Assembly: GCF_000519185.1 (NCBI RefSeq)
Contig: NZ_JAFA01000008.1
Coordinates: 1-64,000 of the forward strand
DNA length: 64,000 bases
DNA from: Paraburkholderia nodosa DSM 21604
GTDB taxonomy: Bacteria; Pseudomonadota; Gammaproteobacteria; Burkholderiales; Burkholderiaceae
Direction of reading: 5' to 3'
Within the stretch, counting starts at the first letter, position 1; each line of letters begins with the position of its first letter. The notes below the pieces were generated by a model. The model searched no databases. It was not told where the DNA came from and saw only the letters and a list, made by a program, of their open reading frames with translations. Shown in pieces: positions 1 to 64,000 of this stretch. Position numbers and translations under genes: made by a program.

Positions 1-232
1 GAAAACGGCACTCGGACGGGTCCGAAAAAATCACAGGGGATGACTCACGTGATGCTTCGGCGCTCGCGTGCCCGATCGCCGAGGCGCCTTGGTTAATTCA
101 ATGAGCCACGATCGGTAGAGCGAAGACCTTGTGGGCGAGAGTTACCCACAGATTTCGTTGACAGCCCTGTGGAAAAGCCCTGGAAAGCTCGACCAACCCA
201 TTGGCCCATAAGGAAATTCCGCTCACCAAACA
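1..232. other. Gene-free stretch downstream of the PBP1A gene
   Basis: I see no convincing coding sequence here. It holds a small inverted repeat near 13-24 without a T tail, and two 9-mers resembling relaxed DnaA boxes (142-150 and, inverted, 168-176). Whatever gene lies left of the window is not visible. Confidence 0.5.
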
Positions 233-266
233 AAAAACGGCGCGCCGTTGCCGACGCGCCGTTTTT
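233..266. terminator. Bidirectional intrinsic terminator after PBP1A gene
   Basis: A perfect 12-bp inverted repeat (233-244 with 255-266) has A5 at one end and T5 at the other, around a GC-rich core. It would end minus-strand transcription of the penicillin-binding protein gene, whose stop codon lies 27 bp away, and could serve plus-strand transcripts entering from the left. Confidence 0.85.
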
Positions 267-292
267 ATCCTGCAGAACTCATCAAACCAGTA

Positions 293-2821
293 TCAAGGCT
301 TGTTCGATTCGAACAGATCCATGATCTGCTTCTTCTCCGTCGTCGTCACGTTCGGCGGCGTCATGCCGCCCGGACCCATGCTGCCGGTCGCGCCGCTCGC
401 GTCGCTCGCCGCACCCGCCGGGTTCGCCGAGTCCAGACCGATGCTCGCCACGAAGCCGTTACCCGGCGTCATGTCCGAGAAGTACAGTTCGTCGTTGATC
501 GTCGTGAGGCCCTCGGGCATCGCCGGCTCTTCCTGCGGCACGCCGCGCAGCGCACGCTGCATGTACTCCACCCAGATCGGCAACGCGAGCTGCGCGCCGA
601 ATTCGCGGCTGCCGAGACTCTTCGGCTGGTCGTAACCCATCCACGCCACGGCGACCAGCGTGCGCTGATAGCCCGCGAACCAGCCGTCCTTGGCATCGTT
701 GGTCGTACCGGTCTTGCCCTGCAGGTCGTTGCGATGGAGCACGTTGGTGCCGGCGCCCGTACCCGCCGTCGCCACCGAGTGCAGCAGGCTGTTCATCACG
801 AAGGCGTTGCGCGGCGACAGCGTTTGCGGCGCATTCTGGCCCGCCACCAGCGGCTGCGCGCGCAGGATCGGCTGGCCGCGCGCGTCGTCCACTTCGGCGA
901 TCAGGTACGGGTTGATGCGATAGCCGCCGTTCGCGAACACGCTATACGCGCCCGCCGACTGCAGCGGCGTGACGAGGCCCGCGCCGAGCGCCATCGGCAG
1001 GTACGGCGGGGTCTTGTCCGCGTCGAAGCCGAAGCGCTGCGTCACGTAGTCCTGCGCGTACTTCGTGCCGATGTACGAGAGGATGCGGATCGACACGAGA
1101 TTCTTCGACTTCTGCAGTGCGAGGCGCATCGACATCGGCCCTTCGGGCTGGTCGTCGTCCTTCGGCTCCCACGCATCGCCGCCCGGCGAGCTGGGGGGGA
1201 AGTACAGCGGCGCGTCGTTGATGATCGTCGCCGGTCCGAGGCCCTTTTCGAGCGAGGCCGAGTAGATGAACGGCTTGAAGCTCGAACCCGGCTGACGCCA
1301 CGCCTGCGTGATGTGATTGAACTTGTTCTTGTTGAAGTCGAAGCCGCCGATCAGCGCGCGGATCGCGCCGTCCTGCGGCGTGAGCGAGACGAGCGCGCCT
1401 TCGACCTGCGGCAGCTGCGTGATCTGCCAGTTGCCCTTCGCGTCCTCCATCAGGCGCACGATCGAGCCGGGGCGAATGCGCAGCGCCTGCGAGGCGCGCG
1501 GCGAGAGCGCGGTCGCGACGAAGCGCAGGCCCTCGCCCGTCACCGTCACCGAGGTGCCGTCGAGCTGTTGCGCCGTCACCGACTTCGGGCCCGCATCGGT
1601 CACGACCGCCGAGACGAGGTCGCCGTTGTCCGGGTGATCGGTGAGCGCGTCTTCGATGGCCTGCTCGCGGTCGTCGCCGTCGGCGGGCAGTTGCACGAAG
1701 CCTTCTGGTCCGCGATAGCCGTGGCGGCGCTCGTAGTCCATCACGCCCTTGCGCACGGCCGCGTACGCGGCGTCCTGGTCGGCCGAATCGATCGTCGTCG
1801 TCACCGTCAGGCCACGCGTATAGGTCTCGTCCTTGTACTGCGCGTACATCATCTGGCGCACCATTTCCGCGACGTATTCGGCGTGCACGTTGTACTCGGT
1901 GCCGGCCGTCTTCGTCTGCAGCGGCTCCTTGATCGCTTCGTCGTACTGCGCCTGCGTGATGTAGCCGAGGTCGAGCATGCGCTTGAGGATGTACTCCTGG
2001 CGAATCCTCGCGCGGTGCGGATTGACGATCGGGTTATACGCCGAAGGCGCTTTCGGCAGGCCCGCGAGCATCGCCGCCTGGGCGAGCGTGATGTCCTTCA
2101 GGTCCTTGCCGAAGTACACGCGCGCCGCGGCCGAAAAACCATAGGCGCGCTGCCCCAGATAAATCTGGTTCATGTACAGCTCGAGAATCTGGTCCTTCGT
2201 GAGTGCGCGCTCGATCTTGTAGGCGAGCAGCATCTCGTAGACCTTACGCGTGTAGGTCTTCTCGCTCGACAGGAAGAAGTTGCGCGCCACCTGCATCGTG
2301 ATCGTGCTCGCACCCTGCGAGGCGCCGCCGTGCATCAGGTCGGCCACGCCGGCGCGCAGGATGCCGATGAAGTCCACGCCGCCGTGCTCGTAGAACCGGT
2401 AGTCCTCGATGGCGAGCACCGCCTTCTTTTGGATGTCAGGAATATCCTGGAAGCGCACGAGTTGACGACGCTCTTCGCCGAACTCGCCGATCAGCACGTG
2501 ATCGGCGGTATAGATGCGCAGCGGCACCTTGGGCTGATAGTTGGTGAGCGCGTCGAGCGAGGGCAGTTGCGGCCCCATCACGACGAGTGCGTAGCCCAAG
2601 AGCAGCGCACCGACCACGCAAAGCGTGCCGATCAGGCCGACGAACCAGAGCGCGAGCGTGGTGCCGATGGAGCGCCGCTTCGGGCTCCCGTCGCGCGGCC
2701 CGTTGCCGCCGGACCCGCCGCCCGATTCAGGCCGGCGAGGCGGCTGGCGCCCGTTGTTGAAGGAGGGTTCCCGATCTTCGTTCGGGTACTGCGGTGAAGG
2801 CGGTCGTTTGATGATAGGCAT
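293..2821 (-). CDS. mrcA: Penicillin-binding protein 1A (bifunctional transglycosylase/transpeptidase)
   Basis: An 842-residue class A PBP that polymerises and cross-links peptidoglycan at the periplasmic face. Seen: a proline/glycine-rich cytoplasmic N-terminus, one membrane anchor near residues 54-78, and a GT51 domain with AIEDYRFYEHGG (catalytic Glu139). An OB-like insert follows, then a transpeptidase domain with SSFK (Ser513, Lys516), a SKN motif and KTGT (703-706). The C-terminal tail is rich in Gly, Ala and Ser. Length and motif order fit PBP1A rather than PBP1B. The start is the ATG beginning MPIIKRPPS. It is transcribed alone from the 2.8-3.4 kb region and ends at a strong terminator. 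Confidence 0.95.
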   Translation of the reverse strand: MPIIKRPPSPQYPNEDREPSFNNGRQPPRRPESGGGSGGNGPRDGSPKRRSIGTTLALWFVGLIGTLCVVGALLLGYALVVMGPQLPSLDALTNYQPKVPLRIYTADHVLIGEFGEERRQLVRFQDIPDIQKKAVLAIEDYRFYEHGGVDFIGILRAGVADLMHGGASQGASTITMQVARNFFLSSEKTYTRKVYEMLLAYKIERALTKDQILELYMNQIYLGQRAYGFSAAARVYFGKDLKDITLAQAAMLAGLPKAPSAYNPIVNPHRARIRQEYILKRMLDLGYITQAQYDEAIKEPLQTKTAGTEYNVHAEYVAEMVRQMMYAQYKDETYTRGLTVTTTIDSADQDAAYAAVRKGVMDYERRHGYRGPEGFVQLPADGDDREQAIEDALTDHPDNGDLVSAVVTDAGPKSVTAQQLDGTSVTVTGEGLRFVATALSPRASQALRIRPGSIVRLMEDAKGNWQITQLPQVEGALVSLTPQDGAIRALIGGFDFNKNKFNHITQAWRQPGSSFKPFIYSASLEKGLGPATIINDAPLYFPPSSPGGDAWEPKDDDQPEGPMSMRLALQKSKNLVSIRILSYIGTKYAQDYVTQRFGFDADKTPPYLPMALGAGLVTPLQSAGAYSVFANGGYRINPYLIAEVDDARGQPILRAQPLVAGQNAPQTLSPRNAFVMNSLLHSVATAGTGAGTNVLHRNDLQGKTGTTNDAKDGWFAGYQRTLVAVAWMGYDQPKSLGSREFGAQLALPIWVEYMQRALRGVPQEEPAMPEGLTTINDELYFSDMTPGNGFVASIGLDSANPAGAASDASGATGSMGPGGMTPPNVTTTEKKQIMDLFESNKP

Positions 2822-3422
2822 GACTGGAATGATGGGCGCGTCTCGCGCGCGCCGGCTGCGCGCAACTCGCGCGCATGGATCTCGACCACGGCGTCATGGC
2901 GCCACTGCGGCATACGACGTCGCCGGCGCAAACCCGGCGACGCGGCGCGACCGGCAACGCCCCCGTCCGGCCGCGCGGCGCGCACTACGGCACGCCACAG
3001 GCGAATACACGCCCGTTCAGGCGCCATTCGCGAAATGTAACAGCGCATTCTAAAGAAATCGCAGGCGCCGGGTCGCGCTTTTTTTGTAAGAGTTTCTTGG
3101 GAAACCGTTCCTGCCCGATTTTTTGGCAGCCCAGGCGCTCGCTTGCGCCGATCGTGGTCTTGTGCGCGAAAAGTTTCATAATCATCCTTCTGTGACGCGA
3201 CAAATTAGACGGCGGCCGGCTACCGACGGCAGATTCTTGCAGGCAGGGTTGTTCCTGGTCGAGCACCTTCCAATTGCGCATCGGCGCACTCGTCTTATGA
3301 TGAAAGATCTGCTACACGCCCCCTGTCCGCGCCCAGGCGAGCACGCATCCATTCTTACAAAAAGCTGTTGCGCAGGCAGGCAAACCGACGTCATACGAAG
3401 CCGACCTAACGGCCCGTCGATC
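2822..3422. other. 600-bp divergent intergenic region
   Basis: This separates mrcA (minus) from the ribbon-helix-helix-like gene (plus). Its middle (about 3040-3200) is more AT-rich than its surroundings, with T runs, and should hold the mrcA promoter. Open frames here carry no recognisable protein and lack good ribosome binding sites, so I call no gene. Confidence 0.5.
3274..3301 (+). promoter_or_regulatory. Candidate sigma-70 promoter for the RHH-like gene
   Basis: TTGCGC (3274-3279) and TATGAT (3296-3301) are separated by 16 bp, about 120 bp upstream of the ATG at 3423. The hexamers are reasonable but imperfect, and assignment is by eye only. Confidence 0.35.
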
Positions 3423-4076
3423 ATGAACAAGCCCAGCGAACGCATCGTCGTCTTCGTTACGCCCGCGCAAAAGCGCGCGATCTCCGCCACCGCCGACGAA
3501 CTCGGCATCAGCATCAGCGAACTCATGCGCCGCGCCGTGATCGCGTTCAGCGCCACGAGCGATCAGGTGAAGGCCGCGAGCATCGTCGACAGGCTGAACG
3601 CGCCGCGTCAGCCCGACGCCCTCGCCCAGGTGCTGCAAAAGGCGGCGAAGCCGCTGCGCGCGGGCCGTGCGGGCGCGTTCCGGCCACCTGCGGGCGCGGC
3701 GGCTGCCATCGGTACGAATGCAGCGACCGCCGACGCGCAAACGGCTGGCGAAGCGGCTGCGGCCGTTCACGACGACGCCACCCGCGAGGCAACGCCTCAA
3801 GCGCCAAACACACCCCTCCCCGCCGCGCACACCGAAGAGACGGACGTGAGCCACGCCGCGCGTGAAATCGCCCAGGCTGTCGCCCGGCTGAGCGCCGAAG
3901 CGGCCGCCGCAGCGGAAAGCGCCGCGCTCGACGCGACCGCGGCACAATCGCTGGACGTTGAACCGCTGCAGCCGCTGAGCTCGGCACCCTTCGCCCGCTC
4001 GCGGCGCGACGCGAGCGATCCACGCGATGAAGCCCGCAGCGACGACGCCGCGCCCGAAGGCGGCAAATACGCCTGA
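3423..4076 (+). CDS. Ribbon-helix-helix-like protein with long Ala-rich tail
   Basis: A 217-residue protein of unknown role. The first 50 residues (MNKPSERIVVFVTPAQKR, then a helical stretch with DELGISISELMRRAV) resemble a MetJ/Arc or MobC-type ribbon-helix-helix DNA-binding fold. The rest is low-complexity, rich in Ala, Asp, Glu and Pro and probably disordered. I chose the ATG at 3423, not the upstream extension of the same frame, because the upstream part has no protein-like pattern and contains the candidate promoter. No toxin or relaxase gene is adjacent, so it may be a stand-alone regulator or nucleoid-associated factor; that is inference. Confidence 0.7.
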   Translation: MNKPSERIVVFVTPAQKRAISATADELGISISELMRRAVIAFSATSDQVKAASIVDRLNAPRQPDALAQVLQKAAKPLRAGRAGAFRPPAGAAAAIGTNAATADAQTAGEAAAAVHDDATREATPQAPNTPLPAAHTEETDVSHAAREIAQAVARLSAEAAAAAESAALDATAAQSLDVEPLQPLSSAPFARSRRDASDPRDEARSDDAAPEGGKYA

Positions 4077-4474
4077 CACGCGCCGCATCCGCGCCGCCAT
4101 ACGCACGCGTCACAATCGGCTTAACGCCCGCTTACACACGCGCCGCGAGCGCTGTGCAGGCCCGATTCCTTTAAGTCCCTTTTAAGACGGGCCGTGGTGT
4201 AATATCCGCGATCGATGGCGGCGCCCCGCCTGCAGCGGTGCTTCGCACCGCGCAGCCAGGCCCCGTCCGGATGAACATACGCGTGCAAGAAAACACCTTC
4301 ACGCTATTGCAATTGCCGCACTCGCCCCGATTTTTGCCGTGCATGCGCGCCAGGCGCAAAGCGGCGTAAGCTGGCAGATGGATCAGCCCTCTGCCGGCCG
4401 ACTGGCGCGTGAGGCCAAACCGCATACACGCACCTCGGCCCACCATGGCCGATCTCATTTCACTGGAGGAATTC
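4077..4474. other. Intergenic leader upstream of the PspA-like gene
   Basis: About 400 bp without a credible gene. It contains a TAATAT -10-like element near 4199-4204 and a tight hairpin (7-bp stem, 3-nt loop) near 4234-4250, which would lie in a long 5' leader if that promoter is used. I found no sigma-54 (-24/-12) motif, unlike the E. coli psp operon. Confidence 0.4.
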
Positions 4475-5155
4475 ATGTCGCTTTTCGACTCCATCTCCCG
4501 CACCGTCAAGGGCCTGCTCAACGACGCCGCCGACTCGGTGCAGGATCCGTCGCGCGACGCGCGCCAGATTGTGCGTGAGCTCGACGACAGCATCGCCCGC
4601 GCGGAGAACTCGCTCGTCGAGATCCAGGCGCAGGTCGCGACGCAGCAAAGCAAGCGCGACGTGGCCGCCGACAAGGCGAAGAAGTACGAAGACGGCGCGA
4701 AGCGCGCGCTGCAATCGGGCGACGAAGCGCTCGCACGCGAAGCGCTCGGCGCGCAGCAAACCGCCGAAGCCGAACGCGACGCGCTCGCGGGCGAACTCGC
4801 GAAGCTCGAACCGTCGGTCGATCAACTGAAGCAGCAGATCGACGACATGCGCCAGCGCCGCAACGACCTGAACGCGCGCTCGAACATTCTGCAGGCGAAG
4901 CAGCAGATCGCCCAGGCGAAGGACGTCGCGGCCACAGCGCTGGGCGGCATCGGCGGGAAGAATCTCGATGGCGACTTCCAGAAGCTGGAAGAGAAGGTCG
5001 CGCTCTCGAACGCGCGCTCGGACGCCCGGCTGAGTTCGTCCGACCAGTCAAGCGGCAAGGCGCTCGAGGACAAGCTCGCGGCGCTCAACAAGGGTCCGTC
5101 GGTAGATGAGCGCCTCGAGGCGCTCAAGAAGCAGATGAACACGCCGGCACAGTAA
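4475..5155 (+). CDS. PspA/IM30 family envelope-stress protein
   Basis: A 226-residue, almost entirely alpha-helical coiled-coil protein, starting MSLFDSISRTVKGLLNDAAD, of the PspA/IM30/Vipp1 (ESCRT-III-like) family, which binds and protects the inner membrane under stress. Heptad-like, charge-rich helices run from about residue 25 to 150. The start at 4475 is set by a strong TGGAGGA ribosome binding site 5 bp upstream; an in-frame ATG at 4445 lacks one. No pspB, pspC or pspF is nearby. Instead, a TPR membrane protein follows 126 bp downstream on the same strand and is probably its partner. Confidence 0.88.
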   Translation: MSLFDSISRTVKGLLNDAADSVQDPSRDARQIVRELDDSIARAENSLVEIQAQVATQQSKRDVAADKAKKYEDGAKRALQSGDEALAREALGAQQTAEAERDALAGELAKLEPSVDQLKQQIDDMRQRRNDLNARSNILQAKQQIAQAKDVAATALGGIGGKNLDGDFQKLEEKVALSNARSDARLSSSDQSSGKALEDKLAALNKGPSVDERLEALKKQMNTPAQ

Positions 5156-5281
5156 ACGCGCTGGCGTGCTGGATGCGGCGCGGCATGGTCGTGCTGCCGG
5201 CATGGTCGGCAGGCGCCTGATAGCGTCGCATCCCCGTATCGAATGCCATGGAGACGGGCGTCAATCCGCCCGGCCTGCAAC

Positions 5282-6448
5282 ATGAAAAAGTTTCTCGCCG
5301 CTGCCAGCATCGCTGTCGCGTCGCTCGCCTTCACGGGCGGCGTGGCGTTTGCCGTGCCGAGCGTGCAGCAGATCGAATCCGCGATGTCCCAGGGCGACTG
5401 GCAGCGCGCCGACTCCGGCCTGACCGAAGTCCTGCAGGCGCATCCGGACAACGCTCGCGCGCATTACCTCTACGCGCAGGTGCTCGACCGCGAAGGTCGC
5501 TACAGCGACGCGCTCACCCAGGTCGATCAGGCGAAGTCGCTCGATCCGCAAATCCGCTTCACCCAGCCGCAGCGTTTCGCGCAGGTCGAAGCGAAAATCC
5601 GCTCCGACGCCTCGCGCGCCGGCAGTGTCAACACGAACAGCACGGGCAACCCGTTCACGCAGCAGCAGTTGGCCGCGCCCGCGCCACAGAAGCGAGGTCC
5701 TGGTATGGGCATGTGGATCGGTATCGCCATCTTGTTTGTCGGCATTGCGCTCGTGCTGCGCTGGACCCTGCGCCGCGCGAAGTCCACCGAAGACGCGAAG
5801 GCCGGCGACGACCGCCGCGACCAGCTCAAGCGCGCCACCGAGCTGCTCAACGGCGTGCGTTCGCTCAAGCTCGACGTGAAGCTCTCGACTGCGCCCGGCC
5901 ACGAAGCGCTCGAAAAGGAAGTCGAAGGACTCGAAGCGCAGTTGCGCAGCCTCGTCGAAACGCTCTCGAACAGCGCGAATCCGCGGCCGCCGTATGAGAT
6001 CGAGGATCTCGAACGCCAGTTCGCGAGCCTCAAGGCGCGCGCCGAAGGGCGCCCCGATCCGAATGCGCAGCCTGCCGCGCCGGACTACGGCAGCAACTCC
6101 ACCTACGCGCGAGAAGCCGACGCCGCCTTCGGACGCCAGCCGCAGTATCCGCCTGCGCCGCAGCAGCAACCGCCGCAGGTCATCGTGCAGCAAGGCGGCG
6201 GTGGCATGGGCGGCATGGGCGGCCTGCTCACGGGCGTGCTGCTCGGCGAAGCACTGAACCACGGCCGTGACCGCGTGATCGAGCGCGATGTATTAGTCGA
6301 CGACGAAGGCCGCCGGGTTCAGCGCGACGGCAACAATGGCGGCGGCCTCGACTTCGGTCAGGGCTCGAACGACTGGGACGACGGCTCGGGCGGCGGCGGC
6401 GTCGATATGGGCAGCAACGACAGCTCGGACGACTGGAACAACTCCTGA
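5282..6448 (+). CDS. Secreted/membrane TPR protein with glycine-rich tail
   Basis: A 388-residue protein with a cleavable signal peptide (about 1-24, ending VAFA), one or two tetratricopeptide repeats (about 25-95), a Gln/Pro linker and a transmembrane helix (about 143-165). A coiled-coil cytoplasmic segment follows, then a Gln/Pro then Gly/Asp-rich C-terminus ending DDWNNS. The ATG at 5282 begins the signal peptide; the upstream in-frame ATG is disfavoured. Position directly after the PspA-like gene and before a terminator suggests a two-gene unit. A membrane anchor or sensor for PspA is plausible inference; the family has no biochemical role known to me. Confidence 0.8.
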   Translation: MKKFLAAASIAVASLAFTGGVAFAVPSVQQIESAMSQGDWQRADSGLTEVLQAHPDNARAHYLYAQVLDREGRYSDALTQVDQAKSLDPQIRFTQPQRFAQVEAKIRSDASRAGSVNTNSTGNPFTQQQLAAPAPQKRGPGMGMWIGIAILFVGIALVLRWTLRRAKSTEDAKAGDDRRDQLKRATELLNGVRSLKLDVKLSTAPGHEALEKEVEGLEAQLRSLVETLSNSANPRPPYEIEDLERQFASLKARAEGRPDPNAQPAAPDYGSNSTYAREADAAFGRQPQYPPAPQQQPPQVIVQQGGGGMGGMGGLLTGVLLGEALNHGRDRVIERDVLVDDEGRRVQRDGNNGGGLDFGQGSNDWDDGSGGGGVDMGSNDSSDDWNNS

Positions 6449-6487
6449 ACGCCTGAGGCTTCCCCAGCGCACGCCGCTAAAGCAAAG

Positions 6488-6513
6488 ACGGGCTCCTTCA
6501 TGGAGCCCGTTTT
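6488..6513 (+). terminator. Intrinsic terminator of the pspA-TPR unit
   Basis: A 9-bp perfect stem (6488-6496 with 6502-6510), a 5-nt loop and a short T tract. It lies 40 bp after the TPR gene stop and before the monooxygenase gene. Confidence 0.8.
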
Positions 6514-6560
6514 GCATCGGCGCAGAACCCGGCACAACACACATAACGGCGGACGCACAC

Positions 6561-8051
6561 ATGGCCAAAGAAGCGCTCGGCAACGGGGGCGCGCTGCGCA
6601 TCGCCATCATCGGCAGCGGCTTTTCCGGCATCGGCATGGCGATCCGGCTGCGTCGCATGGGCGTGGACTCGTTCACGATCTATGAGGCAGCCGAAGGCCT
6701 CGGCGGCACCTGGCGCGACAACGCCTATCCGGGCGCCGCCTGCGATATTCCTTCGCACCTCTACTCGTTTTCGTTCGAGCTGAATCCGGCGTGGACGCGC
6801 ACCTTCGCGCCGCAGCACGAAATTCTCGACTACCTGCGCCATTGTGCGCACAAGTACGACGTCGAGCGCTTCATCGAATACCGTTCGCGCGTGCGCGCGG
6901 CGCGCTTCCTGGAGGCGCGCGGCGTCTGGCAGGTGGAGATCGAACGCGACGGCGCGATCACGACGATCGAAGCCGATATCGTGATCGCCGCGAACGGTCC
7001 GCTCTCGCGCCCGGCGCTGCCGCATGTCGCGGGCATCGAGCGCTTCGAAGGCAAGCTCTTCCACTCGGCGCGCTGGGACCACGACTACGCGCTCGAAGGC
7101 AAGCGCATCGCCGTGATCGGCACCGGTGCGAGCGCGATCCAGTTCGTGCCGCATATCCAGCCGCACGCGGCGCAGCTCACGGTGTTTCAGCGCACGCCGC
7201 CGTGGATCATGCCGCGGCGCGATCGCGCCATCAGCGAGCGCTGGCGCTGGATTTACCGGCACATGCCGTTCGCGCAACGCGTGGCGCGCGCCGCGATTTA
7301 CTGGCAGCACGAATCGCGCGCGCTCGGCTTCGCGGTGGAGCCGCGCCTGCTCAAGACGCCGACGAAGTTCGCGCTGAGCTACCTCGCGCACAAGGTGAAA
7401 GACCCCGGCCTGCGCGCGCGCCTCACGCCCGACTATCTGCTCGGCTGCAAGCGCGTGCTGCTCTCGAGCGACTACTACCCTGCCCTCGCGCAGCCGAACG
7501 TCGAGCTGGTGACCGACGCGATCCGCGAGGTCGTCGCCGACGGCATCGTGACCGCCGACGGCACGCATCGGCCTTACGACGCGATCGTCTGCGGCACGGG
7601 CTTCCAGGTCAACGATGTGGACGCGCCTTTCCAGGTGACGGGCGTCGGCGGCCAGGACCTCGGCGAGACGTGGCGGCGCGACGGCCCCGAGGCCTACCTC
7701 GGCGCGAGCGTCGCGGGCTTCCCGAACCTCTTCTTCGTGATCGGGCCGAACACGGCGCTCGGGCACAACTCGATGATCTACATGATCGAGTCGCATATCG
7801 CCTATATCGCGGCCTGCATTCGCGCGCTGCAGCGCTCGGGCGCCCGCACGATGGAGGTACGCGCCGAGGCGCAGCAAAGCTGGAACGCGCGCGTGCAAGC
7901 GCGCTTCGCGCGCACCGTGTGGCAGTCGGGCTGCCGCAGCTACTACCTCACGCAGGCGGGCAAGAACACCGCGCTGTGGCCCGGCTTCACGTTCATGTTC
8001 CGCCGCAGAACGCGCCGCGTGCGCACCGCCGACTACGCGTTCGGGCGTTAG
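6561..8051 (+). CDS. Flavin-containing (Baeyer-Villiger type) monooxygenase
   Basis: A 496-residue FAD/NADPH-dependent monooxygenase. Seen: an N-terminal FAD Rossmann motif (IIGSGFSGIG), GLGGTWRDNAYPGAACD typical of BVMO/FMO proteins, the fingerprint FxGxxxHxxxWD (FEGKLFHSARWD), and a second nucleotide-binding motif (VIGTGASAIQ). The family oxidises ketones to esters or heteroatoms; the substrate cannot be read from sequence. The start MAKEALG at 6561 was chosen because the upstream part of the frame includes the preceding terminator. It converges on, and overlaps by 4 bp, the methyltransferase gene. Confidence 0.9.
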   Translation: MAKEALGNGGALRIAIIGSGFSGIGMAIRLRRMGVDSFTIYEAAEGLGGTWRDNAYPGAACDIPSHLYSFSFELNPAWTRTFAPQHEILDYLRHCAHKYDVERFIEYRSRVRAARFLEARGVWQVEIERDGAITTIEADIVIAANGPLSRPALPHVAGIERFEGKLFHSARWDHDYALEGKRIAVIGTGASAIQFVPHIQPHAAQLTVFQRTPPWIMPRRDRAISERWRWIYRHMPFAQRVARAAIYWQHESRALGFAVEPRLLKTPTKFALSYLAHKVKDPGLRARLTPDYLLGCKRVLLSSDYYPALAQPNVELVTDAIREVVADGIVTADGTHRPYDAIVCGTGFQVNDVDAPFQVTGVGGQDLGETWRRDGPEAYLGASVAGFPNLFFVIGPNTALGHNSMIYMIESHIAYIAACIRALQRSGARTMEVRAEAQQSWNARVQARFARTVWQSGCRSYYLTQAGKNTALWPGFTFMFRRRTRRVRTADYAFGR

Positions 8052-8818
8052 ACGCGCTGCGGATGCCCGGCGTACACGCGCGTCTCGTAGGCGAAGTTCA
8101 CGGTGCCGTCCTTTTGCGTTGCCGCGAACAGCTCGCGCAGCGCCGCGAGCATCGGCTCGTGGCGTTCATCGCCCGCGCGCGGTGCGTATGACGACGACAT
8201 CAGCCGTCCGCGCAGGCCATCGAAGTCGAGCAGTTGCGCGTTCGGGAACACGGTTTGATGCTCGAAGCCATCGCCGAACCAGTCGGCCATCGCGGCCGAG
8301 TCGGGATAGGTTTCGGCCACCCGTGCGTAGTCGGGGCAAAAACGCTGCAGGAGCGCCTCGTAGCCCGCCAGAAACGCCGAGCCTTCGAGCAGGCGGCTGT
8401 TCCAGAACAGCACGATCTTGCCCCGCGGCTTGAGGATGCGCGCGAATTCGCGCTGCGTGTCGGTCTTGTGGAACCAGTGGAACGCCTGCGCGGCGCTCAC
8501 GAGGTCCACGCTCGCGGCTTCGAGCGTCGTCGCCTCCGCCGTGCCCGCCACGCTGCGATAGCCTGGATAGCCGCCCAGCAGCTCGTCCGCCGCGGCGCGC
8601 ATGGCTGCGTTCGGCTCGACGGCCGTGACCGGATGGCCCGCGTCGAGAAAGAGTTTCGTGGAAAGGCCCGTGCCCGCGCCGATATCGGCCACGGGCGCGC
8701 CCGGCGCGATGCCGCACTCCACATGCACGAAGGTCGCCACTTCGCGTGGATAGGTCGGCCGGAATTTCACGTAGTCTGCGACCCGGTCGGTGAAACGCCG
8801 GGTGGAATCGTCGATCAT
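8048..8818 (-). CDS. Class I SAM-dependent methyltransferase
   Basis: A 256-residue soluble methyltransferase with motif I VADIGAGTGLSTKLF (near residue 43), acidic VEPNAAMR after strand 2, and AQAFHWF typical of the methyltransferase type 11/25 group related to UbiE and trans-aconitate methyltransferases. The substrate is unknown. It starts 18 bp after a 43-codon small ORF on the same strand, so the two are probably cotranscribed. Its 3' end overlaps the convergent monooxygenase gene by 4 bp, with no terminator between. Confidence 0.88.
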   Translation of the reverse strand: MIDDSTRRFTDRVADYVKFRPTYPREVATFVHVECGIAPGAPVADIGAGTGLSTKLFLDAGHPVTAVEPNAAMRAAADELLGGYPGYRSVAGTAEATTLEAASVDLVSAAQAFHWFHKTDTQREFARILKPRGKIVLFWNSRLLEGSAFLAGYEALLQRFCPDYARVAETYPDSAAMADWFGDGFEHQTVFPNAQLLDFDGLRGRLMSSSYAPRAGDERHEPMLAALRELFAATQKDGTVNFAYETRVYAGHPQRV

Positions 8819-8836
8819 CGTCTGCCCTTTCGTCGT

Positions 8837-8968
8837 TCAACCGCCGCCGCCGAGGAGCTTCACCAGCTCCCAGAGGAAGCGCAACACCATCACGATCAGC
8901 TCCCAGAGCTGGATCAGCTGCTGCCAGAGCGCGAGCGGCGCGCTCCCGCCGAAAATCGCTTCTATCAT
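8837..8968 (-). CDS. Small hydrophobic protein, 43 residues
   Basis: A complete small ORF beginning MIEAIFGGSAPLALWQQ and ending LVKLLGGGG. Almost all of it is one Leu/Trp/Val-rich helix with an internally repeated LWxxL/LWELxx pattern (three Trp at 7-12 residue spacing) and a terminal Gly4. A good ribosome binding site (GGGAG, 8971-8977 on the reverse strand) lies just before the ATG, and the methyltransferase gene starts 18 bp after the stop. It looks like a single-span or surface-seeking membrane peptide. No family is recognised. Confidence 0.6.
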   Translation of the reverse strand: MIEAIFGGSAPLALWQQLIQLWELIVMVLRFLWELVKLLGGGG

Positions 8969-9082
8969 CTTGCTCCCATCGCGACGCCCCTTTGCTCCTC
9001 ATTGCCGGCTTTCGAAGCGCCCGAGTTCCCGATCATAGCGCCAGGCGCCGCCCCTGCGCTCAAGTCGCCGTGTTACACGCCG

Positions 9083-9108
9083 TAAACAAGTTCAGAAAGC
9101 CCGGCGAT
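9083..9108 (+). promoter_or_regulatory. Possible sigma-28 (FliA) promoter of the chemotaxis receptor
   Basis: TAAA (9083-9086) and GGCGAT (9103-9108), 16 bp apart, resemble the FliA consensus TAAA-N15-GCCGATAA with one extra spacer base and partial -10 match. It lies 117 bp upstream of a methyl-accepting chemotaxis gene, a usual FliA target. The match is imperfect. Confidence 0.35.
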
Positions 9109-9160
9109 CGGACCTACCGACGACCGGGCACGCAGCCTTTCCGCAGTTGTCCGCACCGGG

Positions 9161-9210
9161 CAGCTTTGCATGGGATGGCGCGAGGCGCTAAAGCGCCAGG
9201 CGCCATCGAC
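9161..9210 (+). repeat. Interspersed hairpin repeat (single copy) before the MCP gene
   Basis: CAGCTTTGCATGGG (9161-9174) is followed by a long hairpin: 7-bp outer stem (9175-9181/9200-9206), a 2x2 internal loop, a 6-bp inner stem (9184-9189/9192-9197), then CGAC. The same leading box and architecture recur three times in tandem at 47.6-47.75 kb with different outer-stem bases. It sits immediately before the GGAG ribosome binding site of the chemotaxis receptor. Confidence 0.7.
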
Positions 9211-9224
9211 AAAGGAGACACCCG

Positions 9225-10646
9225 ATGACACGTTTGCGTTTGCTGGGTCTGCGCGGCCGCCGCCGCGCGGGAAAATCCGCCGGCGTCGTCGTCGACATTG
9301 CCACACACGCCGGCAGGCTCGGTATCGAGATCTGCGACGTGGCGGGCCATGTCGACGAAGTCGCCGCGCGCGTGCAGCGTCAGACCGACGTGTGCCACGC
9401 CCTGCGCGAGTCCGCGGCTCACACCCTCGCCGGCAACCACCAGATCGCCACGGCCGCTCGCGCCATGCGCACGCTGAGCACCGGCACCGCCGCCACTGTG
9501 CAGCAGTCGCAGCAGACCATCGAGGCGTCGCTTGCCGACATTCACGGTCTCGTGGAGAGCGTCACCGTCATCGAGACGCAGATCCGGGCGCTCAAAAGCG
9601 CGCTCGCGCATGTCTCGAAGGTCTCCGAGGAAATTTCCCTGATCGCGCGGCAAACCCAGCTTCTCGCGCTCAACGCGGCCATCGAAGCGGCGCGCGCGGG
9701 CGAGTCCGGCAAGAGCTTCGCCGTGGTCGCGGCCGAGGTGAAGAACCTCTCCGCCAAGACTGCGCAGGCCACCGGCCAGATCGAGAAAACCCTCGGCCAA
9801 CTCACGCAGCAGACCGAGCAGCTCATTGCCGAGGGCACCGCCAACACCGAACGCGCGCATCGCGTGCGCGAGGGCACGCACACGATCGGCGAGGCCGTGC
9901 ACAGCACCGGCCAGGCGATCATGCAGCTCGACGAGCACGCCGGCCAGATCGCCCAGCTCACGGGCGAGATCGAGACGAAGTGCGATGGGCTCGAAAGCCA
10001 GGTGGGCGAAATGGTCGCGGGCGTCGAGGATTCGGGTCGCAACTTCGTGCAAGCGAAGGATCAGCTCGGCAAGCTGCTCGAGGTCTCGGAAACGCTGATC
10101 GAACTTTCCGCCGCAACCGGTGTAGAAACCGACGACACCCGCTTCATCGAGACGGTGCAGCGCGCCGCAGCCCAGGTGAGCAAGCTGTTCGAAGGCGCGC
10201 TCGCGCGTGGCGAGATCGGCGAAGCGGATCTGTTCGATGGCGTCTACGCGCCAGTGCCGAACACGAACCCGCAGCAGCATATGACGCGCTTCACCGCCTT
10301 CACCGACCGGGTGTTGCCCCCGGTCCTCGAACCGCTGCTGACGTTCGACGAACGCGTTGCCTTCTGCGTAGCGATCGATCCGCGCGGCTACATACCGACC
10401 CACAATCGCAAGTTCTCACATCCGCAGGGCGCCGACCCGGTGTGGAACGCCGCGAACTGCCGCAATCATCGAATTTTCAACGACCGCGCGGGCCGCGCCG
10501 CCGGTTCGCACACCAAGCCCTTCCTGCTGCAAACCTACCGTCGCGATATGGGCGGCGGCACGTTCGTGATGATGAAGGACGCCTCCGCGCCGATCTTCGT
10601 GAACGGGCGGCATTGGGGCGGGTTTCGGATGGGCTACCGGCTGTAA
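9225..10646 (+). CDS. Cytoplasmic methyl-accepting chemotaxis protein, C-terminal sensor
   Basis: A 473-residue receptor without any membrane segment or signal peptide. The N-terminal half is a long coiled coil containing the conserved MCP hairpin tip ([24 protein letters not shown], near residues 141-165, given here only to locate it), which contacts CheA/CheW. The last 150 residues (ending [14 protein letters not shown]) look like a globular cache/PAS-like sensor with conserved His, Tyr and Arg. Signalling domain first and sensor last reverses the usual order and marks a soluble receptor sensing an internal cue. No other chemotaxis gene lies in the window. A GGAG ribosome binding site precedes the ATG. 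Confidence 0.88.
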
Positions 10647-10666
10647 GGACTGCGCCGCAACAAGCA

Positions 10667-10705
10667 AACGGCGCGCGGACATGACTGTCCGTGCGCCGTT
10701 TTTTT
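10667..10705. terminator. Bidirectional terminator between MCP gene and potI
   Basis: A 15-bp stem with one G-U-type mismatch (10667-10681 with 10686-10700) is followed by T7 on the plus strand. The opposite strand also ends in a T-rich stretch, so it can serve both convergent transcripts. Confidence 0.85.
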
Positions 10706-10731
10706 GCATGCGCTTCGAAGCGCGGCGGCGC

Positions 10732-11550
10732 TCAGACCGCCATCGCCATGCGCTTGCGCTCTGCGCGCTGCATGAAGTAGTTGCCGGCGATCACGCCCAC
10801 CGTGACGACCGCGATGAAGAGCGTGGCGAGCGCGTTCATCTCCGGGTTCAGGCCAAGGCGCACGCGCGAGAACACCACGAGCGGCAACGTGGTCGAGCCC
10901 GGGCCCGAAAGGAACGCCGAGAGCACCAGATCGTCGATCGACAGGGTGAACGACAGCAGCCAGCCCGCGGCAAGCGCCTGCGAGATGAGCGGCAGCGTGA
11001 TCTGGAAGAACACCTTGAACGGCGTTGCGCCAAGGTCCAGCGCCGCTTCCTCGAGCGACGGGTTCAGCTCGCGCACGCGCGATTGCACGATGATGGCGAC
11101 GTACGAAATGCACAGCATGACGTGGCCGATCCAGATCGTGAACACGCCGCGGCCCGCGGGCCAGCCGATCAGCTTGCCCATTTCCACGAAGAGCAGCAGC
11201 AGCGAAATGCCCTGGATCACTTCGGGAATCACGAGCGGCGCGTTGATCATGCCCGAGAAGAGCGTGAAGCCGCGAAAGCGCCCCATGCGCGCAAGCACGA
11301 AGCCCGCCCACGTGCCGATGAATACCGAGGCGAACGCCGTCATCAGCGCGATGCGCAGCGAGAGCCACGCGGCGGTGATCAGCTCGTCGTCGGTGATGAG
11401 CGCCTGATACCAGCGCGTGGAAAAGCGCGTCCACACCGTCACGAGTTGCGACTCGTTGAACGAGTAGACGATCAGGCTCAGGATCGGAATATAGAGGAAC
11501 GCGAAGCCGAGGCCGAGCGCGATGAACTGCAGAAGGCGATTCGGTTTCAT
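10732..11550 (-). CDS. potI: Putrescine ABC transporter permease PotI
   Basis: A 272-residue inner-membrane permease with about six membrane helices and the BPD-transport EAA loop (EEAALDLGATPFKVFFQITLP), which docks on the ATPase. It pairs with PotH to form the channel of the PotFGHI putrescine/polyamine importer. The start MKPNRLLQF at 11550 is favoured over a longer frame because it overlaps the potH stop by 4 bp (ATGA coupling). It is the last gene of the potFGHI operon, followed by a terminator. Confidence 0.93.
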   Translation of the reverse strand: MKPNRLLQFIALGLGFAFLYIPILSLIVYSFNESQLVTVWTRFSTRWYQALITDDELITAAWLSLRIALMTAFASVFIGTWAGFVLARMGRFRGFTLFSGMINAPLVIPEVIQGISLLLLFVEMGKLIGWPAGRGVFTIWIGHVMLCISYVAIIVQSRVRELNPSLEEAALDLGATPFKVFFQITLPLISQALAAGWLLSFTLSIDDLVLSAFLSGPGSTTLPLVVFSRVRLGLNPEMNALATLFIAVVTVGVIAGNYFMQRAERKRMAMAV

Positions 11551-12482
11551 TTGCCGCGGCCCTCCAGTTCCTTCGCCTGGTAGTGCTGGAACAGCGCCAT
11601 CGGCACGAGCAGCAGGAGCACCATCGCGCAGGTCACCGCGGAGGCCATCGGCCAGTCGGCATTGTCGAAGAACTCGTTCCACATGACGCGGCCGATCATC
11701 AGCGTGTTCGCGCCGCCGAGCAGCTCAGGAATTACGTACTCGCCCACCGCCGGAATGAACACGAGCAGGCAGCCGGCGATGATGCCGTTCTTCGAGAGCG
11801 GCAGCGTGATCTCCACGAACGCGCGCCACGGCTTCGCGCCGAGGTCGTAGGCGGCTTCGAGCAGCGTGAGGTCCATCTTCACGAGGTGCGCGTAGAGCGG
11901 CATCACGAGAAACGGCAGATACGAATACACCATGCCGATATAGACCGCCGTGTTCGTGTGATAAAGCTCGATGGGCGAATGAATGATGCCGATCGACATC
12001 AGGAAATTGTTCAGCAGTCCGTTGTTCTTCAGGATGCCGATCCATGCGTACACGCGGATCAGGAACGACGTCCAGAACGGCAGCATCACGGCCATCATGA
12101 GGATATTGCGCGAGGCCGGATTCGAGCGCGCAATGTAATACGCCATCGGATAGCCGATGATGAGGCATAGCAGCGTCGAAATCGCCGCCACCACGACCGA
12201 ATTCACGTAGGTCGCAAAATACAGGCTGTCCTGGAACAGGAACGCGTAGTGCGAAAAGTCGAGCGCGATATGCCAGACGCCATCCGCGAACGACGTCAGC
12301 TCCGTGTACGGCGGAATGCCGAGCTGCTGGTCGGCGAAGCTGATCTTCACCACCAGGATGAACGGCACGAGGAAGAACAGCAGCAGCCAGATGAACGGGC
12401 CCGCCACGACAGCCGTGCGCCCGGTCAGGTTGAAGCGCTTCGCCGGCCAGTTCAGGATGTTGCGCACAGTCGTCGCGCTCAT
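11547..12482 (-). CDS. potH: Putrescine ABC transporter permease PotH
   Basis: A 311-residue polyamine permease with a cytoplasmic N-terminus, about six membrane helices, and the EAA motif LEAAYDLGAKPWRAFVEITL near residue 215. It forms the heterodimeric channel with PotI. Four-base overlaps with potG upstream and potI downstream indicate tight translational coupling. Confidence 0.94.
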   Translation of the reverse strand: MSATTVRNILNWPAKRFNLTGRTAVVAGPFIWLLLFFLVPFILVVKISFADQQLGIPPYTELTSFADGVWHIALDFSHYAFLFQDSLYFATYVNSVVVAAISTLLCLIIGYPMAYYIARSNPASRNILMMAVMLPFWTSFLIRVYAWIGILKNNGLLNNFLMSIGIIHSPIELYHTNTAVYIGMVYSYLPFLVMPLYAHLVKMDLTLLEAAYDLGAKPWRAFVEITLPLSKNGIIAGCLLVFIPAVGEYVIPELLGGANTLMIGRVMWNEFFDNADWPMASAVTCAMVLLLLVPMALFQHYQAKELEGRGK

Positions 12483-13639
12483 GACGTCAGCACCACACCG
12501 GCCGAAGCGCTCCAGCGCACGTAGACTTCGTCATCCCAGGTGGGCGAGTCGATCTCGGAGAGCGCGAGGCTCGACATGTTCGCGATCACCGTCTTGCCCG
12601 AATCGAGCTTGACGTGATACAGCGAGTAGCCGCCCATGTAGGCGATGTTCTTGACGACGCCCTTGCCCCAGTTGAACACGCCCTCGGGCGGCTTGCGCGT
12701 GAGCGCGATACGCTCCGGTCGCACCGAGATCGTCACGGGCATGCCGAGCGGCCCGGTGATGCCGTGGTTCACGTAGAGACGTACCGGCAGCTCGGCGCAC
12801 TCGACGAACACGTGGTCGGGTTCGTCCTCGACCACATTGCCGTCGAAGAGATTGGTCGAGCCAATGAATTCCGCCGAAAAGCGGCTGTTCGGGAACTCGT
12901 AGACCTGGTTGGGCGTGCCGAGCTGGACAATCTCGCCTTCGCTCATCACCGCGAGGCGCCCCGCCATCGTCATCGCTTCTTCCTGGTCGTGCGTGACCAT
13001 GATGCAGGTAACGCCGACCTTGTCGAGAATGTTGACGAGTTCGATTTGCGTGCGCTGGCGAATCTGCTTGTCGAGCGCCGACATCGGCTCGTCGAGCAGT
13101 AGGAGCTTCGGGCGCTTCACTAGCGAGCGCGCGAGCGCCACGCGCTGCTGCTGGCCGCCCGAAAGCTGGTGCGGCTTGCGCCTGGCGAAGCGCGTCATCT
13201 GCACGAGTTCGAGCGCATTGGCCACGCGATCCTTGAGTTCGCTCTTCTTCACGCCTTCCTGGCGCAGCCCGAAGCCCACGTTCGCCTCCACCGTCATGTG
13301 CGGAAAGAGCGCGTACGACTGGAACATCATGTTGACCGGGCGGCGGTACGGTGGCATCGAAGCGAGGTCCTCGCCGTCGATCAGGATCTTGCCCGACGTC
13401 ACGGTTTCGAGACCCGCGAGCATGCGCAGCAAGGTGGACTTGCCGCAGCCCGAGCTGCCGAGCAGCGCGAACAACTCGCCCTTATTCACCGACAGATTGA
13501 CGCCCTTGACGGCTGTCGTCTCGCCGAACTTCTTGACGACATCGACGATCTGCACGAAGTTGTCCGCGGCCAAATCTGCCGCGGTGAAGCCCGAAGGCAG
13601 CGAACCGGCGGATGCCGGCGCGCTCGACTGGTCACTCAT
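12479..13639 (-). CDS. potG: Putrescine ABC transporter ATPase PotG
   Basis: A 386-residue ATPase of the CUT1/polyamine class. Walker A GSSGCGKST, signature LSGGQQQRVALARSL, Walker B LLLLDEPMSALD and the switch His (VTHDQ) are intact. The C-terminal 110 residues form the OB-like TOBE regulatory domain. It couples ATP hydrolysis to putrescine import by PotH/PotI. A 123-bp gap with a hairpin separates it from potF, while potH overlaps it. Confidence 0.94.
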   Translation of the reverse strand: MSDQSSAPASAGSLPSGFTAADLAADNFVQIVDVVKKFGETTAVKGVNLSVNKGELFALLGSSGCGKSTLLRMLAGLETVTSGKILIDGEDLASMPPYRRPVNMMFQSYALFPHMTVEANVGFGLRQEGVKKSELKDRVANALELVQMTRFARRKPHQLSGGQQQRVALARSLVKRPKLLLLDEPMSALDKQIRQRTQIELVNILDKVGVTCIMVTHDQEEAMTMAGRLAVMSEGEIVQLGTPNQVYEFPNSRFSAEFIGSTNLFDGNVVEDEPDHVFVECAELPVRLYVNHGITGPLGMPVTISVRPERIALTRKPPEGVFNWGKGVVKNIAYMGGYSLYHVKLDSGKTVIANMSSLALSEIDSPTWDDEVYVRWSASAGVVLTS

Positions 13640-13691
13640 GATTCTCTCTGCCCTGCCTGTTTCTGCGTGAATGCTGGACGGGGTTGACGAA

Positions 13692-13719
13692 CAAAGCCCC
13701 CGGCATCGTGCCGAGGGCT
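13692..13719 (-). terminator. Attenuating hairpin between potF and potG
   Basis: An 11-bp stem with one mismatch and a 3-nt loop is followed on the minus strand by a weak T-containing tail (CTTTGTT). Such partial terminators after binding-protein genes often let potF be made in excess over the membrane components; that role is inferred. Confidence 0.55.
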
Positions 13720-13762
13720 CGGGGTAAAACGGGATCGAATTTCAACCGCGGCTGCGACCGGG

Positions 13763-14863
13763 TCAGCGGCCCGACTTGAACTCGGTCCACAGACGCGTCT
13801 GCAGGCGCTGGATCTCAGGCGGCAGCGGCTTGAGCAGGAACAGCGTCTTCAGGACCTCGGGCGGCGGGTACACGGCCGGGTCGTTGGCGATGTCCTTGTC
13901 CACATACTTGCGCGCTTCCGCGTTTGCGCTCGGGTAGTAGACCGCATTCGTGATCGCTGCGTGGACCTGCGGCGTCTCGATGTAGTTGATCCACTCTTGC
14001 GCGGCTTCCTTGTGCTGCGCATCCTTCGGGATGGTCATCACGTCAAACCAGATCGGCGCGCCGCCCTTCGGGATGTAGTACTCAATCTTGTAGGGCTTCT
14101 TCGCGTCGATGGCGCGATGCTTGGCGATCACGACGTCGCCCGACCAGCCGTATGCGAAGCAGATGTCGCCGCCCACGAGGTCGTTGATGTAGCCCGACGA
14201 GTTGAACTGCGTGATGTACGGGCGGATCTTCTTCATCATCGCGAGCGCGGCGCGATAGTCGTCCGGATTCGTCGAAAGCGGATCCTTGCCGATGTAGTGC
14301 AGCGCGGCCGCGAACATCTGGTCCGGCGCGTCGAGCACGGACACGCCGCAGGCCTTCAGCTTCGAGATGTTCTCGGGCTTGAAGAGGATGTCCCAGTTGT
14401 CGAGCGGCACGTTCTTGCCGAGGATCTGCTGCGCCTTCGTGACGTTATAGGCGAGACCCGTCGTGCCGTACGCCCAGGGCACCGCGAACTTGTTGCCCGG
14501 ATCCGCGCCGGCGACGAGCGCCATCAACTGCGGATCGAGGTACTTGAGGTTGGGGATCTTCGACTTGTCGAGCGGCGCGAAAATGCCGGCGGCGATCTGC
14601 TTGCCCGCGTAATTGCTGGTCGGCACCACGATGTCGTAGCCCGAGTTGCCAGCGAGCAGCTTGGCCTGGAGCGTGTCGTCGCTGTCGTAGTTGTCGTACT
14701 TGACCTGAATGCCGGTCTGCTTGGTGAAGTTCGGAATCGTGTCCTTGGCGATGTAATCGGACCAGTTGTACACGTTCAGCTGCGTGTCCTTCGCCACCGA
14801 CGTCATCCACGGCGCCGCGCACAATGCGAGCGCGGCCAGTTGCGCCACAACCCCTTTCTTCAT
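13763..14863 (-). CDS. potF: Periplasmic putrescine-binding protein PotF
   Basis: A 366-residue periplasmic solute-binding protein with a signal peptide (about 1-25, ending TSVAKD) and the polyamine-binding start LNVYNWSDYIAKDTIPNF. Conserved YGTTGLAYN and the Trp/Asp-containing W-SGDV segment also match PotF/PotD. It captures putrescine or related polyamines for PotGHI. First gene of the operon; its promoter should lie in the 466-bp region upstream. Confidence 0.93.
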   Translation of the reverse strand: MKKGVVAQLAALALCAAPWMTSVAKDTQLNVYNWSDYIAKDTIPNFTKQTGIQVKYDNYDSDDTLQAKLLAGNSGYDIVVPTSNYAGKQIAAGIFAPLDKSKIPNLKYLDPQLMALVAGADPGNKFAVPWAYGTTGLAYNVTKAQQILGKNVPLDNWDILFKPENISKLKACGVSVLDAPDQMFAAALHYIGKDPLSTNPDDYRAALAMMKKIRPYITQFNSSGYINDLVGGDICFAYGWSGDVVIAKHRAIDAKKPYKIEYYIPKGGAPIWFDVMTIPKDAQHKEAAQEWINYIETPQVHAAITNAVYYPSANAEARKYVDKDIANDPAVYPPPEVLKTLFLLKPLPPEIQRLQTRLWTEFKSGR

Positions 14864-15329
14864 CCCGTTCTCCGATCCTGACCGGCTCCGGCCGGCTGCC
14901 TGCCTCGCTTCGTGCCGTGCTGCGTGTCACCTGCGCACGACTCCCCTGACTTTCCCAGAACCTACCATCAAACCCGCCCGGCAAGAAATAAAACGCGGGC
15001 GTGTCGCGCAAACGGAACATGGGCCGTGGAAACACGGCGAGCCGCGCGCGGACGGTAAATCGCGCGCAATTTTAGCCGTTTCACGGGCCGTGTCCACAAA
15101 AAACCGCTTCAGTGGCGCATGCGCGCGACGCCCTGCTACCGGCGGGGCACAGCGGCGCCTACCACCTTGCTATCGCCTTGCAGCGGCCTCGCCGATTCAT
15201 CGCGCATCGCGCGTCGCCGCGGCTCGCCTCGCGGTGCGGGCGGCCGCCCCGCTCCGTATCGGTTAACATAGCGGCGTTTCGTACCGAAGCCGGCGCGCGC
15301 GACGCCCGGCCACGCCCCAAGGCTCTTCA
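14864..15329. other. Divergent intergenic region potF / DUF1289 gene
   Basis: 466 bp that must hold promoters for potF (minus) and the DUF1289 gene (plus). Short AT-rich patches occur near 14985 and 15095-15110, but no confident promoter pair, riboswitch or small ORF was found. Confidence 0.4.
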
Positions 15330-15533
15330 ATGGCATCCAATCTCCACGACCTCCCCGACAGCCCGTGCATCGGTGTGTGCTCGACACTCTTCGACGACGT
15401 CTGCAAAGGCTGCGGGCGCACCGCCGTGGAAGTCTCCAACTGGGTCTTTCTGAGCGATGAGGAAAAGCGCGCCGTGTGGGAGCGCATCGAGCGCGAAGGC
15501 ACCGCCATGCGCTTCCAGAAAGACCGCGCCTGA
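15330..15533 (+). CDS. DUF1289 small cysteine-rich protein
   Basis: A 67-residue protein of the DUF1289 (YdhL-like) family. The family hallmark PCIGVCxxxxDDVCKGCGRT near the N-terminus gives four Cys positioned like a metal or Fe-S ligand set, followed by a helical segment with W (SNWVFLSDEEKRAVWERI). Function is unknown; metal binding is inferred from the spacing. It converges on ompW. Confidence 0.85.
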   Translation: MASNLHDLPDSPCIGVCSTLFDDVCKGCGRTAVEVSNWVFLSDEEKRAVWERIEREGTAMRFQKDRA

Positions 15534-15540
15534 ACGCGGA

Positions 15541-15567
15541 TAAAAAAACGCCGGGCAAGCCGGCGTT
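15541..15567 (-). terminator. Intrinsic terminator of ompW
   Basis: An 8-bp perfect stem (15547-15554 with 15560-15567), a 5-nt loop, and on the minus strand a T7 tail (A run at 15542-15548). It lies 27 bp beyond the ompW stop. Confidence 0.85.
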
Positions 15568-15593
15568 CGAAAAAGCAGTGGTCAGGCGACCGA

Positions 15594-16238
15594 TCAGAAC
15601 TTCATGCCGACGCCCAGACCGACCACGAGCGGATCGATATGCAACGTGCCGAGAGACGTGCCAGCCAGCGACGCGTCGGTGTGCATCCAGATCTTCTTGA
15701 TATCCGCGTTCACGAAGATGCGCTTCGTCACCTGGAAGTCAATGCCGAACTGCAGCGCCGGACCCCAGCTGTGGTTGTCGATCGAAACCGACTGCCCGCC
15801 TGCGTGTAGACCATTGTTGTAGAACAGCGTGTAGTTGATACCCGCGCCCACGTACGGCCGCACCCTGCCCGCATTGTTGAAGTGATACTGCAGCAGCAAC
15901 GTAGGCGGCAGCACGCCCACGCCGCCGAGCGCACCGATATTCGACGTCACCTGGTTGCGCGACGTGCCGAGAATCAGCTCGACGCCGATGTTGTTGGTCG
16001 CCATGTAGGTGAAGTCGAGCTCGGGCACGATGGCGTTGTTCACGTCCGCGCCGAGCGCGCCGAGCGTACCGCTGCCGCGCGCGTCCGGCGCGATCTCGAT
16101 CGCGCGCAGACGCACCAGCCAGTCGCCCGCGTAAATGCCCGAGTCGGGAGAACCGGCCGCGCAGGCCGGCACTGCCAGGAAGGCCGCGCCCATGGTGAGC
16201 GCGGCAGTTGCTGCTGCCTTTCTAATTGCTTTATACAT
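15594..16238 (-). CDS. ompW: OmpW-family outer membrane protein
   Basis: A 214-residue protein with a signal peptide (about 1-27, ending PACA) and an eight-stranded beta-barrel pattern: GDWLVRLRAIEIAPD at the N-terminus, LPPTLLLQYHF, RPYVGAGINYTLFY and a C-terminal aromatic (GVGMKF) for BAM recognition. OmpW forms a narrow hydrophobic channel in the outer membrane and in enterics responds to oxygen through FNR. A perfect FNR box lies 72 bp upstream. Confidence 0.92.
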   Translation of the reverse strand: MYKAIRKAAATAALTMGAAFLAVPACAAGSPDSGIYAGDWLVRLRAIEIAPDARGSGTLGALGADVNNAIVPELDFTYMATNNIGVELILGTSRNQVTSNIGALGGVGVLPPTLLLQYHFNNAGRVRPYVGAGINYTLFYNNGLHAGGQSVSIDNHSWGPALQFGIDFQVTKRIFVNADIKKIWMHTDASLAGTSLGTLHIDPLVVGLGVGMKF

Positions 16239-16309
16239 CGTTAATCCCCGTGTCTGTAGGTCTAGCCTTGAAGGCCTACAAATTGTCAGAGACGGGGTCT
16301 GGCGCCGTT

Positions 16310-16323
16310 TTGATACGTATCAA
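16310..16323. promoter_or_regulatory. Perfect FNR/ANR box upstream of ompW
   Basis: TTGATACGTATCAA matches the FNR consensus TTGAT-N4-ATCAA exactly and is a perfect palindrome. It lies 72 bp upstream of the ompW ATG, overlapping the stop codon of the upstream flavoprotein gene. Oxygen-responsive control of ompW is expected from the E. coli precedent. Confidence 0.75.
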
Positions 16324-17510
16324 GCCAGTGCGAACGCTGCTCGTTGTGCGACCGCAGGTCGCGCAGCGCCGGTCAGCAGCAACTCCAGCAGGTCGCGGAC
16401 ACTGCGGATCGCATTGCCGAACGGCAACGCTTCACGGCCGCGGAAGAACAGGCCGTTCGCAACGTCGCCACGCAATGCCGCAGCGAGGCGCGTGTCGATG
16501 CAGAAGTGGCCGAACTTCTCGATGCCGTCGCGCAGCCCGCAGGCCGAAAGACATTCGAGACCGGTTGGGCATGCAAGCTTGAGCGAGCCGATCTTGGTGC
16601 GAATGCGCGACTCGTTGCGCAAGTAGCGTTCGAGCCACGGCGTTTTCACGGCGCGTGCGGGCAGGCCCGTCACGCTCACGAACTCGACGATGTCTTCAGG
16701 CTTCGCTTCGGCGAGCACGCGCTTGAACTCGGGGTGCGCGTCGCCCTCCTCGGTCACCGCGAACGGCGTGCCGACCTGCACCCCGTTCGCGCCCGCCTCG
16801 AGCCATTTGCGCACGGCCTCGTGGCTATTCACGCCGCCCGCCACGACGAGCGGCACGTCGCGCCGCGAAATGCCGAGCGTGGCATAGACGCCTTCGAGTT
16901 CCTCGAAGATCTGCGTGAAGGCGAAGCGCTCGTTGCCCATGTCGGCGATGTCGGTCACGCCGAGGTGGCCGCCCGCGTAGGCAGGATGCTCGATCACGAT
17001 GGCGTCGGGCAGGCGGCCCTTCTTCATCCACTTCTTGAGCACGAGCGCGACGCCGCGCGCGTCGGACAGGATCGGCACGAGCGCGATATCCACGCCCGCC
17101 GTAAGGTCGGGCAGATCGAGCGGCAAGCCTGCGCCCATGACAATGGCGTCGGCGCCGTGCTCACAGGCGGTGCGCACGTAGTCGGCATGGGCGTTCACCG
17201 CCTTCATGACGTTCACGGCGATCATGCCGTTGCCACCTGCAAGCTTGCGTGCCGCCGCAATTTCGCGGCCGAGCGCGATCAGGTTCGCGCGAGCGAGCGT
17301 TTCGTGCCGCGGGTCCGCGCGGCACATGTCCATGAGATCGCTGTGATGATGGCGCAGGTCGATGCTCGCGATCGTGCCGAGCGCGCCTTCACGGGCGACA
17401 CTGCCAGCAAGCCGGTGTGCCGAAATGCCGACACCCATGCCGCCCTGCACGACGGGCAGGAGTTGACGACCGCGAAGCTGGAGCGGAGCGAAGGAGTGTC
17501 CAGGAAACAT
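16320..17510 (-). CDS. Nitronate monooxygenase / FabK-like flavin oxidoreductase
   Basis: A 396-residue TIM-barrel FMN protein of the nitronate monooxygenase (2-nitropropane dioxygenase) family. Seen: VVQGGMGVGIS at the N-terminus, AIVIEHPAYAGGHLG (catalytic-type His in the GGH region), PLVVAGGVNS and GANGVQVGTPF for FMN phosphate binding. A C-terminal extension carries several Cys (LACPTGLECLSACGL), unusual for short NMOs and found in longer NAD(P)H-dependent members. Detoxification of nitronates or an enoyl reductase role are both possible. The start MFPGHS at 17510 was chosen over a 43-residue extension without a supported ribosome site. An FNR-like box lies 56 bp upstream. Confidence 0.82.
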   Translation of the reverse strand: MFPGHSFAPLQLRGRQLLPVVQGGMGVGISAHRLAGSVAREGALGTIASIDLRHHHSDLMDMCRADPRHETLARANLIALGREIAAARKLAGGNGMIAVNVMKAVNAHADYVRTACEHGADAIVMGAGLPLDLPDLTAGVDIALVPILSDARGVALVLKKWMKKGRLPDAIVIEHPAYAGGHLGVTDIADMGNERFAFTQIFEELEGVYATLGISRRDVPLVVAGGVNSHEAVRKWLEAGANGVQVGTPFAVTEEGDAHPEFKRVLAEAKPEDIVEFVSVTGLPARAVKTPWLERYLRNESRIRTKIGSLKLACPTGLECLSACGLRDGIEKFGHFCIDTRLAAALRGDVANGLFFRGREALPFGNAIRSVRDLLELLLTGAARPAVAQRAAFALA

Positions 17511-17565
17511 GTTGTGCTCTGTCGATGACAAAGCGCCTATGGTCGCGCGTACCCCACATATGACA

Positions 17566-17579
17566 TTGACATAGATCAA
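17566..17579. promoter_or_regulatory. FNR/ANR-like box upstream of the flavoprotein gene
   Basis: TTGACATAGATCAA matches TTGAT-N4-ATCAA at nine of ten fixed positions. It sits 56 bp upstream of the flavin oxidoreductase ATG and just beyond the terminator of the aldehyde dehydrogenase gene. Confidence 0.6.
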
Positions 17580-17581
17580 AC

Positions 17582-17616
17582 AAAAACGCGGATCTCTGTA
17601 AAGAAATCCGCGTTTA
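17582..17616 (-). terminator. Terminator of the aldehyde dehydrogenase gene
   Basis: A 10-bp perfect stem (17584-17593 with 17606-17615), a 12-nt loop, and T5 on the minus strand, 60 bp past the dehydrogenase stop. Confidence 0.75.
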
Positions 17617-17675
17617 TGACTTGCATCAACACGTCGCATTAAAAGATTTGCGATAGCGCGCGACGAGATGCCTCA

Positions 17676-19109
17676 TCAGCCCTTCGGCACCTTGAACTGC
17701 ATCGACTTGTATTCGAGGTACTCCTCGAGGCCGTATGCGCCGTTTTCGCGGCCGTGTCCCGACTGCTTGAAGCCGCCGAAGGGCGCGGCCATGTTCCAGG
17801 CGCCGCCGTTGATGTCGATCTGGCCCGTACGGATGCGGCGCGCCACGCGCATCGCGCGCTCGTCGCTGCCGGCCCAGACCGCGCCGCCGAGGCCGTAGAG
17901 CGAGTCGTTGGCGATCGCCACGGCGTCGTCTTCGTCCTTCGCCGTGAGGATCGTCAACACCGGGCCGAAGATCTCCTCCTGCGCGATGGCGGCGTCGCGC
18001 GGTACGCGGCCGAACACGGTCGGCTTCACGAAGAAGCCCTGCGTCACGCCTTCCGGCATGCCGGGGCCGCCCGTCACGAGCTCGGCGCCGTCGGCCATGC
18101 CGCGCTCGATGTAGTGAAGCACGCGCTCCTGCTGCACTTTCGAGGCGAGCGGGCCGAGCTTCGCTTTCTCGTCGCGCGGATCGCCCACTTTGAACGCCTC
18201 GGCGGCCTGCTTCGCGAGGTCGCGCGCTTCTTCGTAACGCGACTCCGGCACGATCATGCGCGTGTGGGCCGAGCAGGTCTGCCCCGAGTTGAGGAAGCAC
18301 GCGCCCACCGTGCCTTTCACGGCGGCCGCGAAGTCGGCGTCGTCGAGCACGACGGCGGCCGACTTCCCGCCCAGCTCCAGCGCGACGCGCTTGACCGTGG
18401 CCGACGCGACTTCCGACACGCGTTTGCCCGCACGCGTCGAGCCAGTGAACGACACCATGTCGACGTCCGGATGGCGCGCGAGCACCTCGCCCACCACCGG
18501 ACCGTAGCCCGTCACGAGGTTGAACACACCCGCGGGCAGGCCGGCTTCGTGGATGGCCTCGGCGAGCACGAATGCGTTCAGCGGCGCGACCTCGGAAGGC
18601 TTGAGCACGACGGTGCAGCCGGCGGCGAGCGCGGCGGCGACCTTGAGCGTGATCTGGTTGAGCGGATAGTTCCACGGCGTGATGGCCGCGACGACGCCCA
18701 CCGGTTCGCGCACGACGAGCGAGTTGCCCACGCGCGCCTCGTACTGGAACTCGCTTGCGAGCTGCGCGTAAGCGCCCCAGTTGTAGACCGGGCCGCCCAC
18801 CTGGATCGCGCGCGCGAGCTTGAGCGGCATGCCGACTTCGCCTGCGATCAGCTGCGCGAGTTCGTCGGTGCGGGCCTTGAGATTTTCGGCGATTTTCTGC
18901 AGATACGCCCCGCGCTCGGCGGCGGGCGTCGCGGCCCAACCGTCGAAGGCGGCGCGCGCGGCGGCGACGGCCGCTTCGGCGTCGGCTTCAATGCCCTCGG
19001 GGATGCGGCCCATCACCGTCTCGGTGCCCGAATCGATCACGTCGATCGTGCCCTTGCCGTGCGGGGCGACCCATTGGCCGTTGATGTAGAACTGCGCGTA
19101 GTCGTTCAT
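17676..19109 (-). CDS. NAD(P)-dependent aldehyde dehydrogenase
   Basis: A 477-residue ALDH-superfamily enzyme. Motifs: [23 protein letters not shown] (cofactor loop), ELGGKSA (general-base Glu), NSGQTCSA (catalytic Cys) and EEIFGPVL. It oxidises an aldehyde to an acid; the substrate is not evident. It resembles the broad BADH/unspecific group rather than a pathway-specific member. The start MNDYAQF at 19109 is set by a GGAG site 8 bp upstream. It stands alone between its terminator and a divergent secreted-protein gene. Confidence 0.92.
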
Positions 19110-19306
19110 GGGCGGTGCTCCTGTCTCCGTGTTTGTTGGTGTCTGCGACGTTCGCTTGCATGAGCGGCGCGGGCGTCGAGGCCCGCGCGGCGACAACGTT
19201 GCATTCTAGCTTGGTTGACGATTACGTAAAGTGCGACTCGCGGTTGGCTTCGGGGCGGCTATCGCGCCCTTATACTGCTGCTCACCTGGGCTGTCCCTCT
19301 CGATCG

Positions 19307-20050
19307 ATGAAACGCACCCTGCTTTGTGTCGCCGCAAGCCTTGCCCCGCTACTCGCGCATGCAGGCTGCCAGGATCATGTCAAGACGTGGGCGCAGCAGT
19401 TGCATCCGGACCGCGCATTCGATGTGAAGCTAGCGAAGTGCAAGGTATGGCCGGCGAACACGGCGCTTACGATTGCGGCGCTGCCGCTCGGGAATCCCGC
19501 AGACAAGGACGGTGGCGGCGGCGCGGATCTCGAAGTGCTGGTCGCCGATACCGCAACAGGTGCGATCGTGGCGCATCAGTTTCAGCAAGCGGCGATCCAC
19601 TATGAGGCGGACCATTACTTCGACGGCGTGGAGATCGATACGGCGCGCTATCAGCTTACGCCTGCTCAGCACGCCTTCGGTGTGAGAGTGAAGTCGTCGG
19701 GAGGTTACCCGGTCGACATGTCCGGGGTGACGACGCTCAGCCTTTATCTGCTGGACGGTTCGCGTTTGCACACGGTGCTGGACCGCTTGATTGCGACGGA
19801 CTGGTACACCAGTCGCGACGGCGCATGCGAATCCGACTCGACGGCGACGACGCGCACGCTCGCGCTGGGCCCGGCGCAGGGCGATCAATACGTGAAGCTC
19901 CAGTTGAACGAAAAGACGACCGCGCAGAACGTCAGCAGCGACGGGGAACACTGCACGATGAGTAACTCGCCAGCAAAACACCGCAGCTTCACGCTCGACT
20001 ACCGCGATGGCGAGTATCGCATACCCGACGATCTGCGCCATACGGATTAA
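19307..20050 (+). CDS. Secreted protein of unknown function
   Basis: A 247-residue periplasmic or secreted protein with a signal peptide (about 1-19, ending LLAHAG). The mature chain has scattered Cys (GCQDH, AKCKVW, ACESD, EHCTM), allowing disulfides, and beta-rich segments such as YPVDMSGVTTLSLYLLDGS. I do not recognise the family, though beta-proteobacteria carry similar hypothetical proteins. It is divergent from the aldehyde dehydrogenase and convergent with ybiT. No strong ribosome site is visible, so the start rests on the signal peptide. Confidence 0.7.
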   Translation: MKRTLLCVAASLAPLLAHAGCQDHVKTWAQQLHPDRAFDVKLAKCKVWPANTALTIAALPLGNPADKDGGGGADLEVLVADTATGAIVAHQFQQAAIHYEADHYFDGVEIDTARYQLTPAQHAFGVRVKSSGGYPVDMSGVTTLSLYLLDGSRLHTVLDRLIATDWYTSRDGACESDSTATTRTLALGPAQGDQYVKLQLNEKTTAQNVSSDGEHCTMSNSPAKHRSFTLDYRDGEYRIPDDLRHTD

Positions 20051-20071
20051 GCCGCGCTTTGCCTGCCACAA

Positions 20072-20107
20072 AAACAAAACGGGCGACGCTCACGCGCCGC
20101 CCGTTAT
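20072..20107. terminator. Terminator between secreted-protein gene and ybiT
   Basis: An 8-bp perfect stem (20078-20085 with 20098-20105). The minus strand continues TTTTGTTTTTG, so it mainly ends ybiT transcription; the plus-strand tail is weaker. Confidence 0.75.
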
Positions 20108-20136
20108 CATTTCACGCCTCGATCAGCGATCGAAAC

Positions 20137-21729
20137 TTATTGCAGCCCCTGGCTGGCAAGGAAGTCCTCGTAGTTGCCGCTGTAGTCCTTGACCGCGCCG
20201 TCGGGTTTCACCTCGATGATGCGGTTGGCGAGGCCGTTCACGAACTCGCGGTCGTGCGACACGAAAATGAGCGTGCCTTCGAACTTTTCGAGCGCGATCT
20301 GCAGCGATTCGATCGATTCCATGTCCATGTGGTTCGTGGGCTCGTCCATGAGCAGCACGTTGTGGCGGCCGAGCATCAGCTTGCCCCAGATCATGCGGCC
20401 CTTCTCGCCGCCCGACAGCACCTTGACCGACTTCCTGATGTCGTCTGCATTGAAGAGCAGACGGCCCAGCGTACCGCGCACCGACTGCTCGTCGTCGCCT
20501 TCCTGGCGGTACTGATCGATCCAGTCCATCAGCGTGACGTCGGCGGGGAACTCTTCGTACGTGTCCTGCGGCATGTAGCCCACATTCGCGTTCTCCGCCC
20601 ACTTCACCGAGCCGTTATCGACGGCCAGGTTGCCGAGCAGCGAGCGCAGCAGCGTGGTCTTGCCCGCGCCGTTCTCGCCGATGATCGCGATACGCTCGCC
20701 CGGCTGCACGCTGATGCTGAGCTTGTTGAAGATGCGGCGCTCATACGTCTTCGTGATCTCTTCCGCGACCACGACGATGTTGTGCAGCTTCTTCTCGAAC
20801 TCGAAGCGGATGAACGGGTTCTGTCGCGACGAAGGCTTGAATTCCTCGATCTTGATCTTGTCGATCATCTTCAGACGGCTGGTGGCCTGGCGCGCCTTCG
20901 ACTTGTTCGCCGAGAAGCGGCGCACGAAGTCCTGCAGGTCGGCCACGCGCTCCTTCGCCTTGGCGTTGGCGTTGGCCTGACGCTCGCGCGCCTGCGCCGA
21001 AGCGAGCATGTAGTCGTCGTAGTTGCCCGGGTAGATCTTGAGCGTGCCGTAGTCCATGTCCGCCATGTGCGTGCAGACCTGGTTCAGGAAGTGTCGATCA
21101 TGGGAGATGATGATCATGGTCGAGTTGTACTCGTTCAGAACATCTTCCAGCCAGCGGATCGAGTTGATGTCGAGGTTGTTGGTCGGTTCGTCGAGCAGCA
21201 GTACGTCCGGCTTCGAGAACAGCGCCTGCGCGAGCAGCACGCGCAGCTTCCAGCCCGGCGCCACGCCGCTCATCGGCCCATTGTGGAAATCCGTGCCGAT
21301 GCCGATGCCGAGCAGCAGTTCGCCCGCGCGCGCTTCGGCCGTGTAGCCGTCGTACTCGGCGAACTTCGCTTCGAGTTCGGCGGCATGCATGTAGTCGTCG
21401 TCGGTGGCCTCGGGGTTCGCGTAGATCGCGTCGCGCTCGGTCATCGCGGCCCACATTTCGGTATGGCCCATCATGACGACGTCGAGCACGCGCACGTCTT
21501 CGTACGCGAACTGGTCCTGGCGCAGCTTGCCCAGACGCACGTTCGGCTCGAGCATGACGTTGCCCGAACTCTGCTCGAGATCCCCACCGAGGATCTTCAT
21601 GAACGTGGATTTGCCGCAACCGTTCGCGCCGATCAGGCCATAGCGGTTGCCTTCGCCGAATTTGACCGAGATGTTCTCGAACAAGGGCTTCGGCCCGAAT
21701 TGCATGGTGATGTTGGCGGTAGAGAGCAC
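20137..21729 (-). CDS. ybiT: ABC-F family ATPase YbiT
   Basis: A 530-residue soluble protein with two ABC domains and no membrane segment, typical of ABC-F translation factors acting on the ribosome. Domain 1: GANGCGKST, a degenerate signature ([18 protein letters not shown]), [11 protein letters not shown]. An interdomain linker rich in Arg/Lys ([16 protein letters not shown]) follows. Domain 2: [36 protein letters not shown]. The unusual first signature and the linker match E. coli YbiT rather than EttA, Uup or YheS. Monocistronic with its own terminator. Confidence 0.93.
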
Positions 21730-21927
21730 AGCGCGTCCCGGTAAGTAGATCGACGAAAAACCTGTAATTTTAGCAGGTTATGCCACTTCGCGCGCGAGTT
21801 CCAGCCGCGCGGACAGCTCTGCTGCGCGCAGCATGACACGGCAAGAAGTGAGCAATGTGAAGGCCGCCATGCACGCCGGTTACAACGGGGCCGCATCGCC
21901 TGCGAGACCTTCGCGCGGTCGATCCGC

Positions 21928-22827
21928 TCAAGCTTCGCCGGTGCGCGGCGTCTGCAGGACGTCGATGAAACCCGAAAAATCGGCCTGCGCGAGGCCCATG
22001 GCTGCTGCCAGACGCAGCAATTGCTGGACCGTGCCCGAGACGGGCATGGGCGTGCCGGTCTGCGCGGCCGCTGCGGCGATCGTGTCCACGTCTTTCTGAA
22101 ACGTCTTGAGCGCGCCGATGGATTCGAGCCCGTCTTGCGTCATGCGCGGCACGAACGTCCGCAGCAACGTCGAATCGGCCCAGCCGCCCGCGAGCGCGTC
22201 GGGCAGCTTCGACGCGTCGATGCCGCTGCGCCGCGCGAGGCTAACCGCTTCGGCAATCGCGGCGACGGTGGCCGTGACGATGGCCTGGTTGCACAGCTTG
22301 GTGGTCTGACCCGCGCCCACGCCACCCATATGGGTCACGCGCGCCGCGTAGGCGCCAAGGATCGGCGTAACGGCTTCCACGTCCGTCGCTGTGCCGCCCG
22401 CCATGATCGCCAGCGTGCCGTTCTGCGCGCCCGCCACGCCGCCCGAAACCGGCGCGTCGACCCAACCCACGCCGAATGCCGCCGCACGCTCTGCGAGCCT
22501 GCGCGTCGCGTCGGGAGGAATGCTCGAATGATCCACGATGCGGCGCACGCGCACGCTCGCGCCGGGCGCACCGGCCAGGAGCCCGTGCTCGCCGAACACC
22601 ACCTGCTCGACCGCCGCCGCATCGGCGACGCACAGCAACACCACGTCGGCCTCGCGCGCCAGCTCGCCGGGCGTCGCGGCCACCTGCGCGCCATCGGCGA
22701 TCAGCGCCTCGGCCTTCGCCGGCGAGCGGTTCCATACGCGCACTGCGTGCCCGGCGCGCAGCAAATGACCGATCATCGGCGCGCCCATCAGCCCCGGTCC
22801 GCAAAACCCCAATACCTGACCGCCCAT
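21928..22827 (-). CDS. Beta-hydroxyacid dehydrogenase (3-hydroxyisobutyrate DH family)
   Basis: A 299-residue NAD(P)-dependent oxidoreductase. GPGLMGAPMIGHLLRAGH is the N-terminal dinucleotide fold, DAPVSGGVAGAQNGTLAIM the substrate loop, and GAGQTTKLCNQ contains the catalytic Lys. The family includes 3-hydroxyisobutyrate dehydrogenase, tartronate semialdehyde reductase (GlxR) and GLYR-type reductases, which I cannot separate here. A tartronate semialdehyde role would suit the glyoxylate-producing island nearby, but no linkage shows this. A GGAG site precedes the ATG. Confidence 0.85.
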   Translation of the reverse strand: MGGQVLGFCGPGLMGAPMIGHLLRAGHAVRVWNRSPAKAEALIADGAQVAATPGELAREADVVLLCVADAAAVEQVVFGEHGLLAGAPGASVRVRRIVDHSSIPPDATRRLAERAAAFGVGWVDAPVSGGVAGAQNGTLAIMAGGTATDVEAVTPILGAYAARVTHMGGVGAGQTTKLCNQAIVTATVAAIAEAVSLARRSGIDASKLPDALAGGWADSTLLRTFVPRMTQDGLESIGALKTFQKDVDTIAAAAAQTGTPMPVSGTVQQLLRLAAAMGLAQADFSGFIDVLQTPRTGEA

Positions 22828-23016
22828 CTCGTTCGTCTCCTGTCGATCGCCGTTGCGCTTTCACGCCTGCAAAACGGGCACGTCGAATGCTCGTTTTCGC
22901 GAGAGGCGCCATGATAACCGGCGCCGGGCTTCTCTCATCTTTGCCCTTGCGCCCCGGTCCGTTACCTATACTCGATTGACGCGCCGACGCCGCGCGACCC
23001 ACGAGGAGACACTGTT

Positions 23017-23226
23017 ATGAACGACCACGTCTACAAGCAGATCGAACTTACCGGCTCGTCCAAGGAATCCAGCGACGACGCCATTCGCTGCGCCATCGCG
23101 CGGGCGTCGAAGACGCTGCGTTACCTGCACTGGTTCGAGGTCGTGGAAACGCGCGGCCTGATCGAAAACGATCAGGTCTCGCACTGGCAGGTCACGATCA
23201 AGGTCGGTATACGCCTCGACGACTGA
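23017..23226 (+). CDS. Dodecin flavin-binding protein
   Basis: A 69-residue dodecin, one beta-alpha-beta-beta unit forming a dodecameric flavin store. Matches include [19 protein letters not shown] at the N-terminus, an aromatic WFEV stacking position near residue 40, and [12 protein letters not shown] at the C-terminus. The GAGGAG ribosome site is 12 bp upstream. Cytosolic flavin buffering is the family role. It is divergent from the dehydrogenase gene. Confidence 0.93.
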
Positions 23227-23282
23227 CGCGGCGCGGCTTCGCGCCGCGTCGGCGCCACGTCTTTGCGGACGGCCATCAAGGC

Positions 23283-23323
23283 AAAACGGCTGCGCGAGCC
23301 TCGCCGGCTACACACAGCCGTTT
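23283..23323 (-). terminator. Possible terminator after the BMP-type binding protein gene
   Basis: A 9-bp perfect inverted repeat (23284-23292 with 23315-23323) with a long 22-nt loop and a TTTT tail on the minus strand, 80 bp past the gene stop. The large loop makes it weaker than the others here. Confidence 0.4.
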
Positions 23324-23402
23324 CGCGTACGCACGTCGAAATCGTACGAAGAATGCGCTCGCACCCGCGCCGTGTCAGGCGGCGCGAGCGCCCGACTCAT
23401 GC

Positions 23403-24488
23403 TTACTTCGGCAGCGAGCCGTCCACGCCTTCGACGTACCAGTTCAGGCGTTGCAGTTCCGGGTCGGTCAGCGTCTTGCCGGCCGCAATCTTGACTGCGC
23501 CCGTCTGATCCTTGATCGGGCCCGTGAAGACGTCCCACTTGCCGCTCGCGATCTGTTCGCGCTTCGCGGCGACGGCCTTTTGCGCGTCGGCCGAAAGCTC
23601 GGACGTGTTGACGTCGCCGAGATCGACGGCCTTTTGCGGAATGCCCCACCACACGGGGTCGTTCTTCCACTTGCCATCGAGCACCTGCTGGATCGCCGCG
23701 ACGTAGTACACGCCCCAGTTCGCCTCGACCGAGCCCAGGTGCGCGTGCGGGCCGAACTTCTTCATGTTCGAATCCCAGCCGAACGCGTGGACTTTCTTCT
23801 CTTCGGCGGTGGCGAGCGTGGCGCTCGAATCGGTGTTTTGCAGCAGCACGTCCGCACCCTGGCCGATCAGCGTTTCGGCGGCCTGCTTCTCCTTGCCCGG
23901 ATCGAACCAGCTGTTGATCCAGATGACCTTGGTGTGCACCTTCGGATTCACCGAGCGCGCGCCGAGCGTGTACGCGTTGATGTTGCGCACGACCTCGGGA
24001 ATCGGCACGGAGGCGACGAAACCGAGTGTGTTGGTCTTCGTCGCGTAACCCGCCGCGACGCCCGCGAGATAGGCGCCCTGATACATGCGCACGTCATAGG
24101 TGCCGAAGTTCGGCGCCTTCTTGTAGCCCGTTGCGTGCAGGAACACGGTGTCCGGGAAATCCTTCGCCACCTTGAGCTGGAAGTCCTGATAACCGAAGCT
24201 CGTGCCGAAGATGATCTTGTTGCCCTTGTTCGCGAGATCGCGGAACACGCGCTCCGAATCCGCCGATTCCGGCACGTTTTCCACGCGCGTGATCTTGATC
24301 TTGTTGCCGAACTTCTGCTCGGCGACTTTCGAGCCCTGATCGTGCGCGAAGGTCCAGCCGGCATCGCCCGGATTGCCGAGGTAGACGAACGCGACGCCCG
24401 GCGCATCGGCGGCGTGAGCCGCAGGCGCGAGGGCCGCCGTGCCGCACGTGGCGGCGACGGCGAAAGCGGTCAGGATGGTTTTTTTCAT
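23403..24488 (-). CDS. BMP-family ABC transporter substrate-binding protein
   Basis: A 361-residue periplasmic binding protein with a signal peptide (about 1-26, ending AHA). The mature start VAFVYLGNPGDAGWTFAHDQG is typical of the Bmp/PnrA-like family, which binds purine nucleosides or related bases. Other marks: FGTSFGYQDF and RMYQGAYLAGVAAGY. It is the 3' gene of a minus-strand set (ATPase, two permeases, binding protein). Synteny with 8-oxoguanine deaminase and urate genes suggests an oxidised purine or nucleoside ligand; that is inference. Confidence 0.9.
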   Translation of the reverse strand: MKKTILTAFAVAATCGTAALAPAAHAADAPGVAFVYLGNPGDAGWTFAHDQGSKVAEQKFGNKIKITRVENVPESADSERVFRDLANKGNKIIFGTSFGYQDFQLKVAKDFPDTVFLHATGYKKAPNFGTYDVRMYQGAYLAGVAAGYATKTNTLGFVASVPIPEVVRNINAYTLGARSVNPKVHTKVIWINSWFDPGKEKQAAETLIGQGADVLLQNTDSSATLATAEEKKVHAFGWDSNMKKFGPHAHLGSVEANWGVYYVAAIQQVLDGKWKNDPVWWGIPQKAVDLGDVNTSELSADAQKAVAAKREQIASGKWDVFTGPIKDQTGAVKIAAGKTLTDPELQRLNWYVEGVDGSLPK

Positions 24489-24560
24489 CGTGGATCTCCT
24501 GTCGTGGATTGGGAACGGCGAGCGTTCAAGGCGTGTTGGTTAGCATTCCGGATAATTGGA

Positions 24561-24602
24561 CCCACCTGGGCGGCCCCACCTGGGCGGCCCCACCTAGGCG
24601 GC
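24561..24602. repeat. Three tandem 14-bp repeats spanning a stop codon
   Basis: The unit CCCACCTGGGCGGC occurs at 24561-24574 and 24575-24588, then as CCCACCTAGGCGGC at 24589-24602. The single G-to-A-type difference in the third copy creates the TAG stop of the permease gene (minus strand, 24594-24596). The array therefore runs from the last codons into the intergenic space. Confidence 0.9.
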
Positions 24603-25523
24603 CCCAAAGAACGGCTTGCCGAGCGAAGCCGGCGCGTTCAGGCGGATCGTGTTCGGGTTGCGCGAGATGAGCACGAGCACGACGATCGTCGCGACATACG
24701 GCAACATGGCCAGGAACTGCGTGGGCACCGGCACGCCCACGGCCTGCGCATAGAACTGCGCGCCCGTGACCGCGCCAAAGAGCAGCGCGCCGATCAATAG
24801 GCGGCCCGGGCGCCACGTCGCGAACACGACCAGGGCGAGCGCGATCCAGCCACGCCCCGCCGTGATCTGCTCCTGCCACAAATGCAGTTGCACCACGGAG
24901 TAGTAGCTGCCCGCGAGGCCTGCCATTGCGCCGCCGAACGCCGTTGCGCCATAGCGCACGCCGATCACGGGAAAGCCCACTGAATGCGCGACCTGCGGCG
25001 ACTCGCCCACCGAGCGCAGCACGAGCCCGGCGCGCGTGCGATAGAGGAACCAGCCGACCACGGCGAACATGATGAACGCGAGGTAGTCGACAGGCGTGAG
25101 GCTAAAGAACGCCTGCCCGACCACGGGCAGTTGCGAGAGCCCCGGAATCGGCCAGGGGGCGATGGTCGCCGACGTGGCGGCCGAGGTATACGGCTTGCCC
25201 ACATACGCCGAGAGCCCGACGCCGAAGATCGTGAGCGAGAGGCCCGTTGCGACCTGGTTGGCCAGCATCGTGAGCACGAGGAAGCCGAACAGCAAGGCCA
25301 TGACGATTCCTGCGACCATGCCCGCAACGAGGCCGACCCAGGGACTGCCAGTTATGGTCGTGACCGCGTAGCCCGTGACGGCGCCCATCAGCATCATGCC
25401 TTCGACGCCGAGGTTGAGCACGCCCGACTTCTCCGTGACGAGTTCGCCCACGCCCGCGAACATGAGCGGAATGGCGGCGGTGACGGCGCTCGAGGCGAGC
25501 GAGCTGGCTTGCTGGATATCCAT
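24594..25523 (-). CDS. BMP-type ABC transporter permease (second permease)
   Basis: A 309-residue inner-membrane permease of the branched-chain/BMP nucleoside type with about eight to nine helices. [23 protein letters not shown] is the family hallmark. It pairs with the upstream permease. The start MDIQQASS at 25523 was chosen as typical of the family; an in-frame ATG at 25571 would overlap the preceding gene by 11 bp and neither has a strong ribosome site. Its stop codon lies inside a 14-bp tandem repeat. Confidence 0.88.
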
Positions 25524-25560
25524 GTCGTGTGGCCCGTTTGATTGTTCTGGATTGCGCTGG

Positions 25561-26667
25561 TCAGTTCGCAACCGCGACCGGATGACGGCGGCGCACGCGA
25601 TAGTTTACGAAGAGGTCCGCGCCGAGCAGGCAGAACAGCAGCAGCCCCTGGAACACGCCGGAAAGCGCCTGCGGCAATTGCAGCGATGTCTGCACGGCTT
25701 CGCCGCCCAGGTAGAGCAGCGCCATCAAGAGGCTCGCGAGCACGATGCCGACCGGGTGCAGGCGCCCCACGAACACGACGATGATCGCCGTGAAGCCGTA
25801 GCCCGGCGACCACGTCGCCTGCAGCTGGCCGATGGGGCCGGCAATCTCGCCCATGCCCGCCAGGCCCGCGAGGCCGCCGGACAGCAGCAGCGAGGTCCAG
25901 ATCGTCTTTTTCTCCGAGAAGCCCGCGTAGCGCGCCGCGAGCGGCGCGAGACCGCCCACGCTCATGCGATAGCCCGCGAAGCTGCGGCGCATGAAGAGCC
26001 ACACGAGCGGAATGGCCGCGAGCGTCAGGAAGATCGATGCGTTCAGGCGCGTGCCGCGCAGCCAGTGGATACGCCAGTCGCCGCCGAAGGTCGGAAAGAG
26101 CGCGTCGCCGCTGAACATTTCGGAGAGCGGAAAGTTCATGCCTTGCGGGTCGCGCCACGGACCGCTTACGAGCCAGATCAGCAGTTGCGTGGCGACGTAG
26201 GTGAGCATCAGGCTCGTGAGGATCTCGTTGGTGTTGAAGCGGCTCTTGAGCCACGCGGGAATCGCCGCCCACGCCATGCCGCCCAGCACGCCCGCGAACA
26301 TCATCAGGAAGAGGATCCACCAGCCCGTGGCTTGATCGAAATAGATCGCCACGCCGCTCGCCGCGATGCCGCCCAGCACCATCTGCCCTTCCGCGCCGAT
26401 GTTCCACACGTTGGCGCGATACCCCGCCGCGAGACCGAGCGCGATCAGGCATAGCGGCGAGGCCTTGAGCAGGAGCTCGGACCAGCCGTTGATGCTCGAA
26501 AGCGGTTCGATGAAGAACGCGTGCATCGCCTGCAAGGGATCGCGGCCCACGAGGCCGAAGATCAGGAAGCCGATGGCGAGCGTGAGCAGCGCCGCAATCA
26601 GCGGCACAGCGATGCGCACCGTGCGCGACGGCGTCGTGCGGGCTTCGAGTCGGTACGGGAAGATCAT
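25561..26667 (-). CDS. BMP-type ABC transporter permease (first permease)
   Basis: A 368-residue inner-membrane permease with the conserved GLAAGYRANVWNIGAEGQM motif of nucleoside/BMP importers and about nine hydrophobic segments. With the second permease it makes a heterodimeric channel fed by the BMP binding protein and driven by the double-ABC ATPase 66 bp upstream. It ends 37 bp before the next permease start. Confidence 0.9.
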   Translation of the reverse strand: MIFPYRLEARTTPSRTVRIAVPLIAALLTLAIGFLIFGLVGRDPLQAMHAFFIEPLSSINGWSELLLKASPLCLIALGLAAGYRANVWNIGAEGQMVLGGIAASGVAIYFDQATGWWILFLMMFAGVLGGMAWAAIPAWLKSRFNTNEILTSLMLTYVATQLLIWLVSGPWRDPQGMNFPLSEMFSGDALFPTFGGDWRIHWLRGTRLNASIFLTLAAIPLVWLFMRRSFAGYRMSVGGLAPLAARYAGFSEKKTIWTSLLLSGGLAGLAGMGEIAGPIGQLQATWSPGYGFTAIIVVFVGRLHPVGIVLASLLMALLYLGGEAVQTSLQLPQALSGVFQGLLLFCLLGADLFVNYRVRRRHPVAVAN

Positions 26668-26733
26668 GGTCGTGAAGTAGGTGGCCGGTCTGGGGTGGTC
26701 GATGGGCTTGCGCGTGTTGTTATGGGTCGCCTG

Positions 26734-28362
26734 TCACGCGTTCGCCACGGTCTGCGCGGGCGGCTCGCCGTCGGGCCGGCCGCCGCCATCGCCGCGATCG
26801 GCGCGCTCGCCGAAAAGCCCCGCCATCCAGCGGCCGATTTCCTCGGCGTTCGTCTCGCCGGTCAAACGCGCGGGCGAAAGGCGTCCGCCTGCGAGCACGG
26901 CAATGCGATCGCAGATGTCGAAAAGCTCTTCCAGTTCTTCCGAGATCACGAGTATCGCCACGCCGCGCGCCGAAAGATCGAGCAACTGCTGGCGAATGAA
27001 TGCGGCCGCGCCCACGTCCACGCCCCAAGTGGGCTGCGCGACCACGAGCACCTTCGGCGCCTGGAGAATCTCGCGCCCAACGATGTACTTCTGCAGATTG
27101 CCGCCCGAGAGGCTTTGCGCGAGCGCGTCCGGACCGCCGCAACGCACATCGAATGCGCCGATGCAGCGCTCGGCGAAAGCGCGCATCGCGCCGGTCCTGA
27201 GCCAGCCCGAGCGCACCATGCCTTCGCGGTGTGCCGTGAGCAAGGCGTTTTCGGCAAGCGACATGGCCGGGACCGCACCGCGCCCCAGCCGCTCCTCCGG
27301 CACGAACGCGAAGCCGAGCTTGCGGCGCGCCCCGGCCGAAAATCGGCCTGCGGGCTTGCCGCAAATCCTGACGGCATCGGCGCTCACACCGTGGCGGGCC
27401 GCGTGCGCCTCGCCCGAGAGCGCGGCGAGCAATTCTGCCTGGCCGTTGCCCGAGACGCCGGCGATACCGAGTATCTCGCCCGCATGCACGCTGAACGAAA
27501 CATCGTTGAGCGAGGTGCCGAACGGATCGTCGCTCGGCATCGACAGATGCTGCGCTTCGAGCAGCACGTCGCCGGGCGCGTGCGCGCGCCGCGTGTAGTC
27601 GGGCAGTTCGCGCCCAACCATCAACCGCGCGAGCGACGCATGCGTTTCTTCGCGCGGTATGACGCGGCCCGTGACCTTGCCTCCGCGCAGCACGGTGGCC
27701 GTGTCGCAAAGCGCCTGGATTTCGTCGAGCTTGTGGCTGATATAGAGAATGCTGCAGCCTTCGGAAGCCAGTCGCCGCAGCGTGCCGAACAGCTTGCGCA
27801 CCGCTTGCGGCGTGAGCACCGAAGTCGGTTCGTCCATGATCAACAGACGCGGATTCTGCAGCAGGCAGCGCACGATCTCCACGCGCTGACGCTCGCCCAC
27901 CGTGAGGCTATGCACATGGCGCTGCGGATCGACATCGAGGCCGTATTGCGCCGACACCTCGCGAATCCGCTTGCCGAGCGTTTTCAGGTCGAACGCTTCG
28001 TCGAGCGAGAGCGCGATGTTCTCGCCGACGGTAAGCGTTTCGAACAACGAAAAATGCTGGAACACCATGCCGATGCCGAGCTTGCGCGCCGCAGCCGGAC
28101 TCGCGATTTCGACGGCCTGGCCTTCCCAGCGGATCTCGCCCGCGTCCGGCCGCACCGCGCCGTAGACGATCTTCATGAGCGTGCTCTTGCCCGCGCCGTT
28201 CTCGCCGAGCAAGGCATGGATTTCGCCAGGCGCGACCGAGAGCGTGACATCGTCGTTCGCGCGCACCGCCGGGTACTGCTTCGTGATGCCGGCAAGCGCG
28301 AGGCGCGGCACACCACTGCCGTTTTGCGCACGCGATGCCTGACGTGAAGAAGAATCACCCAT
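26734..28362 (-). CDS. Double-domain ABC ATPase of the BMP-type importer
   Basis: A 542-residue ATPase with two ABC modules, like NupO/YufO and RbsA. Domain 1: Walker A GENGAGKST, Walker B LLIMDEPTSVL and a divergent signature (LTVGERQRVEI). Domain 2 has a degenerate Walker A (VSGNGQAEL) but a good signature (LSGGNLQKYIV), so only one competent site is expected, as usual here. First gene of the importer operon, divergent from the LysR regulator with 254 bp between. Confidence 0.9.
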   Translation of the reverse strand: MGDSSSRQASRAQNGSGVPRLALAGITKQYPAVRANDDVTLSVAPGEIHALLGENGAGKSTLMKIVYGAVRPDAGEIRWEGQAVEIASPAAARKLGIGMVFQHFSLFETLTVGENIALSLDEAFDLKTLGKRIREVSAQYGLDVDPQRHVHSLTVGERQRVEIVRCLLQNPRLLIMDEPTSVLTPQAVRKLFGTLRRLASEGCSILYISHKLDEIQALCDTATVLRGGKVTGRVIPREETHASLARLMVGRELPDYTRRAHAPGDVLLEAQHLSMPSDDPFGTSLNDVSFSVHAGEILGIAGVSGNGQAELLAALSGEAHAARHGVSADAVRICGKPAGRFSAGARRKLGFAFVPEERLGRGAVPAMSLAENALLTAHREGMVRSGWLRTGAMRAFAERCIGAFDVRCGGPDALAQSLSGGNLQKYIVGREILQAPKVLVVAQPTWGVDVGAAAFIRQQLLDLSARGVAILVISEELEELFDICDRIAVLAGGRLSPARLTGETNAEEIGRWMAGLFGERADRGDGGGRPDGEPPAQTVANA

Positions 28363-28616
28363 GGAGGTTCCGCCGTTGTACGTTATTGCTGTCCGTTAAC
28401 CGTTTGACGCTGGCCGCCGCGCGCCGCCGTGCGGGGGTGACGATACCCGTTAGCCCTGCGAAGGTCGAGCCGCCAAAATTCGCTGTTGCCCCGCTGCACG
28501 GGCGACTTGGCGCGAGCCTCGGGGTAAGCCTCGCTTGACGCCACTTTTTGTCCATATTAAAAACGATATACCCACAAGCCTCATCGATCAGCCAGAACAT
28601 ATAATTCGGAGAATTC

Positions 28617-29549
28617 ATGAGTCAGCAACGCGAGGCGATCGACACGTACCTCTTGCGCGTCTTGCACACGCTTCTGATGGAGCGCAGCGTGACACGCGCG
28701 GCCGTCAAGCTCAATCAGTCCCAGCCCGCAATCAGCGCGGCGCTGCGGCGTCTGCGCGACATCACCGGCGACCCGCTCCTCGTGCGCGGCAAATCCGGCA
28801 TGGTGCCGACCGAGTACGGCCTGCGCCTGCTCGAGCCCGTCCAGAACGCGCTGCGCGAGATCGAGCGCATCCGCTTCCAGCAGCACAATTTCGATCCGGC
28901 CACCTCCATCCGCTGTTACCGGATTGGCTGTCCTGACTATCTGAACGTCCTGTTCGTGCCGACCGTGGTCGAGCGCTTTCGCCAGGCCGCGCCCAACGCC
29001 ACGCTCGAGTTTCACTCGCTCGGGCCTGCGTTCGACTACGAGCTCGCGCTCGAGGAAGGCAAGCTCGATATCGTCATCGGCAACTGGCCCGAGCCGCCCG
29101 AACAGCTGCACCTCTCGAACCTGTTCGTCGACCAGATCGTCTGCCTGATGAGCAACGCGCACCCGTTCGCCAAGCGCGGCGGGCTCACGCTCGACCAGTA
29201 TCTGAACGCGCCGCATCTCGCGCCCACGCCCTACTCCGTGGGCCAGCGCGGCGCCATCGACGTGCACCTCGCGCGCGAGCGCCTCAAGCGCCACGTGGTC
29301 GTCACGCTGCCCTACTTCAATCTCGCGCCCTACGTGCTCGTGAAGTCGGACCTGGTCTTCACGACCACGCGCCTTTTCGCCGACCACTACGCGCGCTTCC
29401 TGCCGCTCACGGTCGTGCCCGCGCCGCTCGACTTCCCGCCGATGCAGTACTACCAGTTGTGGCACGAACGCTGTCATTACTCGGACGAAGTACGCTGGTT
29501 ACGCAGCCTCATCGCCGAAGCGACGAAGACGCTGATCAACAAGCCTTGA
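28617..29549 (+). CDS. LysR-family transcriptional regulator
   Basis: A 310-residue regulator with an N-terminal winged helix-turn-helix (TRAAVKLNQSQPAISAALRRL, about residues 24-44, quoted only to mark the helix) and a periplasmic-binding-like effector domain. It is divergent from the purine importer operon and convergent on the 8-oxoguanine deaminase gene, so it probably controls one or both in response to a purine or urate signal. A CGGAGA ribosome site lies 4 bp before the ATG. Confidence 0.9.
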   Translation: MSQQREAIDTYLLRVLHTLLMERSVTRAAVKLNQSQPAISAALRRLRDITGDPLLVRGKSGMVPTEYGLRLLEPVQNALREIERIRFQQHNFDPATSIRCYRIGCPDYLNVLFVPTVVERFRQAAPNATLEFHSLGPAFDYELALEEGKLDIVIGNWPEPPEQLHLSNLFVDQIVCLMSNAHPFAKRGGLTLDQYLNAPHLAPTPYSVGQRGAIDVHLARERLKRHVVVTLPYFNLAPYVLVKSDLVFTTTRLFADHYARFLPLTVVPAPLDFPPMQYYQLWHERCHYSDEVRWLRSLIAEATKTLINKP

Positions 29550-29555
29550 GTACCA

Positions 29556-29587
29556 CGGCCGCACGTTGCTGCGGCCGCCTGACCTTT
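29556..29587 (+). terminator. Terminator of the lysR gene
   Basis: A perfect 8-bp GC stem (29556-29563 with 29570-29577), a 6-nt loop, then CCTGACC and T5, 7 bp after the regulator stop. Confidence 0.7.
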
Positions 29588-29621
29588 TTCAACACGCCTG
29601 TGCGTTGCGCGCTTGCCTGCC

Positions 29622-31031
29622 TCAGCGCGCCATCTGCACGAGCTGTGCCGCGAGCCGGTTATGCCGCTCGATGACCGGCCCAAGCTCCACCGTCTGCAAC
29701 ACGCCCTCCTTCACGACCACGCGCCCGCCGATCACGCTCAGCGCGACCTGTGAGGGTGCGCAGAATACGAGCGCGGCGACTGGATCGTGCAGCGCGCCCG
29801 CGAAAAGCGGCTGGCGCAGGTCGAACGCCACGAAGTCGGCTGCCATGCCGGGTGCGAGCGCGCCAATGTCGTCGCGGCCCAGCACCTGCGCGCCGCCCAG
29901 CGTCGCGATTTCGAGCGCTTCGCGCGCCGTCATGGCATCCGGTCCGAAGCCCACGCGCGCGAGCAGCATGGCCTGGCGCGCCTCGGCCACCATCTGCGCG
30001 CCGTCGTTCGACGCCGAGCCGTCCACGCCGAGGCCGACCGGCACGCCAGCGAGCCGCATCTTTTTCACGGGCGCAATGCCCGAGGCAAGCCGCATGTTCG
30101 AGCACGGACAATGCGCGACGCCGGTGCCAGTCCGGCCGAACAAACCGATGCCGTGATCGTCGAGCTGGACGCAGTGCGCATGCCATACGTCGCGGCCCAC
30201 CCAGCCGAGGTCCTCGGCATATTCGGCGGGCGTCATGCCGAACTTTTCGCGGCTGTAAGCAATGTCGTTGACGTTCTCGGCGAGATGCGTGTGCATGGAC
30301 ACGCCGTAATGCCGCGCGAGCACCGCCGATTCGCGCATCAGGTCGCGGCTCACCGAGAACGGCGAGCATGGCGCCACGACGACGCGCAGCATCGCGTACC
30401 GGCCCTCGTCGTGATACGTCTCGATAAGCCGCTGCGTGTCGGCGAGAATCGCGTCCTCGCGCTCGACCACGGCATCGGGCGGCAAGCCGCCGTCCTTCTG
30501 GCCGACGCTCATGCTGCCGCGGCTCGCGTGAAAGCGCATGCCGATGCGTTGCGCCGCGCGGATGCTGTCGTCGAGGCGGCTGCCGTTCGGATAGATGTAC
30601 AGATGATCGCTGGACGTCGTGCAGCCCGAGAGCAGCAGCTCCGCCATCGCGGTGAGCGTGGAGACCTCGATCATCTCGGGCGTGAGGTTCGCCCATACCT
30701 TGTAGAGACTCGTGAGCCAGCCGAACAGTTCGGCGTCCTGCGCGGCCGGCACGGCGCGCGTGAGGCTCTGGTACATGTGGTGGTGCGTGTTGACGAGCCC
30801 CGGCGTCACGAGGTGGCCGCTGGCGTCGATCACCTCGTCGGCCGTGGCGGGCAGTCCCGCCGTCGGGCCGACCGCGACAATGCGGTTGCCTTCGACGTAG
30901 AGGCCGCCGCCGCGAATCTCGCGGCGCGCGCCGTCCATCGTCACCAGCATGTCGGCGTTTTTCACCAGCAGCGTCTTGCCGGGCTTTTGCGGGTCTTGCG
31001 GGTTTTGCCGCTGTGCGAGTGTGGGTTCCAT
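29622..31031 (-). CDS. 8-oxoguanine deaminase (amidohydrolase)
   Basis: A 469-residue amidohydrolase. Metal ligands are visible: HHH in VNTHHHMYQSLTRA near residue 82, His in MHTHLAENVND, and Asp in GLGVDGSASND. The overall pattern (FGWLTSLYKVW, GCTTSSDHLYIYPNG) matches 8-oxoguanine deaminase, often annotated as hydroxydechloroatrazine ethylaminohydrolase. It hydrolyses 8-oxoguanine to urate and ammonia, directly feeding the PuuD urate route next door. The start MEPTLAQ at 31031 is followed by a Gln/Pro-rich lead; a later start such as MLVTMDG is less likely. Guanine or isocytosine-type substrates remain possible. Confidence 0.85.
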   Translation of the reverse strand: MEPTLAQRQNPQDPQKPGKTLLVKNADMLVTMDGARREIRGGGLYVEGNRIVAVGPTAGLPATADEVIDASGHLVTPGLVNTHHHMYQSLTRAVPAAQDAELFGWLTSLYKVWANLTPEMIEVSTLTAMAELLLSGCTTSSDHLYIYPNGSRLDDSIRAAQRIGMRFHASRGSMSVGQKDGGLPPDAVVEREDAILADTQRLIETYHDEGRYAMLRVVVAPCSPFSVSRDLMRESAVLARHYGVSMHTHLAENVNDIAYSREKFGMTPAEYAEDLGWVGRDVWHAHCVQLDDHGIGLFGRTGTGVAHCPCSNMRLASGIAPVKKMRLAGVPVGLGVDGSASNDGAQMVAEARQAMLLARVGFGPDAMTAREALEIATLGGAQVLGRDDIGALAPGMAADFVAFDLRQPLFAGALHDPVAALVFCAPSQVALSVIGGRVVVKEGVLQTVELGPVIERHNRLAAQLVQMAR

Positions 31032-31263
31032 CGTCCTTGTTCGCTCCGTTGTCGTGCCGCCACGAGCCCTGGCTATTCCTTCGGACTCGCGCACGGCGTG
31101 TGAACCAGACGCCCTCGCCTCACCCGCCGACCTCGCCGGTCGCCCAGGCGCCCGGTGCCGACGCGTCCCGACGAGGACGCCGCTGGCCCGGTTACCCGGC
31201 GTCCACCGCCGTCTTCGGGACGCGCAGCACGCGCTGCGCATGGCCTCTACGATCCGCAACCAA

Positions 31264-31279
31264 AATTGTCGTGGCAATT
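31264..31279. promoter_or_regulatory. LysR-type dyad candidate
   Basis: AATTG-N6-CAATT, an interrupted palindrome of the kind bound by LysR-type regulators, lies midway between the two divergent purine genes. No second copy was identified upstream of the importer, so assignment is tentative. Confidence 0.3.
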
Positions 31280-31449
31280 CGCGCCGCTGCGATACCCACA
31301 TTCACGCCACGCATATAGAGGTCGATTTTTGGCGTCGCTACGATGCCAACAAGGGACACCTGAATCCGGGGCGCAATGTGCGACAGCGCCCCGGGCACCA
31401 CCCAGGGCTCACCCTCATGCGCGTAGCTTTATCTTTCCTATCGCTCGCG

Positions 31450-31476
31450 CGCACCGGGTGCGATCGTTCTTAAAAT
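31450..31476 (+). promoter_or_regulatory. Palindrome plus -10 element before HIU hydrolase gene
   Basis: CGCACCGGGTGCG (31450-31462) is a 6-bp inverted repeat around one base. TAAAAT (31471-31476) follows 8 bp on and could be the -10 box. An operator between -35 and -10 is suggested; no good -35 is visible. Confidence 0.3.
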
Positions 31477-31621
31477 GCGTTCACGGCGCTCGCTTCGATC
31501 CGCCGACGGGTATGTAGCCACTGACGTGGAGCCTCGATCCGCCGCAATGCATCATGCATGGGATCGGGAGCTGCCGCTGAAACCTCGCAATCGCACCAGG
31601 CACTCACAAGGAAAACTGCGA

Positions 31622-31975
31622 ATGGGCAAGCTGACTACCCACGTGCTCGACACCGCGAACGGCCGTCCCGGCGCGGGCATCAAGGTCGAGCTCTTTGCGC
31701 TCTCGGGCGACGCGCGCCGCGCGCTCAAGACCGTCACCACCAATGACGACGGCCGCTGCGACGCGCCGCTGCTCGAGGGCGTTGCACTCGCCAAGGGCGA
31801 ATACGAACTCGTGTTCCATGCCGGCGACTATTTCGCCGCTCTCGGCACGAAGGTGCCCGAGCCGCGCTTCGTCGACCGCGTGGTGTTGCGCTTCGGCATC
31901 GCCGACGCCGGTTCGCACTACCACGTGCCGCTACTCGTTTCGCCGTGGTCGTACAGCACCTATCGGGGCAGCTGA
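31622..31975 (+). CDS. uraH: 5-hydroxyisourate hydrolase (transthyretin-like)
   Basis: A 117-residue transthyretin-related enzyme hydrolysing 5-hydroxyisourate to OHCU. Both family signatures are present: LTTHVLDTANGRPGAGI at the N-terminus with the catalytic His, and the C-terminal YSTYRGS. Arg near residue 45 and HYHVPLLVSPWSY complete the active-site set. No signal peptide, so cytosolic. An AAGGA ribosome site precedes the ATG. The urate hydroxylase gene follows 213 bp later on the same strand. Confidence 0.95.
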   Translation: MGKLTTHVLDTANGRPGAGIKVELFALSGDARRALKTVTTNDDGRCDAPLLEGVALAKGEYELVFHAGDYFAALGTKVPEPRFVDRVVLRFGIADAGSHYHVPLLVSPWSYSTYRGS

Positions 31976-32188
31976 GCGAGCCCCGGGCGGCCACCGCAAC
32001 ACATTCTCATAGGGCATTCCGGGCGATCTCTAGCCCGGGTCATCAAGCCCAAGGTCATACGAACAACAACGGCAGCGCGGCAGCGCAAGGGTCGTCCAGC
32101 GGCCCCGACGCTACGCGGCGCGCTCATACCCCGCAGTTAGCGCGTGCGCTCGGACGCGCGCGCAATGCATCAGGACTGGAGACGTTTC

Positions 32189-33382
32189 ATGGAAGGCTTT
32201 ATTACCGATTGGCTGAACCTCGCGCTGCGCTGGTTCCACGTCATCGCGGCGATCGCCTGGATTGGCGAGTCGTTCTATTTCGTCGCGCTCGACAACAGCC
32301 TCAAACCGCCCACGGACCCGAACCAGCGCCGCCGCGGCGTGTTCGGCGAACTGTGGCACGTGCACGGCGGCGGCTTCTACAACATGCAGAAGTACACCGT
32401 TGCGCCGCCCGAAATGCCCGACGACCTCCACTGGTCGAAGTGGCCGTCGTACACCACATGGCTCTCGGGCGCGTCGCTCTTCACGGTGCTGTACCTGATG
32501 GCGCCGAACACGTATCTGATCGACAAGAACGTGCTCGACATGGGTCCGGTCGTCGCGATCTTCTCGGCGCTCGGCTTCCTCGCCGCGGGCTGGATCGTCT
32601 ATGACTCGCTGTGCCGCGTGCTCGGCACGAAGGACAAGCTGCTGGGCGTGTGCGTGGGCATCTATGTCGTGATCGCGGCCTACCTCGCGTGCCACATTTT
32701 CTCGGGCCGTGCCGCGTACCTCATCATGGGCGCAATGCTCGCGACGATCATGTCGGCCAACGTGTTCTTCGTCATCATCCCGGGCCAGCGCAAGATGGTC
32801 GCGGCGATGCTCAAGGGCGAAGTGCCGAATCCGATCTACGGCAAGCGCGGCAAGCAGCGCTCGGTGCACAACACCTATTTCACGCTGCCCGTGGTGTTCG
32901 CGATGCTCTCGAACCACTACGCGATGACCTACGCCCACGCCTACAACTGGGCCGTGCTCGTGGTGATCATGCTGGCCGGCGCGCTGATTCGCCAGTTCTT
33001 CGTGATGCGTCATCGTGGTCAGCAGCTCTGGTATCTGCCGATCGGCGGCGTGGCGCTGATGTTCGTCGCGCTGGTTTGGACGCTGCCGCGTCCGGTCGTG
33101 CCGCAGGCCGAAGCCGCGAACGCGCCGTCGCTGAAGGTTTCCGATATCCAGCCGATCCTGCAGCAACGCTGCGCGTCCTGTCACTCGGCCCATCCGACGC
33201 TGATGGGTGCCGCACCCGCAGGCGTGATGTTCGATACGCCCGATGAGATTTCGCAGAACGCACAACGCCTGTATCAGCAGGCTGTGACGCTCAAGGCGAT
33301 GCCGCTTGGCAACGTCACTCACATGACCGACGACGAGCGGCAGAAGATCGCGATGTGGTTCCAGGGCGGCGCGAAACAATGA
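32189..33382 (+). CDS. puuD: Urate hydroxylase PuuD with C-terminal cytochrome c domain
   Basis: A 397-residue inner-membrane enzyme that oxidises urate to 5-hydroxyisourate. The N-terminal ~290 residues carry about eight hydrophobic helices of the urate oxidase N-terminal domain family (WFHVIAAIAWIGESFYFVAL, VHGGGFYNMQKY). The last ~85 residues are a periplasmic cytochrome c with the haem motif CASCH (Cys328, Cys331, His332) and a distal Met region. Electrons should thus pass to the respiratory chain rather than to oxygen with peroxide release. The start has a CTGGAGA site. It replaces classical uricase, which is absent here. Confidence 0.93.
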   Translation: MEGFITDWLNLALRWFHVIAAIAWIGESFYFVALDNSLKPPTDPNQRRRGVFGELWHVHGGGFYNMQKYTVAPPEMPDDLHWSKWPSYTTWLSGASLFTVLYLMAPNTYLIDKNVLDMGPVVAIFSALGFLAAGWIVYDSLCRVLGTKDKLLGVCVGIYVVIAAYLACHIFSGRAAYLIMGAMLATIMSANVFFVIIPGQRKMVAAMLKGEVPNPIYGKRGKQRSVHNTYFTLPVVFAMLSNHYAMTYAHAYNWAVLVVIMLAGALIRQFFVMRHRGQQLWYLPIGGVALMFVALVWTLPRPVVPQAEAANAPSLKVSDIQPILQQRCASCHSAHPTLMGAAPAGVMFDTPDEISQNAQRLYQQAVTLKAMPLGNVTHMTDDERQKIAMWFQGGAKQ

Positions 33383-33431
33383 CGTAGCTGGCAGCGCGAT
33401 TAGTTTGCATCGCGCTACGTAAGTTGCGACC

Positions 33432-33470
33432 GGAAGGACCCGAAGTGCGATGCGCTTCGGGTCCTTTTTC
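33432..33470 (+). terminator. Terminator of the uraH-puuD unit
   Basis: A 12-bp perfect stem (33434-33445 with 33455-33466), a 9-nt loop and a CTTTTTCTTTT tail, 50 bp past the puuD stop. Confidence 0.88.
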
Positions 33471-33474
33471 TTTT

Positions 33475-33812
33475 GGTACGGTTTCTTTGCTGAAGGGCTT
33501 GCGCGTTGGGCGGCGATGCGCGGGGTATGGCGAAATGGCATCAGGCATTCGACGAATGCTGGGGACTCGGCGTGCAAGCTGCAATGAGAGCGCAAACGCT
33601 GCGCAACTATTCGCAAAGGCTACGGCAGGTGCATCACGCAGTCAGGCGCCCGCAGAATGTGCGGAACTCGGATGACGCGAGCCTCGCCGCCTTGCCCGAT
33701 CGAAGCATTGAAGCATCGAGCGGCGCACACAGCCATGCATGACTCGCCATGCCTTACGGCGCCCTGAGCAGCCGGCTCGACCAGAGCCACAACCCTGCTT
33801 CACCCGCCAGAC
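33475..33812. other. Gene-free stretch between two terminators
   Basis: About 340 bp lying between the puuD terminator and the allA terminator, so no known transcript needs it. A 72-codon frame (33527-33742, plus) begins MAKWHQAFDECWGLGVQAAM, vaguely phasin-like, but has a poor ribosome site and no recognisable family. It may be a gene remnant. Confidence 0.35.
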
Positions 33813-33815
33813 GCA

Positions 33816-33846
33816 AAAAAAGCCACGGTCTCGACCGTGGCTTTTT
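33816..33846. terminator. Bidirectional terminator after allA
   Basis: A 13-bp perfect stem (33817-33829 with 33834-33846) and a CTCG tetraloop, with A7 on one side and T5 on the other. It ends the minus-strand puuE-uraD-alc-allA operon. Confidence 0.88.
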
Positions 33847-33880
33847 CCAGCTGATACGGACTGCTGTGTAATTTCGTGAA

Positions 33881-34405
33881 TTAGCGCATCGCGGCCTTCA
33901 TCGCTTCTTGCGTCAACCAAAACGACTCCGCCAGATCCTGCTCGTTGAGATTGAGCCCATCCCCACCGCGATCGACGACGATGAAATCGCTCACCTCGCC
34001 CAACGCGATCAGCGGATGATGCCAAACGCCCTTCGCATAATTCACGCCCTGCCAGCCGCGCGAAACGAAAGCACGAATCTGCGTGACGTCCAGCTCGCCC
34101 GCCGGCGCGACCACCACCAGATACGGCTTGTCGTTGAGCGGCACGAACGCCTGACTGCCCAGCGGATGCCGTTCGAGCATCTTCACTTCGAACGGCAGTT
34201 CGCGCGGCTGCCCGCGAAAAAGATTCACGAGCGTGCGGCCGCCTTCGTCGGTCACATCCACGTTCGCGAGATCGTGAAAGCGGATGGTCGTGCCCAGATT
34301 GATCGGAATCTGCTTCGCGCCCGCGAGCTCGATCACATCGCCGAAGGGTGCGAACGCCTCGGGCGTGAGCGGCTCGATGGTCAGCGTCGTCCTTGTTTCA
34401 CTCAT
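33881..34405 (-). CDS. allA: Ureidoglycolate lyase
   Basis: A 174-residue cupin-fold enzyme that splits ureidoglycolate to glyoxylate and urea, the last ring-derived step of urate breakdown. Family marks: [14 protein letters not shown] near the N-terminus, [14 protein letters not shown], and [13 protein letters not shown]. It is the last gene of the puuE-uraD-alc-allA operon, 18 bp after alc. Confidence 0.94.
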
Positions 34406-34423
34406 GATGGCCTCGTCAGCGTA

Positions 34424-35434
34424 TCAGGCGAGCGTGCCCCAGAGGCGTACACGCGAAACGCCGCCGTCCGGGATGATGTTGAAGCGCACATGCGTAACCG
34501 GGCCGAGCGCCGCGAGCTCGCTTTCGTAGTAGTGCTGCTTGTCCATCTGCAGCTTCTGCTCGCCGAGCAGCACCGGCCAGAACATGGCCTGGGTCACGAG
34601 CGAACTGTCCGTGCCGCCCACCACGCGCGCGGCCTGGAACGAGCAGCGGTCCGGGTAGTTGCCCTTGAAGTGCGCCGTATCGACTTCGATCTTCTTGATG
34701 ATGCCCGGCTGCGCGAGCGCGATGATCGCCCAGTCGTTGCCCGGTTCCCGGCGGCGGCGCGTTTCCCAGCCGTCGCCCATGTTCACGCCGCGGCCCGGCA
34801 TGAGCAGCGTGGAGGCCATGCCAAAGTGCTGGTTGTTCGCGCCAACGAGGTACGCGCCGTTTTCCATCGCGGCCAGGTCGAACATTTCGGTGCGGCTCGC
34901 GCCCGCCCAGTCCACCTGCGGCTGGCCGTACACGCGCAGACGCGCGATGCCGCCATCGGGATAGATATTCACGCGCAGGTGCGTGTACGGCTTGTCGCTG
35001 GACACTTCCACGTAATGGTGGCTATTGCCGTTCAAGGAGGTCGAGGGAACGATCTCCGTCCATTGCGTCGCGGCAGTGGGTGCGCCGTCGGCCACATACG
35101 CGCCCTCCACCGATGCCGCCGGCGGGTAGTTGCCCGTGAAGTGGCTCGTGTCGATATCGAGGCCCTTGATTACGCCGGGGCGCGCGAGCTTCACGATGCA
35201 CCAGTCAGAGCCGGTCGTGCGCTTGCGGCGCGTTTCCCAGCCGTCCATCCACTTGCCGTGTTCGTCGTACTTGCCCGGAATAAAGACGGCCGGCTCCGGA
35301 TTGAGCATGCGATCCTTCGGCGCGAAGAAGTCGTCGCTCGCCTCGAGCGCCTGCGCGCCCAGGCGCGGGTCCGCGAGATTCACGAAGCGGCGCGTGAAAT
35401 CGGGGGCGTTGGGGTCGAGAGTCGGGAGTGCCAT
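34424..35434 (-). CDS. alc: Allantoicase
   Basis: A 336-residue allantoicase that hydrolyses allantoate to ureidoglycolate and urea. The expected internal duplication is plain: two beta-sandwich repeats each contain GWETRRxR followed by DW and a D(T/T)SHFTGNYP or [10 protein letters not shown] segment, about 180 residues apart. Using allantoicase plus AllA releases two ureas rather than the ammonia of the AllC route. It starts 81 bp after uraD. Confidence 0.95.
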
Positions 35435-35515
35435 CGTTGTCTTCCTTCGTGTCTTTTCTGTAGATCAAAACGGCGCTGCGCCCCCTCGCGAAAAGCCGGC
35501 GGGCGCATCGCCACG

Positions 35516-36037
35516 TTACGCGTCGATCAGCTCGTCCAGCCTGAAGCGCGCAATACGGTAAATCTGGTCGAGGCTCGCGCGCAATTCATCGGTGCGGCTG
35601 TTGTTCACGCGCGCCTCGAAGTTGGCCATGATGCCGTGGCGGTCATAGCCGCGCACCGCGAGAATGAATGGGAATCCGAACTTCTCGCGATACGCGCCAT
35701 TGAGCGCGAGCAGCTTGTCGAACTCTTCCTGCGTGCACTGGTTCAGACCCGCGCCGCTTTGCTCGCGCGTGGATTCGGCGGTCAGCTCGCCGCGCACGGC
35801 GGCCTTGCCCGCAAGCTCCGGGTGGGCGTTGATGAGCGCAAGCTGCTGCACCTCGCCCGAGGTTTCCACGGCCTGTGACATGGTGCGATGCAGCGCGTCG
35901 ATGTTCGCAAACGGGCGCTGCTGCGCGGCCGCAGCGGCGACCCAGGGCGAGTGCTCGAAGATGCCTGAAAGCGCCGCCACGAAGGCGTCGACCGAGGCTT
36001 GATTCAGCTGTTCGAGGGTGTAGTGCATTGCCTTCAT
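35516..36037 (-). CDS. uraD: OHCU decarboxylase
   Basis: A 173-residue all-helical enzyme decarboxylating 2-oxo-4-hydroxy-4-carboxy-5-ureidoimidazoline to (S)-allantoin. Marks: FEHSPWVAAAA, INAHPELAGKA (catalytic-type His and Glu), LNGAYREKFGFPFILAVRG, and a C-terminal Arg-rich helix. I place the start at MKAMHYTL (36037) because that ATG overlaps the puuE stop by 4 bp; the inner ATG at 36028 is the alternative. Confidence 0.93.
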   Translation of the reverse strand: MKAMHYTLEQLNQASVDAFVAALSGIFEHSPWVAAAAAQQRPFANIDALHRTMSQAVETSGEVQQLALINAHPELAGKAAVRGELTAESTREQSGAGLNQCTQEEFDKLLALNGAYREKFGFPFILAVRGYDRHGIMANFEARVNNSRTDELRASLDQIYRIARFRLDELIDA

Positions 36038-36993
36038 GCGGCGGCCCCGCGGTGGTCGTTCTGCTGCGGTTGGTAGGGATGATGCTCGCGCCAGTGTCGC
36101 GCGATGTCCACGCGGCGCGTGACCCACACGCGCTCGTGTTTTTCGATGTGATCGAGAAAGCGCTGCAGCGCGCGAAAACGCCCAGGGCGCCCGAGCAGCC
36201 GGCAGTGCATGCCGATCGAGAGCATCTTCGGCGCTTCGTCGCCTTCTTCGTAGAGCACGTCGAATGCGTCGCGCAAATAGGTGAAGAAGTGGTCCGCCGT
36301 GTTGAAGCCCTGGGGCGAAGCGAAGCGCATGTCGTTCGTGTCGAGCGTGTAAGGCACGATCAGTTGCGGCGCCGACTTGCCGCCTGTGACCTCGACGTCC
36401 ATCCAGAACGGCAGGTCGTCGCCGTAGTAATCGGAGTCGTAGAGGAAGCCGCCATACTCGGCCACGAGGCGATGCGTGTTCGGGCTGTCGCGCCCCGTGT
36501 ACCAGCCGAGCGGGCGCACGCCCGTCACGCGCTCGATTGCTTCCATGCCGAGCTTCATATGCTCGGCCTCCTTGGCGGGCGAGACGTCCTGGTAGTGAAT
36601 CCATCGATACCCGTGGCACGCGATCTCGTGGCCCAGCTCGACGAACGCGCGCGCGACTTCGGGATGACGCTCGATCGCCATACCCACGCCGAACACGGTG
36701 AGCGGCAAACCGCGCTTTTCGAATTCGCGCAGGATGCGCCACACGCCCGCGCGCGAGCCATATTCGTAGATCGACTCCATGCTCATATGGCGCGCGGGAT
36801 ACGCCGCGGCGCCCACGATTTCGGAGAGGAACTGCTCGGAGCCGGGGTCGCCGTGCAGCACGCAGTTTTCGCCGCCCTCTTCGTAGTTGAGCACGAACTG
36901 CACCGCGACGCGCGCCTGACCGGGCCAGTTGGCCTGCACCGGATACCGGCCATAACCGATCAGATCGCGGGGATATTGGGGATCGAGTGGCAT
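36034..36993 (-). CDS. puuE: Allantoinase PuuE (polysaccharide deacetylase fold)
   Basis: A 319-residue metal-independent allantoinase of the NodB/polysaccharide deacetylase superfamily, converting allantoin to allantoate. Marks: DLIGYGRYPVQANWP, FVLNYEEGGENCVLHGD, EIACHGYRWIHYQ and GWYTGRDSPNTHRL. It is not the dinuclear-metal AllB type. The start MPLDPQYPRD at 36993 is typical of PuuE. It leads the operon and is coupled to uraD by a 4-bp overlap. Confidence 0.94.
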   Translation of the reverse strand: MPLDPQYPRDLIGYGRYPVQANWPGQARVAVQFVLNYEEGGENCVLHGDPGSEQFLSEIVGAAAYPARHMSMESIYEYGSRAGVWRILREFEKRGLPLTVFGVGMAIERHPEVARAFVELGHEIACHGYRWIHYQDVSPAKEAEHMKLGMEAIERVTGVRPLGWYTGRDSPNTHRLVAEYGGFLYDSDYYGDDLPFWMDVEVTGGKSAPQLIVPYTLDTNDMRFASPQGFNTADHFFTYLRDAFDVLYEEGDEAPKMLSIGMHCRLLGRPGRFRALQRFLDHIEKHERVWVTRRVDIARHWREHHPYQPQQNDHRGAAA

Positions 36994-37250
36994 GCTGGTC
37001 GAATCAATCGAATAGAGAGGATGAAACGAAATATCCGCGTAACGGCGAGGCGCCGTGAAGCGGCCGCCGGCGCTGCTTTGCAAGGCCTGACGAACGGTCC
37101 GCGCAACCTGCTTACAGGACCGGACCAGTGTAGCGAAATCACCCGTACGCGCCCATACGCACGCTCAGATAGTACGGGTCAAGCGAGGTGTATGTGGCCG
37201 CCCGATCTGGCGTAGCTGGGCGGCCACCCCCGCTTGCACGCGTTGCGCGT
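36994..37250. other. Intergenic region upstream of puuE
   Basis: 257 bp with two inverted repeats: ACCCGTAC (37141-37148) with GTACGGGT (37172-37179), and a 10-bp GC-rich hairpin (37194-37203 with 37218-37227) lacking a T tail just past the racemase gene. The first may be an operator or leader hairpin for puuE. Confidence 0.4.
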
Positions 37251-38039
37251 TTACCCGTAGCGCAACGGCCGCACCGGCGGCGGCGTTTCCGTGGCCGGGG
37301 CGGGATTAGTCGGGCTGAAACGCGCGAATTCGCCGTCGTAACGCTTGGCGAGCGGTCGCGCGAAGTCGCCGCGCTTGCCGGTCTTGAGGCGCAGCGCGAC
37401 GAGCACCTCCACCCATTTCACGGCGGCCGTCACGCCGTCGACCACCGGCACGCCGAGTGCGTCCTCCACCTGCGCGCACAAGCTCGTCATGCCCGCGCAA
37501 CCGAGCACGATCGCGTCGGCGCCATCTTCTTCGAGCGCGCGGCGGCACTCGTCGACGATCGCGCGGCGCGCGGCCGATCCCGGTTCATCGAGTTCGAGCA
37601 CGGCCACGTCGATCGCGCGCACGTTGCGGCAAAAACGCGTCATGCCGTAGCGCTCGGCGAGGTGCCAGGCCATTGCGCGAGTGCGCGAGAGCGTCGTCAC
37701 GACCGAGAAGCCCGGCGCGAGCACACTCGCCGCATGCATCGCGGCTTCCGCGATGCCCACGACGGGCCCGCGCGCCAACTCGCGCGCCGCGTAAAGGCCC
37801 GGGTCTCCAAAGCACGCGATCACGTAGCCGTCGAAGCCCTCGCGCTCGCCCGCCTCCACTTCGGCGAGCAGACCGGGCGTGGCGAGCGCCTCGTCGTAAT
37901 AGCCTTCGATCGACGGCGGGCCCATCGTCGGGCTCACCGCCACCACCTCCGTGCCCGGTGCGATCACGTCGCGCGCGCACTGCTCCATCGCGGCGGTCAT
38001 ACGCTGCGTGGTGTTCGGATTGATCAATTTGATGCGCAT
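37251..38039 (-). CDS. Asp/Glu/hydantoin racemase family; probable allantoin racemase
   Basis: A 262-residue cytosolic racemase. The two catalytic Cys of the family are visible in VIACFGDPGL and VLGCAGMT, and the N-terminal KLINPNTT is typical of hydantoin/allantoin racemases (HyuE, HpxA). Placement between an NCS1 permease (37 bp upstream) and allantoinase argues for interconverting allantoin enantiomers, so that either form can be used; substrate assignment is inference. The start MRIKLINPN at 38039 excludes a longer frame that would overlap the permease gene. Confidence 0.85.
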   Translation of the reverse strand: MRIKLINPNTTQRMTAAMEQCARDVIAPGTEVVAVSPTMGPPSIEGYYDEALATPGLLAEVEAGEREGFDGYVIACFGDPGLYAARELARGPVVGIAEAAMHAASVLAPGFSVVTTLSRTRAMAWHLAERYGMTRFCRNVRAIDVAVLELDEPGSAARRAIVDECRRALEEDGADAIVLGCAGMTSLCAQVEDALGVPVVDGVTAAVKWVEVLVALRLKTGKRGDFARPLAKRYDGEFARFSPTNPAPATETPPPVRPLRYG

Positions 38040-38076
38040 TTCGATTCCTTCGTCGATGCCTGGTTTTGCGTGAAGC

Positions 38077-39591
38077 TCATGCGTTTGCGCGAGCGCGTTC
38101 GCCCATCGTGAGCGCGCGATAGAACAACGCGCTGAGCGCGGCGCCAATGAACCACGAGAAGTTCGCCGCGCCGCCGAGCGAAGGCACCATCACGCAGAGA
38201 ATCGCGATCACCGCTGCGGGCAGCAAAGCCGACACCGCACGCCAGTTCACGCCGTTGCGATACCAGTACGCCCCCTTCGGCGACACCGAGTAGAGATCGT
38301 CCACGGCAAGACGCCCGCGCTTCACGAGATAAAAGTCCACGATCAGGACACCATACAAAGGCCCGATGAAGGCGCCAAGCACGTCGAGCGTGTAGTGAAT
38401 CACAGCCGGGTTGTTGAAGAGATTCCACGGCGTGATGAAGATCGAGGCCACGGCGGCGAGCATGCCACCCGCACGCCAGCTAATGAGCCGAGGCGCGACG
38501 TTGGAAAAATCGAACGCGGGCGAAACGAAGTTCGCGACGATGTTGATGCCGATGGTCGCAATCGTGAACGTGAGCGCGCCGAGAATCACAGCGGTCGGAT
38601 GATCGATGCGGCTGACCGTTTCGACGGGGTCGGTGATCAGTTCTCCGAACAGAGGGAGCGTAGCCGAAGTCGTGATGACCGTGACGAGCGAGAAGGCGAG
38701 AAAGTTGACCGGCAGTCCCCAGAAGTTGCCCTTGTGAACGCTCTTGAGCGACTTGCCATAACGCGAAAAGTCGCCGAAATTGAGCATCGGCCCCGAGAAA
38801 TACGACACCACGAGCGAGATCGCCGTGATCATCACGGGAATCACTTCGGTACCGTGATACTTCACCTGGCCAAGATTCAGACCGATGTTGTGCCAGCCCG
38901 CGCGATACACCATGTAACCCGCGAGCGCGAACATCACGACATAAACCGCCGGCCCCGCGAAGTCGATGAACTTCTTGATGGTCTCCATGCCGTTCCAGAA
39001 CACGAGCGCCTGCAGCACCCAGAGCGTCATGAAGCCGGCCCAGCCAATCGCGGAAAGCCCGAGCAAGCCGTGCTTGTGAACGTCGGCATAAGGCATGAGT
39101 TGCGGAACGAACTTGAGCACGACAATCACGAGCGCGCTCGAAGCGAGATAGGTCTGGATGCCGTACCACGCCACGGCGATGAGGCCGCGGATCACGGCGG
39201 GAATGTTGGCGCCGAGCACGCCGAAGGTGCCGCGACACGCCACCGGATACGGCACGCCGTGACGCTGGCTAGGCCGCGCGATCAGGTTGCAGAGCACATT
39301 GACGATGGAGATGCCGACGATCAGCGCGACGAGCACTTGCCAGCTCGTGAGGCCGAGCGCGAAGAGGCTCCCCGCGAACACGTACCCGCCGACGCTATGC
39401 ACGTCGGACATCCAGAACGCGAAGATGTTGTACGCGCCCCAGGTCTGCTCCTTGAGCGGTGCAAGGTCGTGGTTGTAGAGCCGCTCGCTGTAGCCGGCTG
39501 GCAAGCGCAGATTATCTGCGGACTCGCTGCTTTCGCCAGATTCGAAGTTGGGCACTGCCGGACTGCCAGGTGACGCGCTGAACTGAGCCAT
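38077..39591 (-). CDS. NCS1-family permease (allantoin/hydantoin/purine type)
   Basis: A 504-residue inner-membrane symporter with about twelve helices. PLKEQTWGAYNIFAFWMSDVHS and the W-G-IQTYLASSAL region match Mhp1/PucI-type nucleobase-cation symporters. With the racemase gene 37 bp downstream and the allantoin pathway beside it, allantoin or hydantoin uptake is the best guess; uracil or cytosine cannot be excluded. Confidence 0.88.
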   Translation of the reverse strand: MAQFSASPGSPAVPNFESGESSESADNLRLPAGYSERLYNHDLAPLKEQTWGAYNIFAFWMSDVHSVGGYVFAGSLFALGLTSWQVLVALIVGISIVNVLCNLIARPSQRHGVPYPVACRGTFGVLGANIPAVIRGLIAVAWYGIQTYLASSALVIVVLKFVPQLMPYADVHKHGLLGLSAIGWAGFMTLWVLQALVFWNGMETIKKFIDFAGPAVYVVMFALAGYMVYRAGWHNIGLNLGQVKYHGTEVIPVMITAISLVVSYFSGPMLNFGDFSRYGKSLKSVHKGNFWGLPVNFLAFSLVTVITTSATLPLFGELITDPVETVSRIDHPTAVILGALTFTIATIGINIVANFVSPAFDFSNVAPRLISWRAGGMLAAVASIFITPWNLFNNPAVIHYTLDVLGAFIGPLYGVLIVDFYLVKRGRLAVDDLYSVSPKGAYWYRNGVNWRAVSALLPAAVIAILCVMVPSLGGAANFSWFIGAALSALFYRALTMGERARANA

Positions 39592-39890
39592 GATCCGCTC
39601 CTTGGATGGATATGCCGACGGAAAAAAGACGCCTGAACGCCTCGAAACGCGTGCGTACCGCCGCTAGACGCGGCCGCCGCGATATCCCCGAATGGTCTGG
39701 CCTTCGCAGGCACTGCGCCGGTCGCCGCTTGCGGGCGCCCTGTAACGCGGTGCTTGTTCGAGCCGTACGCATGCCCTGCATGCGCCCCACTCCATCCTTT
39801 TCAGCCGCGGCGGCCACCGTTCGGAGTGGTCCGCCGCGCTTTACTGCAATCCTTTACTTCAATCCGTTCCAGTGCCGCGCCAGAAGCGCA
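39592..39890. other. Intergenic region between gntR and the NCS1 permease gene
   Basis: About 300 bp that should contain the permease promoter. I found no copy of the TTGTCAACAA palindrome seen upstream of gntR, no terminator and no small ORF. Confidence 0.35.
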
Positions 39891-40613
39891 TCAGCGTGCA
39901 AGCGAGGTCGCCTCACGAGCGCTGAATACTTCCTGCAAGTCGACCGAAGCGCCCGCCGGCCGGTCGAGCATCCTGAGCTCGACACCCTGCAAATGGCGCA
40001 CCATGAGGTCGACGGCCTCTTGCTCGTCGCCGGCCTCGAGCGCTGCGAGAATCGCCTCGTGATCGTCGAACGAACACGGACTGCGTCCCGGCGATTCGTA
40101 GAGCGCTGAAATCAGCGTCGAGCGCGCCACGAGCCCGCCCAGGCAATCGCACAGCACCGTATTGCCGGTGAGCGTGGCCAGCGACGTATGAAACTCGCCC
40201 GAAAGGCGGATCCACGTCGGAAAGTCGCGCCCCTCAAAGGCCTTGCGCTCGCGCCTGATCGTCTCGCCGATGGTCTTCAGCCGACGGCTGCTGTGCTGCG
40301 CGCTGCAGATGCGACCCACCACTGCCAACTCGATGATCCGCCGCATCTCAAACACCTCGTGCACCTCCTGGAGCGACGGGCTTGCGACGAACGCGCCACG
40401 ATTGGGCTCCAGATCCACGAGATGGTCCTTCGCGAGCAGCGCGAGCGCCTGGCGGATCGGGCCACGCTTCACGCCGAATACTTCGCACAACTGCGCTTCA
40501 GTCAACTTCGCGCCGGGCGGCAGCCGGTGCTCGAGAATCGCGGCGCGGATTCGCGCGGCGATCGCCTCGGGCTTCATGCCGGTTGCTTCGGCGTCGATAT
40601 CGGTCTTTCGCAT
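39891..40613 (-). CDS. GntR-family (FadR/FCD type) transcriptional regulator
   Basis: A 240-residue repressor-type protein with an N-terminal winged helix (LPPGAKLTEAQLCEVFGVKR, then GPIRQALALL) and a C-terminal all-helical FCD ligand domain (EMRRIIELAVVGRI, SGEFHTSLATLTGN, FDDHEAILAALEAGD) containing the His residues of the metal/ligand site. It is the likely local regulator of the permease-racemase and allantoin genes. The start MRKTDIDAEA at 40613 lies 44 bp from a palindromic operator candidate, suggesting autoregulation. Confidence 0.9.
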   Translation of the reverse strand: MRKTDIDAEATGMKPEAIAARIRAAILEHRLPPGAKLTEAQLCEVFGVKRGPIRQALALLAKDHLVDLEPNRGAFVASPSLQEVHEVFEMRRIIELAVVGRICSAQHSSRRLKTIGETIRRERKAFEGRDFPTWIRLSGEFHTSLATLTGNTVLCDCLGGLVARSTLISALYESPGRSPCSFDDHEAILAALEAGDEQEAVDLMVRHLQGVELRMLDRPAGASVDLQEVFSAREATSLAR

Positions 40614-40656
40614 GGTTCGGGTCTCTATGTTGGGTATCCTAGGTTGGACATAAATA

Positions 40657-40666
40657 TTGTCAACAA
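40657..40666. promoter_or_regulatory. Palindromic operator candidate, copy 1 (gntR promoter)
   Basis: TTGTCAACAA, extended as ATTGT-CA-ACAAT (40656-40667), lies 44 bp upstream of gntR in an AT-rich patch. TTGT-N2-ACAA dyads are typical of FadR-type GntR regulators. Confidence 0.5.
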
Positions 40667-40799
40667 TTTTGTGGGCGAACCTGGGGAAGATCCCCACCTG
40701 CGCGTCGGCTGCCACATGCCTCTTATCGGTGAAACGCGCTTTATTTCGGGGAATTCAGCGCCTGCATGGTGATTCGTCGCCCCAATCCGGTCACATTTT

Positions 40800-40809
40800 T
40801 TGTCAACAA
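40800..40809. promoter_or_regulatory. Palindromic operator candidate, copy 2
   Basis: A second exact TTGTCAACAA lies 143 bp further upstream of gntR, within another AT-rich patch. Two identical decamers in this GC-rich context suggest paired operators and possible DNA looping. Confidence 0.5.
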
Positions 40810-40882
40810 TTTAGAGAGGAAGCGTTGACGTGAACATTGTCTGATGCCGCCCGGAATTGGCCGTTAGTTGCATAAGACTCCA

Positions 40883-40906
40883 TAAAAAAAGCGCCCGGAA
40901 GCGCTT
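40883..40906 (-). terminator. Terminator of ldcA
   Basis: A 6-bp stem (40889-40894 with 40901-40906), a 6-nt loop, and T7 on the minus strand (A run 40884-40890), 17 bp past the ldcA stop. Confidence 0.75.
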
Positions 40907-40922
40907 CTGTGTCAGTGCGAAA

Positions 40923-41849
40923 TCAACCCAGATGCGGATACCCGCTCACGGTCAGCTCGAAACCATGTGCGGTGGTGGTCAGCTGCGCCGGCGCGCCCAT
41001 CGGCAGCGTGACCATATCCGGAATATGACCGAACGGCAGGCCCGTCACCACCGGAATGCCAACCACGGCACGCACCTGCTCCACCATTTCGCGCAGATCG
41101 TAGCCGTTGTCGTAATCGAACTGCTTGTGGCCGGTGAAGTCGCCCAGCACCAGGGCTTGCTGGCGAGCAAGAATGCCGGTCAGATGCAGCTGATAAATCA
41201 TGCGCTCGACGCGGAACGGCTGCTCGTTCACATCTTCGACGAACAGGATGCCGCCCTCGACCGGCGGCAGATAAGGCGTGCCGATCAACGAAGTCAGCAC
41301 GGCCAGATTGCCGCCCCAGAGCGTGCCCGAAACATTCGTCGACTGGGCCTGCGGCGCATTCACCTTGAGCGTGTATTTCGGTTTCGAGAGCGCGTCCCAG
41401 AAGTGATGCATCGTGAAGCTGCTGAGGCTCTCGGCGCCGAAGTCGCTGCAGAGCATCGGACCGCCGAATGTCGTGAGCCCGGCGCGCGCGAGCAGCGCAA
41501 GCTGAATGGCGGTGAAATCGCTATGCCCCACGAACGCAATGGGCTGATCGGCCAAACGCCGTTGCAGTCCGTCGTAATCGAGACCGTGCAGGATGCGCAC
41601 CGCGCCGTAGCCTCCACGCACGGCGAGTACGATGTCCGGCAGCTCGCGCGACGGGTCGGCGAGGCGATTCAGTTCGGCCGCGCGCTGGCCATCCGTGCCG
41701 GCAAAGCGCTGATAGCGCCGTTCGGTCGACTGCACGCCGTCGACGTGATGGCCTTGCGCCCGCAACCGCGCAAGCGCGCGATGCACTGCTTCCTGGTCAT
41801 GCGGATAACCGGACGGTGCGATCAGTTCGATGGTGCGATGAATGGTCAT
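40923..41849 (-). CDS. ldcA: LD-carboxypeptidase (muramoyltetrapeptide carboxypeptidase)
   Basis: A 308-residue S66-family peptidase that removes the terminal D-Ala from recycled murein tetrapeptides in the cytosol. The Ser-Glu-His triad is visible as GHSDF (nucleophile Ser, near residue 109), VEDVNEQPFR (Glu) and FGHIPD (His). There is no signal peptide. It follows tadA by 25 bp on the minus strand and is the last gene of DUF1992-tadA-ldcA. Confidence 0.92.
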   Translation of the reverse strand: MTIHRTIELIAPSGYPHDQEAVHRALARLRAQGHHVDGVQSTERRYQRFAGTDGQRAAELNRLADPSRELPDIVLAVRGGYGAVRILHGLDYDGLQRRLADQPIAFVGHSDFTAIQLALLARAGLTTFGGPMLCSDFGAESLSSFTMHHFWDALSKPKYTLKVNAPQAQSTNVSGTLWGGNLAVLTSLIGTPYLPPVEGGILFVEDVNEQPFRVERMIYQLHLTGILARQQALVLGDFTGHKQFDYDNGYDLREMVEQVRAVVGIPVVTGLPFGHIPDMVTLPMGAPAQLTTTAHGFELTVSGYPHLG

Positions 41850-41874
41850 GTCGAATTCGATTCAACCGTGAGAT

Positions 41875-42468
41875 TCAACCCGCAGGTTCGCCCGGACCGG
41901 CGACACCAGTCCCTCCCTGCGTTTGCTCAGCCTGTTCGCGAGCCGTGCGCCGCGCTTCCCGGCTCGCGCGGCGCCGGTCGGCGAAGAACGCGCGCAGCGC
42001 CTCGCCGCACTCGTCCGCCAGCACGCCACCCGATACGCTCGTCTGATGATTGAGCTGCTCATTGGCGAAGGCGTCGACCACGCTGCCGCAGGCGCCGGTT
42101 TTCGGGTCATGCGCGCCGAACACCACACGTGCGATGCGCGCGTGCATGATCGCGCCGGCGCACATCAGGCACGGTTCAAGGGTCACATAGAGTTCGCAGC
42201 CGGGCAAGCGGTAGTTTCCCAGCGCGTGCGCGCCCGCGCGCAAGGCCGCCATTTCGGCGTGCGCGGAGGGATCGTGCGCGCCGATCGGGTGATTGAAGCC
42301 CGAGGCGATCACTTCGTCACCGCGTACGAGCACCGCGCCCACAGGCACTTCGCCGGCGGCGCGCGCCTCTTCGGCGGCCGCCTGCGCGAGGCGCATGAAA
42401 TGCCGGTCGCGCTCGGAAACGGAATCGGGTTGGACGTCGGATTGAGGCGCGCCTGTGGACGCCGTCAT
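41875..42468 (-). CDS. tadA: tRNA-specific adenosine deaminase TadA
   Basis: A 197-residue zinc deaminase making inosine-34 in tRNA-Arg(ACG). Zinc and catalytic motifs: HAEMAAL (His, Glu) and PCLMCAGAI (two Cys). C-terminal helix and Arg-rich tail follow, ending in a Gly/Gln-rich extension. The start MTASTGAPQ at 42468 was chosen because a longer open frame upstream is not protein-like and overlaps neighbours. An essential housekeeping gene, cotranscribed with ldcA. Confidence 0.94.
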   Translation of the reverse strand: MTASTGAPQSDVQPDSVSERDRHFMRLAQAAAEEARAAGEVPVGAVLVRGDEVIASGFNHPIGAHDPSAHAEMAALRAGAHALGNYRLPGCELYVTLEPCLMCAGAIMHARIARVVFGAHDPKTGACGSVVDAFANEQLNHQTSVSGGVLADECGEALRAFFADRRRASREARRTAREQAEQTQGGTGVAGPGEPAG

Positions 42469-42566
42469 GAGCAGATCGGCGGGAACCGATCCGGCAGGCA
42501 AACGGGCAGCCGGGTGCGCCTCTTCGCGTTCGCCGCCGGGAGCGTCTGGCTGGACGGGACTGCCCG

Positions 42567-42977
42567 TCACGCGGCCCCCGCCGGGAGCCCCGGGAGACCG
42601 GGCTCGCCCGCTGCGCGTTCGGACAAACGCTCCGCGATGCGGCGGCGATATTCGTGCGGCACGACCATCGGTCCGCCGCGCAAGGATTCGAGCGCCATGT
42701 CGAGCGCCAGCATGCGCGCGCGCAGACGGCATTGCGCGGCCTTGTCGCCCACCGTGGCGAGCGCTTCCTCGAGGTCGCGCAAGGCCCGCAGCTGTTCGAC
42801 TGCGGGCGGCACGAAGCCCGCGTTCTTCAGGATGCGGTGGGCTATGCGCACTTCTTCGGGCACGAGCAGGTCGTCGTCGAGCGTCTGCGGCGCACCGGCG
42901 CCGGGCAGGTCGTCGAGGTCACCGCGCGCGGCCGCGGCGGCAATCCGTTGTTCGACGAGGGCATCAAGCAATTTCAT
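42567..42977 (-). CDS. DUF1992 family protein
   Basis: A 136-residue protein of the DUF1992 family (related to the DNAJC28 conserved domain; no J domain here). Marks: LVEQRIAAAAARGDLDDLPGAGAPQ and EVRIAHRILKNAGFVPPAVE. Function is unknown. The start MKLLDALVEQRI at 42977 is favoured over an upstream ATG because homologs begin close to the EQRI motif. It precedes tadA by 98 bp on the same strand. Confidence 0.85.
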   Translation of the reverse strand: MKLLDALVEQRIAAAAARGDLDDLPGAGAPQTLDDDLLVPEEVRIAHRILKNAGFVPPAVEQLRALRDLEEALATVGDKAAQCRLRARMLALDMALESLRGGPMVVPHEYRRRIAERLSERAAGEPGLPGLPAGAA

Positions 42978-43275
42978 CAGGAATCCACTACGTTGCGGCT
43001 CACGCATTCTATCAGGGTAAGACCTGGAAGACCGTGCGCAGCTGGCATGTGTGCCATCTACTCGCTACAGCTTGACAGACTGGCGGTTTGATGCGGGACA
43101 AATAGGCGTGGACGGCGATTTCTCGAATCGTCAGATGGCAGGCGGCGTTGCCGGTGGATGCGGCACCGGCACGCGGTTCCGGGGCTGGATGTGAAAACGC
43201 CGCTGGAGTGTCCGGCTCGTACCGGCACACCAGCGGCGCTAGAAAGATATCGGGGCACTCAGCCCCGCCCTTCCC

Positions 43276-44472
43276 TTAGTCCTTCATCACCTTGCCGACC
43301 GCGTCGACCACCACGCTCACGTTTTTCTCGTTGAGGCCTGCCACGCACATACGGCCCGAGCGCAGGACATACACGCCGAATTCCTCTTTCAGGCGCTCGA
43401 CCTGCTTCTCGCTCAAGCCTGTGTACGTGAACATGCCGCGCTGCTTTACGTAGCGAGCGAGCGCCGCTTCGCTCGCATGGGCGCTCAGGCCGTCGTGAAT
43501 CGCCACGCGCATGCGCGCAATGCGCTCGCACATCGCCGTCAGCTCCTGCTCCCACGACGCCTTCAGTTCCGGCGTGCTCAACACACGGGTGACGATCTTC
43601 GCGCCGTGAGTCGGCGGATTGCTGTAGTTCGCGCGCACCGAGCCCGTGAGCTGGCCGAGCACACGGTCGGCGGCCGCCGCGTCTTCGCAGATCACGTGCA
43701 GGCCGCCACAACGCTCGCCGTAGAGCGAGAAGTTCTTCGAGAACGAATTCGCCACGAGCGCCGGCACACCGCGGCGCGCAAGCTCGCGCACCGCGAACGC
43801 GTCGTCCTCGAGGCCCGCGCCGAAGCCCTGATACGCCATATCGACGAACGGCAGCAGATCGCGCTTTTGCAGCACGTCGATCAGTTGCTCCCACTGCGCG
43901 CGATCCAGATCGACGCCCGTCGGGTTATGGCAGCACGCGTGCAGCAGCACGACGCTCTTCGCAGGCAGCGCGTCGATGGCCGAGAGCATCGCGTCGAACT
44001 TCAGGCCGCCCGTCACCTCGTCGTAGTACGGGTACGTGTTCACCGTGAAGCCCGCGCGCTCGAAGATGAAACGATGGTTCTCCCACGTCGGATCGCTCAC
44101 CCACACCTGGCTGGTCGCAAAGTAGCGCTTGATGAAATCGGCGCCCACCTTGAGCGCGCCCGAGCCGCCCAGCGTCTGCACGGTCGCGATGCGGCCGGCC
44201 GCGCGCGACGGGCAGTCAGCGCCGAACACCAGCGCCTGCACGGCGTCGCGGTACTGCGCGAAACCGGCCATCGGCAGATACGGCTTCGGACCCGGCTCCT
44301 CGAGAATCGCCGCCTCGGCCGCGTGAACGGCCTTCATGACGGGCAGACGGCCTTCGTCGTCGAAGTAGATGCCAATGCTCAGATTGACCTTGTTCTGACG
44401 CGGGTCCTTCTGGAAGTTCTCGTTAAGCGAGAGGATCGGGTCGCCGGGGTAGGCATCGATGTGTTCGAACAT
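43276..44472 (-). CDS. tyrB: Aromatic amino acid / aspartate aminotransferase
   Basis: A 398-residue fold-type I PLP aminotransferase (class I, subgroup alpha). SFSKNFSLYGERCG contains the PLP Lys, HACCHNPTGVD and the NSP-type segment the cofactor contacts, and LRSGRMCVAGLN the substrate-carboxylate Arg. It transaminates aromatic amino acids or aspartate with 2-oxoglutarate. Placement 43 bp after aroP favours the aromatic role. TyrB versus AspC cannot be settled from motifs alone. Confidence 0.9.
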   Translation of the reverse strand: MFEHIDAYPGDPILSLNENFQKDPRQNKVNLSIGIYFDDEGRLPVMKAVHAAEAAILEEPGPKPYLPMAGFAQYRDAVQALVFGADCPSRAAGRIATVQTLGGSGALKVGADFIKRYFATSQVWVSDPTWENHRFIFERAGFTVNTYPYYDEVTGGLKFDAMLSAIDALPAKSVVLLHACCHNPTGVDLDRAQWEQLIDVLQKRDLLPFVDMAYQGFGAGLEDDAFAVRELARRGVPALVANSFSKNFSLYGERCGGLHVICEDAAAADRVLGQLTGSVRANYSNPPTHGAKIVTRVLSTPELKASWEQELTAMCERIARMRVAIHDGLSAHASEAALARYVKQRGMFTYTGLSEKQVERLKEEFGVYVLRSGRMCVAGLNEKNVSVVVDAVGKVMKD

Positions 44473-44515
44473 GCTGTTTAACTCTCTGGACGAAATTCGG
44501 GACGAATATCAGCGC

Positions 44516-45910
44516 TTACGGAGCCGGCACGCCGCGTTGCAGCGCCGGCGCCGACTTGCGGCACCACAGGCGGTAGGCGAGCCCGAGCACGCCCAGCCAG
44601 ACCGGAATCAGGTACACGGAAATGCGCAGATCCGGAATCAGATACATTACAACGAGAATGCCGCCGAGGAACGCGAGACATACGTAATTCGTCAGCGGAT
44701 AGCCAAGGCTGCGGAACGTGGTCGTCTGACCCGCGCGCGCCTTCTCGCGGCGGAACTTCAGGTGAATCAGGCTGATCATCGCCCAGTTGATGATGAGCGC
44801 GGACACGACGAGCCCCATCAGCAACTCAAACGCCTTGCCAGGCATGAAATAGTTGATGATCACGCAGGCGGCCGTGACGAACGCCGACACGCCGAGCGCC
44901 GCCAGCGGAATACCGCTCCGGCTCACCTTGAGCAGCGCCTTCGGCGCATTGCCCTGCTGCGCGAGGCCGTAGAGCATGCGGCTGTTGCAGTACACGCCGC
45001 TGTTGTAGACCGAGAGCGCCGCCGTCAGCACGACGAGATTGAGCACGTTGGCCACGAGGTCGCTGTTCATCGCGTGGAAGATCAGCACGAAGGGGCTGCC
45101 GCCAGCCACGACCTTCTGCCACGGGTAGAGCGAGAGCAGCACGCCGAGCGCGCCGATGTAGAAAATCAGGATGCGGTAGATCACCTGATTCGTCGCGCGC
45201 GGAATGCTGTGCGAGGGATCATCGGCCTCTGCCGCGGTGATACCGACCAGCTCCAGCCCACCGAACGAGAACATCACGACCGCCATGGCCATGACGAGAC
45301 CCGAGACGCCGTGCGGGAAGAAGCCGCCATTGCGCCAGAGGTTCGACACGCTCGCCTCGGGACCGGCCGAGCCCGAAAACAGCAGCCAGCCGCCGAAGGC
45401 GATCATGCCGACAATCGCGAGCACCTTGATGATGGCGAACCAGAATTCGAGCTCGCCGTACGACTTCACACTCGTGAGGTTGATGGCGTTGATGACCACG
45501 AAGAACACGAGCGCCGAGACCCACGTGGGCAAAGTCGGCCACCAGTAGTGCATGTAGATGCCGACCGCCGAAAGCTCGGCCATGCTCACGAGGATGTAGA
45601 GCACCCAGTAGTTCCAGCCGGAGAGAAAGCCCGCGAACGGGCCGAAATACTTGTCGGCGAAATAGCTGAACGAACCGGCGACGGGCTCGTCCACGACCAT
45701 CTCGCCCAGTTGCCGCATGATGAAGAACGCGATGATGCCGGCGATGCCGTAGCCGAGCAGCACCGAAGGGCCGGCGGTCTGAATCGTCTGCGCAATGCCG
45801 AGGAACAGGCCCGTGCCGATCGCCCCGCCCAGCGCAATGAGCTGGATGTGGCGATTCTTGAGGCCGCGTTTTAGCTGGCCGCGATTTTCACGCGTGTCGT
45901 TTGAAACCAT
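44516..45910 (-). CDS. aroP: Aromatic amino acid permease (AroP-like)
   Basis: A 464-residue APC-superfamily transporter with twelve predicted helices. RGLKNRHIQLIALGGAIGTG at the N-terminus, MFSFGGLELVGITAAEADDP and VYCNSRMLYGLAQQGNAP match AroP/PheP closely. It imports Phe, Tyr and Trp by proton symport. The start MVSNDTREN at 45910 was chosen over an upstream extension. It is divergent from the AsnC regulator and forms a unit with tyrB. Confidence 0.9.
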   Translation of the reverse strand: MVSNDTRENRGQLKRGLKNRHIQLIALGGAIGTGLFLGIAQTIQTAGPSVLLGYGIAGIIAFFIMRQLGEMVVDEPVAGSFSYFADKYFGPFAGFLSGWNYWVLYILVSMAELSAVGIYMHYWWPTLPTWVSALVFFVVINAINLTSVKSYGELEFWFAIIKVLAIVGMIAFGGWLLFSGSAGPEASVSNLWRNGGFFPHGVSGLVMAMAVVMFSFGGLELVGITAAEADDPSHSIPRATNQVIYRILIFYIGALGVLLSLYPWQKVVAGGSPFVLIFHAMNSDLVANVLNLVVLTAALSVYNSGVYCNSRMLYGLAQQGNAPKALLKVSRSGIPLAALGVSAFVTAACVIINYFMPGKAFELLMGLVVSALIINWAMISLIHLKFRREKARAGQTTTFRSLGYPLTNYVCLAFLGGILVVMYLIPDLRISVYLIPVWLGVLGLAYRLWCRKSAPALQRGVPAP

Positions 45911-46079
45911 GTCTCTTCCTGTCTCCGACTTATCTGCGCGGGGCCAAAGCATCCGGGTGGGACGCCGGCTCCGCTCCACGAAATAAAATTGCGCGCACAA
46001 CCTTCTGCGCCGGCGCGCTGCCAGGCTTGGGGGTATTGGCCGCCAGCCCGATCGGGTGCGCCCAGTGTATAGTTGGCGC

Positions 46080-46102
46080 GGAAAAATATGATTTCATCTC
46101 GT
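46080..46102. promoter_or_regulatory. AsnC/Lrp-type operator candidate, copy A
   Basis: An AT-rich 23-mer beginning GGAAAAATATG and ending TCATCTCGT in the aroP/asnC divergent region, matching copy B (46677-46699) at 16 of 23 positions. A TATAGT -10-like element lies just to its left. Confidence 0.4.
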
Positions 46103-46164
46103 ACGCAGGCAAACCCTGATTGATACAATTCCCTCTCTCCTAAAACCCATCTCACGCAAGATAA

Positions 46165-46638
46165 ATGCAAAATCTCGCGCTCGATACGATCGACATGCGG
46201 CTACTCGCCGCACTGCAGGAGCACGGCCGCGCCTCGAACCTCGAACTCGCGGCCGCGATCAAGCTCTCGCCCGCGCAGACACTCAGGCGTCACCGGCGGC
46301 TCGAGGAACTCGGCGTGATCCGGCGCTACGAGACTCGCCTCGACGCGCAGGCGCTCGGCTTCGGCGTGGTCGCCTTCATTCAGGTAACGATGGAGCGCGG
46401 GCACATGCGCGAGCTCATCAAGTTCAAGGAGCTCGTCGCGACGTTGCCGCAGGTGCAGGAGTGCTACTCCGTGACTGGCGATATCGACTACGTTCTGAAG
46501 GTGGTGGCGCGCGATCTCAAGGCGCTTTCCGAGTTCCTGCTCGATACGCTGATGCGCGCGCCCGGCGTGAACAGCGTGCAGTCGATCGTCTGCCTCGATG
46601 AACTCAAGGGGACGAGCGCGATGCCGCTGGAAGCCTGA
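46165..46638 (+). CDS. Lrp/AsnC-family transcriptional regulator
   Basis: A 157-residue regulator: N-terminal helix-turn-helix (DTIDMRLLAALQEHGR, then NLELAAAIKLSPAQ, residues 7-40) and a C-terminal RAM ligand domain (VQECYSVTGDIDYVLKVVARD). It is divergent from aroP-tyrB and probably tunes aromatic amino acid uptake and transamination. The HTH has an unusual SPAQTLRRHRRLEELG in place of the common SxxxxxRRxxRLE. Flanked by two similar AT-rich operator candidates. Confidence 0.9.
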   Translation: MQNLALDTIDMRLLAALQEHGRASNLELAAAIKLSPAQTLRRHRRLEELGVIRRYETRLDAQALGFGVVAFIQVTMERGHMRELIKFKELVATLPQVQECYSVTGDIDYVLKVVARDLKALSEFLLDTLMRAPGVNSVQSIVCLDELKGTSAMPLEA

Positions 46639-46676
46639 GACAAGCGCGCGCCAGGTCCGTCTGGCGGGGTTTTTCG

Positions 46677-46699
46677 GCGAAAATGCAATTTTATCTCAT
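46677..46699. promoter_or_regulatory. AsnC/Lrp-type operator candidate, copy B
   Basis: GCGAAAATGCAATTTTATC and three following bases; the core AAAATGCAATTTT is palindromic. It lies 38 bp past the asnC stop and 150 bp upstream of the sugar-type ABC importer. Confidence 0.35.
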
Positions 46700-46849
46700 C
46701 GGCGGCCTGCTGGCGGCGCAGCAGGACCGGCTGATGAAATAGTCTTGCTAAAAGGCCCATCGTGCTCTAAAAAACATGCTAGTTAGCATGTCTACTGGCC
46801 ACCCTGGACACTGCAACGGGCGGCTTCACAAGCGCGAGCGCGACAGTCC

Positions 46850-47590
46850 ATGAGTCTTCTTGAGCTCAGAGGCGTTTCCAGGCACTTCGGCGCCATTCAG
46901 GCGCTGACTGACGTGACGTTGAGCCTGGAACCCGGCCAGGTGGTCGGACTGATGGGCGACAACGGGGCCGGAAAATCCACGCTGGTGAAGGTCATCGCCG
47001 GCAACTTCCCGCCCTCCCATGGCGAAGTTCTCATCGACGGCAAGCCTGTTCATTTCGGCAGACCCGTGGACGCCCGCGCCAAGGGCATCGAGGTCGTGTA
47101 TCAGGACCTCGCGCTCTGCGACAACCTCACGGCGGCGGCCAACGTCTTTCTCGGGCGCGAGCCGCGCATCGGCATATGGCCCTTTCGCGTGCTCGATCAC
47201 GCGGCCATGTACCGGCGCGCCGCCGAGCTTTTCAAGGAACTGAAGTCCGAGACGCGCCCGCGCGATCTCGTCCGGCAAATGTCGGGCGGCCAGCGCCAGG
47301 CCGTGGCGATTGCGCGCACGCGACTGTCCGACGCGCGGCTCGTGCTCATGGACGAACCCACCGCTGCGATCAGCGTGCGCCAGGTGGTGCAGGTGCTCGA
47401 CCTCATCAAACGCCTGTCCGAACACGGCATTGCCGTCATTCTCATCAGTCACCGCATGCCTGACGTTTTCGAAGTCGCCCACCGCGTGGTCGTCATGCGG
47501 CGCGGGCGCATGGTGGCGGACAAGCAGATCGAAGCCTCTTCGCCGGAGGAAGTCACCGGCCTGATCACCGGAGCCATCGCCGCCGCCTGA
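46850..47590 (+). CDS. Sugar-type ABC transporter ATPase (single domain)
   Basis: A 246-residue ATPase with one ABC module: GDNGAGKST, MSGGQRQAVAIART, LVLMDEPTAAIS and ISHRM. Unlike RbsA-type proteins it has a single domain, as in FrcA of the CUT2 group, so it should work as a homodimer. It starts the operon ATPase-permease-binding protein. The 176-bp gap to the permease contains three hairpin repeats. Confidence 0.9.
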   Translation: MSLLELRGVSRHFGAIQALTDVTLSLEPGQVVGLMGDNGAGKSTLVKVIAGNFPPSHGEVLIDGKPVHFGRPVDARAKGIEVVYQDLALCDNLTAAANVFLGREPRIGIWPFRVLDHAAMYRRAAELFKELKSETRPRDLVRQMSGGQRQAVAIARTRLSDARLVLMDEPTAAISVRQVVQVLDLIKRLSEHGIAVILISHRMPDVFEVAHRVVVMRRGRMVADKQIEASSPEEVTGLITGAIAAA

Positions 47591-47603
47591 AGATGCCCGC
47601 GCG

Positions 47604-47754
47604 CGACGGCGTTGCAGGGGCCGCACAAGCGCTGAAGCGCCGGGTGCGGCCGACAGCTTTGCATGGGGCCGCACCAAGCGCTGAAGCGCCAAGTGCGCGC
47701 CGACAGCTTTGCATGGGGCCGCACTAAGCGCTGAAGCGCTAAGTGCGGCCGACA
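47604..47754 (+). repeat. Three tandem ~50-bp hairpin repeats in the permease leader
   Basis: Copies at 47604-47650, 47651-47700 and 47701-47750. Copies 2 and 3 have an exact 50-bp period and begin CGACAGCTTTGCATGGGG. Copy 3 folds as an 8-bp outer stem (47717-47724/47743-47750), 2x2 internal loop and 6-bp inner stem (47727-47732/47735-47740) with a GA loop. Copy 1 keeps the outer pairing; copy 2 has decayed pairing. The array ends against the GGAG ribosome site of the permease gene. A diverged copy precedes the MCP gene at 9161. Confidence 0.85.
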
Positions 47755-47766
47755 GGAGACCCGAAA

Positions 47767-48792
47767 TTGAACGATGCGCCGCAAAGGCCAAACCCGATGC
47801 CGACTTTGCTTGACGACCCCCAATCCGCGAAGACCCACACGCGCTGGAGCGGACTGCTCGCGAGCCAGGTGTTCTGGGTGGTGCTGGCGACGCTCGTTGC
47901 CTGCGTCCTGCTCTCGTTCGTTACCTCCACGTTCGCCACGCCGCAAAACCTCTTCAACGTCACGCGCAACTTCGCCTTCGTCGCCATCGTCGCGCTGGGG
48001 ATGATGGCCATCATCGTTACAGGTGGGATCGACATTTCGGTCGGCTCGACGATCGGCCTGAGCGGCATCGTGCTCTCCGTCACGATGAACGCGGGCTACC
48101 CGATCTGGGCCGGCATCGGCCTCGGCCTGCTCACTGCGGGGCTGGTCGGCCTCGTGAACGGCCTGCTCATCGCGTATCTCAACATGCAGCCTTTCGTCGT
48201 GACGCTCGGCATGCTGAGCGTAGGCCGCAGCCTCGCGCTCGTGATCTCCGGAAGCCGGACCATCTTCGAATTCGGACCCGACGGGCACAAGCTCCTCGTG
48301 CTCGGCGGCGGCAAAACGCTCGGCGTGGCCAATCCCGTGTGGTTTCTGATCGTCCTCGGCGTGCTGTTCTGGTTCGCCTTCGCCTTCACGCGTTGGGGCC
48401 GCTATGTCTTCGCGGTCGGCGGCAACCGTCATGCGGCAAATCTCACGGGCGTGCCGGTGCGGCGCGTGATCTGCTCGGTGTATGTGCTGGGCGGCCTGAT
48501 GGCAGGCGTCGCGGCCATTCTCGAAGTGGGCTGGCTCGGCGCGGTGACCACCGGCCTCGGCACCGGAGACGAACTCCGCGTGATCGCCGCCACGGTGATC
48601 GGCGGCACCAATCTCGCGGGCGGCGTGGGCAGCGCGTTCGGCACGATCGTCGGCGCCGCGCTCATCGAGGTGATCCGCAACAGCCTGATCCTGCTCGGCG
48701 TGGACTCGTTCTGGCAGGGCACGGTCGTGGGCGGCTTCATCATCATCGCCGTGCTGTTCAACCGGCTCGGCGGCGAGCGGCAAGAAGACTGA
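47767..48792 (+). CDS. Sugar-type ABC transporter permease
   Basis: A 341-residue CUT2-family permease with about ten hydrophobic helices. GGIDISVGSTIGLSGIVLS and GNRHAANLTGVPVRR plus GGTNLAGGVGSAFGT are family hallmarks (RbsC/FrcC type). I prefer the TTG start at 47767 (LNDAPQRPN read as Met) because GGAG lies 9 bp upstream; the ATG at 47797 has a weaker AAAGG site. It is preceded by the hairpin repeat array, which may affect its translation. Confidence 0.88.
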   Translation: MNDAPQRPNPMPTLLDDPQSAKTHTRWSGLLASQVFWVVLATLVACVLLSFVTSTFATPQNLFNVTRNFAFVAIVALGMMAIIVTGGIDISVGSTIGLSGIVLSVTMNAGYPIWAGIGLGLLTAGLVGLVNGLLIAYLNMQPFVVTLGMLSVGRSLALVISGSRTIFEFGPDGHKLLVLGGGKTLGVANPVWFLIVLGVLFWFAFAFTRWGRYVFAVGGNRHAANLTGVPVRRVICSVYVLGGLMAGVAAILEVGWLGAVTTGLGTGDELRVIAATVIGGTNLAGGVGSAFGTIVGAALIEVIRNSLILLGVDSFWQGTVVGGFIIIAVLFNRLGGERQED

Positions 48793-48977
48793 ACGGATTT
48801 CAGGGAGGCGCGGCCGGACTGCACGTGGAACCGCCGGACGTGAGCCATTACAAGAAACGCGACTCGTTGCGCGAGGTTCCGCAGAAAGCCCAAGGCACGG
48901 GCGCGGGCTTTCCTTCCGATGACGAAAACTGTACGAGACACGCGCGCCGTACAACCGGCGCCGCACAGGAGGAAACC

Positions 48978-49970
48978 ATGAAGAAAGCGTGGAAGTATCT
49001 CGCTGCGATCGGGGGGCTCGCCATGCTGGCCTCTTCCGCCTACGCAGCCGACAAGACCCTCGCGCTGGTCGTGAAGGGCCTCGACAATCCGTACTTCGAC
49101 CTCATGCACCAGGGCTGCGACCGGGCCAACAAGGAGCTCAGCAAACAGGGCTACAACTGCTATTACACCGGCCCCGCGACAGCCGCGGACGAAAGCGCCG
49201 AAGTGCAGATCGTCGACGACCTGCTGACCAAGGGCGTCGCGGCGATTGCGATATCGCCGTCGAACGCGCCGGCCATTGCCGAAGTGATCCGCCGCCGCAA
49301 CGCGAAGATCCCGATCATCACCGCGGACGCCGACCTGCTGCCGAAGGACCAGTCGTTGCGCAAGTCGTATGTGGGCACCGACAACTACGAGCTGGGCGTA
49401 AAGCTCGGCGAGCAGTTGAAGACGCTGATGCCCAAGGGCGGCAACATCTGCCTCGTGATGGGCAACCCCGCGGCCGAGAACATCAACCAGCGCGCCCAGG
49501 GCACGCGCGACGTGCTCTCGGGCAAGAAAGGCATCAAGAAGCTGGCGGGCGAAAACAACTGGCACGAGATCAGCGCCTGCCCGCTCTACGTGAACGACGA
49601 CGCCGCGAAAGCGAACCAGATGATGCAGGACACGCTCACCGCGAACGCCAGCACGCTGCAGGCGTTCGTGTTCGAGGGCGGCTGGCCGCTCTTCGCACCC
49701 GAGGCGTATTCGCAGGTGGTCGCGCCGATCATGGACAAGATCAACAGCGGCCAGTTCGTGATCGTTTCAGCCGATACGCTCGGACCGGAACTGCAGGCCC
49801 TCAAGGACCACAAGGTCAATGCGCTGGTCGGGCAGCGGCCTGAGGAAATGGGCTATCAGGCGGCGATGGTGATGCGCGACCTGGCGGAGGGAAAGACGGT
49901 GAAGCCGATCGTTCACACGGGTCTCGACGTTTGCACCTGGAAGAACGCGGATACGTGCCTGAAGCATTGA
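48978..49970 (+). CDS. Sugar-type ABC transporter periplasmic binding protein
   Basis: A 330-residue periplasmic protein with a signal peptide (about 1-23, ending SSAYA) and the type I binding fold (LALVVKGLDNPYFDLMHQGCDRA, AIAISPSNAPAIAEVI). Cys pairs (GCDRA...NCYYTG; C-terminal VCTWKNADTCLKH) may form disulfides. The ligand is unknown; the RbsB/FrcB family binds pentoses, fructose or related compounds. An AGGAGGA site fixes the ATG at 48978. Last gene of the operon, with a strong terminator. Confidence 0.9.
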   Translation: MKKAWKYLAAIGGLAMLASSAYAADKTLALVVKGLDNPYFDLMHQGCDRANKELSKQGYNCYYTGPATAADESAEVQIVDDLLTKGVAAIAISPSNAPAIAEVIRRRNAKIPIITADADLLPKDQSLRKSYVGTDNYELGVKLGEQLKTLMPKGGNICLVMGNPAAENINQRAQGTRDVLSGKKGIKKLAGENNWHEISACPLYVNDDAAKANQMMQDTLTANASTLQAFVFEGGWPLFAPEAYSQVVAPIMDKINSGQFVIVSADTLGPELQALKDHKVNALVGQRPEEMGYQAAMVMRDLAEGKTVKPIVHTGLDVCTWKNADTCLKH

Positions 49971-50035
49971 GCGCGTAACCCTGCGGGACCCTGGGCTCGG
50001 TCTGCACGAGCGCCGACAGGTCATCACCAGAAGCA

Positions 50036-50075
50036 AAAAAACCCGCGCCGGCACAATGTGCCGGACGCGGGTTTT
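50036..50075. terminator. Bidirectional terminator between the ABC operon and guaA
   Basis: A near-perfect stem of about 19 bp with one mismatched position and a 1-3 nt loop, A6 on one side and T5 on the other. It serves the convergent sugar-type ABC operon and guaA. Confidence 0.9.
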
Positions 50076-50104
50076 TGCATCGCCAGCAGGCTAGCGGGAG
50101 AACC

Positions 50105-51688
50105 TCACTCCCACTCGATCGTCGCGGGCGGCTTGCCCGAGATGTCGTACACCACACGGTTGATGCCGCGCACTTCATTGATGATGCGGTTCGATACGTG
50201 GCCCAGCAGTTCGTGCGGCAGGTGCGCCCAGTGCGCCGTCATGAAGTCGAGCGTCTGCACCGCACGCAGCGCAACGACATACTCGTAGGTGCGGCCATCG
50301 CCCATCACGCCCACGCTCTTCACCGGCAGGAACACGGCGAACGCCTGGCTCGTGAGTTCGTACCACGACTTGCCGGTTTCCTTGTCGATCGTGTTACGCA
50401 GCGTCTCGATGAAGATCGCATCGGCACGGCGCAGCAGATCCGCAAAATCGCGCTTCACTTCGCCGAGAATGCGCACGCCGAGGCCCGGGCCCGGGAACGG
50501 ATGGCGATAGACCATTTCGTGCGGCAGGCCGAGCTTCACGCCCAGTTCGCGCACTTCGTCCTTGAAGAGTTCGCGCAGCGGTTCGAGCAGCTTGAGGTTG
50601 AGCGTTTCCGGCAGGCCGCCCACGTTGTGGTGGCTCTTGATCGTGTGCGCGGCCTTCTTGCCCTTGCCGGCCGACTCGATGACGTCCGGATAGATCGTGC
50701 CTTGCGCGAGCCATTTGGCGTCGCTGAGCTTGCCCGCTTCCGTCTGGAACACTTCGACGAACTCCGCGCCGATGATCTTGCGCTTCGCTTCCGGATCGGT
50801 CACGCCCGCGAGCTTCGACATGAACGCTTCGCTCGCGTCGACGTGGATCACCTTCACGCCGAGGTTGTCGGCGAACATCGACATCACCTGCTCGGCTTCG
50901 TTCAGACGCAGCAGGCCGTGATCGACGAACACGCAGGTCAACTGGTCGCCAATCGCACGATGCAGCAGCGCCGCCGCGACCGACGAATCCACGCCGCCCG
51001 AGAGGCCGAGAATCACGTGCTCGTTGCCCACCTGCTTGCGGATCGTCTCGACGGCTTCGTCGATGTAGTGGCCCATCTCCCAGTCGGCCTTCGCGCCGCA
51101 GATGCCGAGCACGAAGCGCTCGAGCATCGCGCTGCCCTGCACCGTGTGCGTGACTTCCGGGTGCCATTGCAGGCCGTAGAAGTGGCGCGCTTCGTCGGCC
51201 ATGGCCGCGATCGGGCACGATTCCGTCGATGCCATCAGCTGGAAGCCCGCCGGCATTTCCGTGACCTTGTCGCCGTGGCTCATCCACACCTTGAGCATGC
51301 CGTGGCCTTCGCTCGTGCGGAAGTCTTCGATGCCTTCGAGGAAGCTCGTGTGATTGCGCGCGCGCACTTCAGCGTAGCCGAATTCGCGCAGGTGCCCGCC
51401 GTCCACCTTGCCGCCGAGCTGCTCGGCCATCGTCTGCATGCCGTAGCAAATGCCGAGAACCGGCACGCCCAGTTCGAACACGGCTTGCGGCGCGCGCGGC
51501 GTGTCGGTGTCGGTGACCGAATTCGGGCCGCCGGAGAGGATGATGCCCTTCGGCGCGAATTCGCGCACGAATGCGTCGTCCACATCGTACGGATGGATTT
51601 CCGAATAAACGTGGGCTTCGCGCACGCGGCGAGCGATGAGCTGGGTGACTTGCGAGCCGAAGTCGAGGATCAGGATTTTGTCGTGCAT
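50105..51688 (-). CDS. guaA: GMP synthase (glutamine-hydrolysing)
   Basis: A 527-residue two-domain enzyme converting XMP to GMP. The N-terminal class I glutamine amidotransferase has nucleophile Cys81 in GICYGMQ and the His/Glu pair in WHPE. The ATP-pyrophosphatase domain has the P-loop [10 protein letters not shown], and the C-terminal dimerisation domain ends PPATIEWE. Length is typical. It lies 179 bp downstream of a membrane-protein gene and guaB on the same strand, forming a guaB-containing purine biosynthesis locus. Confidence 0.97.
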
Positions 51689-51867
51689 GGCTGCGGACGA
51701 GACCTAAAAAAGAACGGATACATAAAGCCGCGCGACAGTTCAAACGCGCGCAGCGTGAATTCATCAGGACCGGAGCCCCGCGCTACGGCGGCACCGGGTG
51801 GCGCAAGTTCGGGTGTGCTTCGGGCGCACTGCGTCTGCTGTTTCGGAGGCCGGGTTTGCGCGCGGCC

Positions 51868-52596
51868 TCAGCCACGCAGCGGCGGCCTCGGTGCGTCGGC
51901 CGCTTCGTCGCGAGCCGCCTGGCGCGCCTCTTGAGCTTGCGCCGGGCTGGCAGGCGGCGGCGTAACCGGCGACGGACGGGGCGTAACCGGCGGGACCGCC
52001 GCGGGCGTCACGGTCGGGACTTCGACCACGGGCTCGACCGGCGCTGCGGGCCGGTTCGGCTCACGCGCACTACCCCACGCCGTTTGCGGAGCACCGGGCT
52101 TCGCGTACGTCACCGGCTCCTCGCGTCGCGCCTTGGCGGCTTTGCGAGCTTCGCGCGCGTCGCGCCGCTGCGCGGCGGCTTCGGCCGGCGTGGTTCTTTC
52201 GCGCTTGCGCACCAAACCCGCCAGCCGCGCACCGCCCAACCCAAGGACGATCAGCCAGACGCCCACCGCGCCAGCCACCAACTGGCCGAAGCCCGTGAGC
52301 TGCGGACTACGCACGCCGATCAGCCAGACCAGCATCAGCACGCCCGCAATCCAGTTGACGTGCCCCACGGTGCGACCCACGGGCACCGTCATCTCCCCGT
52401 GGAAGGCCGCGCGCAGCGCGAGCCACGCGAAACCCAGCAGCACCACGCCGAAAGCCTGCCCAACGAGCGCCGGTTGCGGTTGCACCAGTTGCAACGCGTT
52501 GTAGACCAGGGTCCAGGGCGTGAGAACGAACAGCACGCCGAACCCCAGCAACGTCAACGCATCGACAATCAGCAGCACGCGCAGCAGCGGCTTCAT
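51868..52596 (-). CDS. Membrane protein with basic/proline-rich tail, between guaB and guaA
   Basis: A 242-residue protein with four hydrophobic helices in the first 130 residues (MKPLLRVLLIVDALTLLGFG first). A highly charged Arg/Ala/Lys cytoplasmic segment (about 131-160) and a Pro/Val/Ala-rich, probably disordered tail follow. I do not recognise a function. It starts 6 bp after the guaB stop, so it must be cotranscribed with guaB; the conserved interposition between guaB and guaA is typical of Burkholderia-like genomes but unexplained. Confidence 0.75.
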   Translation of the reverse strand: MKPLLRVLLIVDALTLLGFGVLFVLTPWTLVYNALQLVQPQPALVGQAFGVVLLGFAWLALRAAFHGEMTVPVGRTVGHVNWIAGVLMLVWLIGVRSPQLTGFGQLVAGAVGVWLIVLGLGGARLAGLVRKRERTTPAEAAAQRRDAREARKAAKARREEPVTYAKPGAPQTAWGSAREPNRPAAPVEPVVEVPTVTPAAVPPVTPRPSPVTPPPASPAQAQEARQAARDEAADAPRPPLRG

Positions 52597-52602
52597 CGAG
52601 GT

Positions 52603-54118
<1,516 letters not shown>

Positions 54119-54332
54119 CAGCGCTAACAGTAGCTTAGCGCCGTTTTCGGGATTATTTCCACGCTCCGGCCCTGCCGGCGAGAGCCGTGCGGGCGCGGCT
54201 CGCCTCCGACCCGAATATCGGGCGCACGCTGCAGGATTGAACAAGACGGGTGCGCACGCCTCCAGTTATGCTTCGGGCCGTCCTGTCAAAACGGCCCGCC
54301 TGGGCCGCGCGAAGTTTCTGGAGGCAATACAA

Positions 54333-55385
54333 ATGCAGCGTGGTGTGTTGTACGGCGTGCTCGCCGGCGCGTTATGGGGAACGGTGTTCCTCGTACCCCG
54401 GCAACTGGCGGAGTTCTCACCATTGCTCCTGAGCGCGGGCCGCTACGCGATGTATGGGCTCGTCTCACTCGCCGCGCTGGTGCCCATGCTGCGCCGCGTC
54501 TGGCCGCGCATGACGCGCGCCGACCTCGTCGCGCTCGTGAAACTCGCGCTCGTGGGCAACGTGCTCTATTACCTGTTTCTCGCAAGCGCGATTCATCTGG
54601 TGGGCATCGCGCCGGCCTCGCTGATCGTCGGCGTGCTGCCCGTCACCGTCACGCTGCTCGGCCGCCGCGACCATGGCGCCTTGCCGCTTTCGCGTCTGGT
54701 CTGGCCGCTTGCGATGATCGCGGCCGGTATCGTCTGCATCAACGTGGACGTGTTCACCGCCGCCAGCGAGGCAGGCGGTGCGAGCGTCCTCACGCGCATT
54801 GCGGGCATTGGCTGCGCCGTCGGCGCGCTCGTGTGCTGGACCTGGTTCGCGGTCGAAAACGCGCGTTATCTGCAGCGCAATGCGCACTTCAGCGGCAACG
54901 AATGGTCGGTGCTCTGGGGCGTGGTCACGGGCGCGCTCGGCGGCCTGCTCTGGCTCGGCATTCTCGTCGTGCCGTCGCACTGGGTGCAGGAAACCGTGGC
55001 CGCCGGCCGCTGGACCACGTTCTGGCAGTTGAATCTGGTGCTCGCGATCGGCGCGTCATGGCTCGGCAACGGCCTCTGGAACGCGGCCGCCAAGCGCTTG
55101 CCGCTCACGCTCTCGGGCCAGATGATCGTGTTCGAGACGCTGTTCGCCCTGCTCTACGGCTTTATCTACGATCACCGGCTGCCGCGCGGGCTGGAAATCG
55201 CCGCGATCGTGCTGCTGGTGGCGGGCGTGAGCTGGTCGGTACGCCAGCATTCGGGCGGCCCCGAAGATACCGCGCACGGCGACGGCATCGTGCCGGACGG
55301 CGATCTGCCGGGCATCGGCAACGACAGCGGCCGCGCGCACCCCAACGCCGACGCGAAGCGAAGCGGCCGCACGACCACCGCCTGA
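54333..55385 (+). CDS. EamA/DMT-family transporter
   Basis: A 350-residue inner-membrane protein with about ten helices in two EamA-type halves (GVLAGALWGTVFLVPRQLAEF first) and a hydrophilic C-terminal tail of about 45 residues rich in Gly, Asp and Arg. The family exports amino acids, drugs or metabolites; the substrate is unknown. The start at 54333 is set by CTGGAGG 9 bp upstream. Divergent from guaB, convergent with rnfH. Confidence 0.85.
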   Translation: MQRGVLYGVLAGALWGTVFLVPRQLAEFSPLLLSAGRYAMYGLVSLAALVPMLRRVWPRMTRADLVALVKLALVGNVLYYLFLASAIHLVGIAPASLIVGVLPVTVTLLGRRDHGALPLSRLVWPLAMIAAGIVCINVDVFTAASEAGGASVLTRIAGIGCAVGALVCWTWFAVENARYLQRNAHFSGNEWSVLWGVVTGALGGLLWLGILVVPSHWVQETVAAGRWTTFWQLNLVLAIGASWLGNGLWNAAAKRLPLTLSGQMIVFETLFALLYGFIYDHRLPRGLEIAAIVLLVAGVSWSVRQHSGGPEDTAHGDGIVPDGDLPGIGNDSGRAHPNADAKRSGRTTTA

Positions 55386-55481
55386 GCGCACCGGGCCGCA
55401 AAAAGCCGAATGGGCGAGACAGCGCAAGCTATCCCGCCCATTGCGTTCGTGCGGCAAATCCGTGGCAACCCGCCTCGAGCC

Positions 55482-55814
55482 TTAGCGCGAGTCCTTGGGC
55501 AACCACTTGCGCCCCTCGATCGAGCCTTCCTTGCGGGTCTTGTCGACACGGCGCTGGCGCGCCATCTTGGGATCGACGATCAGCGGCCGATAGATCTCCA
55601 CGCGGTCGTGGTCGGCGAGCACGGTGTCGAGCGGCTTGAGCTTGCCGTACACGCCCACCCTGAGCTGCGCCAGATCGATCTCGGGATGGCGCGCGAGAAT
55701 GCCGCTCGCATCAATGGCCTGCTGGACGGTCGCGCCCGCGGGCAGTTCGATGCTGATGAGCGTCTGCGCATCCGGCAGCGCGTAGCAGACGTCGATGGAG
55801 AGATTCGCGCTCAT
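55482..55814 (-). CDS. rnfH: RnfH family protein (UPF0125)
   Basis: A 110-residue beta-grasp (ubiquitin-like) protein: SIDVCYALPDAQTLISIELP, then VGVYGKLKPLDTVLADHDRVEIYRPL, the family hallmark, and a basic tail. Its partner in most genomes is RatA, as here; the ATG overlaps the ratA stop by 4 bp. Molecular role is unclear. Confidence 0.92.
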   Translation of the reverse strand: MSANLSIDVCYALPDAQTLISIELPAGATVQQAIDASGILARHPEIDLAQLRVGVYGKLKPLDTVLADHDRVEIYRPLIVDPKMARQRRVDKTRKEGSIEGRKWLPKDSR

Positions 55815-56248
55815 GGCTTGCCGTAGCGCTGGTCGGCGCGCTTCACAAAGGAGTCGACGAAGGTGTTCGCGATGTGATGGAACACGGGCCCGATGAGCTT
55901 CTCGAGAATGATGTTTGAAAACTCGTAATGCAGCGCAAACTCGATCTTGCAGGCGTCGGCGCGCAGCGGCGTGAAACGCCAGTAGCCCGTGAACTTGCGA
56001 AACGGGCCATCGGCGAATTCCATGTCGATGCGCTCGGGCCGCTTTTGCGAGTTGCGCGTGGCGAAGTGTTGCTTGATGCCCTTGAAGTTGATGTCGATCT
56101 TCGCCTCCATACCGCTGTCGTCCTGACGGCGAATCTCGACGCCGCCGCACCACGGCAGGAAGTTGGGGTAGTCGGCGACGTCGGTGACGAGGTCGAACAT
56201 TTGTTCCGCCGAATGGCGAATCAACACGGTTTTCTGGACATCCGCCAT
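55811..56248 (-). CDS. ratA: RatA-family SRPBCC protein (COQ10-like)
   Basis: A 145-residue START/SRPBCC-fold protein. HSAEQMFDLVTDVADYPNFLPWC at the N-terminus and FANTFVDSFVKRADQ at the C-terminus match the RatA/Coq10 family. In E. coli RatA was reported to block 70S ribosome association, whereas homologs act as ubiquinone-binding chaperones; which applies here is unknown. It forms an operon with rnfH and is divergent from smpB with 102 bp between. Confidence 0.92.
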   Translation of the reverse strand: MADVQKTVLIRHSAEQMFDLVTDVADYPNFLPWCGGVEIRRQDDSGMEAKIDINFKGIKQHFATRNSQKRPERIDMEFADGPFRKFTGYWRFTPLRADACKIEFALHYEFSNIILEKLIGPVFHHIANTFVDSFVKRADQRYGKP

Positions 56249-56350
56249 AAATTGCGCAATGCGTGGCTAGGGTGAAAGCGCTACGGGCTTTCGGAAGCCC
56301 GCTTTGCTAAAATCGCAATTTTAAACGAGTTGGGCCAATCCCATTTTCCT

Positions 56351-56797
56351 ATGAGCATCATCGACAACAGAAAAGCGTTCTTCGATTACTTCATCGAAGA
56401 GCGCCACGAGGCTGGGCTCGTGCTGGAAGGATGGGAAGTCAAGGCCATGCGCGCCGGGCGAGCCAACATCAAGGAAAGCTACGTCATGATCAAGGACGGC
56501 GAGCTCTACCTGATCGGCACGCACATCAGCCCGCTGCCCGAGGCCTCGACGCACATCCAGCCCGACCCCACGCGCATCCGCAAGCTGCTCCTGAAGCGCG
56601 AAGAAATCGACAAGCTGATCGGCAAAGTGGAGCAGCGCGGCTTCACGCTCGTGCCGCTGAACTTTCACTACAAGGGCGGCCGCGTGAAGTGCGAGATCGG
56701 CCTCGCCAAGGGCAAGAAGCTGCACGACAAGCGCGAAACCGAGAAGAAGCGCGACTGGGAGCGCGAAAAGGCGCGCCTGATGCGCTCGCCCACCTGA
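56351..56797 (+). CDS. smpB: SsrA-binding protein SmpB
   Basis: A 148-residue trans-translation factor that delivers tmRNA to stalled ribosomes. Family motifs: [26 protein letters not shown] (N-terminal OB fold), [22 protein letters not shown] and the basic tail [14 protein letters not shown]. The start MSIIDNRK at 56351 is standard. A TAAAAT-like -10 lies about 45 bp upstream. Confidence 0.97.
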
Positions 56798-56824
56798 TTC
56801 TTCCGCAGGCGTTCAGATGGACAA

Positions 56825-56853
56825 CGGGCCGCTCACGCGGCCCGAGTCATTTT
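56825..56853 (+). terminator. smpB: Terminator of smpB
   Basis: An 8-bp GC-only stem (56825-56832 with 56837-56844), a TCAC loop, and a T4 tract 7 bp on. It may also act on the convergent SPFH gene. Confidence 0.6.
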
Positions 56854-56868
56854 CGGCGGCCTGAGCGC

Positions 56869-57828
56869 TTATGCGCCCTTCGTCGCCCCAGCCCCGCTGA
56901 TCTGCCCCTCGCGCAGGCCCGCCCGGTTCACGATCGTCAGCGCGGAAGCGATCATCGTGCTCAGGTCGCCCATGTTGCCTGGCACGATCAGCGTATTGCC
57001 CTGTTTCGCCAGATTGGCGAAGGCATTCACGTACTGTTCGGCCACCTTGAGATTGACGGCATCCATCCCGCCATGCGCCTGGATCGAGTTGCCGACCTTC
57101 TGGATGGCCTGCGCGTTCGCCTCGGCCACCGCGAGAATGGCGGCCGCCTGACCCTGCGCCTGGTTGATCGCCGCCTGACGCTCGCCTTCCGACTTCTGGA
57201 TCGCCGCCTCGCGCGCGCCGGCGGCCAGGTTGATCTGTTCCTGCTTGCGGCCTTCCGAGGCCGCGATGAGCGCGCGCTTTTCCCGCTCGGCGGTGATCTG
57301 CGCCTGCATGGCGTGGAGGATTTCCTTCGGCGGCGTGAGATCCTTGATTTCGTAGCGCAACACCTTGACACCCCAGTTCGATGCGGCCTCATCGAGCGCC
57401 GACACGACGCTATGGTTGATGAAGTCGCGTTCCTCGAAGGTCTTGTCGAGTTCGAGCTTGCCGATCACCGAGCGCAGCGTGGTCTGCGAAAGCTGCGTAA
57501 TCGCGAACACGAAATTGCTCGAGCCGTACGACGCCTTCATCGGATCGGTCACCTGGAAGTACAGCACGCCATCGACCTGAAGCTGCGTGTTGTCGCGCGT
57601 GATGCAGACCTGGCTCGGCACGTCGAGCGGAATTTCCTTGAGCACGTGCTTGTAGGCCACGCGATCCACGAACGGCAGCACGATCGTCAGCCCCGGCGTG
57701 AGCGTGCCGTGGTAGCGCCCAAGCCGTTCGAGCACCCAGGCATGCTGTTGCGGCACGATCTTGATGGTCTGCGCGATCAGCACGATGACGATCACGAGCA
57801 GAATCAGGCCGACGACTGGGACTTGCAT
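56869..57828 (-). CDS. SPFH/Band 7 (stomatin-like, QmcA-type) membrane protein
   Basis: A 319-residue protein with an N-terminal membrane hairpin (VVGLILLVIVIVLIAQTI), an SPFH domain (VPQQHAWVLERLGRYHGTLTPG, DGVLYFQVTDPMKASYG) and a long Ala/Gln/Glu coiled coil (about 190-260) that oligomerises. It organises membrane microdomains and proteases in homologs. GGAGGT lies 7 bp before the ATG at 57828. It follows the NfeD gene by 56 bp, the standard pair. Confidence 0.92.
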   Translation of the reverse strand: MQVPVVGLILLVIVIVLIAQTIKIVPQQHAWVLERLGRYHGTLTPGLTIVLPFVDRVAYKHVLKEIPLDVPSQVCITRDNTQLQVDGVLYFQVTDPMKASYGSSNFVFAITQLSQTTLRSVIGKLELDKTFEERDFINHSVVSALDEAASNWGVKVLRYEIKDLTPPKEILHAMQAQITAEREKRALIAASEGRKQEQINLAAGAREAAIQKSEGERQAAINQAQGQAAAILAVAEANAQAIQKVGNSIQAHGGMDAVNLKVAEQYVNAFANLAKQGNTLIVPGNMGDLSTMIASALTIVNRAGLREGQISGAGATKGA

Positions 57829-57884
57829 ACGGGACCTCCGTTCGCTTCTGTGTGGTGTGTTGGTGTGATTCTGAATTCGGCCCG

Positions 57885-58370
57885 TCACGCGTGGCGCGCG
57901 TCGTCGCGAGCGGTGCCGGGCGCACTGGCTTCGCGCTGCTCTCGCTTCGCCGCAACGACGAGGCAACTGCCGCGCACCGCCTTGATTTCATAGAGAGGCG
58001 CATCTTCGGGCTCGCCGGGCGCGAGTTCGACGTCCCATTCGGCGCCGCGATACATCGTGCGCGCGCGACCGTTGCGCCATGCGGCGACGGCCAGTGTCGC
58101 GCCAATATCGAGGTTCACGCCCGGATCGGTCGAGGCGTCGGTCATGCGCCGGCGGCGGCCAAAGCGCGAGCGCCGCAGCGTGACCACGGCCGCGAGCCCG
58201 ACCACCGCCGCGACGATCAGCTGCACGTCGAGCGGCGCGCCAAGCTCATAGCTGAGCGCGCCGGCGAGAAAGCCGAGTGCGATCATCAAGAGGTAAAACG
58301 TGCCGGTCATCAGCTCGGCGACGATGAGCACGCCAGCGGCAATCCACCAGAACAAACCATGCGGACCCAC
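57885..58370 (-). CDS. NfeD-family membrane protein
   Basis: A 161-residue short NfeD (YbbK-like): three helices in the first 65 residues (FWWIAAGVLIVAELMTGTFY first), then a cytosolic OB-fold domain (IGATLAVAAWRNGRARTMYRGAEWDVEL). It forms a complex with the SPFH partner immediately downstream. Upstream lies the ppsA terminator. Confidence 0.92.
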   Translation of the reverse strand: MGPHGLFWWIAAGVLIVAELMTGTFYLLMIALGFLAGALSYELGAPLDVQLIVAAVVGLAAVVTLRRSRFGRRRRMTDASTDPGVNLDIGATLAVAAWRNGRARTMYRGAEWDVELAPGEPEDAPLYEIKAVRGSCLVVAAKREQREASAPGTARDDARHA

Positions 58371-58382
58371 GACGACCTCCCA

Positions 58383-58413
58383 AAGTAAAACACCCCGGAT
58401 AGACCGGGGTGTT
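58383..58413 (-). terminator. ppsA: Terminator of ppsA
   Basis: A 10-bp perfect stem (58389-58398 with 58404-58413), a 5-nt loop, and TTTTACTTTG on the minus strand, separating ppsA from the nfeD-SPFH unit. Confidence 0.8.
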
Positions 58414-58513
58414 ATAGCACGAAGCTGACACTTTTTTCCGCAGCGTGCAACGACGCACGGGAAGCTGCATCAAGCTCCGCATGTGCCGAGGATTTACGCC
58501 CCCGGCACCGCGC

Positions 58514-60913
<2,400 letters not shown>

Positions 60914-61314
60914 ACAAGCCCCTAAGTGTGAAAAAAATTCACGATTGCGCAAGTGGGCTCGAACGCGGTCCACTTATTGGAAGCGGATTCGCGTCTTGCG
61001 CAACCTGTTGGAGAAGCAATCGCTCACGGGGCGCGAACGAATTTCCATTCAATGGAAAAGCACGAAGATGCGCGCGAATCCATGGAGTTAGATGGAATCG
61101 CTGCAAATTGACACCAGAATGCACCGCGATAGGCGGCTGTTTGGCGCGGTTGCACTGCAATTGCTTATCCAACAGGTTGCCGCTATTCTACCGTGCCGAC
61201 TCTGGAATTTGTGCCAGGCGGCGAGAATTGCCCCTCGGTCCCGCCGGACGGGGCTTTCCGGGCGCCCAAGCCTGTCCCGAGCGGCCCTGCAGCTCACGTA
61301 CCCAGCCTCAACCG
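60914..61314. other. Divergent control region ppsA / ppsR
   Basis: 401 bp lacking a supported gene; short overlapping open frames here have no recognisable content. It contains the candidate ppsR promoter at 61161-61189 and AT-rich patches near 60930 and 61040-61075. Confidence 0.5.
61161..61189 (+). promoter_or_regulatory. ppsR: Candidate ppsR promoter
   Basis: TTGCTT (61161-61166) and TATTCT (61184-61189) are separated by the optimal 17 bp, about 125 bp upstream of the ppsR ATG. Confidence 0.4.
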
Positions 61315-62130
61315 ATGCCGCCTACCGTATTCATCGTCTCCGACGGTACCGGGATCACTGCCGAAACTTTCGCGCATTCGATCCTGTCGCAGTTCGACCA
61401 GAAATTCCGCCTCGTGCGCGTGCCCTTCGTCGATTCGTCCGAAAAGGCCTACTCGACCGCCGAGAAGATCAACGAAGCCGCCGTGCAGGAAGGCCGCCGC
61501 CCGATCGTGTTCACGACGCTCGTGGACAGCAACTCGAACGAGATCGTCAAGCGCGCGAATGCGCTCGTGATGGACATGTTCCAGACCTTCGTGGAGCCGC
61601 TCGAGCAGGAGCTGGAACTCAAGTCGAGCCACGCCATGGGCCGCGGCCACCAGAACGCCGACACCGACGAGTACAAGAACCGTATCGAGGCGATCAACTT
61701 CTCGCTCGCGCACGACGACGGCCAGTCCGACCGCAATCTCGCCGACGCCGACGTGATCCTCGTGGGCGTGTCGCGCAGCGGCAAGACGCCGACGAGCCTG
61801 TATCTCGCGATGCAGTACGGTGTGAAGGCCGCGAACTACCCGCTCATCCCGGACGATTTCGAACGCGGCAAGCTGCCGAACGCGTTGCTGTCGCATCGCA
61901 CGAAGATATTCGGCCTCTCGATCGATCCACAGCGCCTGACCGAGATCCGCAACGAGCGGCGCCCGGGCAGCAAGTACGCCGCGCTGGAAAATTGCCGCTA
62001 CGAGGTCAACGAAGCCGAAGCGATGATGCGGCGCGAAGGCATCAAGTGGCTCTCGTCGACGCACAAGTCGATCGAGGAAATCGCCACCACGATCCTGCAG
62101 GAAATCCGCATCGACAAGCCGTCGTATTGA
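61315..62130 (+). CDS. ppsR: PEP synthase regulatory protein (kinase/pyrophosphorylase)
   Basis: A 271-residue DUF299 bifunctional enzyme that inactivates PEP synthase by ADP-dependent phosphorylation of a Thr next to its catalytic His and reactivates it by phosphorolysis. Marks: VFIVSDGTGITAETFAHSIL at the N-terminus, P-loop GVSRSGKTPTS, and DPQRLTEIRNERRP. The start at 61315 begins the conserved strand directly. Adjacent divergent ppsA is its substrate. Confidence 0.96.
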   Translation: MPPTVFIVSDGTGITAETFAHSILSQFDQKFRLVRVPFVDSSEKAYSTAEKINEAAVQEGRRPIVFTTLVDSNSNEIVKRANALVMDMFQTFVEPLEQELELKSSHAMGRGHQNADTDEYKNRIEAINFSLAHDDGQSDRNLADADVILVGVSRSGKTPTSLYLAMQYGVKAANYPLIPDDFERGKLPNALLSHRTKIFGLSIDPQRLTEIRNERRPGSKYAALENCRYEVNEAEAMMRREGIKWLSSTHKSIEEIATTILQEIRIDKPSY

Positions 62131-62148
62131 AACGGCGCGCCTGAAACG

Positions 62149-62178
62149 AAAAAGCCCGCGTCTGAGCGGGCTTTTTTA
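62149..62178. terminator. Bidirectional terminator ppsR / RNA methyltransferase
   Basis: An 11-bp perfect stem (62149-62159 with 62166-62176), a 6-nt loop and T6, with matching A5 on the other side; it serves both convergent genes. Confidence 0.88.
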
Positions 62179-62197
62179 TTGCTCGCCGGCGCGAGGG

Positions 62198-62983
62198 TCA
62201 ACGTACGTGCCGCTGCTGCCGGCACTGCTCGAACACGCACACGGCCGCCGCTGCCGCGACGTTGAGCGACTCCATGCCGCCCGGCTGCGGAATCGTCACG
62301 CGCAGCGCGGCCGCGTCGCGCCATACCTGCGAGACACCCGCTCCTTCGTTGCCGAACACCCACGCGACCTGCCCCGTGAGATCGGCCTCGTCGATCGCCT
62401 GCGCGCCATGCGAATCGGTGATGACCACCGGCACGCCAAGCATCTCGACGAGCGCTTCGGTCTCCACGTTCTCGTAGACCTGCAAGAGGAAATGCGCGCC
62501 CATCGCCGAGCGCAGCACCTTCGACGACCACACGTAGGCCGTGCCGGGCGTGCAGAACACCTTGTCGATGCCGGCCGCCGCCGCGCTGCGCAGGATCGAG
62601 CCGACGTTGCCGGCGTCCTGCAGTCCGTCGAGCACGAGGCAGGTCGAGCCGACGCGCTCGGGCAATTGCGCTTCAGGCATATCGACGAGCAGCAGCAACC
62701 CCACGCCGTGCACGACGTTCGAGAGCTGCCCGAAGAGCGCATCGGGCAGTGTGATCACGCGGCGCTCGTCCACGCGGGCGACGATCGCCTGCGCTTCTTC
62801 ATGCGCGAGCGCGCCTTCGGTCACGACGCAGTATTCGGGCTGCGTGCCGCCGTCGAGCCACGCGCTCGCGAGATGGAAGCCTTCGAGCAGGGCTTGATGG
62901 CTGCGCCGCTGTTGATGCGTCGAGCCGGCGAGCGCCTTCAGGCGCTTGTAGAGCGGATTGTCGCGCGAGGTAATGGCTTTCAC
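62198..62983 (-). CDS. TrmH/SpoU-family RNA 2'-O-methyltransferase
   Basis: A 261-residue SPOUT enzyme with a small N-terminal substrate-binding domain (ITSRDNPLYKRLKALAGS) and the knotted SAM-binding domain. Motif 1 NVGSILRSAAAAG, motif 2 VFGNEGAGVS and motif 3 IPQPGGMESLNVAAAAAV are all intact. It methylates ribose in tRNA or 23S rRNA; the exact site is not readable. Between rnhB and the ppsR terminator. Confidence 0.92.
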   Translation of the reverse strand: MKAITSRDNPLYKRLKALAGSTHQQRRSHQALLEGFHLASAWLDGGTQPEYCVVTEGALAHEEAQAIVARVDERRVITLPDALFGQLSNVVHGVGLLLLVDMPEAQLPERVGSTCLVLDGLQDAGNVGSILRSAAAAGIDKVFCTPGTAYVWSSKVLRSAMGAHFLLQVYENVETEALVEMLGVPVVITDSHGAQAIDEADLTGQVAWVFGNEGAGVSQVWRDAAALRVTIPQPGGMESLNVAAAAAVCVFEQCRQQRHVR

Positions 62984-63086
62984 GGGCGGCTCTGGCGTGT
63001 CAAATGAGGATCGGGAGATAGAAAAACTGCGGCGCCGGCACTACGCGAAACGGCGCGGGCTCGCGCGAGACGCCGTCAGCGGCGGC

Positions 63087-63875
63087 TCAAGGCAGCGGCG
63101 CGAACGCGTCGTCTGCTTCGAGGCCGGCGGCGTCGCTGACCGCCATCGAAACACCGGTCAGGACGATGCCGTGCAGCGCATAGGCGTCGCGCACGGGCGC
63201 GAACGAGCGCCGATGATGCTCGCACGGACCGTGCACGCGCAACGCTTCGAGGTGCTGCGGTGTGCCGTAGCCTGCATGGGCGTCGAAACCGTAATGCGGG
63301 TGGACTTGGTGCAGATCGACCAGCATGCGGTCGCGCGTGACCTTGGCGATGATCGACGCCGCCGAAATGCTCGGCACGAGCGCGTCGCCGCCGATCACCG
63401 CCTCGCCGCGCACCGGCATCACCGGGCAGCGATTGCCGTCGATCTTCGCGAGCGTCGGCACGATGCTCAAACCCTCGACCGCACGCCGCATCGCCAGCAT
63501 CGTCGCGTGCAGGATGTTGAGCGTGTCGATTTCCTCGACGCTCGCCGACGCGACGCACCACGCGAGCGAGCGTTCGACGATGCGCTCGTAGAGCGTTTCG
63601 CGCGCCTGCGCCGTCAGCACCTTCGAATCGTTGAGCCCGCGAATCGGCCGGGCCGGATCGAGAATCACGGCCGCCGCGACCACCGGCCCGGCGAGCGGCC
63701 CGCGGCCGGCCTCGTCCACGCCGCAGATCACGTCGTCCGGCGATTCGAACAGCAGTCCGGCCTGCCGCGCCGCCTTGCGACGCGCGGCGAGCTTCAGCGC
63801 CGCCTGCGACGGCGGCTTTTTCATCGCCGGCGCTGTCGTGCGCCTGGTCGTGCGCTTGATCGTGTCCTCGCTCAT
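63087..63875 (-). CDS. rnhB: Ribonuclease HII
   Basis: A 262-residue RNase HII that removes ribonucleotides and RNA primers from [24 protein letters not shown] holds the first two acidic residues, and HHRRSFAPV the conserved C-terminal basic motif. About 45 basic N-terminal and 30 C-terminal residues extend beyond the core of about 200. The ATG overlaps the lpxB stop by 4 bp, supporting this start and operon membership. Confidence 0.95.
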
Positions 63876-64000
63876 GCGCGCCCCTTTCGGCCTTCGACGA
63901 TGCGCGCGACCACCTCGGCCGCGCGCTCCGCGGTGTTCTGGCGCAGGGTCAGATGCATCTGCGTGAACACCTCGGTCAGCGTGCGCCGGTTTGCCTCGTC
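63872..64000 (-). CDS. lpxB: Lipid-A-disaccharide synthase, C-terminal end (partial)
   Basis: The last 42 codons of a minus-strand gene cut by the window edge, ending [13 protein letters not shown] and stop. The helical pattern [21 protein letters not shown] fits the LpxB C-terminus, and lpxB directly precedes rnhB in many beta- and gammaproteobacteria, with the same ATGA overlap. The identification rests mainly on this context. Confidence 0.65.

Follow-up and report, generated by a model that had tools for sequence, protein, structure and literature searches.

A dispersed palindromic repeat of about 49 nt located mostly just upstream of Shine-Dalgarno sequences in Burkholderiaceae genomes

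Small dispersed palindromes of bacteria are usually reported between genes or at 3′ ends, in both orientations, and the bacterial RNA naRNA4 is linked to one group of them, the REP repeats. In the excerpts available of the papers cited here, a REP is defined by a GTAG or GTGG tetranucleotide located 0–2 nt 5′ of the foot of its hairpin (PMC6006769), the rayt gene is flanked by two inverted REP copies, and REP stems vary while staying paired (both PMC2817692). The repeat described below is likewise a short extragenic palindrome present in many copies per genome, with 64 matches in the genome that contains the locus under study (the own genome, G000), but in its 88-copy consensus the hairpin is preceded by CATGG and not by GTAG or GTGG.

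The locus lies in a 64-kb window (the whole stretch of DNA that was analysed, 64,000 nt), in which positions 9161–9212 hold a single copy of a unit of ~49 nt, consisting of a box, CAGCTTTGCATGGG, a hairpin of ~33 nt and CGACA. Its features, partly scored with the covariance model of the repeat, R1, are as follows.

9161..9174, + strand: conserved box CAGCTTTGCATGGG, in the unit upstream of the MCP gene, exact match
9162..9212, + strand: whole unit (box, hairpin and CGACA) as found by R1, 63.1 bits, E 4e-13 in the window and 6e-11 genome-wide
9174..9207, + strand: hairpin with arms 9174–9189 and 9192–9207, 88% complementary, z −5.64
9213..9217, + strand: AGGAG Shine-Dalgarno sequence directly 3′ of the unit, read from the sequence
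9225..10646, + strand: downstream gene for a methyl-accepting chemotaxis-type protein (MCP) of 473 aa with an MCP-signal domain (PF00015), from its open reading frame and Pfam domain

The hairpin at 9174–9207 has the design that an earlier, sequence-only reading of this DNA had described, in which an outer stem of 8 bp leads through a 2x2 internal loop to an inner stem of 6 bp closed by a 2-nt loop, and the folding energy of 9174–9209 is −28.0 kcal/mol (z −5.64), a value as low as this being found in none of 200 shuffles. That reading had also stated that the box is shared with an array at 47.6 kb and that in each place a GGAG site follows within a few bases; exact copies of the box are indeed present at 9161, 47654 and 47704, and AGGAG occupies 9213–9217 and 47754–47758. 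The array, at 47608–47755, is composed of three units at a spacing of 48–50 nt and takes up the space between two genes of the same direction, an ABC ATPase gene upstream and a permease gene downstream.

46850..47590, + strand: upstream co-directional gene for an ABC transporter ATPase (PF00005), from its open reading frame and Pfam domain
47608..47656, + strand: array unit 1, with a diverged box (GGCGTTGCAGGGG), R1 44.3 bits
47655..47706, + strand: array unit 2, R1 64.0 bits in the genome search, missing from the direct window search
47705..47755, + strand: array unit 3, arms 47717–47732 and 47735–47750, R1 77.7 bits, in both the genome and the window searches
47754..47758, + strand: AGGAG Shine-Dalgarno sequence abutting unit 3, read from the sequence
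47767..48792, + strand: downstream gene for a BPD_transp_2 permease (PF02653), ABC-type, with a TTG start, from its open reading frame and Pfam domain

The direct search of the window with R1 listed 9162, 47608 and 47705, the middle unit of the array being absent. Array units 1 and 2 are only slightly more stable than shuffles (z −0.80 and −0.57), and unit 3 is clearly more stable (z −4.77). Allowing up to two mismatches, the box matches three times in the window against 0.33 expected, a number that 0 of 100 shuffles reached. In the whole own genome there are nine exact matches; with up to two mismatches the count rises to 100, the reversed control pattern giving 63, indicating that most of these looser matches are due to chance. 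An ATG within the box (GCATGGG), an upstream ATG that most units carry, opens a 504-aa frame at 9170–10684 (+), out of frame with the MCP gene that it overlaps and probably an artefact of high GC.

Units were collected by searching the own genome for the box and by one contig scan with the 16-mer GACAGCTTTGCATGGG, which gave at least 119 stretches. Among the matches listed, 171 distinct units were reduced to 101 by removal of near duplicates, and 88 of these were aligned (alignment A2, consensus AGCTTTGCATGGGACCGGAGTAAGCGCTAAAGCGCNAACTCCGGTCGACAG), the remaining 13 being left out mostly for irregular form. A fold filter was passed by 169 of 246 box matches, in 82 of the 119 loci listed; from distant taxa in the 16-mer scan, none passed except L119, a Phenylobacterium MAG, whose sequence does not read as a unit. 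R1 was calibrated briefly, and its E-values are rough. In the own genome (9.63 Mb), 150 candidates were scored and 64 matched at E<=0.01, with a best E of 4.6e-15; one of the 64, an antisense shadow of C26:244190, was dropped before arrays were counted. At E<=0.001, R1 matched all 70 same-genus genomes and none of the 48 from other genera, 28 of which were shown as other families of the order. At the stricter E<=1e-5, matches were present in 128 of 299 genomes and in 8 of the 25 genera of the family, per-genome counts being minimum values, and the same-genus genomes G024 and G357 had none. Named records carrying units belong to Paraburkholderia, Burkholderia, Caballeronia and Trinickia, and within the samples searched the repeat was found only in Burkholderiaceae genomes. 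Three identical unit-like matches in G024 (L337, L341 and L345) adjoin what looks like a tRNA gene, perhaps within rRNA operons.

The position of the units relative to genes was scored in three sets. Contig loci had been selected by the box string alone, and after 15 of their 82 arrays, lying less than 400 nt from a locus end, were dropped, 67 remained. A sense start codon follows within 40 nt downstream in 55 of these 67 and an antisense one in 0 of 67; a coding-type start with a Shine-Dalgarno-like motif is located 6–20 nt downstream in sense in 48, and for seven no start was found within 300 nt. In the own genome, where the start finder required an open, codon-biased frame, a start lies within 40 nt downstream in sense for 38 of 54 arrays and in antisense for one, while eight have no gene start up to 300 nt away by this finder; by eye, GGAG and ATG can be seen right behind the unit in C1:96101, C3:117099 and C34:71103, which it scored as 41–120 nt. 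In plasmid and chromid records, a start codon was seen by eye close behind the last unit in 12 of 15, the exceptions being L285, L287 and L291. Units thus cluster just 5′ of start codons, a check that the sequence-only reading had proposed, and its notion of a portable 5′ UTR element is borne out as to position by a dispersed family docking in sense at gene starts; the effect on translation or RNA stability that it suggested is a putative one.

The annotation of the plasmid collection served as an independent check of gene starts, and 11 of the 15 regions had no annotated gene within the stretch. Among the annotated regions, the gene starts 12 nt past the match in one, a longer array ends about 25 nt before the gene in another, the next annotated gene lies 462 nt downstream in a third, and in the last the nearest annotated start, 28 nt off, belongs to an opposite-strand gene, which contradicts the docking rule. 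A co-directional gene ends within 300 nt upstream of 42 of the 54 own-genome arrays, so many arrays are presumably transcribed. Several own-genome arrays have 100–200 nt free upstream and yet end beside the Shine-Dalgarno sequence, indicating that short gaps alone cannot account for docking. Docking at Shine-Dalgarno sites holds for most copies and is not strict, nested and composite copies being found at other sites. The downstream genes are of mixed function: of 43 proteins, 30 were scanned and 25 had a Pfam match at E<=1e-15, to families that include COX1, CoA-transferase III, thiolase, aldehyde dehydrogenase, LysR and ATP synthase epsilon. Transport proteins make up 11 of the 30, a raw share uncorrected for background.

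Comparison of orthologous sites indicates that the repeat is mobile. At the permease locus, 9 of the 13 orthologues read are empty (for example ...CTCGCACGGGAGTCCCGAAATTG in G004 and G031), while G007 has ...CTCGCACG followed by one exactly placed unit of ~49 nt and then GGAG, and three units are present in G000, four in G016 and four in G023. No target site duplication, as looked for in a MITE of a DDE transposon, was seen in the filled site of G007 against the empty sites, the one clean pair at this locus. At the MCP gene, where 22 of 25 orthologues were read, only G000 has an intact unit, while G023 carries a decayed one and G018 a remnant of the box; the MCP protein of G016 is 98% identical, yet there is no intact unit at its site.

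Units occur singly, in tandem with a period of about 49 nt, or nested. The 82 arrays in the listed contig loci consist of one unit (28 arrays), two (31), three (13), four (8) or five (2). At several loci a whole unit lies within the loop of another (...AGTAAGTGCT / TTGCATGGG...CGACAGCT / AAAGCGC...), which gives a spacing near 74 nt in place of 49. In the Caballeronia records L287 and L291, around position 1500, a unit sits within the apparent loop of a different palindrome (GGTTACTTTCTTTG / CCAAGAAAGTGACC), and these embedded units do not adjoin a gene start. In G150, 11 copies with identical top score lie within another GC-rich dispersed repeat, so the unit and this larger repeat seem to have spread together. 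Loci L265–L284, from G150, G130 and G166 of one genus, have the unit embedded in a larger repeat (...CCCCCTCGGGGGGA[unit]GCGAACG...TGAGCGTGGGGG...TTCAT), and in these three genomes the larger GC-rich repeat often terminates at a reverse-strand start-like CAT.

Given base changes that preserve pairing, the sequence-only reading had suggested a selected structure. Covariation is strong. In A2, 92.7% of cells are paired, 13 of 15 pairs have double changes and 153 cells are double-changed, each of these values being reached in 0 of 500 shuffles. In A3, an alignment of 30 sequences from before atpC from which a false row (G028) and a chimeric one (G019) had been removed, 90.6% of cells are paired and 37 are double-changed (0 of 500 shuffles each), and 8 pairs have double changes, a number reached by 39 of 500 shuffles. 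Pairing in both alignments beats shuffles, indicating that the palindrome is kept.

Selection on an RNA is a separate matter. A sense-strand RNA stem under selection is expected to tolerate G.U far above A.C, an uncalibrated yardstick that presumes strand-symmetric mutation. The outer stems of 197 units (17 of 214 distinct units were unreadable by the stem parser) contain 1436 Watson-Crick, 31 G.U, 46 A.C and 63 other cells, and those before atpC, with G028 removed, contain 205, 18, 14 and 11, respectively. In both sets together, A.C is as common as G.U (60 vs 49 cells), the own atpC copy entering both counts. Units had been found by a sense-strand fold-energy filter, which inflates pairing and favours G.U and is thus biased against this result. 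Since G.U is not preferred over A.C, selection on a sense-RNA stem is unsupported, and the kept palindrome points instead to joint renewal of both arms at the level of DNA, or to relaxed decay of inserted copies, over stepwise RNA selection. The claim of a selected RNA thus finds no support here, and strong stem covariation is by itself no proof of one.

The site before atpC was read in 54 same-genus genomes taken irrespective of the element, with G024 and G065 added for their unit there. A unit is present in 32 of the 54 (30 by script, together with G034 and G058, which are below threshold and were seen by eye) and 22 are without one, though some of these retain traces, for instance the box in G004. 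Two adjoining units, often with different stems, are found in G014, G025, G027, G029, G031, G047 and G050, and species with a single unit have either member of the pair, so that in our reading part of the apparent covariation between species reflects loss of one of two paralogous units. In a comparison of 23 single-unit-length sites, pairwise identity averages 0.95 in CGACA, 0.86 in the box, 0.77 across inner stem plus loop, 0.63 and 0.64 in the two outer arms, and 0.53 and 0.59 in two stretches of the upstream flank. Among four low-copy genomes the atpC unit persists in three (G014, G024 and G065) and is absent from G015. Box and inner stem being more alike than the flanks, together with this persistence, suggests co-option of some copies, or re-seeding or conversion from other copies. 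In the same-genus genomes, the atpD–atpC gap has a second variable stretch upstream of the unit, with GC-rich inverted repeats, which appears paired per species.

The family, its bias in site and orientation, its empty and filled sites, its arrays and nested copies and its presence throughout the genus are, in our judgement, probably the outcome of a non-autonomous mobile palindromic repeat of ~49 nt that is inserted as one piece, mostly 5′ of a Shine-Dalgarno sequence and in sense, and that later forms arrays, decays or is lost. The unit would land whole, mostly immediately 5′ of the Shine-Dalgarno sequence in the sense direction and, judging from the one clean site pair, without evident target duplication; it would then expand into tandem arrays with a period of about 49 nt or enter the loop of another palindrome, and units would later decay or vanish. 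Both arms would be renewed together as DNA, through a single-stranded hairpin intermediate or template switching, and because the whole palindrome would be copied, compensatory changes would arise without RNA selection. Transcribed copies would mostly be passive leader or intercistronic hairpins, of which some old ones, those before atpC, may have been co-opted. The unit may work in a REP-like way, as a single-stranded hairpin that is cut and re-joined, which fits landing in palindrome loops. Several points weigh against the mobile-repeat explanation: no transposase is linked to the unit, the RAYT-like gene described below having no unit nearby in three genomes; docking is not strict; the G.U/A.C yardstick is uncalibrated and presumes strand-symmetric mutation; and the identity before atpC of the box (0.86) and inner stem (0.77) against the flanks (0.53–0.59) suggests function or re-seeding over pure decay. 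That conservation, and the persistence of the atpC unit in three of four low-copy genomes, would be expected of a selected cis-acting RNA, in which box and hairpin, beside the Shine-Dalgarno sequence, would serve the mRNA as a stand-by for translation, an insulator or a module for stability, and the unit would have spread by recombination for its usefulness. Such an RNA would also account for the sense orientation, the narrow distance to the start codon, the presumed transcription of many arrays (42 of 54 with a co-directional upstream gene) and the covariation in A2 and A3. We nevertheless hold it to be rather unlikely: G.U is not preferred over A.C, units come and go at the same gene between related species, and no common function was seen among the downstream genes, the 25 of 30 proteins with a Pfam match being spread over many unrelated families, though transport is frequent.

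A third explanation, a classical REP moved by a RAYT-like protein (an HUH/Y1 transposase) present in each genome, draws on a Y1-transposase-domain gene that was found in 41 of 41 same-genus genomes searched. In the own genome this gene (L260:3352-4461, G000:C29) encodes a 369-aa protein that matches NF047646, REP_Tyr_transpos, with 55.3 bits (E 6e-15), a score under the NCBI cut-off of 80 bits. The short 5′ head of the hairpin, ATGG, is one letter off GTGG, and the stems change yet stay paired, as the excerpted text of PMC2817692 describes for REPs. The head is nevertheless not GT[AG]G, no R1 unit lies within about 2.5–3 kb of the Y1-domain gene in three genomes (L260, L261 and L262), and the gene in L260 has no inverted repeat within the 550 nt before it or the 140 nt after it. 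For these reasons the unit is not filed as a REP, and the RAYT-like gene, having no palindromes in the flanks examined, may be domesticated. The unit length of 49 nt, the single orientation and the direct repetition also speak against a classical REP, which we judge improbable. Chance hairpins of GC-rich DNA, or a transcription terminator, would explain a GC-rich stem-loop as such, and would be in keeping with the two window copies out of four that fold little better than shuffles and with the chance origin of most two-mismatch box matches (100 vs 63). A terminator is ruled out by the lack of a T-run 3′ of the hairpins at both window sites and in own-genome copies. Chance is ruled out by the box shuffles (0 of 100) and by model matches across the genus, and an exact conserved box, E-values down to 4.6e-15, covariation and family-wide matches argue against it in the same sense, leaving this pair of explanations with practically no probability. 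The ordinary explanations fail, and the repeat family is real.

The most striking trait of the repeat is its one-directional docking at Shine-Dalgarno sequences. As this holds in one orientation across eight genera of one family, either the repeat moves by some targeting rule or selection on translation keeps the units there. It is possible, and offered here tentatively, that a single-stranded hairpin of ~49 nt is moved by a host-encoded enzyme and homes to translation-initiation sites, in one orientation, immediately 5′ of the Shine-Dalgarno sequence and in arrays; its insertions could then tune translation from the leader or intercistronic gap.

The sequence-only reading had named identity to a described REP or RNA family as the finding that would count against it. 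No match reached the curated Rfam gathering scores anywhere in the 64-kb window, both sites giving sub-threshold matches only, and for REPs the GT[AG]G head is absent and the Y1-domain gene is unflanked in three genomes. No description of the repeat was found in open-licence literature, where the box string and its reverse complement occur only in unrelated papers, and a description may exist elsewhere; the repeat is not mentioned in the available excerpts of a paper on B. cenocepacia transcription starts (PMC4603805), nor Burkholderia in a paper on REP families (PMC3733652). As far as Rfam and the open-licence literature reach, this looks like an undescribed mobile repeat.

Among bacterial RNAs, the best sub-threshold Rfam match was naRNA4 (RF02564), on the antisense strand and with 23.3 bits where the gathering score is 59.5, so the unit is no member of that family. 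According to the excerpts available of the remaining sources, the enterobacterial RU-1/2/3 repeats (PMC2759123) resemble it as small, mobile, MITE-like intergenic repeats, but they are 103–168 bp long and docking at Shine-Dalgarno sequences is not mentioned there. The TAACTGA direct repeats of Beggiatoaceae (PMC4679880) are similar in that the genes concerned show no pattern and a translational role has been proposed for them; they differ as a 7-nt repeat of unrelated sequence, and canonical ribosome sites are rare according to that paper, whereas here a Shine-Dalgarno sequence mostly follows the unit directly. With REP, BIME and REPIN elements and their RAYT (TnpA_REP) proteins, as presented in the excerpts of PMC2817692, PMC6006769 and PMC8266576, the repeat has in common short dispersed extragenic palindromes, tens per genome and clustered, whose stems vary yet pair. 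Unlike them, the unit lacks the GTAG/GTGG head and, in the three genomes examined, a flanked rayt gene, and it is a piece of ~49 nt that keeps one orientation relative to genes, is repeated directly and not in alternating inversion, and is mostly docked at Shine-Dalgarno sites.
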